This document shows, piece by piece, positions 1 through 42,869 of a stretch of DNA of 42,869 nucleotides (within the stretch, counting starts at the first letter, position 1; each line of letters opens with the position of its first letter). The stretch spans positions 1-42,869 of the forward strand of contig NZ_CAMDRA010000007.1 in the NCBI RefSeq assembly GCF_945906275.1, written 5' to 3'. The position numbers and the translations under genes are program-made. Below the pieces are notes generated by a model that ran no database searches, was not told where the DNA came from, and saw only the letters and a list, made by a program, of their open reading frames with translations. Source of the DNA: Dongia mobilis (lineage in GTDB: Bacteria; Pseudomonadota; Alphaproteobacteria; Dongiales; Dongiaceae).

Positions 1-113
1 GCGAGGCTCCTTTCTCTTTTCGGCGCTGGTTGCGACGCAGCGAGAAAGCGGCGTCGTTAAGGTTTGGCGCCCAGGTTTAAGGCCCTGGGACCGGCGCCCT
101 GGCAGCAGCGATC

Positions 114-145
114 GCCGACCAGCGCTTTGGCCGGCTTTTTTGTTT
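114..145 (+). terminator. Terminator-like hairpin upstream of mmsA
   Basis: GCCGACCA (114-121) can pair with TGGCCGGC (128-135), with one A/C mismatch and a 6-nt loop, followed directly by TTTTTT and a further TTT. This is the form of an intrinsic terminator on the + strand. It sits about 100 bases before the mmsA start. In Ggu-type operons a highly expressed periplasmic binding protein gene usually precedes the ATPase gene, so this may be a partial terminator separating an off-window binding-protein gene from mmsA. That role is inference; the hairpin and T-run are seen. Confidence 0.55.
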
Positions 146-241
146 CCCCGGATTGCCGCTTTCCTGCAATCTAGCCAAGCACCGACGCGACAGGCTTTCC
201 TGAGACGACAGGGCATTCCGGGACGAGTTCAAGGACGGGTG

Positions 242-1786
242 ATGGATAGCATTGTGACGACGCCCATTCTGGAAATGCGCGGGATTACCAAGACTTTTCC
301 AGGCGTCAACGCGCTCGACAACGTCAACCTCACGGTGCGCGAGGGCGAGATCCACGCGATTGTCGGAGAAAATGGCGCGGGCAAATCAACCTTGATGAAG
401 GTCCTGTCCGGTGTCTATCCGCACGGCAGCTATTCCGGCGAGATCCACTACAAGGGTGAGGAGCGGCGCTTCCGCGACATCTCGGACAGCGAGAAGCTCG
501 GCATCATCATCATTCACCAGGAGCTGGCCCTGGTGCCGCTGCTCTCGATCGCCGAGAACATCTTCCTTGGCAACGAACCGGCCCGGAACGGCGTCATCGA
601 CTGGGCAGAATCATTCGCGCGCACCAAGGCGCTGCTGGCCAAGGTCGGCCTCAAGGAACCACCCAGCGCCCTCATCACCAATCTCGGCGTCGGCAAGCAG
701 CAGCTGGTGGAAATCGCCAAGGCGCTGTCCAAGGAAGTGAAACTGCTGATCCTGGACGAGCCCACCGCGAGCCTCAATGAGAGCGACAGCGACGCGCTCC
801 TCAACCTGCTCATGGAGTTCCGCCGCCAGGGCATTTCCTCGATCCTGATTTCCCACAAGCTCAACGAGATTCTGAAGGTCACCGATTCGGTCACCATCCT
901 GCGCGACGGCGCCACCGTGGATACGCTCGATTGCCACAAGGAAGAGGTCAACGAGGACCGCATCATCCGCAACATGGTCGGCCGCGAGCTCACCGACCGT
1001 TACCCGAAACGGGTGCCCAATATCGGCGAGCCGATCTTCGAGGTGAAGAACTGGCATGTATTTGATGCCATTCACGCGGACAAGGAAAAGATCAAGGGCG
1101 TCGATTTCCATGTCCGCAAGGGCGAAGTGGTCGGCATCGCCGGCCTGATGGGCGCCGGCCGCACCGAACTTGCCATGAGCATCTTCGGCCAGGCCTATGG
1201 CCAGAACATCAGCGGCGAAGTCCGCATGCACGGCAAGCCGGTCGATGTCAGTGCGATCCAGAAAGCGATGAAGAACGGGATCGCCTATGTCACCGAGGAC
1301 CGGAAGAATTACGGCCTGGTGCTGATCGATGACATCAAGCGCAATGTGACGCTGTCGAACCTTGCCGGTGTTGCCAGGAACGGGGTGATCGATGACGGGC
1401 GCGAGCTGGCGGTCGCCAGCAAGTATCGCAAGGATCTCAACATCCGCTGCTCGAGCGTGTTCCAGCAGACGGTGAACCTGTCCGGCGGCAACCAGCAGAA
1501 AGTCGTGCTGAGCAAATGGCTGTTCACCGAGCCGGAGATCCTGATTCTCGACGAGCCGACGCGCGGCATCGATGTCGGCGCCAAATACGAAATCTCTCCG
1601 ATCATCAACGCCCTGGCCCACTCCGGCAAGGGCGTCATCGTCATATCGTCCGAGATGCCGGAACTGCTCGGCATTTCCGACCGCATCTATGTGATGAACG
1701 AAGGTCGTTTTGTCGGCGAGATGCCAGCCAAGGAAGCGTCGCAGGAGAAGATCATGCGCGCAATCATGAAGTCATGGGAAGAATGA
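242..1786 (+). CDS. mmsA: Multiple-monosaccharide ABC transporter ATP-binding protein MmsA/GguA
   Basis: Cytoplasmic ATPase of a CUT2-type sugar importer, 514 aa, with two tandem nucleotide-binding domains as in XylG/RbsA/GguA. The first domain has Walker [10 protein letters not shown] at residues 42-50, an ILDEPTASL Walker B, and a signature degenerated to LGVGKQQ. The second has a non-canonical P-loop (GLMGAGRTE), the intact signature LSGGNQQKV and [10 protein letters not shown]. This asymmetry is normal in the family. An upstream in-frame ATG at 140 is rejected: the ATG at 242 has AAGGACGGG just ahead of it and begins the conserved N-terminus, while the longer form would run through the terminator-like hairpin. 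One base separates its stop from the mmsB start. The expected substrates are galactose, arabinose, xylose or glucose; the binding protein that would settle this is not in the window. Confidence 0.93.
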
Positions 1787-1787
1787 G

Positions 1788-2984
1788 ATGACACAACAGA
1801 CAGCAGCCAGCGAAGATCACGGCAGTCACAGCAGCGTCTCGCGTTTCATCAAGAGCAATATCCGCGAATATGGCATGTTGCTGTCGCTGATCGTGATCAT
1901 GGTGTTCTTCCAGATCATGACCAACGGCACCCTGTTCAAGCCGCTCAATCTCACCAACCTCATCCTGCAGAACAGCTATATCGTCATCATGGCGCTGGGC
2001 ATGCTGCTGGTGATCGTGGCCGGCCATATCGATCTGTCGGTAGGATCGGTGGTGGGTTTCGTGGGTGCCGTCGCCGCCGTCATGATGGTGCAGTTCGATA
2101 TCCATTTCATCCCGACCACCATCGTCTGTTTGATGCTGGGTGGCGCCATCGGCGCCGGCCAGGGCTATTTCATCGCCTATTTCAAGATCCCGTCCTTCAT
2201 CGTGACGCTGGCCGGAATGCTCGTCTTCAAGGGTCTGGCGCTCTATATCCTGAAGGGCCAGTCGGTCGGGCCCTTCCCCAAGGAATTCCAGCTGCTGAGT
2301 TCGGGCTTCCTGCCCAATTTCCTGCCCGGCACCTTCAACAGCACGTCGCTGCTGATCGGCATCGCGGTCACGGTCCTGGTGATCTTCTTCAACTTCAAGG
2401 ACCGGCAGAACCAGCAGAAGCACAGCATTGCGGAGGAGCCGTTCCCGTTCTTCATCGGCCGCAACATCCTGATTGCCGCCGGCTTCATCCTGTTCTCCTA
2501 TCTGCTCTCCTCCTATAAGGGCCTGCCGAACGTGCTCATCGTCATGTTCGCGCTGATCGCGGCCTATGCCTTCATCACGTCGAGCACCACCATCGGCCGG
2601 CGCATCTATGCACTGGGCGGTAACGAGAAGGCGGCACGCCTGTCCGGCATCCGGACCGAGCGCCTGACCTTCTACACCTTCATGAACATGGGCGTGCTGG
2701 CGGGTCTGGCCGGCCTCATCTTCGCTGCCCGCCTCAACACGGCAACACCCAAGGCCGGGCTTGGCTTCGAGCTCGATGTCATTGCCGCCGTGTTCATCGG
2801 TGGCGCCTCGGCATCTGGCGGCGTCGGCAAGGTGATCGGCGCCGTCATCGGGGCGTTCATCATGGGCGTCATGAACAACGGCATGTCGATCCTGGGGATC
2901 GGCATCGACCTGCAGCAGGTCATCAAGGGCCTGGTACTGCTCGCTGCCGTCTGCATCGACGTCTATTACAAAAAGAAAGCCTGA
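1788..2984 (+). CDS. mmsB: Multiple-monosaccharide ABC transporter permease MmsB/GguB
   Basis: Inner-membrane permease of the same importer, 398 aa, BPD_transp_2 family. After a short polar N-terminus (about 20 residues) there are about ten hydrophobic segments. The conserved GHIDLSVGSVVG motif of CUT2 permeases follows the second or third segment. A long polar insert (around FNFKDRQNQQKHSIAEEP) lies in the middle, as is usual in the MmsB/GguB/XylH branch and longer than in RbsC. The C-terminal half carries GGNEKAARLSGI and the GGASASGGVG loop, both family hallmarks. It starts one base after mmsA, so translation is probably coupled. Function is confident; exact sugar range is inferred. Confidence 0.93.
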   Translation: MTQQTAASEDHGSHSSVSRFIKSNIREYGMLLSLIVIMVFFQIMTNGTLFKPLNLTNLILQNSYIVIMALGMLLVIVAGHIDLSVGSVVGFVGAVAAVMMVQFDIHFIPTTIVCLMLGGAIGAGQGYFIAYFKIPSFIVTLAGMLVFKGLALYILKGQSVGPFPKEFQLLSSGFLPNFLPGTFNSTSLLIGIAVTVLVIFFNFKDRQNQQKHSIAEEPFPFFIGRNILIAAGFILFSYLLSSYKGLPNVLIVMFALIAAYAFITSSTTIGRRIYALGGNEKAARLSGIRTERLTFYTFMNMGVLAGLAGLIFAARLNTATPKAGLGFELDVIAAVFIGGASASGGVGKVIGAVIGAFIMGVMNNGMSILGIGIDLQQVIKGLVLLAAVCIDVYYKKKA

Positions 2985-2995
2985 GGGTCCGATTC

Positions 2996-3994
2996 ATGCG
3001 TCTCATTCAGTTTTCCAGGAACGGCCAGCGCGGCGTCGCCCGCATCGAGAACGGCAAGGCGATCGTCGTGCCGGGTGCTGTCAGTGTCATCGACATTGCG
3101 CAGGCGGCACTTGTCGGCAGCATCAAGAGCCTCGCCGCCAACGTCACCGCGCGCGGTGACGGCGAAATGCTGGACTATGCCAAGATGCTGGCCGACGGCA
3201 GCGTGCTGACGCCGATCGATCATCCGGATCCGGCGCATTGCCTGGTGACGGGTACGGGCCTCACCCATCTGGGTTCGGCCGACACGCGCGACAAGATGCA
3301 TCAGAAGGTCGCCGGCGATATCGAGACGCTCACCGATTCCATGAAGATGTTCAGAATGGGCCTCGAGGGCGGCAAGCCGAAGGACGACAAGCCCGGCGTG
3401 CAGCCCGAATGGTTCTACAAGGGCGATGGCTCCTCGGTGGTGAAGCCGGGCGGCGCCCTGGACTTTCCAGCCTTTGCGCTTGATGGCGGCGAAGAGCCGG
3501 AAGTGGCCGGCATCTATCTCATCGCGCCGGATGGCCAACCCTGGCGCCTTGGTTACGCGATCGGCAATGAATATTCCGACCATGTCATGGAGCGGCAGAA
3601 TTATCTCTATCTCGCGCATTCCAAGCTGCGCGCCTGTGCCATCGGTCCCGAATTGCTGGTGGGCGACCTGCCCGACAGCGTCGAGGGCGAGAGCCGCATC
3701 TGGCGGAACGGCAGCCTGCTCTGGAAGAAGGCGTTTGTGAGCGGTGAGCGCAACATGTCGCACACGTTGGGCAACCTCGAATTTCACCATTTAAAATACC
3801 GCCAGTTCCGCCGGCCGGGCGATCTCCACATCCATTTCTTCGGCACGGCGACACTGAGTGTCGGCGACGGCATCCAGACCCAGCCCGGGGACGTGTTCGA
3901 GATCGAGGCGCCGGTCTTCGGTGCTGCCTTGCGCAATCCGCTCGGCGCCAAGGCCAATGACGATTTCCAGCTGGGCGGCGTCGGTACGCTTTAG
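2996..3994 (+). CDS. gguC: GguC/AraD1 family protein (fumarylacetoacetate hydrolase fold)
   Basis: A 332-aa protein of the FAH-like superfamily that regularly follows gguAB. The C-terminal two thirds carry the FAH-type features: GTGLTHLGSAD, a long acidic-lined barrel, GNEYSDHVMERQNYLYLAHSKL with candidate metal ligands, then SHTLGNLEFHHLKYRQF and a HIHFFGTATLSVGDGI-type end. The family is thought to act on 2-keto-3-deoxy sugar acids or their diketo derivatives. The position between a pentose/hexose transporter and dgoK-dgoA fits that, but the exact reaction is not established by sequence. No signal peptide is present, so it is cytosolic. It starts 11 bases after mmsB. Confidence 0.85.
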   Translation: MRLIQFSRNGQRGVARIENGKAIVVPGAVSVIDIAQAALVGSIKSLAANVTARGDGEMLDYAKMLADGSVLTPIDHPDPAHCLVTGTGLTHLGSADTRDKMHQKVAGDIETLTDSMKMFRMGLEGGKPKDDKPGVQPEWFYKGDGSSVVKPGGALDFPAFALDGGEEPEVAGIYLIAPDGQPWRLGYAIGNEYSDHVMERQNYLYLAHSKLRACAIGPELLVGDLPDSVEGESRIWRNGSLLWKKAFVSGERNMSHTLGNLEFHHLKYRQFRRPGDLHIHFFGTATLSVGDGIQTQPGDVFEIEAPVFGAALRNPLGAKANDDFQLGGVGTL

Positions 3995-3997
3995 GGC

Positions 3998-4936
3998 ATG
4001 TCCGGCAAGATCGCCTGCATCGCACTCGATTGGGGCACCAGCAACCGCCGTGGCTGGGCGCTGGATGCGGGTGGCCATGTGGTCGATGGACGCAGCGACG
4101 ATCAGGGATTGATCAACGTCACCGATCGCGACTTCGCCGGATCCTTGCGCCGCTTAGTCGCTGATTGGTTGGGCGGGCGCCCACCGGTGATCATGGCGGG
4201 TATGATCGGCAGCCGGTTGGGCTGGCGGGAAGCGGCCTATCTGGAGACGCCGGTCGATCTCACGCAACTCGGTTTGCACCTCACCGTGATCGAGGATTTC
4301 GATGGGCTGCCCGTGCGCATCGTGCCCGGTGTCGCCCGCGTCACCGAAGACAGCGCCGATGTGATGCGCGGCGAGGAATGCCAGATGCTGGGCGCCTTGC
4401 TCGTGCGTGGGCAGCGCGACGGCGTGTTCCTGCTGCCCGGCACCCACGCCAAATGGGCTTTGCTGGAGAACGGCATCCTCACCGATTTCCGCACCTATAT
4501 GACCGGCGAACTGTTCGGCCATCTGCGCAACAGCGGCAGCCTCTCACAGGTGATGCCGCCGAAGGACGCGCCGGAGACTTTCGACGCCGAGGCCTTCGAC
4601 CGGGGTGTCACGCGGGCGGGTGCGCCCGACGCACCCGGCATCACCCATCTGCTGTTCGGCGTGCGCAGCCTGTCGCTGTTTTCGAAACTGACGTCGGCGA
4701 CGGCGCCCTCCTATCTTTCCGGCCTGCTGGTCGGCGCCGAGATGCGCGATGCCCTGCGCTGGACCCCCGCGCGCCACGTGACAGCGATCGGGTCGGCGAA
4801 ACTGCTGGAGACCTATGCCAGGGCGGCGGCCTATTTCAAGATCACGCTTGACCGGCTGGAGAGTGATGACATCCTGCCGCCAGCCCTGTTCGGTATCGCG
4901 CGCGAAGCCGGGCTTGTCGCCAAAACCGCCGCCTGA
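3998..4936 (+). CDS. dgoK: 2-dehydro-3-deoxygalactonokinase DgoK
   Basis: Phosphorylates 2-keto-3-deoxy-D-galactonate to the 6-phosphate with ATP, the third step of the De Ley-Doudoroff galactose pathway. The 312-aa length is usual for DgoK. The N-terminus IALDWGTSNRRGWALD is the phosphate-1 motif of the actin/hexokinase-like fold. MAGMIGSRLGWREAAYL and FLLPGTHAKWA are characteristic DgoK blocks, followed by an RxYMTGELFGHLR segment. It starts 3 bases after the gguC stop and is followed after 19 bases by dgoA, its pathway partner. Some DgoK-family members accept related keto-deoxy sugar acids, so specificity is inferred from the neighbouring aldolase. Confidence 0.92.
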   Translation: MSGKIACIALDWGTSNRRGWALDAGGHVVDGRSDDQGLINVTDRDFAGSLRRLVADWLGGRPPVIMAGMIGSRLGWREAAYLETPVDLTQLGLHLTVIEDFDGLPVRIVPGVARVTEDSADVMRGEECQMLGALLVRGQRDGVFLLPGTHAKWALLENGILTDFRTYMTGELFGHLRNSGSLSQVMPPKDAPETFDAEAFDRGVTRAGAPDAPGITHLLFGVRSLSLFSKLTSATAPSYLSGLLVGAEMRDALRWTPARHVTAIGSAKLLETYARAAAYFKITLDRLESDDILPPALFGIAREAGLVAKTAA

Positions 4937-4955
4937 TGCGGCAGGAGAGTTGTTC

Positions 4956-5582
4956 ATGACCGATCTGCGCCCCTGGCTGCGCGACTTGCCGCTCATCGCC
5001 ATCCTGCGCGGCATCACGCCCGTTGATGCGGAGGGCGCCGTCGACGCGCTGGATGCCGCCGGCTGGCGGGTCGTCGAGGTGCCGCTCAATTCCCCCGATG
5101 CGCTGGAGACGTTGCGCCGGATGGTCAAACGTGCCGGCGACAAGCTGCTGATCGGTGCCGGCACGGTGCTGACCGTCGATCAGGTGGATGCCATTGCCGC
5201 CGCCGGCGCCAAACTGATGGTGGCCCCCAACTGCAATCCCGACGTGATCCGCGCGGCATCCGCCAAAGGCCTGATCACGGCGCCGGGCGTCGCCACACCG
5301 ACGGAGTCCTTTGCGGCACTCGATGCCGGCGCCGATGCCCTGAAGATGTTCCCAGGTGAGTTGCTGCCGCCACCGGCCGTCAAGGCGTGGCGCGCTGTCC
5401 TGCCGCCGGACACATTGCTGCTGCCGGTGGGTGGTGTGGCGCCCGACAATATCGCCGCCTATCTCAAGGCCGGCGCCGATGGCTTTGGCATCGGCACCTC
5501 GGTCTACAAGCCGGGCATGACGATGGCCGAGATGGCGGCGCGCGCCAAGGCCCTCGCCGACGCCTTTCGCAACGCCCATTGA
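4956..5582 (+). CDS. dgoA: 2-dehydro-3-deoxy-6-phosphogalactonate aldolase DgoA
   Basis: Class I aldolase splitting 2-keto-3-deoxy-6-phosphogalactonate into pyruvate and glyceraldehyde 3-phosphate. The protein is 208 aa, typical for the KDPG/KDPGal aldolase barrel. LPLIAILRGITP opens the barrel, the catalytic glutamate is E41 in VVEVPLNS, and the Schiff-base lysine is K130 in DALKMFPGELL. The frame stays open upstream to 4815, but the ATG at 4956 is chosen because it is preceded by GGCAGGAGAG, begins the family N-terminus and avoids a long overlap with dgoK. Just 2 bases separate it from galM. LNSP after the catalytic glutamate and the pairing with dgoK favour the galacto over the gluco substrate. 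Confidence 0.93.
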   Translation: MTDLRPWLRDLPLIAILRGITPVDAEGAVDALDAAGWRVVEVPLNSPDALETLRRMVKRAGDKLLIGAGTVLTVDQVDAIAAAGAKLMVAPNCNPDVIRAASAKGLITAPGVATPTESFAALDAGADALKMFPGELLPPPAVKAWRAVLPPDTLLLPVGGVAPDNIAAYLKAGADGFGIGTSVYKPGMTMAEMAARAKALADAFRNAH

Positions 5583-5584
5583 CC

Positions 5585-6592
5585 ATGGGCATCAGCACCT
5601 TCGGCAAGCTGCTCGACGGGACGGACATCCAGGAGATCCGGCTGGAAGGTGGTGCCTTGTCGGTCGCCATCCTCACGCGGGGCTGCGCGATCCGCGCCCT
5701 TGATTTTGATGCGGGACGCGGGCCGCAGGGCCGGGTCCTCGGCTTCAATACACTGGGTCCCTATCTGGGGCCCTCACCCTATTTCGGCTGCGTCGCCGGG
5801 CGCTATGCCAACCGCATCGCCGGCGGCAGGTTCATGCTGGACGGCCACGCTTATCAACTGACGCGCAACGAGAGGGAGCGCACGCATCTTCACGGCGGGC
5901 GGACCGGCTTCAGTCATCGCGCCTGGCGGGTGTTGGATCACGGCACCGATCACGTGACGCTGGAGCTGGTCTCGCCGGCGGGCGAGGAAGGGTATCCAGG
6001 CACAATGACGGTGCGCTGCACGTATCGCATCAGCGGCAATGGGGTGTTGCAGATCGACCTAACGGCGACCACCGATGCACCGACCGTCATCAACCTCGCC
6101 ACGCACAGCTATTTCAATCTCGACGGCACGCCGGACATCCTCGCCCACCGCCTGGAGATTGCCGCCGAACATTACACCCCGGTCGATGCCACGCTGATTC
6201 CGACCGGCGAGATCGCCCCTGTCGCCGGCACACCGTTCGATTTCCGCATGGCGCGGCCGGTGGGTGGCCATGGCGCCACTTACGATCACAATTTCGTCGT
6301 CGACCGCGCACGTGCCGCGACACCCCGATTGATGGCGCGGCTGGACGGGCCGGAGAGCCGCACGCGGCTGGAGATCCACTCGACCGAACCCGGTGTGCAG
6401 CTCTATGACAGCGCCGGCCTGGGACCGACATTGCCGGGGCTCCAGGGCGTGCCCTATGGAAACCATGCCGGCATCTGCCTGGAGCCGCAGATTTTCCCGG
6501 ACTCACCCAACCATGCGAATTTCCCCGACGCCACCTTGCGGCCGGGCGAGACCTATCATCAGGTTACGCAGTATCGGTTCGGCGGGATTTAA
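5585..6592 (+). CDS. galM: Aldose 1-epimerase (mutarotase) GalM
   Basis: Interconverts alpha and beta anomers of aldoses, supplying the anomer used by the sugar dehydrogenase. The protein is 335 aa. Family landmarks are GRYANRIAGGRF, the catalytic histidines in RTHLHGG and THSYFNLDG, the DHNFVVD segment and the catalytic glutamate in CLEPQIFPDSPNH. No signal peptide is visible, so it is cytosolic. The ATG at 5585 follows the dgoA stop by 2 bases; the longer open frame upstream lies inside dgoA and is not used. It is the last gene of the mmsA-galM run and ends just before a large inverted repeat. Confidence 0.93.
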   Translation: MGISTFGKLLDGTDIQEIRLEGGALSVAILTRGCAIRALDFDAGRGPQGRVLGFNTLGPYLGPSPYFGCVAGRYANRIAGGRFMLDGHAYQLTRNERERTHLHGGRTGFSHRAWRVLDHGTDHVTLELVSPAGEEGYPGTMTVRCTYRISGNGVLQIDLTATTDAPTVINLATHSYFNLDGTPDILAHRLEIAAEHYTPVDATLIPTGEIAPVAGTPFDFRMARPVGGHGATYDHNFVVDRARAATPRLMARLDGPESRTRLEIHSTEPGVQLYDSAGLGPTLPGLQGVPYGNHAGICLEPQIFPDSPNHANFPDATLRPGETYHQVTQYRFGGI

Positions 6593-6608
6593 CGAGAAGC
6601 ATCTAATT

Positions 6609-6701
6609 CGTCATCCCCGGGCTTGACCCGGGGATCTGCGAGCAAGCGATGAATAGCCTGCCCCGTCGCACCAGATCCCCGGGTCAAGCCCGGGGATGAC
6701 G
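6609..6701. repeat. Perfect 28-bp inverted repeat between convergent genes; likely bidirectional terminator
   Basis: Arms at 6609-6636 and 6674-6701 are exact reverse complements over 28 bp, separated by 37 bp. Each arm also contains its own smaller palindrome (CCCCGGG..CCCGGGG). The outer ends read CGTCATCCCCGGG, a motif widespread as a dispersed intergenic repeat in alphaproteobacteria. It fills nearly the whole gap between the convergent galM and the dehydratase gene, so it probably stops transcription from both sides. A shorter relative is at 28455-28478. Confidence 0.85.
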
Positions 6702-6721
6702 GCATCGTTGTGGTGAAAACC

Positions 6722-8560
6722 TCAGTGATTGTCCCGCGGCAGGCCCTTGGTCTGGGCGATGCGCTGGTATTTGACGGCGGGCTTCAGCACCATGCCTTCG
6801 TCGAGCTGGGCGACGAGCCCACGCTGGATCTCCTGCCAGGGTGTCTGGTGTTCCGGATATTTGTAGCCGCCGGCTTTGGCGAGCGCGTCGCGGCGCGCTG
6901 TCAGCTCCGCCGCGTCCACCAGCATGTTGACGGTGCCGGTCTTGAGGTCGACGCGGATGCGGTCGCCGGTCTTCAGAATCGCCAAACCGCCACCTGCCGC
7001 CGCTTCCGGCGCTGCGTTGAGGATGGATGGCGAGCCCGACGTGCCGGACTGGCGGCCATCGCCGATGCAGGGCAGCGAGGAGATGCCCTGCTTGATGAGA
7101 TAGGCCGGCGGCCGCATGTTGACGACCTCGGCCGCACCCGGATAGCCGATGGGTCCCACGCCGCGAATGACCAGCACGGTATCGGCATCGATCTTCAAGG
7201 CCGGGTCGTCGATGCGGTGGTGATAATCCTCCGGCCCGTCGAACACGACCGCCTTCGCCTCGAAGGCGTCGAGGTCCTTGGGGTTGGAGAGATAGCGCTT
7301 GCGGAATTCGTCGGAGATGACGCTGATCTTCATGATCGCGCTGTCAAAGATGTTACCCTTCAACACGGCAAAGCCTGCCGTGTTCAGCACCGGATTGGCG
7401 AAGGTCTTGATGACCTTGTCGTCCTCGATGGTGGCGTTGCGGCAGTTCTCGCCGATCGTCTTGCCGTTGACGGTGAGCGCATCCTCGTCGATGAGGCCCT
7501 GGCCCATCAGTTGGTTGACCACCGCCGGCACACCGCCGGCATGGTGATAATCCTCGCCGAGATATTCGCCGGCCGGCTGCATGTTGACCAGCAGCGGGAT
7601 GTCGCGGCCGAGATCCTCCCATTCCTGCACGCTGAGCTCGACGCCGATATGCTTGGCGATGGCATTGATGTGAATGGGCGCGTTGGTCGAGCCGCCGATC
7701 GCGGAGTTGACGCGGATGGCGTTGCGGAAGGCCTTCTTGGTGAGGATGTCGGAGGGCTTCATGTCCTCGCGCACCATGTCGACGATGCGCTTGCCGGTTT
7801 CATAGGCCATCTGCTGGCGCTCGCGATAGGGCGCCGGGATGGCGGCCGAACCCGGCAGCTGCATGCCCAATGCCTCGGCCAGCGAGTTCATCGTGGTGGC
7901 GGTGCCCATCGTGTTGCAATAGCCGGTCGAGGGGGCGGATGACGCCACCAGCTCGATGAAGCCCTGAAAGTCGATCTCGCCCGCGGCCAGCAATTGCCGC
8001 GCCTTCCAGACGATGGTGCCGGAGCCCGTGCGCTCGCCCTTGTGCCAGCCGTTGAGCATCGGCCCGACCGAGAAGGCGATTGCCGGCAGGTTGACCGTGG
8101 CCGCGGCCATCAGGCAGGCCGGTGTCGTCTTGTCGCAGCCGATGGTGAGGATGACGCCGTCGAGCGGATAGCCGTAGAGGACTTCCACGAGGCCGAGATA
8201 GGCAAGGTTGCGATCGAGCGAGGCGGTCGGACGCTTGCCGGTTTCCTGGATCGGATGCACCGGGAACTCAATGGGGATGCCGCCAGCCGTGCGGATGCCG
8301 TCGCGCAGGCGTTCAGCGAGGACGATGTGATGGCGGTTGCAGGGCGAGAGATCAGAACCGGTCTGGGCAATGCCGATGATCGGCTTGTTGGATTGCAGTT
8401 CCTCGCGGGTGAAGCCGTAATTGAGATAGCGCTCAAGATAGAGCGCCGTCATGTCGGCGTTTTCCGGATTGTCGAACCAGGCACGCGAGCGCATCTTGCG
8501 GCCGTCTTGCGCGCTGCCCGGTTTTCCTCCATGGCTGTTGCTTGGCTTGTCGGCTGTCAT
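6722..8560 (-). CDS. IlvD/Edd family sugar-acid dehydratase (arabonate/xylonate/galactonate type)
   Basis: Removes water from an aldonic acid to give a 2-keto-3-deoxy acid, using an Fe-S cluster. The 612-aa protein closely resembles pentonate/hexonate dehydratases such as Caulobacter XylD in its blocks [31 protein letters not shown] and [15 protein letters not shown]. The three cluster cysteines are visible as C74 (SPCN), C142 (GCDK, followed by the conserved K144) and C215 (GYCNTMGTA). A GAGGAG lies 9 bases before the chosen ATG; the first about 20 residues are an extra, low-complexity leader, so M23 is an alternative start. The partner kinase DgoK and aldolase DgoA next door suggest galactonate, but arabonate or xylonate cannot be excluded. 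It lies 34 bases downstream of the GntR regulator gene. Confidence 0.88.
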
Positions 8561-8594
8561 CGCGCATCACTCCTCAAAACGAATTCGATCTGGT

Positions 8595-9371
8595 TCAACT
8601 TGTCTTGGCCCCGCCTGCCAGCAACGAGGCCGTCCGGTTCTTGCGGCCATCCTCGATGACCGAGGTCATCGCGGCCGCGGCGCCGGTGGCATCACCGTGG
8701 GCGATCGCTTCGACGATGGCGGCGTGTTCCTCGGTCGAGCGCTGCTGGCGCGCGATATCGTCGACCGGCGCGCTGTCAACGAAACTCGCCATCAAGGCGG
8801 CCTCGATAATGGCGCCCACCGACCGCATGAAGGGATTGCCGGAGGCCGCGGCGATTTCGAGATGCAGGGCCAGATCGACCTCGGCAAAGCTGAGGCGCGT
8901 ATGACCCGGCTGGCGGAACTCGTCGATGAGGGCGCGCATGCGCGCGATGCTTTCATCGCTGCGCCGCAGTGCGGCCAAGGCACAGGCGGCGGGTTCGACC
9001 GCAAGGCGGATTTCATAAAGGCTGTTGAGGAAGCGGAGATCCATGCCGAGATCGAGCCGCCAGCCGAGAAGATCGGAATCGAACATGTTCCAATCGACTT
9101 GCGCGCGCACCTTGGTGCCGACGCGGGTCTTGGATACGACCAGGCCCTTCGCCGCCAGAGTCTTCAACACCTCCCGCAACACGGTCCGCGAAATGCCGAA
9201 CTGCGCCATCAGATCGCCTTCCGCAGGCAACAGGGCGCCTTCCGGATAATCACCGCGCAAGATGGCGACACCCATGGCGCGCACAATCTGTTCCTGACCC
9301 ATACGGGCACCGCCCATCCGGGTCGCCGTCGCGCGGATCGGTCTGTATCTGCTTGGTGCAACGATCATCAC
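8595..9371 (-). CDS. FadR-subfamily GntR transcriptional regulator
   Basis: A 258-aa DNA-binding regulator. Residues about 25-95 form the winged helix, with PAEGDLMAQFGISRTVLREVLKTLAAKGLV as the GntR helix-turn-helix region. From about residue 105 the all-helical FCD ligand domain begins, with the metal-site pattern D..LHLEIAAASGNPF and later E.H..IVEAI. FCD members bind organic acids, often sugar acids. It precedes the dehydratase by 34 bases and is probably its local repressor. Candidate operators of the subfamily form TNGTNNNACNA lie at 11573-11605. The ATG at 9371 overlaps the stop of the transporter remnant by 4 bases, so the two were once translationally coupled. M24 (MGQEQIVRAMG) is an alternative start. 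Confidence 0.88.
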   Translation of the reverse strand: MMIVAPSRYRPIRATATRMGGARMGQEQIVRAMGVAILRGDYPEGALLPAEGDLMAQFGISRTVLREVLKTLAAKGLVVSKTRVGTKVRAQVDWNMFDSDLLGWRLDLGMDLRFLNSLYEIRLAVEPAACALAALRRSDESIARMRALIDEFRQPGHTRLSFAEVDLALHLEIAAASGNPFMRSVGAIIEAALMASFVDSAPVDDIARQQRSTEEHAAIVEAIAHGDATGAAAAMTSVIEDGRKNRTASLLAGGAKTS

Positions 9372-9890
9372 ATGCTCCCCCTCGCACCTGCAGCACGACG
9401 CGCCGACAGGTCGCCCGGAATTCTAGGCAGCAGGGTGAGGGCTAACAAGAGCAGGCCAACCACAAATTCGGTTCGCCAACTGGACAGCATGCCGTCGAGG
9501 GTGAAGTGGGTCTCGATGAGACCAAGCACAGAACTCTGGCTGCCACTGAAACGCGTGCCGCCGATCACCACTGCTGCAATCTTATCGAGCTCGACGCCGA
9601 TGGCTGCGAGCGAATTGCCGGCGGAGGTGTAGTGCGAAAGCCCGGCCCCGGCAAGCCCGGAGAGTCCGGCGAAAAAAACACAGGCCAGCGCAGCGTTGCT
9701 GGTGATTGCGGTCAACATGTACATGGGCGATGCCGGCCGTGATGTCGGTGACCATGATCGCGGACGTTCCCGTTCGCCGACAGGACGGCCGGACGCCAGC
9801 GGAATGACACGGTCGCCACAAGCGACGACCTCGTCGCGTTCGGTGGAGATCACGACCAAGCCCTTGCCGTTTTCAGGACGCGCCTGGGTC
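9368..9890 (-). pseudogene. Remnant of a sugar ABC transporter: ATPase tail fused to YjfF-like permease tail
   Basis: One open frame joins pieces of two genes. The first part (about 9760-9890) reads ENGKGLVVISTERDEV..CGDRV, the end of an RbsA/YtfR-type ATPase. The second (about 9368-9740) reads AGLSHYTSAGNSLAAIGVELDKIAAVVIGGT and FTLDGMLSSW, matching the last third of a YjfF/YtfT-type permease. About a dozen residues normally between VVIGGT and the GLI motif are missing, and all N-terminal membrane segments are gone. The permease stop still overlaps the gntR start, so the original order was transporter - gntR - dehydratase. A functional product is very unlikely. Confidence 0.8.
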
Positions 9891-10124
9891 GGTGGACCTC
9901 ACCCGACAAGGGCGCCGATGATGGCTGCGAATAGCTGATGACGGGGCCTGCCGCAGCAGCCGCTTTGACATATGTCATGGGCGTTTCTCCCGTTACCCCG
10001 CCCCATGGGCGGAAGCCTTCAATAGGGGCGGTCGCGCGAACCAATCGCACGGGCCGACATCCTTGGAAAGACAAATAATCATACTATATGATAATTCGCA
10101 AATGCGAGAACTGCTCGCATCTGC
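9891..10124 (-). other. Intergenic stretch with no intact gene; degraded upstream end of the remnant
   Basis: No convincing coding sequence. A 74-codon minus-strand frame (9850-10074) has no recognisable similarity and conflicts with the ATPase remnant's frame. The stretch holds an A+T-rich palindrome (10074-10096) and a perfect 7-bp hairpin ATGCGAG/CTCGCAT (10102-10108 with 10114-10120). It should contain the present promoter of the gntR-dehydratase transcript, but I could not place -35 and -10 boxes with confidence. Confidence 0.5.
10074..10096. promoter_or_regulatory. A+T-rich palindrome, candidate operator
   Basis: ATCATA (10078-10083) and TATGAT (10087-10092) form a perfect inverted repeat around CTA, and the symmetry resumes outward with AAT and ATT (10074-10076, 10094-10096) after one mismatch. 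It stands out in GC-rich surroundings and lies upstream of the remnant-gntR-dehydratase transcript. It does not fit TNGTNNNACNA, so it may serve another regulator. Confidence 0.5.
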
Positions 10125-10155
10125 AAAAAGGGGCGCGCCATGAATGACGCGCCCC
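10125..10155 (-). terminator. Intrinsic terminator of the binding-protein gene
   Basis: Read on the minus strand: GGGGCGCG (10155-10148), a 10-base loop, CGCGCCCC (10137-10130), then TTTTT (10129-10125). This is a textbook intrinsic terminator 22 bases after the stop codon of the binding-protein gene, and shows that the latter was transcribed separately from the gntR-dehydratase run. Confidence 0.9.
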
Positions 10156-10177
10156 TTCTGCTACCTACCGCCTGCCA

Positions 10178-11167
10178 TTACTTCTGGATGCAGGTGTCAA
10201 CCGTATCCTTGGTGCACTCATCAAGGCCGGTGAAGACCGGATCGGCAACGGCCTTGCCTTCGATCAGATCGATCATCACCGAGGGGGCCTTGTAGCCCAT
10301 CTCGAACGGCCGCTGGCCGACCAGGGCGGTGACCAGACCTTCCCTGGCGATCGCCACTTCGTCGCCGATCGTGTCGGCGGCGGAGATGACGAATTCACCG
10401 CTGGCGATCTTGTCCGCCATCGGCTTGAACAGATCGCGGTAGGGCTGCGGTGCGCCGAACAGCGGCCAGCCGCCCTCGATCGCAAATGCGTCGAGCTTCG
10501 GATTGGCGGCGAGGATGTCGGTCATCGCCTGGACGCCCTTGGCGCCGTCATCGTTGGTGAAAACCGGGCAACCGTCGACTTCCGTCCAGCCGCCCTCGCC
10601 CTTCAAGGCCGGCAGACCATTCTGCCCGCTCAGCGCATCGCGGGTACCATGGGCACGGCGCAGGATGTTGTCGGCGCCGGGATTGCCCTGGATCGTGCAA
10701 ACCGTGCCACCATTCGGCTTCTTCTCCTTGATGTACTCACCGATCCGGTAGCCCATCAGATAGTTGTCGGTGCCGAGATAGGTCTTGCGCAGCGCCGCGT
10801 CCTCAACGGCGAGGTCGGCGTCGAGTGTCATGATCGGAATCGTGGCACCCGAGGTCTTGATGGTCTGCGCGATCAGCTTGGCGTTGGACGGCGAGATGTC
10901 CATGGCGACGGTGTCGGCCTTGCCGAGCATGTCCTAGACGATCTGCGCTTCACCGGCTTCATCGGAGGTCGACGCCGGACCGGTATAGAAGCACTCATAT
11001 TCGGAATTAGCGTTCTCCGCATTCCACTTCTGGCAGCCCTGGTTGATGGCCTCGAAGAAGGGGTTGTCGAGGCCTTTGACGACAATGACCAACTGCTTCT
11101 TGGCCAGTGCGGGGCTGGCACTGAGAGCCAGGGCAACGGCTGCAACCATTAGCGACAGTGTTTTCAT
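10178..11167 (-). pseudogene. Sugar ABC transporter periplasmic binding protein, interrupted by in-frame TAG
   Basis: Type I periplasmic binding protein of the RbsB/XylF superfamily, 329 codons. GGGAGG precedes the ATG, residues 1-22 form a Sec signal peptide ending SPALA, and the mature part begins KKQLVIVVKGLDNPFFEAINQG. Codon 78 is TAG (10936-10934): the frame reads GEAQIV-stop-DMLGKADTVAMDIS and continues without any shift to the natural stop. The context suggests a former glutamine codon (CAG to TAG). Apart from this stop the sequence shows no decay, so it is a recent mutation, a sequencing error, or read through. Restarting at the ATG two codons later would give a product without a signal peptide and without the first lobe's sugar-binding residues. 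It probably served the divergent FrcA/FrcC-like pair. An RNA hairpin CGGATA-TTTT-TATCCG (11190-11205) lies in its leader. Confidence 0.85.
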
Positions 11168-11819
11168 TCATTCCTCCCATTGAAACAGACGGATATTTTT
11201 ATCCGCCATACGAGACTAATCGGCGAGACAAGTCGGGCAGTTCATCGTCAGAGCAGCACAAGGCGTTCACGAGTCACACTGAACCGCGTTACACAGATTT
11301 GTTCTTTTCTTCACGCGGCGACCTGGTGATGCCGGTCAGCAACGTGTCGTTGTTATCATCAGCAACAGCAGGCCACGAATTGCGATGCGTGATTGCCGGT
11401 GCTCAAACTTTTCATCTTGATCGGTATGGCAAAGCAGCCGTGATCTAACCGGCTGAACTGCACCCTCCCTTTCCTTCCGGTCCGGCCCATGCTTGACGCA
11501 TGGTGTCTTAGACGGAATGATTTTTCTCTCCCGTCCTTAGCTAATGACGACGGGTTGCAACCGTCAACTGTTTTGTCGTACAAATGGAAATCTTTTGTAC
11601 GACAATATTAATTATTGAGGTGTTTGAGGGGTTCTGATCTGGCGCATGCGGGCAATCAATTGACGCTCGGCGAGCGCCTTGCTTAGAATTTCGACGTGTT
11701 CTGCAATCTCACGCGCATGCCAATCCGATTGATGAAACCGCATTGCAGAGATTGCCGATCCAAGAACCAACATTAAGCCGGGAAACACCGGCAGCTTGCT
11801 CCGGGAGGGCGAAGGTCGC
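11168..11819. other. Divergent regulatory region, no gene
   Basis: About 650 bases between the divergent binding-protein and ATPase genes. Reading frames here have no recognisable product. It contains a leader hairpin (11190-11205), a GGTTGCAACC palindrome (11553-11562) and two FadR-type operators (11573-11605). On the minus strand TTGACG and TAGCTA with an 18-base spacer (about 11567-11538) are a possible promoter for the binding-protein gene just downstream of the operators. The part from 11610 to 11795 shows nothing I can interpret; it is a long leader for the ATPase gene if the promoter is near the operators. Confidence 0.6.
11573..11605. promoter_or_regulatory. Two FadR-subfamily operators, 22 bp centre to centre
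   Basis: TTGTCGTACAA (11573-11583) and TTGTACGACAA (11595-11605) are exact inverted copies of each other, and each fits TNGTNNNACNA, the known operator form of FadR-subfamily GntR proteins. Centre spacing is 22 bp, about two helical turns, so two dimers could bind on one face. They lie between the divergent transporter genes. The only FadR-type regulator in the window is at 8595-9371, so regulation by it is a reasonable inference. Confidence 0.75.
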
Positions 11820-12560
11820 GTGCCAGTTCTTGAACTTGCGAATATCTCGAAGCATTTTGGCGCCATTCAGGCCGTCAATGATGTGTCCCTTTCGCTCGAG
11901 GCCGGCGAAGTCGTCGGCCTGATGGGCGACAACGGCGCCGGGAAATCAACCCTCGTCAAAATGATTGCCGGCAATTTTCGACCCAGCCACGGCACCATGC
12001 GCATGGACGGCGCCGACCTCGTCATGCACAAGCCGGTGGAAGCAAGGCGTCACGGCATCGAGATCGTGCACCAGGATCTGGCACTCTGTAACAATCTCAC
12101 GGCCGCCGAGAACGTCTTTCTCGGTCGCGAGCTGCGCCGCGGTTTCGGACCATTCGGCATTCTCGATTATCCCGCCATGAACCGACGCGCCGGACAGATC
12201 TTTGCGGAACTGAAATCGGAGACGCGGCCGCGCGACCTGGTCAGGCAGATGTCCGGTGGCCAGCGCCAGGCCGTCGCCATCGCCCGCACGCGGCTCACCG
12301 ATGCCAAGATCGTGCTGATGGACGAACCCACCGCCGCCATCTCCGTGCGCCAGATCGCCGAAGTGCTGAATCTCATTCGGCGCTTGCGCGACCACGGCAT
12401 CGCGGTGGCGCTCATCAGCCATCGCATGCCCGATGTCTTTGATGTCGCCGACCGCGTGATCGTGATGCGGCGCGGCAGGAAAGTCGCCGACAAGCGCATC
12501 GCCGACAGTTCGCCAGAGGAAGTGACCGGGCTTATCACCGGCGCCATTGAATCAGCATGA
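11820..12560 (+). CDS. Sugar ABC transporter ATP-binding protein (FrcA-like, single domain)
   Basis: ATPase of a CUT2-type importer, about 246 aa, with a single nucleotide-binding domain, unlike the double-domain MmsA. Motifs: Walker A GDNGAGKST near residue 40, Q-loop IVHQDLALCNNLT, signature MSGGQRQAVAIAR, Walker B IVLMDEPTAA and switch region LISHRM. The GTG at 11820 is chosen because GGGAGGGCGAAGG lies just upstream; a TTG at 11796 is an in-frame alternative. The stop overlaps the next start as ATGA, showing a coupled ATPase-permease pair. The FrcBCA fructose system is the closest arrangement I recognise, but the substrate is not determined. Confidence 0.88.
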   Translation: MPVLELANISKHFGAIQAVNDVSLSLEAGEVVGLMGDNGAGKSTLVKMIAGNFRPSHGTMRMDGADLVMHKPVEARRHGIEIVHQDLALCNNLTAAENVFLGRELRRGFGPFGILDYPAMNRRAGQIFAELKSETRPRDLVRQMSGGQRQAVAIARTRLTDAKIVLMDEPTAAISVRQIAEVLNLIRRLRDHGIAVALISHRMPDVFDVADRVIVMRRGRKVADKRIADSSPEEVTGLITGAIESA

Positions 12561-13615
12561 CCAGCGCCGATATGCCCAACACCGATATGCCCAACACTGG
12601 CGAGGCAAAAACACCCATGGCCAACACGCTCGACCAGTCGATCGCCCAGAAGCAGCATGGCAGGATTGCAGCGCTGCTCGGCAATCAAACCTTCTGGGTC
12701 TTCATCGCCGTCCTTCTCGCCTGTCTCTTTCTGTCGGTCAGTACCGATTCATTTGCGACGACGAAGAACCTCTACAACATCACCCGCAACGTCACCTTCG
12801 TTGCCATCATCGCCCTGGGCATGACGGTGGTCATCATCTCCGGCGGCATCGATCTTTCGGTCGGATCGGTATTGTGTCTGTGCAGCATGGTGCTGGCGGT
12901 GACGATGCATGCCGGCTACAGCATCGAAATCGGCATCGCCGCCGCCATCGGCACAGCCCTGTTGGTGGGCGCCTTCAACGGCATTCTCATCGCCTATCTG
13001 GGGTTTCCCCCTTTCGTCGTGACATTGGGCATGCTGTCGGTCGCCCGCAGTCTCGCCATGGTGGCATCGAACAACACGGTCGTGTTCGAGTTCGGGCCGG
13101 ATCATGACAAGCTTCTGGCACTGGGTGGCGGCGCCTGGCTGTTCGGCATCGCCAATCCCGTTCTCTATATGCTCGTTCTGGCGATCCTCACCGGCTTCGT
13201 GCTGCGCTGGACGCGGTTCGGTCGCCATGTCTTTGCCATCGGCGGCAACGAACGCGCCGCGACGCTCACCGGCGTGCCGGTGAAGCCGATCAAGGTCGCG
13301 GTCTATATGATTTCGGCTCTGTCGGCAGGGATAGCCGGGATTGTTCAGACCGGCTGGCTGGGGGCGGTGACCACGAATATCGGGGCCGGCATGGAATTGC
13401 AGGTGATCGCCGCGGCTGTCATCGGCGGCGCGGATCTGGCCGGCGGCGTCGGCACGGCACTCGGCGCCCTGGTGGGTGCTGCCCTCATCGAGGTCATCCG
13501 CAACAGCCTTGGCCTCCTCGGCATCAATGCCTTCTGGCAGGGCGCCTTCATCGGCGGCGCCATCATTCTTGCGGTGCTGTTCGATCGTGTCCGGAACTTC
13601 CGCCAGAACGATTAG
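12557..13615 (+). CDS. Sugar ABC transporter permease (FrcC/RbsC-like)
   Basis: Inner-membrane permease of 352 aa, BPD_transp_2 family. About 45 polar residues precede the first membrane segment (FWVFIAVLLACLFLSV); they begin with a duplicated DMPNT encoded by two 15-bp repeats (12569-12598). GGIDLSVGSVLCL is the CUT2 permease motif and GGNERAATLTGV the later conserved loop. About nine to ten hydrophobic segments are visible. The start overlaps the ATPase stop (ATGA); M21 (MANTLDQSIAQ) is an alternative start that would skip the repeats. The cognate binding protein is probably the interrupted divergent gene, so the system may be inactive. Confidence 0.88.
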   Translation: MTSADMPNTDMPNTGEAKTPMANTLDQSIAQKQHGRIAALLGNQTFWVFIAVLLACLFLSVSTDSFATTKNLYNITRNVTFVAIIALGMTVVIISGGIDLSVGSVLCLCSMVLAVTMHAGYSIEIGIAAAIGTALLVGAFNGILIAYLGFPPFVVTLGMLSVARSLAMVASNNTVVFEFGPDHDKLLALGGGAWLFGIANPVLYMLVLAILTGFVLRWTRFGRHVFAIGGNERAATLTGVPVKPIKVAVYMISALSAGIAGIVQTGWLGAVTTNIGAGMELQVIAAAVIGGADLAGGVGTALGALVGAALIEVIRNSLGLLGINAFWQGAFIGGAIILAVLFDRVRNFRQND

Positions 13616-13641
13616 CGGCGATGGGATAGAACGCGAGTCCT

Positions 13642-15729
13642 CTACTCTGCGCGCACCCGCGCGATGAAGGAATCGACCTCCCGCCGCAAGGCGTCGGCCT
13701 GCTTGGCGAGTTCCCCAGACGCCTCACGCACCTGGCCGGCGGCTGATCCGGCATCGTCGGCAGCGCGGCTGACGCCCTCGATATTGCGCGCCACTTCCTC
13801 GGTGCCGGTTGCTGCCTGGGTAGCATTGCCGGAGATTTCCTTGGTGGCGGCGGTCTGTTCCTCAACCGCCGCGGCGATGGCAGAAGATATCTCACTCACC
13901 CGCGCGATGGTCCCTTTGACATTGTTCATCGCCTGGACCGCGGCGTTGGTGGTCACCTGGATCTTGTTGATGCGGCCGGTAATATCCTCCGCGGCGCGGC
14001 CGGTCTGCGTTGCCAGGTTCTTGACCTCGGAGGCCACCACCGCGAAGCCCTTGCCGGCATCGCCGGCGCGGGCCGCCTCGATGGTGGCGTTCAAGGCCAG
14101 GAGATTGGTCTGACTGGCGATCTCGCCGATGAGACGCACGATGCCGCCGATCTCGTCGGCCGCCGCTGCCAGTTCGCTCATGGTCGTGCCGGTGCGATCG
14201 ACCTCGCCCACCGCGTCGCTGGCGGCGCGTGACGAATCGCTCACCTGGCGGCTGATCTCGGAGATCGACGCCGACAGCTCTTCGGAGGCAGCTGCCACGG
14301 TCGTGACGCTGGCCGACGCCTCCGTGGTTGCCGCTGCAACCGCCTGGACCTGGCGAGTTGCGTCCTGGGCAACGTTGGACATGGATTGTGCATTGGCCTC
14401 AAGCTCGACCGCCGAGGCGGAGACCGCTTCGACCACGCCCTTGACCGACTGCTCAAAGCCATCGGCCAGCTCCAGCATGCCGCGACGCCTTGCAGCAATG
14501 GATTCGCGCTCCGCCGCTTCGGTCTTTTGGCGCAGTTCGTCGATCTCGATGAGCTTCTGGCGGAAGATTTCGATCGCCTTGGCCATCACACCGAGTTCGT
14601 CGCCGCGTTCGGTCCCCGGCACTGTGACGGCGGTGTTGCCGCTGCCCAGTTGCTCGACCACGCCGGTAAGACGCCGCACCGGTGCCGCCGCAAGACCGCG
14701 CACGAGCAGAATCATGACAATGGCCAGGATCACCACGAGAGCTACCGCGGATATCATAATGATGTTGGTGATTGAGGCTGTCGGGCGGTTGATCGTATCG
14801 CTGACCAGATTTGTCACCACGATCCATGGTTTCTCGGAATCGCCTAATTGTATCGGGTTGAACAGTCGGAACACCTCGGAACCGAGCGATTGTGAATAGT
14901 CGGTGCCTTCAACGGCCTTGCCGGCAAGGGCTTGGTTGAACATGTCGGACAATGACGGCTGCGTATCAGCAAGCGGCTTGGCGATGAATTCCGGCTTTGG
15001 ATGCGCCACCCAAAGCGCTCCGGAGGAAAGAAGATAGACCGAGCCATCGCCGAAGGGCTTGCTCTCGGAAAGCTGACCGTTAAGCGCGTCAAGTGCCAGA
15101 TCGACACCTGAGACGCCGATTGTCTTGCCGTTCTCGATGATCGGCACGGTGACGCTGGTCATCAGCACATCCACGCCATTGACCGGATAGATGTAGGGTG
15201 CCGAGACATATTCCTTGCCGGATTCGAAAGCACCCTTGAAATAATCCTGATTGATGGCTTCACCTTCGCCTTCGCTAGGTGGCGCGACTTCGACGTCTCC
15301 GTCCTTGTGCACGGTGTAAATGGAAATACGTCCGGCCGACGTCATACCGGGTGTCCCTAGGTAGTCCGCGGCCTTGTTGTCATACCCATCGGTGATCATT
15401 TCGATCCATGTACCCACCAGATCCGGATTGGCGCGCGTCGCCGCTGCGGTCGCATCGATCAGAACCTGGCGGGGTGCGCCGGCAGCCTTGGCGGCAAGCG
15501 TGTTCTCTCCGAGAACGCGGGCAACTTCGAAAGCAGTGTTGAAGGTCAGCTGTACCTTGGCCGCTGCCGATTCAGCCGTACTGCGGCCGAGGCTGAGCGA
15601 CAGCGCCTGCGTTTCCTCGGCCGATTTGTAACGTACGACCAAAGCAGAGGCGGCTAGTCCGATGGCCAGCGCCAGGATGATCGGCAGCAGCAGCTTCGTG
15701 GCAAGCGACAGCCCATTCACGATTTTCAT
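13642..15729 (-). CDS. Methyl-accepting chemotaxis protein with periplasmic dCache-type sensor
   Basis: Chemoreceptor of 695 aa feeding the CheA/CheW pathway. A first membrane segment (about residues 10-30) is followed by a periplasmic domain of about 270 residues with features of double-Cache sensors ([21 protein letters not shown], then [33 protein letters not shown]). A second segment ([20 protein letters not shown]) leads into HAMP and a long coiled signalling domain with the hairpin tip [21 protein letters not shown]. No C-terminal CheR pentapeptide is seen (ends FIARVRAE). The ATG at 15729 is used because GGGGGGA sits right before it; an ATG 4 codons upstream would consume that ribosome site. 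The dCache class often binds amino acids or organic acids; the ligand is unknown. It converges with the FrcC-like gene across 26 bases. Confidence 0.93.
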
Positions 15730-15768
15730 GCGTCCCCCCATTCGGCAAACGGCGCCAGATGGAAGGCA

Positions 15769-15780
15769 ATTTAGCTAAAT
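15769..15780. promoter_or_regulatory. Perfect 12-bp palindrome ATTTAGCTAAAT upstream of the chemoreceptor
   Basis: The palindrome ATTTAG/CTAAAT lies about 40 bases before the chemoreceptor start in an A+T-rich island. TAAAG and GCC 15 bases apart on the minus strand partly resemble a flagellar sigma-28 promoter (TAAA-N15-GCCGATAA), but the rest of the -10 does not match. Either an operator or part of the promoter. Confidence 0.35.
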
Positions 15781-15844
15781 GTCTTTAATGATCACTTAAG
15801 ACAGTCCGGTCTCGGTCGTCAAAAGCACCTGAATCCCTGGAATC

Positions 15845-15921
<77 letters not shown>

Positions 15922-15975
15922 GTCGCGGCTGGTTATAGCAACGCTCTTTTCCGAAGGCAAAGCGGCCTTTCGCCG

Positions 15976-16023
15976 GGTGAGGCCTGTTTTGGGTCAGGCC
16001 AGTTTTAGGTCAGGCCAGTTTTT
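15976..16023. repeat. Three tandem 16-bp repeats across the marR stop codon
   Basis: Units at 15976-15991, 15992-16007 and 16008-16023. The last two differ at one base (GGTCAGGCCAGTTTTA and ...TTTTT); the first has two further changes. The unit nearest the gene contains the last sense codons and TGA of marR on the minus strand, so the duplication has copied the gene's end into its trailer. Confidence 0.85.
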
Positions 16024-16471
16024 CCAGGATGCGGATCAGCGCCTTGGCGTCGTCGCCGGCGAGCTTGCGGCCGACATGGCGTTCGATCGCCCCGGCATAG
16101 ACGGGCCAGATCCGGGCCAAAAGCGCCTTGCCGGCGTCGGTGAGCCGAATGGTCTGGCGGCGGCGGTCGTCGGGATTGATGTGGCGGGCAACCAATCCTT
16201 CCGCTTCCAGCCGGTCGATGAGGCGCGACGTGGTGCATTGGGTCAGGAGCAGATGGTGCTCGATGGCCCCGGGGGCGAGACTGTGTTCGGGTGCTCGTTC
16301 TAGGGCCGCCAGGGCGTCATACCATTGGGGCGGCGGCAGGCCGGCCGCTTTCAGATCCGCCTCGACCGACGCCTGCAGGGTGGGTGCGACCTGCAGCAGG
16401 CGCGCCCAGGCGCCGGCCACAAAGGGGCAGATCGAAACATCCTGGTCGGTATCGGGTGCTGTGGTATCCAT
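16010..16471 (-). CDS. MarR-family transcriptional regulator
   Basis: A 153-aa winged-helix regulator. The region LTQCTTSRLIDRLEAEGLVARHINPDDRRRQTIRLTDAGKALL is the MarR recognition helix and wing, with the conserved DRR after the wing and flanking dimerisation helices. The frame is open upstream, but MDTTAPD at 16471 is chosen because the longer form would read through the operators and both promoters. It is divergent from gstA with 121 bases between starts. Its own promoter appears to place the transcript start at or next to the A of this ATG, and there is no Shine-Dalgarno sequence, so a leaderless message is likely. Expected role: repressor of itself and gstA, released by an electrophilic or phenolic ligand (inference). 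Confidence 0.88.
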   Translation of the reverse strand: MDTTAPDTDQDVSICPFVAGAWARLLQVAPTLQASVEADLKAAGLPPPQWYDALAALERAPEHSLAPGAIEHHLLLTQCTTSRLIDRLEAEGLVARHINPDDRRRQTIRLTDAGKALLARIWPVYAGAIERHVGRKLAGDDAKALIRILEKLA

Positions 16472-16477
16472 TTGGTA

Positions 16478-16506
16478 ACTGTATGCACTTGCATGGAACT
16501 TGACAA
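16478..16506 (-). promoter_or_regulatory. marR promoter with MarR operator in the spacer
   Basis: On the minus strand TTGTCA (16506-16501) and TACAGT (16483-16478) are separated by exactly 17 bases. The palindrome ATGCA-CT-TGCAT (16483-16494) lies in the spacer and touches the -10. Transcription would begin about 6-7 bases after the -10, i.e. at the start codon at 16471. Confidence 0.75.
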
Positions 16507-16528
16507 TATATGCATCTGCATTTAATTG
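16500..16528 (+). promoter_or_regulatory. gstA sigma-70 promoter with MarR operator in the spacer
   Basis: TTGACA (16500-16505), a 17-base spacer, then TAATTG (16523-16528). The palindrome ATGCA-TC-TGCAT (16510-16521) fills the spacer and is the near twin of the one at 16483-16494, 27 bp away. The -35 boxes of this promoter and of the opposing marR promoter overlap almost completely. Confidence 0.8.
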
Positions 16529-16592
16529 TCCCAGGACCGGCCCCTCCCCCTCGATTTCTGCCGCAAGTAGCCGGAAAATATGGAGAAACTGC

Positions 16593-17198
16593 ATGAAACT
16601 GTTCTATTCGCCGGGCGCCTGCTCGCTCTCGCCCCACATTACCGCCCTCGAAGCGGGTCTCAGCCTGGACCTGGTCAAGGTCGACATGAAGACCAAGACC
16701 CTGGAGGACGGCACTGACTTCCGCACCATCAACCCCAAGGGCCAGGTGCCGACCCTGATGCTGGATGACGGCGAGATCGTGACCGAGGGTCCGATCATCG
16801 CCCAGATCCTCGCGGACCTCGCTCCGGCCAGCAATCTCGCCCCCGGCAACGGCACCAGAGCGCGCTACAAGCTGCAGGAGTGGCTGAACTTCATCACCTC
16901 CGAGATCCACAAGGGCTACAGCCCGCTGTTCAAGCCGACCACGCCGGAAGATTACAAGCCGGTCGCCAAGGCGCAGCTGGCCGAGCGTTATGCGTTCCTC
17001 GACCAGAAGCTCGCCGGCAAGCAGTATCTGCTCGGCGACCAGTTCACCGTGGCGGACGCCTATCTCTTCACGGTCAGCAATTGGGCCAAGCATGTCGGCC
17101 TCGACCTCGCCGGCTTTGCCAATGTCGGCGCCTATATGGACCGCATCGCCCAGCGGCCGAAGGTGCAGCAGGCGCTGAAGGCCGAAGGCCTGCTGTAA
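16593..17198 (+). CDS. gstA: Beta-class glutathione S-transferase GstA
   Basis: Cytosolic glutathione transferase, 201 aa, close to E. coli GstA throughout. The N-terminal thioredoxin-like domain begins MKLFYSPGACSLSPHI, with the beta-class catalytic C10; NPKGQVPTLMLDDGEIVTEGPII holds the cis-proline and gamma-glutamyl binding residues. The C-terminal helical domain has WLNFITSEIHKGYSPLF and FTVADAYLFTVSNWA. GGAG lies 9 bases before the ATG; the longer open frame would extend through the promoter. Divergent from marR, which probably represses it. Confidence 0.95.
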   Translation: MKLFYSPGACSLSPHITALEAGLSLDLVKVDMKTKTLEDGTDFRTINPKGQVPTLMLDDGEIVTEGPIIAQILADLAPASNLAPGNGTRARYKLQEWLNFITSEIHKGYSPLFKPTTPEDYKPVAKAQLAERYAFLDQKLAGKQYLLGDQFTVADAYLFTVSNWAKHVGLDLAGFANVGAYMDRIAQRPKVQQALKAEGLL

Positions 17199-17205
17199 CG
17201 TAAAG

Positions 17206-17242
17206 ACACCCGCCGGAATCTTCCCATGGCACCGGCGGGTGT
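17206..17242 (+). terminator. Hairpin after gstA
   Basis: ACACCCGCCGG (17206-17216) and CCGGCGGGTGT (17232-17242) are a perfect 11-bp inverted repeat with a 15-base loop, 8 bases after the gstA stop. The following T-run is poor (TCTGC), so termination may be incomplete. Confidence 0.65.
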
Positions 17243-17316
17243 TCTGCAAGGCGTGTCTTGGTCATGCGCCGCGTCTGGCCTAGTCTTGTCCCGAGGCCGC
17301 ATGAGGATCGACCAGG

Positions 17317-17847
17317 ATGAGAGATTTTCCCCTGCCCAAGGTCTACCAGCTGCTGGAACCGGGACCTGTCGTCCTGCTCACGACGGCGCAGCGGGGCAGG
17401 GCCAATGTCATGACCATGTCCTGGCACATGATGGTCGAGTTCGAACCGCCGCTGGTGGCCTGTGTCGTCAGCAGCGCCGATTTCAGCTTCGCCGCCCTGC
17501 GGGCGACCAAGGAATGCGTGATTGCCATTCCGGCCGTGGAACTGGCGCCCAAAGTGGTCAAGGTCGGCAACAGTTCGGGCAGCAGCATCGACAAGTTTGC
17601 CGCCTTCGGTCTTACCGCCAAGCCGGCAACCATGGTGAAGGCGCCCCTGATTACCGAATGCTTCGCCAATCTCGAATGCCGGGTGGTCGATACAAACCTG
17701 GTCAACAAATACAGCCTGTTTGTCCTGGAAGTGGTGAAGGCCTGGCGCGACCCGAAGCAGAAGAACCCGCGCACCATCCATCACCAGGGCCATGGTCGAT
17801 TCGTTGTCGATGGCGAAACGATCCGCCTCGCCTCCAGGATGCCCTGA
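17317..17847 (+). CDS. Flavin reductase-like (flavoredoxin/DIM6-NTAB family) protein
   Basis: A 176-aa FMN-binding split-barrel protein. GPVVLLTTAQRGRANVMTMSWHMM is the start of the flavin reductase-like domain, and PPLVACVVSSADFSFAALRATKECVIAIPA the FMN-contacting middle. The end (LEVVKAWRDPKQKNPRTIHHQGHGRFVVDGE) matches the flavoredoxin type rather than the short-chain flavin reductases partnered with monooxygenases. No monooxygenase gene is adjacent, so its redox partner is unknown. The ATG follows AGGATCGACCAGG. It converges with the acetyltransferase gene downstream. Confidence 0.82.
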   Translation: MRDFPLPKVYQLLEPGPVVLLTTAQRGRANVMTMSWHMMVEFEPPLVACVVSSADFSFAALRATKECVIAIPAVELAPKVVKVGNSSGSSIDKFAAFGLTAKPATMVKAPLITECFANLECRVVDTNLVNKYSLFVLEVVKAWRDPKQKNPRTIHHQGHGRFVVDGETIRLASRMP

Positions 17848-17876
17848 TCCGAAAGGCCTCGCCCCGGAAGGCCTGA

Positions 17877-18611
17877 CTAGGCGAGCGCCGATTCCATCAT
17901 GAAGGAGAGCCGCTGCCGCGCTTGGCCGGCAGCGTCGAAATTCTCCGGTGCCAACCAGGCTTCATAAACGGCGCGGATTTTCGGCCAATCCTTGTCGATG
18001 ATCGAATACCAGGCCGTGTCGCGGTTGCGGCCCTTATAGATCGTGGCCTGCCAGAAGGTGCCTTCATAGATAAAGCCGAGACGCCCGGCCGCGGCCTGGG
18101 ACGGCCCATTCAGCGCATCGCATTTCCATTCATAGCGGCGATAGCCGAGCTCGTCGAAGACGCGCTTCATGAGGAGATACATGGCTTCCGTGGCGGCCGC
18201 CGTGCGTTGCAGGGCCGGCGCGTAGTTGATGTGCCCGACCTCGATGACGCCGACCGCGGGCTCGATGCGCAGATAGCTGGCGACACCGCTGGCCTTGCCC
18301 GTCGCCTTGTCGATGATGGCGTGGAACAGCGGATCTTCGGATTTCGCCATGGCGGCAACCCAGTCGCGATAGGTCTTCTCATTGTCATAGGGGCCATAGG
18401 GCAGATAGGTCCAGATGCGCCCGTCACGGTCCTGGGCGTTGGCGGCATAGAGGTCCGCCGCATGCCTTTCCGCATCCAGCATCTCGATCCGGACGAAGCG
18501 GCCGTCGAGGGGCGCCCGCGGTGGACGTGGCCGTGCGGTCCAGCCAGGCACCGGAAAGCCGATCTCCTGGCCCAGTTCATTCACCACCGGCTTTTCCCCG
18601 CTCCCGCTCAT
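17877..18611 (-). CDS. GNAT-family N-acetyltransferase (RimJ/RimL type)
   Basis: A 244-aa cytosolic protein with a RimJ/RimL-type acetyltransferase domain. About 35 residues of extension precede PLDGRFVRIEMLDAERHAADLY. GKASGVASYLRIEPAVGVIEVGHINYAP is the beta4 region, and ATEAMYLLMKRVFDELGYRRYEWKCDALNGPSQAAAGRLGFIYEG the acetyl-CoA-binding and C-terminal part. Homologues of this size are common in proteobacteria and often annotated only as GNAT; the substrate cannot be read from sequence. It is divergent from the ABC exporter operon. Confidence 0.85.
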   Translation of the reverse strand: MSGSGEKPVVNELGQEIGFPVPGWTARPRPPRAPLDGRFVRIEMLDAERHAADLYAANAQDRDGRIWTYLPYGPYDNEKTYRDWVAAMAKSEDPLFHAIIDKATGKASGVASYLRIEPAVGVIEVGHINYAPALQRTAAATEAMYLLMKRVFDELGYRRYEWKCDALNGPSQAAAGRLGFIYEGTFWQATIYKGRNRDTAWYSIIDKDWPKIRAVYEAWLAPENFDAAGQARQRLSFMMESALA

Positions 18612-18721
18612 GACAGAACATCCTTTTGGTTCTCGATCTGGCCAGTCAGCCAGCGATGACCTTATAGTAATCCCGACTCGACATTCAATCTCGTGCTCTG
18701 AGCCCAGGTCCGGAGACTGCC

Positions 18722-19735
18722 ATGCGCGCCGTCAAAGCCGCCGTCTTCAAGGTCGCCGTCTTCAATGTCGCCATCTTCACTGCGCTGATCGCCCTTGCCG
18801 CCTGTGAAAAGACGCCTTCGGATCGCCTGCTCGGTTATGTCGAAGGTGATTATGTCTACATGGCCCTGCCGGAGGCGGGCCGTCTCACCGAGATCAAGGT
18901 GGCGCGCGGCGATTCGGTCGCAGCCGGTGCCATCCTGTTTACGCTCGATGACACCGCGACCCGCGCGCGGCTGAACCAAGCGCTGGCTGACCTTGCCGAG
19001 GCCGAACGGACACTGACCGATCTCCAGTCGGGCGAACGGCCGCAGGAGCTGGCAATCATCGAGGCGCAGCTCGACTCGGCGCTGGCCTCGTTGATGCTCT
19101 CGGAGCCGCGCGTGAAGCGGCGGCGCGAACTGGTGAAGAGCAACATCGTCGGCACCGAAGATCTCGACGCCGCCGAGGCCTCGATCCTGGAAGATCGTGG
19201 CCGCATCGCTGAAATGACCACCCGCCTGGAAGCCGCCCGCCTGCCGGAGCGTGCCGACCGCATCGCAGCTCAGCAGGCAGCTGTCGACGCCTTTCGCGCG
19301 GCGGTGATCGAGGCGCAATGGTCGCTGGATGAGCGCCGGGCCATCGCGCCGGCCGCCGGCAGCGTCGAGGATGTCTATTACCGCCTGGGCGAGCAGGTGG
19401 GTGCTGAAAAGCCGGTCCTGCAACTCCTGCCGCGGGAGAACATCAAGCTTCGGATCTATGTCCCCGAGGTCGAGCTCGGGAAGTATCGCGTCGGCCAGAC
19501 ACTCGCCGTCAATTGCGATGGCTGTCCGGACAATCTCACCGCCACGATCAACTTCATCGCGGCCGAAGCCGAATACACGCCGCCCGTGATCTACAGCGAT
19601 ACCAGCCGCGCCAAGCTGGTCTTCCTGATCGAAGCAAAGCCCGACGCCGGCGCGCCCGCGGACTTCCAATGGCATCCCGGCCAGCCGGTGGATGCGCGCC
19701 CGGTGGATGCAAACGGGGTCCGGGCCGGCTCATGA
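18722..19735 (+). CDS. HlyD/YbhG-family membrane-fusion protein, predicted lipoprotein
   Basis: Periplasmic adaptor of a tripartite ABC exporter, 337 aa. The N-terminus ends in the lipobox LIALAAC (Cys at about 29), so lipidation is predicted instead of the usual single membrane anchor. The hydrophobic stretch before it is built from three 15-bp repeats (18740-18784), giving AVFKV-AVFNV-AIFTA. Then come the first lipoyl half (GYVEGDYVYMALPEAGRLTEIKVARGDSV), a long alpha-helical hairpin (about 85-190, LADLAEAERTLTDLQSGERPQEL and onward) and the second lipoyl/barrel part. It overlaps the ATPase gene as ATGA. YbhG-type proteins work with an ATPase, ABC-2 permeases and an outer-membrane channel; no channel gene is nearby. 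Confidence 0.9.
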   Translation: MRAVKAAVFKVAVFNVAIFTALIALAACEKTPSDRLLGYVEGDYVYMALPEAGRLTEIKVARGDSVAAGAILFTLDDTATRARLNQALADLAEAERTLTDLQSGERPQELAIIEAQLDSALASLMLSEPRVKRRRELVKSNIVGTEDLDAAEASILEDRGRIAEMTTRLEAARLPERADRIAAQQAAVDAFRAAVIEAQWSLDERRAIAPAAGSVEDVYYRLGEQVGAEKPVLQLLPRENIKLRIYVPEVELGKYRVGQTLAVNCDGCPDNLTATINFIAAEAEYTPPVIYSDTSRAKLVFLIEAKPDAGAPADFQWHPGQPVDARPVDANGVRAGS

Positions 19736-20742
19736 GCGAGGCCGTCATCGATGTGCAGGGCCTGACCAAATCGTTCGGCAACAAGCGCGTCGTCGACGAT
19801 GTCGCCTTGCGCGTCGGCAAGGGGCAGATCTACGGCTTCCTCGGCCCCAATGGCAGCGGCAAGACGACAACCCTGCGCATGCTGTGCGGTCTGCTGACGC
19901 CCGACGCGGGAACAGGCTCCTGCCTCGGCTTCGATATCCTGAACCAGGCGGCCGAGATCAAGCGCCGCACCGGCTATATGACGCAGCGCTTCAGCCTCTA
20001 CGAGGATCTCACCATCCGCGAGAATCTCGCTTTCGTGGCCCGCGTCTATGGCCTGGGCCGCCTGCGCCAGCGCGTCGACACGGCGCTCGAGCGATTGGGT
20101 CTCGCTGCACGGCAGAGGCAGCTGGCGGGACAATTGTCGGGCGGCTGGAAGCAGCGCCTGGCACTCGCTGCCTGCATTCTCCACGAACCGGAACTGCTGT
20201 TGCTGGACGAGCCCACCGCCGGTGTCGACCCGAAAGCCAGGCGCGACTTCTGGGACCAGATCCATGCCCTGGCCGGGGCGGGTCTCACCGTGCTGGTGAG
20301 CACGCATTACATGGACGAGGCGGAACGCTGTCATGAAATCCTCTACATCGCCTACGGCCGGCTGATCGCCAAGGGCACCATCAGGCAAGTGCTGGCGGCA
20401 CACGACCTTGCCACCTGGTCGGTCGAGGGGCCGAACCTGCATCTGCTGTCGCGCGAACTGCAGCAGCTGCCCGGCATCGACACGGTCGCGGCCTTCGGCA
20501 CCATTCTTCACGTCTGCGGGCGCGACGCCGCTGCGCTCGATGCCAGCATCGCGCCTTATCGCCATCGCCCCGAATTGCACTGGGAACGTTCAAGTCCCAG
20601 CCTCGAGGATATCTTCATCCAGTTGATGGCTGAACTGGACGGCAATGGGCAGGGCAGCAATGGCCTGGGCAGCAATGGCCTGGGCAGCAATGGCCTGGGC
20701 GGCAATGGACTGGACATCAATGGACTGGGCGGCCGGAAATGA
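19732..20742 (+). CDS. ABC exporter ATP-binding protein (YbhF/CcmA-like) with NG-rich repeat tail
   Basis: ATPase of an ABC-2 exporter, 336 aa. Motifs: Walker A GPNGSGKTT near residue 40, Q-loop MTQRFSLYEDLTIREN, signature LSGGWKQRLALAA, Walker B LLLLDEPTAGVDP, and H-loop VSTHYMDEAERC. After the conserved SLEDIFIQLMAELDG end there is an extra tail NGQGSNGLGSNGLG..GGRK encoded by 15-bp tandem repeats and absent from typical relatives. The start overlaps the adaptor gene (ATGA) and the stop overlaps the permease (ATGA), so all three are coupled. The ATG at 19732 is used; the longer open frame lies inside the adaptor gene. Confidence 0.92.
   Translation: MSEAVIDVQGLTKSFGNKRVVDDVALRVGKGQIYGFLGPNGSGKTTTLRMLCGLLTPDAGTGSCLGFDILNQAAEIKRRTGYMTQRFSLYEDLTIRENLAFVARVYGLGRLRQRVDTALERLGLAARQRQLAGQLSGGWKQRLALAACILHEPELLLLDEPTAGVDPKARRDFWDQIHALAGAGLTVLVSTHYMDEAERCHEILYIAYGRLIAKGTIRQVLAAHDLATWSVEGPNLHLLSRELQQLPGIDTVAAFGTILHVCGRDAAALDASIAPYRHRPELHWERSSPSLEDIFIQLMAELDGNGQGSNGLGSNGLGSNGLGGNGLDINGLGGRK
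20641..20727 (+). repeat. 15-bp coding minisatellite in the exporter ATPase C-terminus
   Basis: Three identical units GGCAGCAATGGCCTG (20653-20667, 20668-20682, 20683-20697) are followed by two diverged units (20698-20712, 20713-20727) and preceded by a shortened one (20641-20652). Each full unit encodes G-S-N-G-L or a variant. Identical neighbouring copies indicate recent expansion, and copy number may vary between strains. Confidence 0.95.
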
Positions 20743-21872
20743 GGCTGTTCTCGCTATCGCGCTTCTGGGCCATCCTGGTGAAGGAATTCATCCAGATGCG
20801 GCGCGACCGCCTGACCTTCGGCATGATGATGGGTGTCCCGCTGCTGCAGCTGCTGCTGTTCGGCTATGCCATCAATACCGACCCGAAGAACCTGCCGGCG
20901 GTCGCCGTCGTGGCCGAGAACTCGGTCTTCGCGAGGTCGCTGCTGCGCGCCATGGAGCATACCGGTTACATCCGTTTCATCGGTGCGCCGGTTGACGCCG
21001 CCACCGCCGATCGCCTGATACGGCGCGGCGACGTGCAGTTCGCCGTCCACATTCCGCCGGATTTTGCCGAGGATCTGGTGCGCGGCAGGCAGCCGGCGCT
21101 GCTGGTCGAAGCCGATGCCACCGATCCGGTCGCAACCGGGAACGCTGTGGCGGCGCTGCAGGGACTTGATGTCACCGCCCTGGTGCATGACCTCAAAGGG
21201 CCGCTCGCCGATCTGCAGAGCGATAGGGCGCCGTTCGAGGTCCGGCTGCACAAGCGCTACAATGCGGAAGGCATCACGCAATACAACATTGTGCCGGGCC
21301 TGATGGGCGTCGTGCTCACCATGACCATGGTCATGATGACGTCGCTCGCCGTCACGCGCGAGCGAGAGCGCGGCACGATGGAGAATCTCCTCGCCATGCC
21401 GGTCCTGCCGATGGAGGTGATGCTGGGCAAGATCCTGCCCTATATCCTGGTCGGCTATGTTCAGGTCGCCATCATCATCGTGGCGGCGCGCTATCTGTTT
21501 ACCGTGCCGCTGATGGGCTCCCTGCTGCTGCTCAGCCTGGCGGCCATCATCTTAATCGCCGCCAATCTGGCCGTCGGCTTCACCTTCTCGACCATGTCGA
21601 CCAACCAGCTGCAGGCGATGCAGATGTCGGTGTTCTTCTTTCTGCCCTCATTGCTGCTGTCCGGCTTCATGTTTCCCTTCCGCGGCATGCCGGTCTGGGC
21701 CCAGGTGATCGGGGAGGCCCTGCCCCTCACCCATTTCCTGCGCATCGTCCGGGGCATTCTGCTGAAAGGGAACAGCTGGCCGGAGATCTGGCCGGATCTG
21801 TGGCCGATCATGCTCTTTCTGCTCCTGGCGGCCGTCCTGGCCATGATCCGCTATCGCCGTACCCTTGATTAG
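20739..21872 (+). CDS. ABC-2 type exporter permease (YbhS/YbhR-like)
   Basis: Inner-membrane permease of 377 aa. One N-terminal membrane segment (MMGVPLLQLLLFGYAI) is followed by a large periplasmic domain of about 150 residues (from NTDPKNLPAVAVVAENS), then five C-terminal segments including VPGLMGVVLTMTMVMMTSLAVTRERERGTMENLL, the ABC-2 landmark, and FLPSLLLSGFMFPFRGMP. YbhFSR systems have two permease genes; here there is one, so it would act as a homodimer. It ends in ...RRTLD-stop, and the stop codon is the first of five in-frame stops made by a tandem repeat. Confidence 0.92.
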   Translation: MRLFSLSRFWAILVKEFIQMRRDRLTFGMMMGVPLLQLLLFGYAINTDPKNLPAVAVVAENSVFARSLLRAMEHTGYIRFIGAPVDAATADRLIRRGDVQFAVHIPPDFAEDLVRGRQPALLVEADATDPVATGNAVAALQGLDVTALVHDLKGPLADLQSDRAPFEVRLHKRYNAEGITQYNIVPGLMGVVLTMTMVMMTSLAVTRERERGTMENLLAMPVLPMEVMLGKILPYILVGYVQVAIIIVAARYLFTVPLMGSLLLLSLAAIILIAANLAVGFTFSTMSTNQLQAMQMSVFFFLPSLLLSGFMFPFRGMPVWAQVIGEALPLTHFLRIVRGILLKGNSWPEIWPDLWPIMLFLLLAAVLAMIRYRRTLD

Positions 21873-21938
21873 CTGCCCCTCGATTAACTATCCCTAGATT
21901 AGCCGCCCCCTCATTAGCTGGCCGCTGATTAGCCAACT
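21864..21938 (+). repeat. Five 15-bp tandem repeats giving five in-frame stop codons
   Basis: Units begin at 21864, 21879, 21894, 21909 and 21924, each carrying a (G/C)ATTA(G/A) core, e.g. CTTGATTAGCTGCCC. Because the period is 15, the stop codons at 21870, 21885, 21900, 21915 and 21930 (TAG, TAA, TAG, TAG, TAG) are all in the permease frame. Copies have diverged outside the core while the stop in each has been kept. Confidence 0.85.
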
Positions 21939-22048
21939 GGCGGCCATCCGCCGCAGGGCCGGGATACCCGGACTGTGAACTGCATCACTTGTGATCCAGC
22001 CCCGATCTCGCTACCTAGGAAACAAGAGTTGTTCCCAAGGAGCAGAAA

Positions 22049-22510
22049 ATGACCGCGTCGAAACCGACTACGTTCCTGACCAAGTTGCGCCGCCATGGCA
22101 CCCTGGCTGCCCTGGCCGGCGTTACGATGCTGGCAAGCGCCTGTGTCCAGACGCGGCCAGCCCCGGCCGCCGGGCAGGATCCCTTTGTCATCAGCCAGTC
22201 GACCAATGCCTCGCTGCGGGATTATCTGGGGAAGATCTATCCCAATCTGCGCGGTGCCTTTGCGGTCAGTGCCGATGGCGCCAATTCCTATTATGTCTTC
22301 TGCCCCGATATCCTGTGCAGCCCGGGAAACTTCAGCGGTATCGCGCAATCACAATGCCGCTCGCTGAGTGGGCAGGATTGCTACCTGTTCTATGTCCACA
22401 ACGAGCCCCGCATGGCGTTTACCGTCGCCGACCAGAAAACGCCGACCGGGCGCCATGGTTTCCGTCGCGGGCGTCCGCTCGATGAACTGCCGATCTATAA
22501 TCGGAACTAG
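22049..22510 (+). CDS. Hypothetical lipoprotein
   Basis: A 153-aa protein I do not recognise. AAGGAG lies 7 bases before the ATG. Residues about 10-32 form a signal peptide with twin basic residues (KLRRHGTL) and the lipobox LASAC, so the mature protein begins at Cys32 and is membrane anchored. The mature part has a conserved-looking core, GAFAVSADGANSYYVFCPDILC, then SQCRSLSGQDCYLFYV. These four cysteines (FC, LC, QC, DC) could form two disulfides in the periplasm. The end is polar and arginine-rich (GRHGFRRGRPLDELPIYNRN). It follows the exporter operon by 176 bases and its 3' end overlaps the convergent binding-protein gene by 4 bases. No function is proposed. Confidence 0.75.
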   Translation: MTASKPTTFLTKLRRHGTLAALAGVTMLASACVQTRPAPAAGQDPFVISQSTNASLRDYLGKIYPNLRGAFAVSADGANSYYVFCPDILCSPGNFSGIAQSQCRSLSGQDCYLFYVHNEPRMAFTVADQKTPTGRHGFRRGRPLDELPIYNRN

Positions 22511-23499
22511 GGTCGCTGGCGCAGGATCGCGCTCACGGCGCCGGCCGGTGCGGACGTCAGGGTTGGCTCGGGCGCACCGGTCAGCAGCAGGTTGACGGTT
22601 CGGTCGAAGGCGGCATCGTCGAGCGCGCCAATCTCGACCGTCCCGGCGGCAACCGCCTTTGACACCGCCGCCAGCGATTCGGCCACCTGAGCCGGGTCGA
22701 GTTTGTCCTGTGCCGACAATTCCAGAATCAGGCGTTCCGCCTGGCTGGGATCGTCTTGCAGGCTCTGCCAGCCGCGGGCCGCAGCTGTCAGAAACCGAGC
22801 ATAGGCATCGACCTTGGCGGGATTGGCGAGATCGGCACCGCGCGCATAGAGTCCATCCTCAAGCATGCCGAGATCCAGATCCTGGTAGCTATAGGTGATC
22901 AGGCCGGCCCGCCCATCACCCATCGATGCCAGGGCAAAGGGCGCGCGGTAGCTGGTGGTCGTGAGGCAATCAACCTCATTCTCCAGGAAGATCTCGGCGT
23001 CGGCACCCTGCCGTACAATGGTGACGCCACCACCGGTCGCAAAATAGCTGAGGCCCAGGCGCGACAGCCAGGCATAGAACGAGCTTTCCCAGCCATTCAA
23101 CCAGACCCCGACATTATGTCCGGCAAGCTTCATCGGTTGATCAATCGATTTGCGACAGATCAGATTCAATGTGGCGCGCTGGAAGAATTGCGCCACATGC
23201 ACGACGTCGCCGCCCTTGGCACGCGCGGCCAAGGCAAGGGGCATGATCTCGACCGCAAGATCGGCGCTGCTGTCGACGAGGGCATCAATCGGCGCGCGGC
23301 CGAATTGGGACGCGGTCAAGGTGACGTCGAGGCCGGCTTCGGTAAAGTAGCCACGCTGCTGGGCGATCAGGAATCCGGCCGAGCGCGTTGTCGGTCCGTC
23401 CGCCAATGCGACGGTGAGGGCGGTGCGGGTGCTCTGCGCCGTGGCCGACATTGGCTGCAGAACCAGCAACAGCACGAGAAAAACCAGAAAGCGCGTCAT
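22507..23499 (-). CDS. NMT1/SsuA-type ABC transporter substrate-binding protein
   Basis: Periplasmic type II binding protein of the NMT1/ThiY/SsuA superfamily, 330 aa. The signal peptide is residues 1-22 (MTRFLVFLVLLLVLQPMSATAQ). The first lobe has LADGPTTRSAGFLIAQQRGYFTEAGLDVTL, the usual opening, and SSADLAVEIMPLALAARAKGGDVVHVAQFFQ. The second lobe includes GVWLNGWESSFYAWLSRLGL and ends with a helical tail. Ligands in this superfamily include sulfonates, pyrimidine thiamin precursors and nitrate; the sequence does not decide. No permease or ATPase gene lies beside it, so it is an orphan here. Confidence 0.85.
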   Translation of the reverse strand: MTRFLVFLVLLLVLQPMSATAQSTRTALTVALADGPTTRSAGFLIAQQRGYFTEAGLDVTLTASQFGRAPIDALVDSSADLAVEIMPLALAARAKGGDVVHVAQFFQRATLNLICRKSIDQPMKLAGHNVGVWLNGWESSFYAWLSRLGLSYFATGGGVTIVRQGADAEIFLENEVDCLTTTSYRAPFALASMGDGRAGLITYSYQDLDLGMLEDGLYARGADLANPAKVDAYARFLTAAARGWQSLQDDPSQAERLILELSAQDKLDPAQVAESLAAVSKAVAAGTVEIGALDDAAFDRTVNLLLTGAPEPTLTSAPAGAVSAILRQRP

Positions 23500-23608
23500 G
23501 AACAGTCAGTTCCAAAGCCGCCAAGCATGATGATCTTTGCCTTGATAATCCTTGGCTGGCAGATTACAGGCGGTAGGCCAGCAGTGCAAACATGAGGGGC
23601 GTCCGTCG

Positions 23609-24652
23609 ATGAATGCCGCAATCCAACCCGGCCAGCAGGTCCCGGGGGCCGATACCAGGATCGAGACGATCGATATGCATACTGGCGGCGAGCCGGTGCG
23701 CATCGTGACCAAGGGCTATCCAGCCATTTCCGGTGGCACGATTCTGGAAAAGCGTCGCTTTGCCCGCGATCACCTCGATGCGTTCCGCCGTCTGATCATG
23801 TTCGAGCCGCGGGGCCATTACGACATGTATGGGGTGCTGCCGGTGGCGCCAGACTTGCCCGGCGCCGATATGGCGGTCCTGTTCATTCACAATGAAGGCT
23901 ACAGCACCATGTGCGGCCATGCGACCATCGCCCTTGGCCGCTATGCGCTCGACCAGGGAATGATCAAGGCCGGCGCAGACAGCATGGCCCGGCTCAACCT
24001 GCAATGCCCTTGCGGGTTGGTCGAGGTGAGTGTCGCCGCATCGGGACCCGACAAGGGCCGCGTGAGTTTCATCAGCGTGCCGGCCTTCGCCTTCGCCCTT
24101 GACGTCGTTATCGACCTGCCGGGCAAGGGCAAGGTCACCCTCGACATCGGCTATGGCGGCGCCTTCTATGCCTTCCTGCCGGCCGGCGTCTTTGGTCTCG
24201 ACGTCCGCAGCTCGCCCACCGGCGAGCTGGTCGCGGCCGCCAGTGCAGTCACCAGAGCCGTGCAGGCACAGGTGAAGCTGCACCATCCGGATGATCCCGA
24301 CCTTGCCTTTCTTTATGGAACGATCCTGACCGATGGTGGCGATGGCGCTTCAGGACCGACCGCCAACATCTGTGTCTTCGCCGCCAATGAGGTTGACCGG
24401 AGTCCCACGGGCAGCGGCGTCACCGCGCGTCTGGCGTTGATGGCAGCACGCGGGGAGATCGCCGATCAAGCATGGCGCCAGTTTGAAAGTGTCACCGGCG
24501 CCATTTTCCAGGGCCGTGTCGCCAGCCATCTTCGCACGGGCGAATTCCCGGCCATCCGGGCCGAGGTGGCGGGCCGCGCCTATTACACCGGCCGCGCCAG
24601 CTTCACGGTCGAGCCGGAGGATCCGCTGGCCGGCGGGTTCCTGCTGCGATGA
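23609..24652 (+). CDS. Proline racemase-family protein, probable trans-3-hydroxy-L-proline dehydratase
   Basis: A 347-aa cytosolic member of the proline racemase superfamily. The first catalytic site has Cys102 in MCGHATIALG. The second, which is Cys in proline racemases and 4-hydroxyproline epimerases (SPCGTG), is Thr267 in DRSPTGSGVTARLA. That Cys/Thr pair is the known mark of trans-3-hydroxy-L-proline dehydratases, which convert trans-3-hydroxyproline to pyrroline-2-carboxylate. Substrate-loop blocks IDMHTGGEPVRIV and GPTANICVFAANEVDRSP are intact. The ATG at 23609 has GAGGGG 10 bases ahead. The stop overlaps gpsA as ATGA. The ketimine reductase expected to follow in the pathway is not in the window. 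Confidence 0.87.
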   Translation: MNAAIQPGQQVPGADTRIETIDMHTGGEPVRIVTKGYPAISGGTILEKRRFARDHLDAFRRLIMFEPRGHYDMYGVLPVAPDLPGADMAVLFIHNEGYSTMCGHATIALGRYALDQGMIKAGADSMARLNLQCPCGLVEVSVAASGPDKGRVSFISVPAFAFALDVVIDLPGKGKVTLDIGYGGAFYAFLPAGVFGLDVRSSPTGELVAAASAVTRAVQAQVKLHHPDDPDLAFLYGTILTDGGDGASGPTANICVFAANEVDRSPTGSGVTARLALMAARGEIADQAWRQFESVTGAIFQGRVASHLRTGEFPAIRAEVAGRAYYTGRASFTVEPEDPLAGGFLLR

Positions 24653-25644
24653 GCATCAACCGCGTTTCCATCATCGGCGCCGGCGCCTGGGGCACGGCGC
24701 TCTCGCTCATCGCCTGCCGGGCGGAGCGCCAGACCCAGCTTTATGCGAGGCGCGACGCCTTGATCCGGCAGTTGGCGGAAACCCGCGACAACAGCGATTA
24801 CCTGCCAGGCATTCTCCTGCCCGAGGAACTGCGCCTGACATCCGTGCTGGGCCAGGCGCTCGATGCCGACGCGGTCCTCTTTGCCCAGCCGGCCCAGCAT
24901 TTCCGGGCCTTCTGCGCCGCGGCCCGGCCGCATTGGCATGGCAACGCCGCGCTGGTGCTGTGCGCCAAGGGGATTGAGCAGTCGAGCGGCATGCTGCTGC
25001 ATGAGATTGCCGCCCTGACCTTGCCGGGCGTCAGGGTCGCCACGCTGTCTGGCCCGAGCTTTGCGATTGATGTCGCGCGCGGGCTGCCAACCGCGGTGGC
25101 CATCGCCGGCGAGGATATGCAGCTGGTCGATGCGCTGATGCTGGCTCTCAGCCATGGCGCCTTCCGCCCCTATGGCTCCAGTGACCTCCTCGGCGTGGAG
25201 GTTGCCGGGGCGGTCAAGAACGTGCTCGCCATCGCCTGCGGCATGGTGATGGGGGCCGGGCTGGGTGACAATGCCCGCGCCGCCCTCATTACCCGCGGGT
25301 TGGCGGAGGTTTCACGCCTCGCTTTGGCCAAAGGCGGGCGGGCGGAAACGATGATGGGGCTCGCTGGGCTTGGTGACCTGGTATTAACCTGTTCTTCGCC
25401 AAAATCGCGCAATATGTCGCTCGGAATGGAGCTTGGACAGGGGAGAACCCTCTCCGGGATTCTGGCGGCCCGGAAGAGTGTCGCCGAAGGGGTCACCACG
25501 GCAGCCGCCGTCGTGACATTGGCGCGCAACCTGAAGGTGGAAATGCCGATTGCCGAAGCCGTCAATCGCATCCTGCATCTGGGAAGCAGCCTCGGCGCCG
25601 AGGTGGACGGGTTGCTGTCACGACCATTGCGCCGTGAGACCTGA
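24649..25644 (+). CDS. gpsA: NAD(P)H-dependent glycerol-3-phosphate dehydrogenase GpsA
   Basis: Reduces dihydroxyacetone phosphate to sn-glycerol 3-phosphate for phospholipid synthesis. It is 331 aa, usual for GpsA. The Rossmann motif is SIIGAGAWGTALS at residues 8-20; LCAKGIE, TLSGPSFAIDVARGLPTA and GVEVAGAVKNVLAIACGM (with the catalytic lysine) are the family signatures, and GLAGLGDLVLTCSSPKSRN closes the active site. It overlaps the hydroxyproline dehydratase-like gene by 4 bases, an unexpected partner for a housekeeping gene. uspA follows 29 bases later. Confidence 0.96.
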   Translation: MSINRVSIIGAGAWGTALSLIACRAERQTQLYARRDALIRQLAETRDNSDYLPGILLPEELRLTSVLGQALDADAVLFAQPAQHFRAFCAAARPHWHGNAALVLCAKGIEQSSGMLLHEIAALTLPGVRVATLSGPSFAIDVARGLPTAVAIAGEDMQLVDALMLALSHGAFRPYGSSDLLGVEVAGAVKNVLAIACGMVMGAGLGDNARAALITRGLAEVSRLALAKGGRAETMMGLAGLGDLVLTCSSPKSRNMSLGMELGQGRTLSGILAARKSVAEGVTTAAAVVTLARNLKVEMPIAEAVNRILHLGSSLGAEVDGLLSRPLRRET

Positions 25645-25673
25645 CGCGCGAAGCATTGAGAAGGACGCGGACG

Positions 25674-26108
25674 ATGAGTGTGACCATGGACAAGATTCTC
25701 TGTGCGACCGACGGATCGGTCCCAGCCACCAAGACGGTGGCCTTCGCCATCGAACTGGCGCAGCGCCTGTCGCTGCCGCTTTCCTTCGTGACCGTGGTCG
25801 ACGGTGATGATGGCGACACGCCGACGATCTGGGATTCCGCAGCCCTCCTGGCAGGCAAGTTGCCGGTCGACAAATCACTGCTCACCGCCGTGGAGCTGGC
25901 GCTGAAGGGCGGGCTGCGGCGGATCGCTGCCGTCCGGGCGCCCGGCCGCGACATCGCGCGCACCATCGTCGACTACGCCGAAAAGAACTCCTACCACCAC
26001 ATCGTGACCGGATCGGCTGGGCGAACCGGGGCAGCGCGCCTGCTGATCGGCTCGGTCGCCGCCGACCTCGTCACCTATGCCCATTGCCCCGTCACCGTCG
26101 TGCGGTGA
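25674..26108 (+). CDS. Universal stress protein (UspA family)
   Basis: A single Usp domain of 144 aa. The N-terminal strand is MDKILCATDGSVPATKTVAFAIELAQRL, where the aspartate after the first strand contacts ATP. The C-terminal motif GSAGRTGAARLLIGSVAADL fits G-x2-G-x9-G-S of ATP-binding Usp proteins, and CPVTVVR is the usual last strand. The ATG at 25674 follows GAGAAGGA; a TTG at 25656 is rejected. The last seven codons and the stop are part of a 32-bp unit that is tandemly repeated beyond the gene. Confidence 0.92.
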   Translation: MSVTMDKILCATDGSVPATKTVAFAIELAQRLSLPLSFVTVVDGDDGDTPTIWDSAALLAGKLPVDKSLLTAVELALKGGLRRIAAVRAPGRDIARTIVDYAEKNSYHHIVTGSAGRTGAARLLIGSVAADLVTYAHCPVTVVR

Positions 26109-26173
26109 CAACCTGAAAAGCCGTCACCGTCGTGCGGTGACAACCTGAAAAGCCGTCACCGTCGTTCGGTGAC
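26091..26173 (+). repeat. 32-bp tandem repeat copying the uspA 3' end; serial hairpins
   Basis: Two full copies (26091-26122, 26123-26154) are identical, and a third partial copy (26155-26173) has one change (TCGTT for TCGTG) before it diverges. Each copy begins with a perfect 7-bp hairpin GTCACCG-TCGTG-CGGTGAC. In the first copy this hairpin encodes the last residues and stop of uspA. Three serial hairpins may terminate transcription or protect the 3' end, though no T-run follows. Confidence 0.92.
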
Positions 26174-26506
26174 GGCAGGGAGCGCTCCGGCTACGCCCTC
26201 ACCACATGGCTGGAACACGCAAATGTCATTGCCCCGCCATAAATTATCTATGGATTCAGGGGGCTGTTTGCCTTATATAGCCCACCACTCGCAACAGCCG
26301 GAAGGCGTTTCCATGTCCACCCTGTGTCTCCGACGACGATCGTCGACCACCATCCTGGGTTTTCCCCGGCTGGTGTCGAAATCGGCTGCGCGAGATGCAT
26401 TGGATATGATGGGGCGTCGCTGACACCCCGGAGATCCGAAGCGGAAGCGGGCCGATGCCAAGGCCTGCTCACATTTCCCAACCGCTTATCTGACGAGGAT
26501 CTCTCG
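26174..26506 (+). other. Intergenic stretch, possible short ORF only
   Basis: About 330 bases between the uspA repeats and the acetyltransferase gene. A 36-codon frame at 26313-26423 (MSTLCLRRRSSTTILGFP...) has GGAAGG 7 bases before its ATG, and an A+T-rich TTGCCTTATATAG lies about 40 bases further upstream. That is compatible with a small expressed ORF or a leader peptide, but there is no similarity to support it. I see nothing else here. Confidence 0.3.
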
Positions 26507-27127
26507 ATGAACAACCAGAACACTGGCACCCCGAGCTTCACCATCAAGCCTGAAACCGCCGCGTTGACCGGACAGGTCGAGCAGATGCTCGATGCCGTGT
26601 TCGGGCCGGCGCGGTTCGACAAGGCTTCCTATCTGTTCCGAGAGGGTGTGGCGCCCGTGGCCGAACTCTCTTACGTCGCCTTGGCAGGCGATGACGTGGT
26701 CGGCACCATCCGCTATTGGCCGATCCTGGTCGGCGCCACCAACCACCCAGCCCTGCTCCTCGGCCCGCTCGGCATCACGCCGAGCCTCGCCGGCAAGGGC
26801 ATCGGCCGTACCCTCACCTTCCGCACCCTCGAACGTGCCGCCGACATGGGCTTTGACCTCGTGCTGCTGGTCGGCGATGTCGATTATTACAAGCGCTTCG
26901 GCTTCGTGCCGGCGACGCCCCATGGCTTTGTCATGCCCGGCGAAAAGCGCCCGGAACGCCTGCAGGTGGCGCCGTTGAAGCGTGACGTGCTGGGCCGCAT
27001 CAGCGGCGAGATTGGCCACATCAACGCGGTCCGCACCACGCCGTCAGCGATGCTGGAGGATGGCTTGCCGGTGGGTGATCGAAGCAGCACCCTGATCACC
27101 CCCGCCCTGCAGGCCGGCGCCCGTTAG
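26507..27127 (+). CDS. GNAT-family N-acetyltransferase (YhbS-like)
   Basis: A 206-aa acetyltransferase. LSYVALAGDDVVGTIRYWPILV is the beta2-beta4 region, LLLGPLGITPSLAGKGIGRTLTFRTLERAADMG contains the acetyl-CoA pyrophosphate loop (GKGIGR), and LLVGDVDYYKRFGFVPA is the typical YhbS-type end. The C-terminal 50 residues are an extension around GRISGEIGHINAV. The start is set by GAGGAT upstream of 26507; the longer frame to 26324 lacks family similarity. Substrate unknown. It converges with the protease gene across 5 bases. Confidence 0.85.
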   Translation: MNNQNTGTPSFTIKPETAALTGQVEQMLDAVFGPARFDKASYLFREGVAPVAELSYVALAGDDVVGTIRYWPILVGATNHPALLLGPLGITPSLAGKGIGRTLTFRTLERAADMGFDLVLLVGDVDYYKRFGFVPATPHGFVMPGEKRPERLQVAPLKRDVLGRISGEIGHINAVRTTPSAMLEDGLPVGDRSSTLITPALQAGAR

Positions 27128-27132
27128 CAGCG

Positions 27133-28275
27133 TTATTTAGCGAAGCATTCGACCAGGACCGAAACGGCAGCGGCATGACGCTTCATGTCCGCTGCCGTCT
27201 TGGGCACGGATCCTTGCGCCACCGTGCGATAGGCGATGCCATGGCGGTCGAGAAAGGCACGCACGACCCCCGCCCGCACCGCCATGCCTTCCTTGAGGCC
27301 GACGGGAGCGCTCTTCTTGACGATGCCCGTCACCGGCAGTTCCGCCGCGACGACGCCAACGACGCGGCCGCTCGCATCGATCAGGGGGCCGCCACTGTTG
27401 CCGGGGTCGATCTGGTTGGTGAGCAGCCAGTAGAGATCCATGTCATCACCGGTAACCTTGCGCTCCGACCGGCGGCCGGTGGTCATGACGAAGGTCGGCT
27501 CAGCGGTGCCGACGCCCGGATAGCCGCCGGTATAGAGGTCCATCTCCGCGCTCAGCGTATCATCCGGTGCGATGGCCGCCGGATCGCCCAGCGGAATCCT
27601 GGTCTTGATGACGGCGAGGTCCGACGCCGGATCCGTGGCCACGATCTGCGCCGGCAAACCAGGCGCCACGGCCATCTGGCTGCAGCCCGCCACCACATGC
27701 TCATTCGTCAGCACGACCCCGTTGCCGATGACGATGCCTGAGCCGAACTTGCTGAAGTCGTCATCGCTGCCGAGGCTGGGGTCGATGATGATCGTGTATT
27801 CCGCCGCCGCAAAGACCGCGGCGGGGTCCTCGATCCGCAGGCGGAGCAGAGCCTCGGCGGCCCGCGCGTGGCCCTTGAGTGCCGCACGGCTGTACCAGCT
27901 CAAGGCAATATCGTGCTTGCCCTGCGCCTCGGCTATTCGCCCGATCGCAAATTGCGCCAGGGATTGTGCCTGGGGTTGACCCTTGCCTGCCGCCTTGCGG
28001 TACCAGCTTTCCGCCTTGCCCGGGTCCTTGGCCGTGCCGATACCCTGTTCCAGCACCAGACCGGCGAGATAATAGGCCTGGACGCTGCCCCCGTTTGCAG
28101 CGCCGAGGCAGGCGCTGGCAACCTGGGCCGCGTCGGCGCCGCTGTGCAGCTTGCCGTCAAGCGAAAGGCTCGCCATGCATTGCCCGGCCTGATCGGCGCG
28201 GGCGGCCGGGGTGAAACCGTCCAGGAACGGGATGACGAGGAAGAGAGCTGCGGCAGCGGTCAAACGTGGATTCAC
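27133..28275 (-). CDS. Secreted trypsin-like serine protease with Sel1-type repeats
   Basis: A 380-aa exported protein. Residues 1-27 form a signal peptide ending AARA. Residues about 30-145 are helical repeats of the Sel1/TPR type (AYYLAGLVLEQGIGTAKDPGKAESWYRKAA, IGRIAEAQGKHDIALSWYSRAALKGH). A trypsin-like domain follows, with an apparent full triad: H193 (LTNEHVVAGC), D219 (DPASDLAVI) and S294 (DPGNSGGPL). There is no PDZ domain, so it is not a standard DegP. GTG at 28275 is preferred over TTG at 28308 because AAGGA lies 8 bases before it and the signal peptide then begins naturally. Probable role: periplasmic or extracellular protease whose repeats bind a partner (inference). Confidence 0.85.
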   Translation of the reverse strand: MNPRLTAAAALFLVIPFLDGFTPAARADQAGQCMASLSLDGKLHSGADAAQVASACLGAANGGSVQAYYLAGLVLEQGIGTAKDPGKAESWYRKAAGKGQPQAQSLAQFAIGRIAEAQGKHDIALSWYSRAALKGHARAAEALLRLRIEDPAAVFAAAEYTIIIDPSLGSDDDFSKFGSGIVIGNGVVLTNEHVVAGCSQMAVAPGLPAQIVATDPASDLAVIKTRIPLGDPAAIAPDDTLSAEMDLYTGGYPGVGTAEPTFVMTTGRRSERKVTGDDMDLYWLLTNQIDPGNSGGPLIDASGRVVGVVAAELPVTGIVKKSAPVGLKEGMAVRAGVVRAFLDRHGIAYRTVAQGSVPKTAADMKRHAAAVSVLVECFAK

Positions 28276-28383
28276 CTGGGGGATCCTTGGTCTGTGTCGC
28301 GAGAACAATTCCTGCTCCCGCCGCCTGCAATTCTATGACGTAGACAATTTGCCGATGCAAAGAAAAAGAGTCGCGCGCCACCT

Positions 28384-28440
28384 GTGGGCGACCGAGACAT
28401 CCGAGGTCCAGATGCTGGCGGCGAGTCCATTGATCGACAG
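28384..28440 (-). pseudogene. Fossil fragment of an aldehyde dehydrogenase gene
   Basis: Read on the minus strand these 57 bases encode SINGLAASIWTSDVSVAHR, nearly identical to SIYGLAASIWTSDVSVAHK of the aldehyde dehydrogenase gene at 29135-30652 (its segment near 29308-29365). Nucleotides are also similar but with third-position differences, so it is an old copy, not an assembly duplicate. Similarity stops abruptly on both sides; a REP-like hairpin begins within 20 bases. No start or gene context. Confidence 0.8.
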
Positions 28441-28454
28441 GCAAAATGGGTGGT

Positions 28455-28478
28455 TCCCTGCTTTCGCGGGGATGACGG
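28455..28478. repeat. REP-like hairpin element
   Basis: CCCTGC (28456-28461), TTTC loop, GCGGGG (28466-28471), then ATGACGG. On the minus strand it reads CCGTCATCCCCGCGAAAGC, a well-known dispersed bacterial intergenic repeat, and shares CGTCATCCCCG with the large inverted repeat at 6609-6701. It lies between the divergently placed protease start and the end of the acetyltransferase gene. Confidence 0.75.
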
Positions 28479-28512
28479 AATGAACGGCGCTTCCGCCAAT
28501 ATCTGGAACGTC

Positions 28513-29007
28513 CTAGATCCGCCACTCCATCAGAACCGATCCATCTTGCGGCTCGAGCACGGCGCCAAGTTCTTCATAGAAGCGGATGGCATCATGGTTC
28601 CGGCGCCACACTGTCCAGAACAGCCTGGAAGCACCCAGATCCTGCGCAATCCGGCGCGCTTCCAGCATCAACGCTTTCCCGGCACCGCACCGTCGATGCG
28701 GCTCGCTCACAAAGAAGTCGGCAACGTGCAGCGTCGGGGTCGCATCATCCATGAAGACGCCGATGAAATAGGTGAGATAGCCAATTGCCTCCCCCTCCAG
28801 CTCGGCGATCAGAACCGTACAGATCGATTTCGGGCCAAAGGCAAAGGAAGCCAGCCGGGCCATGGCAGCGGCGGCAATTTCGGCGGCGTCATCTGCGGGC
28901 GCAGCACCGTGAAGCATATCCAGATAATCGTTGAAGGCGCGCGTCATGGCCGTGAGCGCCGGGAGATCGGCTTCCGTCGCCAGGCGAATGCAAAGATCCT
29001 CGCGCAT
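28513..29007 (-). CDS. GNAT-family N-acetyltransferase
   Basis: A 164-aa single-domain acetyltransferase. It opens IRLATEADLPALTAMTRAFNDYLD, with LIAELEGEAIGYLTYFIGVFMDDATPTLHVADFFVSEPHRRCGAGKALMLEARRIA as the central sheet and acetyl-CoA loop (RRCGAGKA) and FWTVWRRNHDAIRFYEELGAV as the conserved end. GAGGAGCGG precedes the ATG at 29007, which is preferred to the upstream in-frame start. Substrate unknown. Confidence 0.87.
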   Translation of the reverse strand: MREDLCIRLATEADLPALTAMTRAFNDYLDMLHGAAPADDAAEIAAAAMARLASFAFGPKSICTVLIAELEGEAIGYLTYFIGVFMDDATPTLHVADFFVSEPHRRCGAGKALMLEARRIAQDLGASRLFWTVWRRNHDAIRFYEELGAVLEPQDGSVLMEWRI

Positions 29008-29082
29008 AGCCGCTCCTCGCAACTGTCGGGCCGGCATCGCCCGCTATTCCATGGCTCTTGCCCCAATAACGGGCGATGAGTT

Positions 29083-29106
29083 GGGCGGCAGGTTGACCTG
29101 CCGCCC
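29083..29106. terminator. Strong hairpin after the aldehyde dehydrogenase gene
   Basis: GGGCGGCAGG (29083-29092), loop TTGA, CCTGCCGCCC (29097-29106): a perfect 10-bp stem. It lies 28 bases beyond the aldehyde dehydrogenase stop on the minus strand. No T-run follows on that strand (the short pyrimidine run is on the plus side), so the direction of termination is uncertain. Confidence 0.55.
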
Positions 29107-29134
29107 TTCTCCCTCGGATCGATTTTGCAGCGGG

Positions 29135-30652
29135 TCAGCCGCCGATATGCATCCAGACCGATTTTGTCTGGGTGACGGTGGTCAGCGTCTCCAGGCATTT
29201 GTCGCGGCCCATGCCCGATTGCTTGAACCCGCCCCAGATCGACGTCATGTCGCCATGGTCGAAGCAGTTGACCCAGACGATGCCGGCCTCGATGTCGCGC
29301 GCCGCCTTGTGGGCGACCGAGACGTCCGAGGTCCAGATCGAGGCAGCAAGACCATAGATCGAATCATTGGCCATCTCGATCGCCTGGTCGAGCTTCTTGA
29401 ACGGCAGGATGGTGCCGACCGGGCCGAACACTTCTTCCCGCGCGATGCGCATCTTGTTGTTGACGCCGGTGAACAGGGTGGGCGCCACATAGCAGCCCTT
29501 TTCCATGCCCTTGGGCACGGCGCCGCCGAGGCTGAGCTTGGCGCCTTCCTTCTTGGCGATGTCGATATAGCCGAGCACGCGCTTCTGCTGCTCCTTGGTC
29601 ACCAGCGGACCCATCGTGGTGGCGGGGTCGAGCGGATCGCCCGGGCTGAAGCTGGCCTTGGCCTTCTCCAGGAACTTCGCCACGAATTCGTCATGGATCT
29701 TGGCATCGACCAGGATGCGAGAGCCGGCATTGCAGACTTCGCCCTGGTTGCCATAGATGCCGTTGACGGCGTATTGCGCGGCCATGTCGAGGTCCGGCGC
29801 GTCCCTGGTCACGATCTGCGGAGTCTTGCCGCCGCATTCCGTGGTGACGCGCTTCATGTTGGACTGGCCGGCATAGATCATCATCAGCTTGCCGACTTCG
29901 GTGGAGCCGGTGAAGCCGATCTTGTCGACATCCATGTGAAGCGCCAGCGCCTTGCCGGCTTCTTCGCCCAGACCCTGCACGATATTGAGCACACCGGCCG
30001 GACCGCCTGCTTCCATGAACAGTTTGGCGAGCAGATTGCCGGAAAGCGGCGATTGTTCGGCCGGCTTCAGGATGACCGAGTTGCCGGCGGCCAGCGCCGG
30101 GGCGATCTTCCAGGACGCCATCATCAGCGGATAGTTCCACGGCACGATGCAGCCAACCACACCCAAGGGCTGCCGCAGGATGTAGTGGAATTCCGTCGGC
30201 GCCGTCGAGGTGACGGTGCCTTCGATCTTGTCGATCGTCTCGCCGAAATACTGGAAGGTCATGGCGGCGCCGGGAATGTCGATGTTCAGCATTTCGCTGA
30301 TCGGCTTGCCCATGTCCGTGGAATCGAGGAGTGCAAACTGGAGCGCGTTTTCCTCGATCAGCTTGCCGAACTTTTAGATCACAGTCATGCGCTCGCGCGG
30401 CGCCATGCGGGACCAGACACCCGACTTGAAGGCCTTCCTCGCAGCCTTCACCGCAAGGTCGACATCGGACGCATCGGAACGCGCGACCGAGGTGATGACC
30501 TCACCGGTCGCCGGGTTGATGGTCTCGAACTTGCGGCCTTTCTTCGCGTCGACGAACTTGCCGTCGATGAAGTTGCGCGTTTCTAATTTCAGCTTGTCGG
30601 CGTATTTGCGGAACGCCTTCTTGTCGAGTTTCTTCGCTTGATCGAGGTTCAT
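29135..30652 (-). pseudogene. Aldehyde dehydrogenase (PuuC-like) interrupted by in-frame TAA
   Basis: NAD(P)-dependent aldehyde dehydrogenase, 505 codons including the internal stop, closest in type to PuuC-like enzymes. GGAGATGAGGAC precedes ATG 30652. The N-terminal part runs MNLDQAKKLDKKAF..RNFIDGKFVDAKKGRKFETINPATGEV to RMAPRERMTVI, then codon 93 is TAA (30376-30374). The same frame continues KFGKLIEENALQFALLDSTDMGKPISEMLNIDIPG to the normal end, with the general base in TTECGGKTPQ and the catalytic cysteine in GNQGEVCNAGSRIL both present. The family usually has a glutamine or other polar residue at the stop position, fitting CAA to TAA. No other damage is seen, so the lesion is recent or a sequence error. 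A restart at MGKPISEM (30313) would lack part of the NAD-binding domain. Confidence 0.87.
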
Positions 30653-30833
30653 GTCCTCATCTCCTCCGTTGCGGCGCAGGCTTTTGCCCGGCCCTGAATT
30701 GGCTATCGGCTTTGCGCGGCTCTTATCGGCCAGCCTTGGCTCGGGATCGCTTATACCATCGGCGCCATTTGGGCGGCTAGGGGTGCCCGGCATCCATCCT
30801 GCGGTGACAAATCGCCGCGTTTTGCGGTGACGC

Positions 30834-31862
30834 CTATTCCTTTGGAGATAGGGTTTCGGCCTCGATCTTCGCCAGTCTTTCCCGCGCCCGGATGCGTTCG
30901 CGGTGGGCCGTATAGATGCCGGTCGCAATGATGACAGCGCCACCAATCCAGGTGGTGACCGCCGGCAGCATGTCGAACCAGGCATAGCCAATCGCCGTCG
31001 CCCACAGCAGCTGCAGATAGATGAAGGGTGCGATGACCGAGGCCGAGGCATAGGAGAAGGCGCGGATCACCAGCGTATGGGCGAGCCCACCGGAGAGTCC
31101 CAAGGCCGCCAGCAGCAGCCACTGGTTGAAACTGGGTGCTTGCCAGAGGAACGGCATGAAGCAGCTCAACACCAGGCAACCCACCAGCGCCGCGTAGAAC
31201 AGCGACGTGGCGTTGCCGTCATGGCGCGCCACGACCCGGGTCAGCACATTGTAGCTGGCCCCGGTCGAAGCGGAGAGCAACGGCAGCAGGATCGCCAGAT
31301 GCACCATGCCGAAACCGGGCCGGATGACGATGAGGACGCCGATGAAGCCGATTGCGACCGCGGCCCAGCGCCGGATGCCGACACGTTCGCGCAGGAAAAA
31401 GTAGGAGAGGATCGTGATGACCAGCGGCTCGACGAAGGCCACCGCCGTGGCGGACGCCAGATCGACATAGCTCACCGCCAGGAAGAACAGCAATGTCGTC
31501 GCCAGCATGAGGAGCGAGCGCAGAAACTGGAGACCGGGCTTGCGCGCCCGCAGCATGTCGCGCCAGGGCTGGGTCCAGCGCGACGGGGTTGAGACCTGAG
31601 GTGCTGTCACCGCCGGCTCGAAGCGAGCTGCGACACCGGCATAGAGGATGGCAAAGACCAGGTGGAAGACATAGCGGCCCCAGGCCACTTCCATCACCGG
31701 CATGCCCTCGGCACTGAGATGCTTGACGATGGCATTGAAGAAGGAAAAGACGAAGCCAGCCGCCACCAGACACAGAATGCCGAACAGTGGCCGGTCGCCG
31801 GCGATCTTGCGCTCGCGGGCCGAGAGCGCCTTCACCGGCTCGACGGCGAGCGGGTCAGACAT
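30834..31862 (-). CDS. DMT-superfamily (EamA) transporter
   Basis: Inner-membrane carrier of 342 aa with about ten hydrophobic segments in two EamA repeats (LFGILCLVAAGFVFSFFNAIVKHLS begins the first; LLPLLSASTGASYNVLTRVVA the second). DLASATAVAFVEPLVITILSYFFLRERVGIRRW is a typical end of the first repeat. The cytosolic tail is charged (AHRERIRARERLAKIEAETL). Its start overlaps the antiporter stop by 8 bases, so the two are co-transcribed. Substrates of the family include amino acids, purines and S-adenosylmethionine; none can be assigned here. Confidence 0.88.
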   Translation of the reverse strand: MSDPLAVEPVKALSARERKIAGDRPLFGILCLVAAGFVFSFFNAIVKHLSAEGMPVMEVAWGRYVFHLVFAILYAGVAARFEPAVTAPQVSTPSRWTQPWRDMLRARKPGLQFLRSLLMLATTLLFFLAVSYVDLASATAVAFVEPLVITILSYFFLRERVGIRRWAAVAIGFIGVLIVIRPGFGMVHLAILLPLLSASTGASYNVLTRVVARHDGNATSLFYAALVGCLVLSCFMPFLWQAPSFNQWLLLAALGLSGGLAHTLVIRAFSYASASVIAPFIYLQLLWATAIGYAWFDMLPAVTTWIGGAVIIATGIYTAHRERIRARERLAKIEAETLSPKE

Positions 31863-34335
31863 GGTTGAGGCGCTCCTTGGCGACCTGCTCGATGCGCGCT
31901 TTCAATCCGGCGTCCTGGCCGAGCAGGGCATGGAAGTCGCGCGCCTTCAGCTCGAGCAGCTTGCAGAAGCCGAGCGCCACCACGTCGGCGTTGCGCGGAT
32001 GGCCGGTGAGCATCGCCAACTCGCCGAAGAAATCTCCGCTGCCCAGTTCGACGCTGGGCTCGACCATGACGCGGACGGCGCCGGAGGCCACGAAATACAT
32101 GGCGTCACCCTTGTCGCCGCGGCGCACCACCTTGGATTCCGGCAGCACCAATTGCGGCGCCAGCAACTGGGCGATGGATTGCTGCCGCTTGATGTCGAGA
32201 TCGCGGAAGATCGGCACGCGGCTCACCAGATCGATGGCGGAAAGTTCGGGATCGAGCTTGCAGCGCTTGTCCAGCCCGGTCCAATGGCGTTCCAGCTCGG
32301 CCGTCAGTTCGCGCTCGACCTCGCCGCTCACCACCAGATTGGCGGCAAGCGACTGATAGGCGGCACTTTCCCGCTGGCGGGCGATGCGCCCCAGATACTG
32401 CCGTTGCAGGGCCGCCGCATAGGCCGGGTATTGCAGCTTCAGGGCGAGGAGCGATTCCTCGACCGCCTCGATGCGCCGCGAGGTGAGCTTGATGATCTCG
32501 ACCGACGGCTCCTCGCCGATCAGGGGCTGCAGCCGGTCGCGGCTGAACGGCACCAAGCCGGCCAGCACCTGGCGCTGGGCCATGAGGAATTCAAACCGGT
32601 CGGCCAACGCGTCGGTCAACAGCCGCTCAAAGCGCGTGGTCCGCTGCAGCCACAGGGCAAAGCGGAAGGATTGGGAAAAGCCCAGCCCGCGTTCGGCAGC
32701 GGCGACATAGCCGCGGCGTCCGGACCCGCGCACCGCTTCGCGCACATGCTGAGCTTCGCGCAACAGCAGTTCGGCAATGCGCCGGTCGACAATGCGGCCG
32801 TTGAGGAGCGCAAAGCAGCGCTCCACTTCATGCGCCGCGGCGACGGTCAGCCCGACCTTGACCATCTCGTCGGCCATCAGCTCGACACCCCGATGGGAGC
32901 GGGCACGCGCCACGGCCAGGCGCGCTTCAAGACTTGAGAGGGCGGCGTCGGCTATTTCGCGGTCGATCCCCTCGGCCCGCGCGATCTCGGACAGATCGGT
33001 CGCAACATCGCCCAGCGTCATCAGCTTGGCGCGGTCACGCACGCCGCGCGCCACCGGGTTGAGGCGGTTGAGGCGAAAGAAACCGACCAGCGGCCGCAGG
33101 GTGATGCCATTGATGAACAGGGTCAGCAGCACGAAGCCGGTGACCGAGGTGGCGATGAAATCGCGCATCGGCGCCGGGACGGCGGTGTTCTCGATGACAG
33201 CCAACGCCAGGGCCAGCGACACAGCACCCCGCAGGCCGCCCCAGACGATCACGGTCTTGATGCGGTTGTTGATCCGCTGCATGAGGCCGGCGCGGGTGAG
33301 GAGCGGCAGCAGCAGATAGACGGTGACGCCACGCGCCGCAAGTGTCGCCAGATAGACCAGCAGGATGAAGCCGAATTCAAGCAGGCTGGTGCCCTCCATG
33401 ATGCGCGGCACGAACATGGCCGCGAGCAGGAAGATCAGCGAATTGGCCCAGAAGCCGAGCTGGCCCCAGACACCTTCCATCTGTTCGAAGGTATGCGGCA
33501 GCATGCGGATCTTGCCGGTCGAGCCCAGCACCAGGCCGGCCACCACGCAGGAAACGACACCGGAAACATGGAAGTAATGCTCCGGTACGACGAAGCTCAA
33601 GTAAGCCAGGGCGATGGTGACGGTGATCTCCGCTTTCGGCCAGCCGCCGAGGAACGGGAACAAGGCACAGGCCGCGCGCGCCATGATGAAACCGGCAAGG
33701 GCGCCCCCGATGAAGCTCACCAGGAAGCGAAACACCGTATCGCCGATGCTGCCGTCGCCACCGCTCAGCAGCATCTCCAGGAGCAGGGCGAAGAGGGCGA
33801 TGGCGGCTGCGTCATTGAACAGGCTCTCGCCTTCGACCAGGGTGGTGAGGCGCTTCGGCACACCCACTTCGCGGAAAATGCCGACGACCGCGGCCGGGTC
33901 GGTGGTGGCGACGATCGAGCCCAGCAGCAGGCAGGTGATGAGGCCGAAGGGCGAGGCCGCTGCCAGGGCAAAGCCGACGGCCAGCGCGCAGATCACCACC
34001 GCCACGACCGCCATGGTGAGGACAGGTGCGAGATCATCAAGCAGGCGCCGCACGTCGATGGCGAGCGCCACTTCGAACAGCAAGGTTGGCAGGAAGATGA
34101 GGATGAAGGCCTCGGATGAGATCTCGACGCTGGCCAGGGCATCGATGATGTCATGCAGCATCGGCGACGGGACGGCGAGGTCGGGGCGCAGAGACACCAC
34201 CGCCCCCAGGATGAATCCGATGGCCGCCAGCAGCACCGAGTAGGGCAGGCGCAGTTTCGCCGCCAGCGGCGGCAACAGGCTCATCAAGGCGAGCAGGCTG
34301 ACAAGGCCGAATACCACGAGGCCGGTTGTAGTCAT
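31855..34335 (-). CDS. CPA1-type Na+/H+ antiporter with C-terminal cyclic-nucleotide-binding domain
   Basis: An 826-aa membrane protein. Residues about 1-415 are a CPA1 exchanger with about twelve membrane segments; ATTDPAAVVGIF (143-154) and VEGESLFNDAAAIALF (168-183, with the ion-binding Asn-Asp) are exchanger signatures, and NRIKTVIVWGGLRGAVSLALAL is the later conserved block. Residues about 420-690 are a long helical, arginine-rich cytosolic region. The final ~130 residues are a cyclic-nucleotide-binding domain, with the phosphate cassette FFGELAMLTGHPRNADV including the cassette Glu and Arg. This domain order resembles SOS1-like exchangers. It suggests cAMP- or cGMP-gated ion exchange; no cyclase is nearby. 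MTTTGLV at 34335 is chosen because the longer frame is non-membrane and runs toward the divergent coaE, though the ribosome site is weak. Confidence 0.88.
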   Translation of the reverse strand: MTTTGLVVFGLVSLLALMSLLPPLAAKLRLPYSVLLAAIGFILGAVVSLRPDLAVPSPMLHDIIDALASVEISSEAFILIFLPTLLFEVALAIDVRRLLDDLAPVLTMAVVAVVICALAVGFALAAASPFGLITCLLLGSIVATTDPAAVVGIFREVGVPKRLTTLVEGESLFNDAAAIALFALLLEMLLSGGDGSIGDTVFRFLVSFIGGALAGFIMARAACALFPFLGGWPKAEITVTIALAYLSFVVPEHYFHVSGVVSCVVAGLVLGSTGKIRMLPHTFEQMEGVWGQLGFWANSLIFLLAAMFVPRIMEGTSLLEFGFILLVYLATLAARGVTVYLLLPLLTRAGLMQRINNRIKTVIVWGGLRGAVSLALALAVIENTAVPAPMRDFIATSVTGFVLLTLFINGITLRPLVGFFRLNRLNPVARGVRDRAKLMTLGDVATDLSEIARAEGIDREIADAALSSLEARLAVARARSHRGVELMADEMVKVGLTVAAAHEVERCFALLNGRIVDRRIAELLLREAQHVREAVRGSGRRGYVAAAERGLGFSQSFRFALWLQRTTRFERLLTDALADRFEFLMAQRQVLAGLVPFSRDRLQPLIGEEPSVEIIKLTSRRIEAVEESLLALKLQYPAYAAALQRQYLGRIARQRESAAYQSLAANLVVSGEVERELTAELERHWTGLDKRCKLDPELSAIDLVSRVPIFRDLDIKRQQSIAQLLAPQLVLPESKVVRRGDKGDAMYFVASGAVRVMVEPSVELGSGDFFGELAMLTGHPRNADVVALGFCKLLELKARDFHALLGQDAGLKARIEQVAKERLNHV

Positions 34336-34489
34336 GAAATCGGGGCTGCCTTCAGGCGGGAAACCAATCTGTCCCGGTCTTATAGCCCATGACCCGGGCC
34401 CGGGTCCAAAGCCGTTCCTGGGGTTTTGTGATGCCGGCCACATCAAATCCCCTGCCCCGCTTGACAAGAATCAGCGCCGGCCCCAATCG

Positions 34490-35083
34490 ATGGACATGCG
34501 CATCCTGGGTCTCACCGGTTCCATCGGCATGGGGAAATCAACCGCGGCCCGGATGCTGCGTGCCCTGGGCTTGGCCGTCCATGACGCCGATGCCGCCGTC
34601 CACCGGTTGCTGGCCAAGGACGGCCGGGCGGTGGCTGCCGTCGACGCGGCCTTCCCCGGCGTGGTTGCCCAGGGTGCTGTCGATCGCAAGGCATTGGGCG
34701 CCAAGGTGTTTGGCCAACCGGCGGAAATGAAACGGCTGGAGGCCATCCTTCACCCGTTGGTGCGGGATGAGGAACGGCGCTTCCTGCAACGCTGCCGTCG
34801 TGCGCGGCGAGACGTCGCGGTGCTCGATATACCGTTGCTGTTCGAGACCGGCGGCGAAAAACGCTGCGATGGCGTGGTCGTGGTGACGGCGCCACAATTC
34901 CTCCAAAGTCAGCGCGTGTTGAAACGCCAGGGCATGACGCCAGCGCGCTTTCGCCAGATTCTCGGCGCCCAGATGCCGGACCGGGAAAAACGGCGCCGGG
35001 CGGATTGGGTGGTCGAAACCGGCCTTGGCCGTCGACCGACCCTGGCTGCCCTGGCGCGGGTTGTGCAGACTCTAAGGAAATGA
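34490..35083 (+). CDS. coaE: Dephospho-CoA kinase CoaE
   Basis: Phosphorylates dephospho-CoA, the last step of CoA synthesis. It is 197 aa, with P-loop GLTGSIGMGKSTAARMLR at the N-terminus, DADAAVHRLLA and FPGVVAQGAVDRKALG as substrate blocks, LEAILHPLVRDEE, and LDIPLLFETGGEKRCDGVVVV as the core strand. The start at 34490 has only a weak ribosome site; ATG 34496 (MRILGLTGS) is equally plausible. Divergent from the antiporter and followed by the glutamate racemase-like gene after 43 bases. The pairing of coaE with dnaQ is widespread in alphaproteobacteria. Confidence 0.94.
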   Translation: MDMRILGLTGSIGMGKSTAARMLRALGLAVHDADAAVHRLLAKDGRAVAAVDAAFPGVVAQGAVDRKALGAKVFGQPAEMKRLEAILHPLVRDEERRFLQRCRRARRDVAVLDIPLLFETGGEKRCDGVVVVTAPQFLQSQRVLKRQGMTPARFRQILGAQMPDREKRRRADWVVETGLGRRPTLAALARVVQTLRK

Positions 35084-35126
35084 TCGAGAATTTCGATCAA
35101 ATATCGGAGGTTGATCGCTAAAATCG

Positions 35127-36002
35127 ATGATTGGCGTGTTTGATTCCGGCCATGGCGGCCTCACCATCCTTTCCGCCCTGCAGCAGCGGCTGCCGCGCCA
35201 GGGCTTCATCTATCTGGGCGACCACGCCAACGCCCCCTATGGCCAACGCTCGCCAGACGAGATCTACGCCCTGACCCGGCAGAATGTGGCAACCCTGTTC
35301 GGCCTGGGCTGCACCCTGGTGATCCTCGCCTGCAACACGGCCGCCGCCGTCGCCTTGCGGCGCCTGCAGCAGGAATGGCTGCCGCAGCATTTTCCGCATC
35401 ACCGCTGTCTCGGCGTCCTTGTCCCAATGATCGAGGAGATCGCGCACAATCCCTGGCATGCAGTGGCGAGCCAGAGCGATTGGGACCGGCAGCCGGAAAC
35501 TTTGGGCGTGTTCGCCACCCGCGCCACGGTGGCGAGCGGCGCCTATGTCCATGAAGTGGCAAAGCGCGCACCGCGCCTGCGGGTATTCCAGCAGGCCTGC
35601 CCCGATCTTGCCGGGATGATCGAAGCCGGCGCCGAAGATGATGTCCTGGCGCCGATGATCGCCCGCTATGTTGCTGAGTTGCAGGCGCAGTTGGGCGATG
35701 CAATCCTCGACAGCGTGGTGCTTGGCTGCACGCACTATCCGCTGATCGAGCATCTGTTCCGCGCCGCCTTGCCCGAGAACACGCGCTTGGTCTCGCAGCC
35801 ACAGCGTACCGCCGACTCGCTCACCGCCTATCTCTTCCGCCATCCGGAGATGAAGCGCTTCGGTGCGCTGCCGGCGGAGATCCGCGCCTATACGACCGGT
35901 AATGCGGATCAGGTGACGATGCTTGCCAGCCGCTATTTCTCGCGGCATCTTCGCTTCCAGCCGCTGCCCGCACATTCCGACCGGATGCACCATCATGCGT
36001 GA
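35127..36002 (+). CDS. murI: Glutamate racemase-family protein (MurI-like)
   Basis: Predicted to make D-glutamate for peptidoglycan. The protein is 291 aa. IGVFDSGHGGLTIL is the opening substrate loop, C69 in ILACNTAAAVALR and C201 in VVLGCTHYPLIEHL are the two catalytic cysteines, and GDHANAPYGQRS is the usual GD-NAPYG block. An extra segment near NPWHAVASQSDWDRQPE is longer than in many MurI proteins. The ATG is the only reasonable start (an in-frame TGA lies at 35112), but its nearest GGAGG is 16 bases away, suggesting weak initiation. It overlaps dnaQ by 8 bases. A related Asp/Glu racemase role is possible. Confidence 0.85.
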   Translation: MIGVFDSGHGGLTILSALQQRLPRQGFIYLGDHANAPYGQRSPDEIYALTRQNVATLFGLGCTLVILACNTAAAVALRRLQQEWLPQHFPHHRCLGVLVPMIEEIAHNPWHAVASQSDWDRQPETLGVFATRATVASGAYVHEVAKRAPRLRVFQQACPDLAGMIEAGAEDDVLAPMIARYVAELQAQLGDAILDSVVLGCTHYPLIEHLFRAALPENTRLVSQPQRTADSLTAYLFRHPEMKRFGALPAEIRAYTTGNADQVTMLASRYFSRHLRFQPLPAHSDRMHHHA

Positions 36003-36687
36003 GATCGTCCTCGACACCGAAACCACCGGCTTTGATCCGGTGACCGGCGACCGCCTGGCCGAAATCGGCTGCATCGAGCTCGAAAACCACATTCCGACGG
36101 GCCGCAACTTTCACCGTTACATCAATCCGGAGCGCGAGATGCCGGATGCGGCCTTCCGCATCCACGGCCTCTCCACCGCCTTCCTCGCCGACAAGCCGAC
36201 CTTCGCGACCGTGGCTGATGAGTTCCTGGCCTTCGTCGCCGAGGACCCGCTGGTCATCCACAATGCCGAATTCGACATGAAGTTCATCAACTTCGAACTG
36301 GAGAAGTCGGGCAAGCGCGCGATCCCGTTCCAGCGCGCGATCGATACGGTCAAGATGGCGCGCACGAAGTTCCCGGGCTCGCCGGCTTCGCTGGATGCGC
36401 TGTGCAAGCGCTTCAACATCGACAATTCGAACCGCACCCTCCATGGCGCGCTCTTGGATGCGCAGCTCCTGGCCGATGTCTATCTGGAATTGCTGGGTGG
36501 CCGCCAGACGGGCCTCACCCTTGCCGCCGACGATGCCGGCACCAGTGACATGAACTTCGCCAGGCGTGCCGCACCCGCCTCAAGCCGCCCGGTGCGGGAG
36601 CCACGCCTGTTCGCTCCCACCCCGGAAGAGCTCGAAGCCCATGCCGCGTTCATCGCCAAGTTCAAGGATCCGGTCTGGCTGCAATAG
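35995..36687 (+). CDS. dnaQ: DNA polymerase III epsilon subunit (3'-5' proofreading exonuclease) DnaQ
   Basis: Proofreading subunit of the replicative polymerase, 230 aa. The DEDDh active site is visible: D7 and E9 in VLDTETTGFD, D94 in IHNAEFDMKF, H150 in NRTLHGALLDAQ and D155. The linker after residue 175 (DDAGTSDMNFARRA...) leads to a C-terminal tail for binding the alpha subunit. The ATG at 35995 lies inside the end of the preceding gene and begins the canonical MREIVLDTETTG; the longer frame is rejected. Confidence 0.95.
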   Translation: MREIVLDTETTGFDPVTGDRLAEIGCIELENHIPTGRNFHRYINPEREMPDAAFRIHGLSTAFLADKPTFATVADEFLAFVAEDPLVIHNAEFDMKFINFELEKSGKRAIPFQRAIDTVKMARTKFPGSPASLDALCKRFNIDNSNRTLHGALLDAQLLADVYLELLGGRQTGLTLAADDAGTSDMNFARRAAPASSRPVREPRLFAPTPEELEAHAAFIAKFKDPVWLQ

Positions 36688-36694
36688 TCATCGT

Positions 36695-37087
36695 TCAAGC
36701 CGTCCACGGATCATAGGTCCCGAACGACCAGAGATGTCCGCCGGCATCGCGGGCTGAATATTCCCGAGCGCCGTAGCTGGTGTCGGCCAGCGGCCGCACG
36801 ATCTCGGCACCCGCCGCCTTGGCGCGGGCGTAATGGGCGTCGATATCGGGGACGTGCATGTAGATCCCCATGCGCTCGGTCGACCAGGGATTGGCAGGGT
36901 CGGGCTTGCCGGTCGAGCCGAACATGATCATGGCATTGCCGAATTTCATCTCGGCATGGGCGATACCGCCATCTGGGCCTTTGTGGACAGCGTGCTCCGC
37001 GAAGCCGAACGCCTTCTGCAGCCACGCCACGGCTGCTGGCGCATCATCATATTTGAGGGCGGGGAAAAGGGTCGCTTGCTCGCTCAT
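36695..37087 (-). CDS. VOC-superfamily protein (PhnB/glyoxalase-like)
   Basis: A 130-aa vicinal-oxygen-chelate fold protein with paired beta-alpha-beta units: FPALKYDDAPAAVAWLQKAFGFAEHAVH, then GIYMHVPDIDAHYARAKAAGAEIVRPLADTSYGAREYSARDAGGHLWSFGTY. The end, with SARDAGGHLW, is typical of PhnB-like members. AGGAGG precedes the ATG. Function unknown; related proteins include antibiotic-resistance and glyoxalase-like enzymes. Converges with dnaQ. Confidence 0.85.
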   Translation of the reverse strand: MSEQATLFPALKYDDAPAAVAWLQKAFGFAEHAVHKGPDGGIAHAEMKFGNAMIMFGSTGKPDPANPWSTERMGIYMHVPDIDAHYARAKAAGAEIVRPLADTSYGAREYSARDAGGHLWSFGTYDPWTA

Positions 37088-37159
37088 GGCATCCTCCTGA
37101 TGAATGGATGACCCACTCTAAGGCGCCAGCCGAAACCCGGTCTTGGATAAATTTCCCGA

Positions 37160-38017
37160 TTAAATGCCGTGCTCGGCGAGATAGGCGCCGGGCGCCATGC
37201 CGGCGAAGTCGCGGAAGTCACGGTTGAAATGCGCCTGGTCGTAATAGCCGCAGGCGTCGGCAAGTTCGGCAAGGCTGGGTCGGCCCCCGCCTTTCGACAC
37301 TGGCCGTTGCAGATGCGCCAGCATCCGGTTGAAGCGATAGATGCGCCCGATTGTCTTGGGCGGCAGACCAATCTGCTCGTGAAAGCGGTTGATCAGGCGC
37401 TTGCGGCTGATCGAAAGGTCGTCGGCCAGCCGGCCGATGGCGACCCTGCCATGGCTACGCTGCAATTGCTGGAGCGCCCAGGCGATGTCATTCGCCAGCG
37501 GCACGCGGTCCATGATGCGCGCGAGCAGAAAGCTATCCAGCAGGTCGAAGCGCCGGCGCCAATCATCGGCATGGCGCAGTTGATCGATGAGGCCAGCACC
37601 CGGCGAACCCAACAGATCGGAAAGGTCGACCGTGCGATTGGCGATCTCATGCATCGGCAATCCGAGCAGGCGATAGGCGCCAAGCGGTGTCAGATTGAGT
37701 TGCAGGCAGGCGGCGTCCCCACCCGACAACGTGTCGGCCGATTGATCATGCAACCCGGCAATGAAGGAATCGAACGGCCGGAGGGCGCCCTTGTCGGTGC
37801 GCGGCGATCCGACTTCCCAGCCGGGCCCGAAATTGAGAAGGACCGGCACCATGATGACCGGCATCTGCCGGCGGAAGACAGGCATGGGCGCCGACTCGAC
37901 CCAGCCTTGATACTCGCCGACGACCGCGTTTTTGAGGCGTGGATCAGGCGTCGCAAAAAATGCCTCCCACCGCGCCTGGTGGGTTTCGCCGGAAAGCCTG
38001 CGTAGGGTTCCGCTCAC
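37160..38017 (-). CDS. AraC-family transcriptional regulator, coupled to lutC
   Basis: A 285-aa regulator. The N-terminal half is a ligand/dimer domain (MPVFRRQMPVIMVPVLLNFGPGWEV). The C-terminal AraC domain has helix-turn-helix one at IGRLADDLSISRKRLINRFHEQIGLPPKTIGRIYRFNRML and two at LAELADACGYYDQAHFNRDFRDFAGMAPGAYL, ending at residue 285. The start is GTG 38017, overlapping the lutC stop as GTGA, so it is the last gene of the lut run and translated through coupling. Bacterial lut operons are usually controlled by LutR-type GntR proteins, so this is a different regulator. Its target is probably this operon or a related substrate gene (inference). Confidence 0.86.
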   Translation of the reverse strand: MSGTLRRLSGETHQARWEAFFATPDPRLKNAVVGEYQGWVESAPMPVFRRQMPVIMVPVLLNFGPGWEVGSPRTDKGALRPFDSFIAGLHDQSADTLSGGDAACLQLNLTPLGAYRLLGLPMHEIANRTVDLSDLLGSPGAGLIDQLRHADDWRRRFDLLDSFLLARIMDRVPLANDIAWALQQLQRSHGRVAIGRLADDLSISRKRLINRFHEQIGLPPKTIGRIYRFNRMLAHLQRPVSKGGGRPSLAELADACGYYDQAHFNRDFRDFAGMAPGAYLAEHGI

Positions 38018-38688
38018 AGATCCCCGTCGACGACGATGACGTGGAGCTTCTTGGGCCCATGGGCGCCCATCAAGAGGATCTTGCCGATATCGGCACTGCG
38101 CGAGGGACCGGTCACGAAATTGACCGTGCGCGGCAGGGCGCCATCGGGGCCGCGTTTGACGCGGGCCAGCGCATCCTCATAGGTGCCGACGATCTGGCTC
38201 TTGCTAATCACCACCACATGCTGATCGGGGAGGAAATGGAGCGTGGTCGGCGTGCCGTCCGAGGATTGCAGCACCATGGTGCCGGTTTCCGCCACCGCCG
38301 CCACGGCAGGTGTCACACTGGTCGGGTCCTTGCCATGGGAGCGGCCGCTGGAGGTTTCGACCATCGGCGCCTTGTCCCAGGGCAGGCTGCTCACCCGCGC
38401 ATCGGGCGACAAGCGCACGCGCGCCTCGAAATTATTGTTGGCGAGATAGCGCGCGACCGCCGCCGGCACATCGTCGCGGCTGGCGACTTCGTCCAGGGTT
38501 GACTTGGCGTTGGCGAGCTGCGTCTTGAAGAGGCCGACGACATCGACGCCCGGCGCCGTGGCGCGCGCTGGGATGAGTGGCGTCGGCTTGGCCGGTGCCG
38601 GTTCACCGTGGCGACGATCCGCCTGGCGGCTGATGCCGGCGCGGATCGAGGCCAGCATGCGGTCGCGGCCGGTGCCAGAGGTACTCAT
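38014..38688 (-). CDS. lutC: Lactate utilization protein LutC (LUD domain)
   Basis: Subunit of the LutABC L-lactate oxidation complex, 224 aa with the LUD domain in the last two thirds. SSGRSHGKDPTSVTPAVAAVAETGTMVLQSSDG, HVVVISKSQIVGTYEDAL and VNFVTGPSRSADIGKILLMGAHGPKKLHVIVVD are the LUD motifs. The N-terminus (MSTSGTGRDRMLASIRAGISR) is the usual helical start; the larger open frame is inside lutB. The ATG at 38688 overlaps the lutB stop as ATGA. Confidence 0.93.
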   Translation of the reverse strand: MSTSGTGRDRMLASIRAGISRQADRRHGEPAPAKPTPLIPARATAPGVDVVGLFKTQLANAKSTLDEVASRDDVPAAVARYLANNNFEARVRLSPDARVSSLPWDKAPMVETSSGRSHGKDPTSVTPAVAAVAETGTMVLQSSDGTPTTLHFLPDQHVVVISKSQIVGTYEDALARVKRGPDGALPRTVNFVTGPSRSADIGKILLMGAHGPKKLHVIVVDGDL

Positions 38689-40115
38689 GACCGCGCTCCC
38701 CTTTTGGCTTTCCATTGTTCCTGGAAGGTGCGGCCCTGGGTTGCTGGCAGATCGCGGTGTTTCGTCCAACCGGAGGCCAGGGGCGCTGAACTCAACCGGC
38801 CGCGCTGGCCGGCGAGATTGAACAAGGCACGCGCGCCAATCCTGGTCACCAAGCGATAGAGCAAAGGCCGTTTCGCCATGAAGGCCCAGAACCACAGGCC
38901 GGAGCGTTCCGTCTGCGGGGTAATGGCGCGGGAGAATTCGCGTTCGCGCCAGTTGCGCAGCAATTTGGGGATCGGGATGCGCACCGGGCAGACCGATTCA
39001 CAGCGCCCGCACAGGGTCGAGGCATTGGGCAAGGGCTTCGCGTTCTCGACACCGATCAGCATCGGCGTGAGGAGCGAGCCGATCGGCCCCGAATAGACCC
39101 AGCCATAGGCATGGCCGCCCACCGAATGATAGACGGGACAATGATCGAGACAGGCGCCGCAACGGATGCAGCGGAGCATCTCCTCCAGATCGGAGCCGAG
39201 ATAGGCCGAGCGGCCATTGTCGATGAGCACGACATGGAATTCCTCCGGCCCGTCGAGACCGGTGGGCCGACGCGGGCCGCTGGAGAAGGTCGTGTAGACC
39301 GATTGCTCCTGGCCCGTGGCCGAGCGCGCCAGAATGCGCAGCAGGGTCATCGCGTCCTTGAGGCTCGGCACCACCTTCTCGATCGAGGCCAGCACGATAT
39401 GGATGCGCGGCAGGGTCTGCGTCAGATCGCCATTGCCTTCATTCGTGACGATGGTGGTGGCGCCTTCATCGGCGATGAGAAAGTTGGCGCCGGTGATGCC
39501 GACATCTGCCTTGAGGAAGCCGGCGCGCAGTTTCTCGCGCGCTTCCGCCATCAGGCTCGCCGGGTCCTCAAGATTGCGCGCGGGATCCAGATCGGTATGG
39601 GCTTCGCGGAATGTTTCCTCGACCTGGGCCTGGGTGACGTGGAGGGCCGGGCCGATGATGTGGCTGGGCGTCTCGCCGCGCAGCTGGATGATGTACTCGC
39701 CAAGATCGGTTTCGACCGGTTCGATGCCGTTGGCAAAAAGGAAATCGTTGATGCCGATCTCCTCGCCGATCATCGTCTTGCCCTTGGTGACGGTCCTGGC
39801 GTTCACCGACCGGCAGATTTCCAGCACCTTGGCGCGGGCAGATTCACCATCCGGGCACCAATGCACCTTGCCGCCGCGGTCGATCACCGATTGTTCGAAC
39901 TGCAGCAGGTAATGATCGAGATTAGCGATGATGTGATTTTTGAGATCGCGGCCGATATCGCGCAGCGTCTCGAATTCCGGCATCTTGGCCACGGTGTTGA
40001 GTCGCGTCTGGATCGAGTGCTGCCGCGCGATGCCGAGTGCTTCCTGCAGCGGCTTGTCTTTCAGGGCACCGGTGGCGTTTTCCTTGAAGGCATTGCTGGT
40101 GGGGACGAAGGTCAT
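38685..40115 (-). CDS. lutB: Lactate utilization iron-sulfur protein LutB
   Basis: Iron-sulfur and LUD-domain subunit of the LutABC L-lactate oxidation complex, 476 aa. The N-terminal LUD-like part contains VTKGKTMIGEEIGINDFLFANGIEPVETDLGEYIIQL and ITGANFLIADEGATTIVTNEGN. Two 4Fe-4S motifs follow: CIRCGACLDHCPVY and CGRCESVCPVRIPI. The C-terminal tail with WKAKRG is typical. It is cytosolic or peripheral, and delivers electrons to the respiratory chain. ATG 40115 shares one base with the lutA stop (TGATG). Confidence 0.95.
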   Translation of the reverse strand: MTFVPTSNAFKENATGALKDKPLQEALGIARQHSIQTRLNTVAKMPEFETLRDIGRDLKNHIIANLDHYLLQFEQSVIDRGGKVHWCPDGESARAKVLEICRSVNARTVTKGKTMIGEEIGINDFLFANGIEPVETDLGEYIIQLRGETPSHIIGPALHVTQAQVEETFREAHTDLDPARNLEDPASLMAEAREKLRAGFLKADVGITGANFLIADEGATTIVTNEGNGDLTQTLPRIHIVLASIEKVVPSLKDAMTLLRILARSATGQEQSVYTTFSSGPRRPTGLDGPEEFHVVLIDNGRSAYLGSDLEEMLRCIRCGACLDHCPVYHSVGGHAYGWVYSGPIGSLLTPMLIGVENAKPLPNASTLCGRCESVCPVRIPIPKLLRNWREREFSRAITPQTERSGLWFWAFMAKRPLLYRLVTRIGARALFNLAGQRGRLSSAPLASGWTKHRDLPATQGRTFQEQWKAKRGARS

Positions 40116-40945
40116 CAGCTGCGCTCCTCGCCGATGGCCGGTTCATCCATCATGCCCGCCAGCACTTCGGCGACATGGCGCACTTGCACATTGCTGCCGT
40201 CGCGCTTCATCTTGCCGGCAAGGTTCATGAGACAGCCGAGATCCCCCGCCAGCAGCAGATCGGCGCCGGTCGCATCGATGGTTTCGACCTTGCGGGCCGC
40301 CATGGAATTGGAGACATCGGGGAACTTGATGCAGAAGGTGCCGCCGAAGCCGCAGCAGGCATCGGTCTCCTCCATCTCGGTCAAGGTGAGGCCAGCGACC
40401 TTCTTCAGGAGATCGCGCGGCGCCGCCTTCACCTTCATCTCGCGCAGGCTTGAGCAGGAATCGTGGTAGGTGCAATTGGCGGACAAAGCTGCGCCGAAAT
40501 CGGTCCGGCCACATTGCTCGGCCAGGAACTGGGTCAGTTCAAAGGTGCGCGCGGCGAGGCGTTCGGCGCGTGGGCCCCATTGCGCATCGTCGCCCAGCAA
40601 TTGCGGATAGTGATGCTTGATCATGCCGCCGCATGACCCACTTGGGGCCACGATGAAGTCAAACCCCTCAAAGGCGGCGATCGTCTGCCTGGCGATATCG
40701 ACCGCGGTGTTGCGATCACCGGAATTGTAGGCAGGCTGCCCGCAGCAGGTCTGGGACGGGGGAACACTGACCCGGCAGCCGGCTTCCTCGAGCAGCTTCA
40801 CCGCCGCAAAGCCGACGCTGGGGCGGAAGAGGTCCACGAGGCAGGTCACAAAAAGGGCGACATTGGCGCCCGCACTAATTGGCCCCAGCTTATTTAGTTC
40901 CTGGGGGTTTGGCTGGGCCGTTCCGGGCTGGCTGGTCACGCGCAC
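40115..40945 (-). CDS. lutA: Lactate utilization (Fe-S) oxidoreductase LutA
   Basis: CCG-domain subunit of the same complex, 276 aa. Paired cysteine-rich motifs are intact: QTCCGQPAYNSGD and SGSCGGMIKHHYP, then YHDSCSSLREMK and DACCGFGGTFCIKFPD. LFVTCLVDLFRPSVG is the usual opening. The GTG at 40945 directly follows the mltA stop, with a 27-residue leader before the conserved part, so a start further in is possible. Close fusion to mltA suggests transcription from a promoter shared with the Tim44-mltA pair. Confidence 0.93.
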   Translation of the reverse strand: MRVTSQPGTAQPNPQELNKLGPISAGANVALFVTCLVDLFRPSVGFAAVKLLEEAGCRVSVPPSQTCCGQPAYNSGDRNTAVDIARQTIAAFEGFDFIVAPSGSCGGMIKHHYPQLLGDDAQWGPRAERLAARTFELTQFLAEQCGRTDFGAALSANCTYHDSCSSLREMKVKAAPRDLLKKVAGLTLTEMEETDACCGFGGTFCIKFPDVSNSMAARKVETIDATGADLLLAGDLGCLMNLAGKMKRDGSNVQVRHVAEVLAGMMDEPAIGEERS

Positions 40946-42127
40946 TCACTTCAGGCTGCTGACGATATCGACGACGTCGAGAGTTTTGCGCGCTGCCGCG
41001 GTCACTGGCAAGAGCATGAACCAGTTTCCGGGATTCTTCATGCTGCCGGCGAAGGTGAGCGCCGCCTCGCCGCTGCCCCAGAAGAAGTCACCGCGCACCG
41101 GTCCATTGATGGCCGTGCCGACATCCTGGGCCATCATCAATCGGCGCAGGGGCGAGCCTTTCTTGGCGGGACCATGATCGATCGGCCAGGACGTATCGAG
41201 CCAGAGCGGCAGGCCCAGCGGCACGAAGGCGGGATCGACGGCAAGGCTGCGGCCCGCGGTCAAGGTCACACCCATGGCGCCGACCGGCCCGTTTTCCTTT
41301 ACCTCGCGGAAGAAGATGAAGCGTGGGTTTCGGTTCATCATGGCCTGCGCTTTTGCCGGATTGGCACGCAGCCAGGTTCGGATCGTCTGCATCGACGCCG
41401 ATTTCCGGTCGATGATGCCTTCCTCGATCATGATCTTGCCGATGGCGACGAAACCTTGCCCGTTATTGCCCGCATAGCCCACGCGCATTTCGGTGCCGTC
41501 GGTCACCTTGACGATGCCGGAACCCTGGATCTGCAGGAAGAAGGCGTCGACCGGATCCTTCAGCCAGAGGAATTCGAGACCCTGGCCGCGCAGGGCACCC
41601 GCTTCGATTTCGGCCCGCGTCAACTTGGTCGGCGATTTCGGGGCGCGATAGAGCGGGTACATGTGGAGCGAATCGGGCTGGCGGGCGGCCTCGATCTCGG
41701 CCTCGTAATAGCCGGTAAAGAGCCCGGCTTTGCCGCGGATATCCTCGGCCACGAAGGGTACGAACCAGCGCTCGAAGAAGGCCCGGGCCAAGGCCGGGTC
41801 CGACTTTCCCTTGAGCTCCACGGCCGCGGCACAGGGCGCCTGCCAATCGCCGGCGAGCCCACCCAGGGCCTTTGGACCGATCGGTTCATCCTGCGGCTTC
41901 TTGAGGAGCACCTTGCAGGAATTGAGCAGTGCCGGCAGGGCTTCGTCGAGCCGGTCATCATCCCAGCCAGGCAGCATCGAATAGGAACTGGGACTGACTT
42001 TGAGGCCGGGCGGTGATTCCGGCGGTGTGCAGGCCACCAGCAGCGAGGCAAGCGCCAGCAGGCAGACACCCGCCAGCAGCCAGGATACCGCGCCTTTGTC
42101 TGGAACGCCGTCTATCTTCCCCTGCAT
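40946..42127 (-). CDS. mltA: Membrane-bound lytic murein transglycosylase A (MltA)
   Basis: Lipoprotein that cuts the peptidoglycan glycan strand, 393 aa. The signal peptide ends in the lipobox LLVAC (Cys at about 33). The MltA domain is recognisable from FFERWFVPFVAEDIRGKAGLFTGYYEAEIEA and YPLYRAPK to FFLQIQGSGIVKVTDGTEMRVGYAGNNGQ; the 3D domain follows (LTAGRSLAVDPAFVPLGLPLWLD, MMAQDVGTAINGPVRGDFFWGSG with the catalytic Asp). Lies 39 bases after the Tim44-like gene, the usual alphaproteobacterial partner. Confidence 0.94.
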   Translation of the reverse strand: MQGKIDGVPDKGAVSWLLAGVCLLALASLLVACTPPESPPGLKVSPSSYSMLPGWDDDRLDEALPALLNSCKVLLKKPQDEPIGPKALGGLAGDWQAPCAAAVELKGKSDPALARAFFERWFVPFVAEDIRGKAGLFTGYYEAEIEAARQPDSLHMYPLYRAPKSPTKLTRAEIEAGALRGQGLEFLWLKDPVDAFFLQIQGSGIVKVTDGTEMRVGYAGNNGQGFVAIGKIMIEEGIIDRKSASMQTIRTWLRANPAKAQAMMNRNPRFIFFREVKENGPVGAMGVTLTAGRSLAVDPAFVPLGLPLWLDTSWPIDHGPAKKGSPLRRLMMAQDVGTAINGPVRGDFFWGSGEAALTFAGSMKNPGNWFMLLPVTAAARKTLDVVDIVSSLK

Positions 42128-42166
42128 CCCCGCCAGCTTCCCCCGACGTGCCGTCGATTGCCGTGC

Positions 42167-42869
42167 CTATTGTGGTGTTTCGGTTGCCACCAACTGCCAA
42201 TTGGGGTCTCGCGACGAGGTATCGCGCGCAAATGTCCAGATGTCGATCAGGATATCGACATGGGTCGGGTCGCCGTCGATCACCGTGCCGCCGGCATCTT
42301 CGGTGACGCTGATCTGTTCGCTGACGAACTTCACCGACACGCGCGCTTCCTTGCCGACCAGCTCGGCGCCGGTGATCTGCGCCTGCGTGATGCCGATCAG
42401 CGTGGTCTTGAGGCGATGGCCGAGCCGGTTCCGTTCGGCAATCGCGGCCGCAAAATTGTCATAGACGCTGCGGGCGAGCAGCGCCTGGAGCGCCTTGACT
42501 TCGCCAGCCGCGAAAGCCTGGACGATCATGTCGAAGGCGATCTTGGCGCCACCGATGAATTCCGGCGCATCAAAGGTCGGGTCCGCCTTGGTGATGGCGG
42601 CGATGCCATCGCGGACAGCTTCCGGCGCGCGGCTGATCTCACCCTCGATCTGGCGCCGGTCGCGCGGCGTCAGGCCACTGCGCGGGCCAGCGTCACGTGG
42701 TTGCGCCGCTGGCTCGGGCAGCACGTCCGGCTCATTCCGCACCACCGTCGGGCGACGGCTGCCGATCTGGATCGGTGCCTCGGGCTCATCGCGCCCCGCC
42801 TGGCGGCGGGCGGCAAGATCCTTCGGATCGGGCCGGGCAAAGGGATCGATGCGACGCTCATTGCCGGTA
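42167..42869 (-). CDS. Tim44/TimA-domain protein (partial, start beyond window)
   Basis: C-terminal 233 codons of a Tim44-like protein; the frame is open to the window edge, beginning TGNERRIDPFARPD, which fits shortly after the N-terminal membrane segment seen in full-length family members. The Tim44 domain spans about the last 150 residues: FIGGAKIAFDMIVQAFAAGEVKALQALLARSVYDNFAAAI, RLKTTLIGITQAQITGAELVGKEARVSVKFVSEQISV and a final WTFARDTSSRDPNWQLVAT, the standard end. Bacterial TimA proteins are inner-membrane anchored; their role is poorly known. Precedes mltA. Confidence 0.9.
   Translation of the reverse strand, partial: TGNERRIDPFARPDPKDLAARRQAGRDEPEAPIQIGSRRPTVVRNEPDVLPEPAAQPRDAGPRSGLTPRDRRQIEGEISRAPEAVRDGIAAITKADPTFDAPEFIGGAKIAFDMIVQAFAAGEVKALQALLARSVYDNFAAAIAERNRLGHRLKTTLIGITQAQITGAELVGKEARVSVKFVSEQISVTEDAGGTVIDGDPTHVDILIDIWTFARDTSSRDPNWQLVATETPQ

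What the first reader, a model, noticed from the sequence alone, without database searches (positions are those of the whole stretch)
31855..34335. Na+/H+ antiporter fused to a cyclic-nucleotide-binding domain
A CPA1 exchanger with a long helical linker and a complete phosphate cassette (FFGELAMLTGHPRNADV) suggests direct control of ion exchange by cAMP or cGMP. Comparable arrangements are known in plant SOS1 and sperm exchangers, but bacterial ones are little studied. The linked DMT carrier could be part of the same response.
Basis: partly seen in the sequence, partly recalled or inferred. Interest (0 to 1): 0.5.

Follow-up and report, generated by a model that had tools for sequence, protein, structure and literature searches.

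The report
Bacterial cAMP-sensing SOS1-type sodium/proton exchanger
A bacterium related to Dongia carries a sodium/proton exchanger built, domain for domain, like the plant salt-tolerance protein SOS1 and the sperm exchanger SLC9C1, with an intact predicted cyclic-nucleotide pocket and no voltage sensor, an arrangement a published review said bacteria do not have.

Summary
Window 31855-34335 (-) encodes an 826-aa protein: a CPA1 Na+/H+ exchanger, a ~260-aa helical domain and a C-terminal cyclic-nucleotide-binding domain (CNBD). It is not a loose fusion. A profile of 41 bacterial members aligns with rice SOS1 in one unbroken stretch from membrane domain to CNBD, and with sea-urchin SLC9C1 in two stretches, the gap falling where SLC9C1 carries its voltage sensor. 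The helical domain modelled alone has SOS1 and SLC9C1 as its top PDB matches. All 41 members keep the ribose Glu, the phosphate Arg and a C-helix Arg that probably matches one used by SLC9C1; rice SOS1 has lost the first two. Best reading: a cAMP/cGMP-gated, voltage-independent Na+/H+ (or K+/H+) exchanger; architecture shown, binding and gating inferred. A 2020 review states that this domain combination is "not present in bacteria"; this family contradicts it. The neighbouring DMT carrier is linked only within the window's own family. No binding or transport has been measured.

The parts
31855..34335 (-). Na+/H+ exchanger with helical domain and CNBD, 826 aa, one ORF
33070..34335 (-). Membrane exchanger domain, residues 1-422; ion-site residues T145 D146, N174 D175, R369
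   Evidence: Pfam 16-417; the five residues invariant in 41 of 41; their role is recalled from the NHE/NhaP families
32242..33018 (-). Helical cytoplasmic domain, residues 440-698, counterpart of SOS1 alpha-CTD and SLC9C1 coupling helices
   Evidence: against:
31855..32232 (-). CNBD, residues 702-826 and stop codon, with phosphate cassette 769-785 and C-helix Arg822
31981..32031 (-). Phosphate-binding cassette FFGELAMLTGHPRNADV: E772 (ribose), R781 (phosphate), N782
   Evidence: G771, E772, R781 invariant in 41 of 41; N782 in 22 of 41
30834..31862 (-). EamA/DMT transporter, overlaps the exchanger stop by 8 bp; probable co-transcription (inferred), function not tied

Best explanation
The gene encodes a bacterial member of the SOS1/SLC9C branch of CPA1 exchangers. 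SHOWN by comparison: an exchanger domain with the Asn-Asp ion site and conserved Arg, a helical domain of SOS1 alpha-CTD kind, and a C-terminal CNBD with a complete nucleotide cassette; no voltage sensor, and none of the tail that inhibits SOS1. INFERRED: it works as a homodimer (as SOS1 and SLC9C1 do); the helical domain lies under the membrane and couples the CNBD to the exchanger; cAMP (or cGMP) made by the cell's class III cyclases binds the pocket, closes the C-helix (Arg822) over the base and shifts the helical domain, changing exchange rate, most likely relieving inhibition as in SLC9C1. It would link cAMP state to Na+ (or K+) export and cytoplasmic pH without transcription.
For: Profile of 41 members: OsSOS1 matched in one stretch 13-811 (E 7.8e-96), SpSLC9C1 in two, 19-532 and 609-820 (E about 2e-95 overall, second stretch about 5e-5), NHE1 5e-49. 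Whole model: VIA Z 48.3 to AtSOS1 over 771 residues, Z 48.0 to SLC9C1 over 652. Helical domain alone: VIA rows 1-31 are all SLC9C1 (Z 15.5-17.8) or SOS1 (Z 15.1-15.2), the next row 8.9. Gly771, Glu772, Arg781 and Arg822 invariant in 41 of 41, Arg822 standing in an otherwise variable helix. SLC9C1 cassette VIGEMGVLTKKPRNATV against bacterial PRNADV; in SLC9C1 R1053 is needed for the cAMP effect (PMC6052114, passage), and N1054 and R1097 are listed as nucleotide contacts (PMC10620091, legend passage). 53 of 53 carriers found by single-sequence search have a class III cyclase. The two carriers found without one have a damaged cassette (G556) or no CNBD (G212).
Against: No binding or transport data. 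The cyclase link is confounded: all 53 carriers have genomes of about 2.0 Mb or more, while 16 of the 20 listed genomes without cyclase are under 2 Mb (80 more are not listed). Two relatives with the same Glu-to-Gln change as G556 do have one weak cyclase match each (G515, G518). Six of seven members read from one genus outside the class lost the cassette Arg though their genomes hold 6-10 cyclase matches each. Outside the membrane domain the sequence signal is weak: a helical-domain-only profile finds nothing in the PDB at E<=1, and the SLC9C1 pieces alone do not clearly beat shuffles. Foldseek with the helical domain alone gives no E<=0.001. Residue 784 is Asp in 35 of 41, where SLC9C1 has Thr. 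The R822-R1097 pairing is extrapolated by two residues.
Confidence: 0.72

Rival explanations
1. The CNBD is a structural, non-binding domain as in plant SOS1: it holds the dimer and helical domain together and regulates by contact, not by ligand.
For: SOS1 is a close relative and its domain is reported unable to bind (PMC10372031 passages). 11 of 22 further loci from the phylum draw have a changed cassette.
Against: Glu772, Arg781 and Arg822 are invariant in 41 of 41, which a pure scaffold would not need; in OsSOS1 the Glu and Arg positions are Leu and Tyr.
Confidence: 0.14
2. The pocket binds another small molecule (another cyclic nucleotide or metabolite), not 3',5'-cAMP or cGMP.
For: Asp784 in 35 of 41, and Val, Thr or Ser in place of Asn782 in part of the family, differ from SLC9C1.
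Against: Ribose Glu, phosphate Arg and a C-helix Arg are all kept; SLC9C1 with a PRNA motif was solved with cAMP and with cGMP.
Confidence: 0.1
3. The fusion is an independent bacterial domain shuffle that only resembles SOS1/SLC9C1.
For: CNBDs do join exchangers independently: CPA2/YbaL-like exchangers with a CNBD exist in related genomes. Helical-domain sequence similarity alone is weak.
Against: One-stretch alignment through all three domains; the OsSOS1 helical domain scores 13.6 bits and 0 of 3000 shuffles reach it (2405 were reported with a score); the helical domain alone retrieves SOS1/SLC9C1 as the nine best Foldseek rows among 350,542 chains and as the first 31 entries by VIA.
Confidence: 0.04

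Closest known systems
Plant SOS1 (NHX7), e.g. AtSOS1 7y3e, OsSOS1 8iwo
   Same: Same three domains in the same order; OsSOS1 aligns in one stretch, profile 13-811; no voltage sensor.
   Different: OsSOS1 lacks the cassette Glu and Arg (TLGLYEVLIGKPYICDM). AtSOS1 is reported unable to bind cyclic nucleotides and to carry a beta-CTD and an autoinhibitory tail, with activation by phosphorylation (PMC10372031, start of abstract and passages). The bacterial protein ends two residues after the C-helix.
Sperm SLC9C1 (sNHE), e.g. 8pcz, 8xqa
   Same: Exchanger, helical domain, CNBD; cassette PRNATV against PRNADV; Glu, Arg, Asn and probably the C-helix Arg shared.
   Different: SLC9C1 has a four-helix voltage sensor within the helical domain and a further C-terminal helix and beta-roll (PMC10620092, passages); the bacterial protein has neither.
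Models TIGR00831 (a_cpa1) and TIGR00840 (b_cpa1) of CPA1 exchangers
   Same: Best NCBIfam matches of the exchanger domain.
   Different: Scores 217.1 and 132.9 are under the cut-offs 279.6 and 251.25.
MlotiK1 and SthK, bacterial cyclic-nucleotide-gated channels
   Same: CNBD related: MlotiK1 E 3e-15 by single sequence, SthK by the profile.
   Different: The effector is a K+ channel, not an exchanger.

Membership tests
SOS1/SLC9C branch of CPA1 exchangers | Exchanger domain closest to SOS1/SLC9C1 rather than to other NHEs | tested here: met
   phmmer bits SLC9C1 168, AtSOS1 155, NHE1 96; two CNBD-free CPA1 controls give 82/64/73 and 89/73/76 for the same three
SOS1/SLC9C branch of CPA1 exchangers | Helical domain between exchanger and CNBD of SOS1 alpha-CTD fold | tested here: met
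   sequence support moderate, profile-only search negative
SOS1/SLC9C branch of CPA1 exchangers | C-terminal CNBD | tested here: met
   41 of 41 members
Plant SOS1 proper | beta-CTD and autoinhibitory tail | tested here: not met
   Protein ends at residue 826, two residues after the C-helix
SLC9C1 proper | Voltage-sensor domain with S4 | tested here: not met
   Profile 532 and 609 flank the SLC9C1 stretch that is missing; the model has one continuous helical domain there
cNMP-responsive CNBD | Gly-Glu and Arg of the phosphate cassette | tested here: met
   41 of 41
cNMP-responsive CNBD | C-helix purine contact | tested here: inconclusive
   Arg822 invariant in 41 of 41; its pairing with SLC9C1 R1097 is extrapolated
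cNMP-responsive CNBD | Measured binding and response to nucleotide | not testable with these tools
   Needs purified protein
CPA1 Na+/H+ exchanger | Electroneutral Na+/H+ exchange activity | not testable with these tools
   Ion-site residues conserved; ion not known
TIGR00831 a_cpa1 | Score over the curated cut-off | tested here: not met
   217.1 against 279.6 bits

The most novel reading that the evidence does not exclude
Cyclic-nucleotide-gated Na+/H+ exchange is older than, or was passed between, bacteria and eukaryotes: an exchanger-helical domain-CNBD protein with a working cAMP pocket was the common scaffold; plants kept it as SOS1 and lost ligand binding in favour of phosphorylation, and animals inserted a voltage sensor into its helical domain to make SLC9C1. 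The bacterial family is the living form nearest the unmodified scaffold.
Probability: 0.45. Interest if true: 0.75.

Novelty: new variant of a known kind. Interest (0 to 1): 0.56.

Why it matters
A 2020 review of plant antiporters (PMC7573149, passages) says the exchanger+CNBD combination is "not present in bacteria" and was first formed in algae; this family contradicts that. SLC9C1 papers call the protein a chimera of exchanger and ion-channel parts (PMC6052114 and PMC10620091, passages); here the exchanger-CNBD part exists without the voltage sensor. A smaller bacterial version without sensor or inhibitory tail would let one ask directly how a CNBD drives an exchanger, and would add a direct ion-transport target of cAMP in bacteria. 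Caveat: plasmid records already carry such genes as "cation:proton antiporter", and most subscription papers were not searchable.

Tried and rejected
Helical-domain-only profile against PDB sequences: no hit at E<=1. The same profile against SLC9C1 pieces: 9.7 bits with 1 shuffle reaching it, and 2.6 bits with 20 reaching it, so sequence alone does not prove SLC9C1 linker homology; structure carries that claim. hhalign to the OsSOS1 helical domain: E 5.7e-4 but probability only 30%.

Conserved neighbourhood: 59 neighbour ORFs (the longest on each side) from 30 class-level loci show no recurrent partner (most frequent Pfam: MFS_1 in 4 of 59). A cyclase partner gene as a rule was therefore rejected. 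Class I adenylate cyclase in 20 carriers: 0 of 20.

Cyclase co-occurrence: Fisher p 1e-11 for 53 of 53 against 136 of 236, rejected as strong evidence because of genome size. By profile search 54 of 289 genomes match at 1e-80; 53 of these 54 have a cyclase, the exception being G212.

A first idea that loss of the cassette Arg goes with loss of the C-helix Arg was rejected: in the six Arg-less members of one genus the profile match merely stops early, and the chain runs on with an Arg nearby.

Tree: iqtree2 stopped on a thread setting and then timed out; FastTree was used instead. SOS1+SLC9C1 support 1.0; bacterial family plus these two against four other bacterial exchangers 0.996 (full) and 0.984 (membrane domain); the order of the two bacterial clades and the eukaryotes is unresolved (0.36, 0.33). 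Only two eukaryotic sequences and four outgroups, so direction of descent is open.

Other phyla were not sampled: the 'of' option takes only genome handles, and the single genome-contig scan uses short peptides of the query.

Rows dropped: A1 holds P0001 plus 40 of 49 full-length translations; dropped were two copies of the window protein (L001, L027), five duplicates (L019, L020, L021, L022, L024), L082 (near-copy of L081) and L063 (in-frame stop). L016, L043 and L044, partial, were skipped before that. Of the 53 class genomes only the best 30 came with sequence, so A1 leans to nearer relatives, and the cassettes of most of the other 23 were not read. In some searches the row for L095 was mixed with another frame of the same locus; its cassette is taken. 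In one search the C-helix column was set wrongly; its output is not used.
Full report
WHAT IS THERE. The minus-strand frame 34335-31855 encodes 826 residues. Pfam finds a Na_H_Exchanger domain at 16-417 and a cNMP_binding domain at 733-807. Between them lie about 260 residues that an AlphaFold2 model of the whole chain (mean pLDDT 84.7, pTM 0.73) shows as long helices, followed by a beta-roll and two short helices that end at the C-terminus. The window lies in a genome of 3.7 Mb; the nearest relatives with a genus name are Dongia records (91% and 70% identical proteins).

HOW WIDESPREAD. All 17 genomes of the family searched hold the protein; in one, G015, it is split over two contigs. In a draw of 289 genomes of the class, 53 have a match at E<=1e-60; in 49 of the 53 one match runs from residue 13 or earlier to residue 804 or later, the others being shorter or split. 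With a 41-row profile 54 match at 1e-80. In a draw of 299 genomes of the phylum, 24 match at 1e-80; the 13 outside the class all belong to one family. On plasmids, 77 records hold a place covering at least 80% of the query, the best in Azospirillum; where annotated, those listed read "cation:proton antiporter". Other phyla were not sampled.

WHAT IT IS RELATED TO. A single-sequence search of the PDB ranks sperm SLC9C1 (168 bits) and plant SOS1 (155) far above NHE1 (96). Two CNBD-free bacterial CPA1 proteins used as controls give 82/64/73 and 89/73/76 bits for SLC9C1/AtSOS1/NHE1, so the gap is particular to this family. The 41-member profile aligns OsSOS1 from 13 to 811 without a break (E 7.8e-96) and AtSOS1 from 13 to 755; SLC9C1 aligns at 19-532 and again at 609-820. 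The SLC9C1 residues in between (about 621-862) include S4 residue R803 of the voltage sensor (PMC10620091). The whole model aligns to AtSOS1 with VIA Z 48.3 over 771 residues and to SLC9C1 with Z 48.0; rmsd of 10-11 A over the full chains points to different domain placement, and NHE1, NHE3 and NhaP also reach Z 40-44 over the membrane domain alone. The helical domain modelled on its own (pLDDT 88.8) was compared with all PDB chains: the nine best Foldseek rows are SOS1 or SLC9C1 (best E 6.5e-3, probability 1.00; no row at E<=0.001), and by VIA the first 31 entries are SLC9C1 (Z 15.5-17.8) or SOS1 (15.1-15.2), the next 8.9. The best row matches SLC9C1 residues 572-947, spanning the sensor. Sequence support for the helical domain alone is modest: 13.6 bits for OsSOS1 with none of 3000 shuffles reaching it, but no hit in an open PDB search.

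THE POCKET. In 41 of 41 members Gly771, Glu772 and Arg781 are invariant, and so is Arg822 in a C-helix whose other positions vary. The SLC9C1 alignment ends at profile position 820 = SLC9C1 residue 1095; two ungapped residues on, Arg822 meets Arg1097, which the SLC9C1 paper lists as a C-helix nucleotide contact together with E1044, R1053 and N1054 (PMC10620091, legend passage). That pairing is an extrapolation of mine. N782 (22 of 41) matches N1054. R1053Q abolishes the cAMP-induced shift in SLC9C1 (PMC6052114, passage). In OsSOS1 the Glu and Arg positions read Leu and Tyr, and the AtSOS1 paper suggests that its domain cannot bind cyclic nucleotides (PMC10372031, passage). Among 22 further loci from the phylum draw (L085-L106; L107, a fragment, not counted) 11 keep Glu and Arg, 3 have Glu to Gln, 1 has Glu to Ala with Arg kept, 6 have lost the Arg, and 1 has lost both. 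The six Arg-less ones are of one genus, of whose members I read seven; their genomes hold 6-10 class III cyclase matches. So nucleotide sensing appears to have been lost more than once.

CYCLASES. The window's genome has 11 class III cyclase matches, two of them in one contig and frame length of 894 aa, probably one gene, and six CNBD matches, this protein included. All 53 class carriers have a class III cyclase, against 136 of the other 236. Genome size explains much of this. More telling, but only two cases: G556, without any class III cyclase match, carries a damaged cassette (MFGQLALLARMRRRTQV), and G212, also without one, carries a 704-aa version in which Pfam finds the exchanger but no CNBD. 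Against: G515 and G518, with the same Glu-to-Gln change, each have one weak cyclase match.

NEIGHBOURS. The DMT gene overlaps the stop codon, and a relative of it lies downstream of the exchanger in 12 of 15 other full-length loci of the family, but in none of 26 class-level loci (flanks of up to 1.5 kb). No neighbour family recurs across the class. The exchanger mostly stands alone.

HOW IT LIKELY WORKS. SOS1 is an electroneutral homodimer (PMC10372031, passages); in SLC9C1 cAMP binding is proposed to detach the CNBD from S4 and the coupling helices (PMC10620092, passages). With no sensor between CNBD and exchanger, I expect cyclic nucleotide alone to set activity. Whether it activates or inhibits, and whether Na+ or K+ is carried, cannot be told from sequence.

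WHAT IS IN PRINT. In nine answered searches no listed title or abstract start describes a bacterial member; I saw listings only (up to 20 rows, fewer than the hits in several), plus passages of 13 papers. PMC7573149 (passages) states that the combination is not present in bacteria. PMC6660944 (passages) places VSD acquisition in Metazoa and treats SOS1 as the sensor-less homologue, with a tree of eukaryotes. PMC5447177 (passages) reports SOS1-like CNBD antiporters in a halophilic protist. PMC9408914 and PMC6181914, on prokaryotic and all CPAs, hold none of the words cyclic, CNBD or SOS1 in the main text. Brett et al. 2005 is known to me by recall and by citation in PMC7573149, which credits it with a prokaryotic origin of SOS1; I did not see it.

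VERDICT. Observation confirmed; interpretation right in kind, stronger than stated for ancestry, unproven for ligand control, weak for the DMT gene. A new prokaryotic, sensor-less, pocket-intact variant of the SOS1/SLC9C kind.

Noticed in passing
L047:28-1947, L049:1453-3216 (-), L051:313-2049: A second, separate exchanger-CNBD fusion in genomes of the window's family: 579-640 aa CPA2 proteins nearest YbaL (E 7e-160 or better, under that model's cut-off) with a CNBD after a short linker; 3 of 3 scanned.
   Followed up: partly
L087:3-1475 (+), genome G382: The only class III cyclase match of this genome (with CHASE2) lies tail to tail with the exchanger, about 270 bp between the matched parts. 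Single case.
   Followed up: partly
L108:703-2817 (-), genome G212: Relative of 704 aa with exchanger and part of the helical domain but no CNBD, in a 1.5 Mb genome without class III cyclase match.
   Followed up: partly
L098-L102, L105 (one genus outside the class): Cassette Arg lost although 6-10 cyclase matches per genome remain; L103 of the same genus keeps it.
   Followed up: partly
L088, L089, L092: Cassette Glu replaced by Gln (FGQ) in three genera of one family, Arg kept.
   Followed up: partly
window 34481-36687 (+): coaE, a racemase-family gene (murI by recall) and a dnaQ-like gene (name by recall) run divergently from the exchanger; at least coaE stays there in five of six other genus loci.
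   Followed up: partly
L063: Otherwise full-length member with one in-frame TAA; left out of A1.
   Followed up: no
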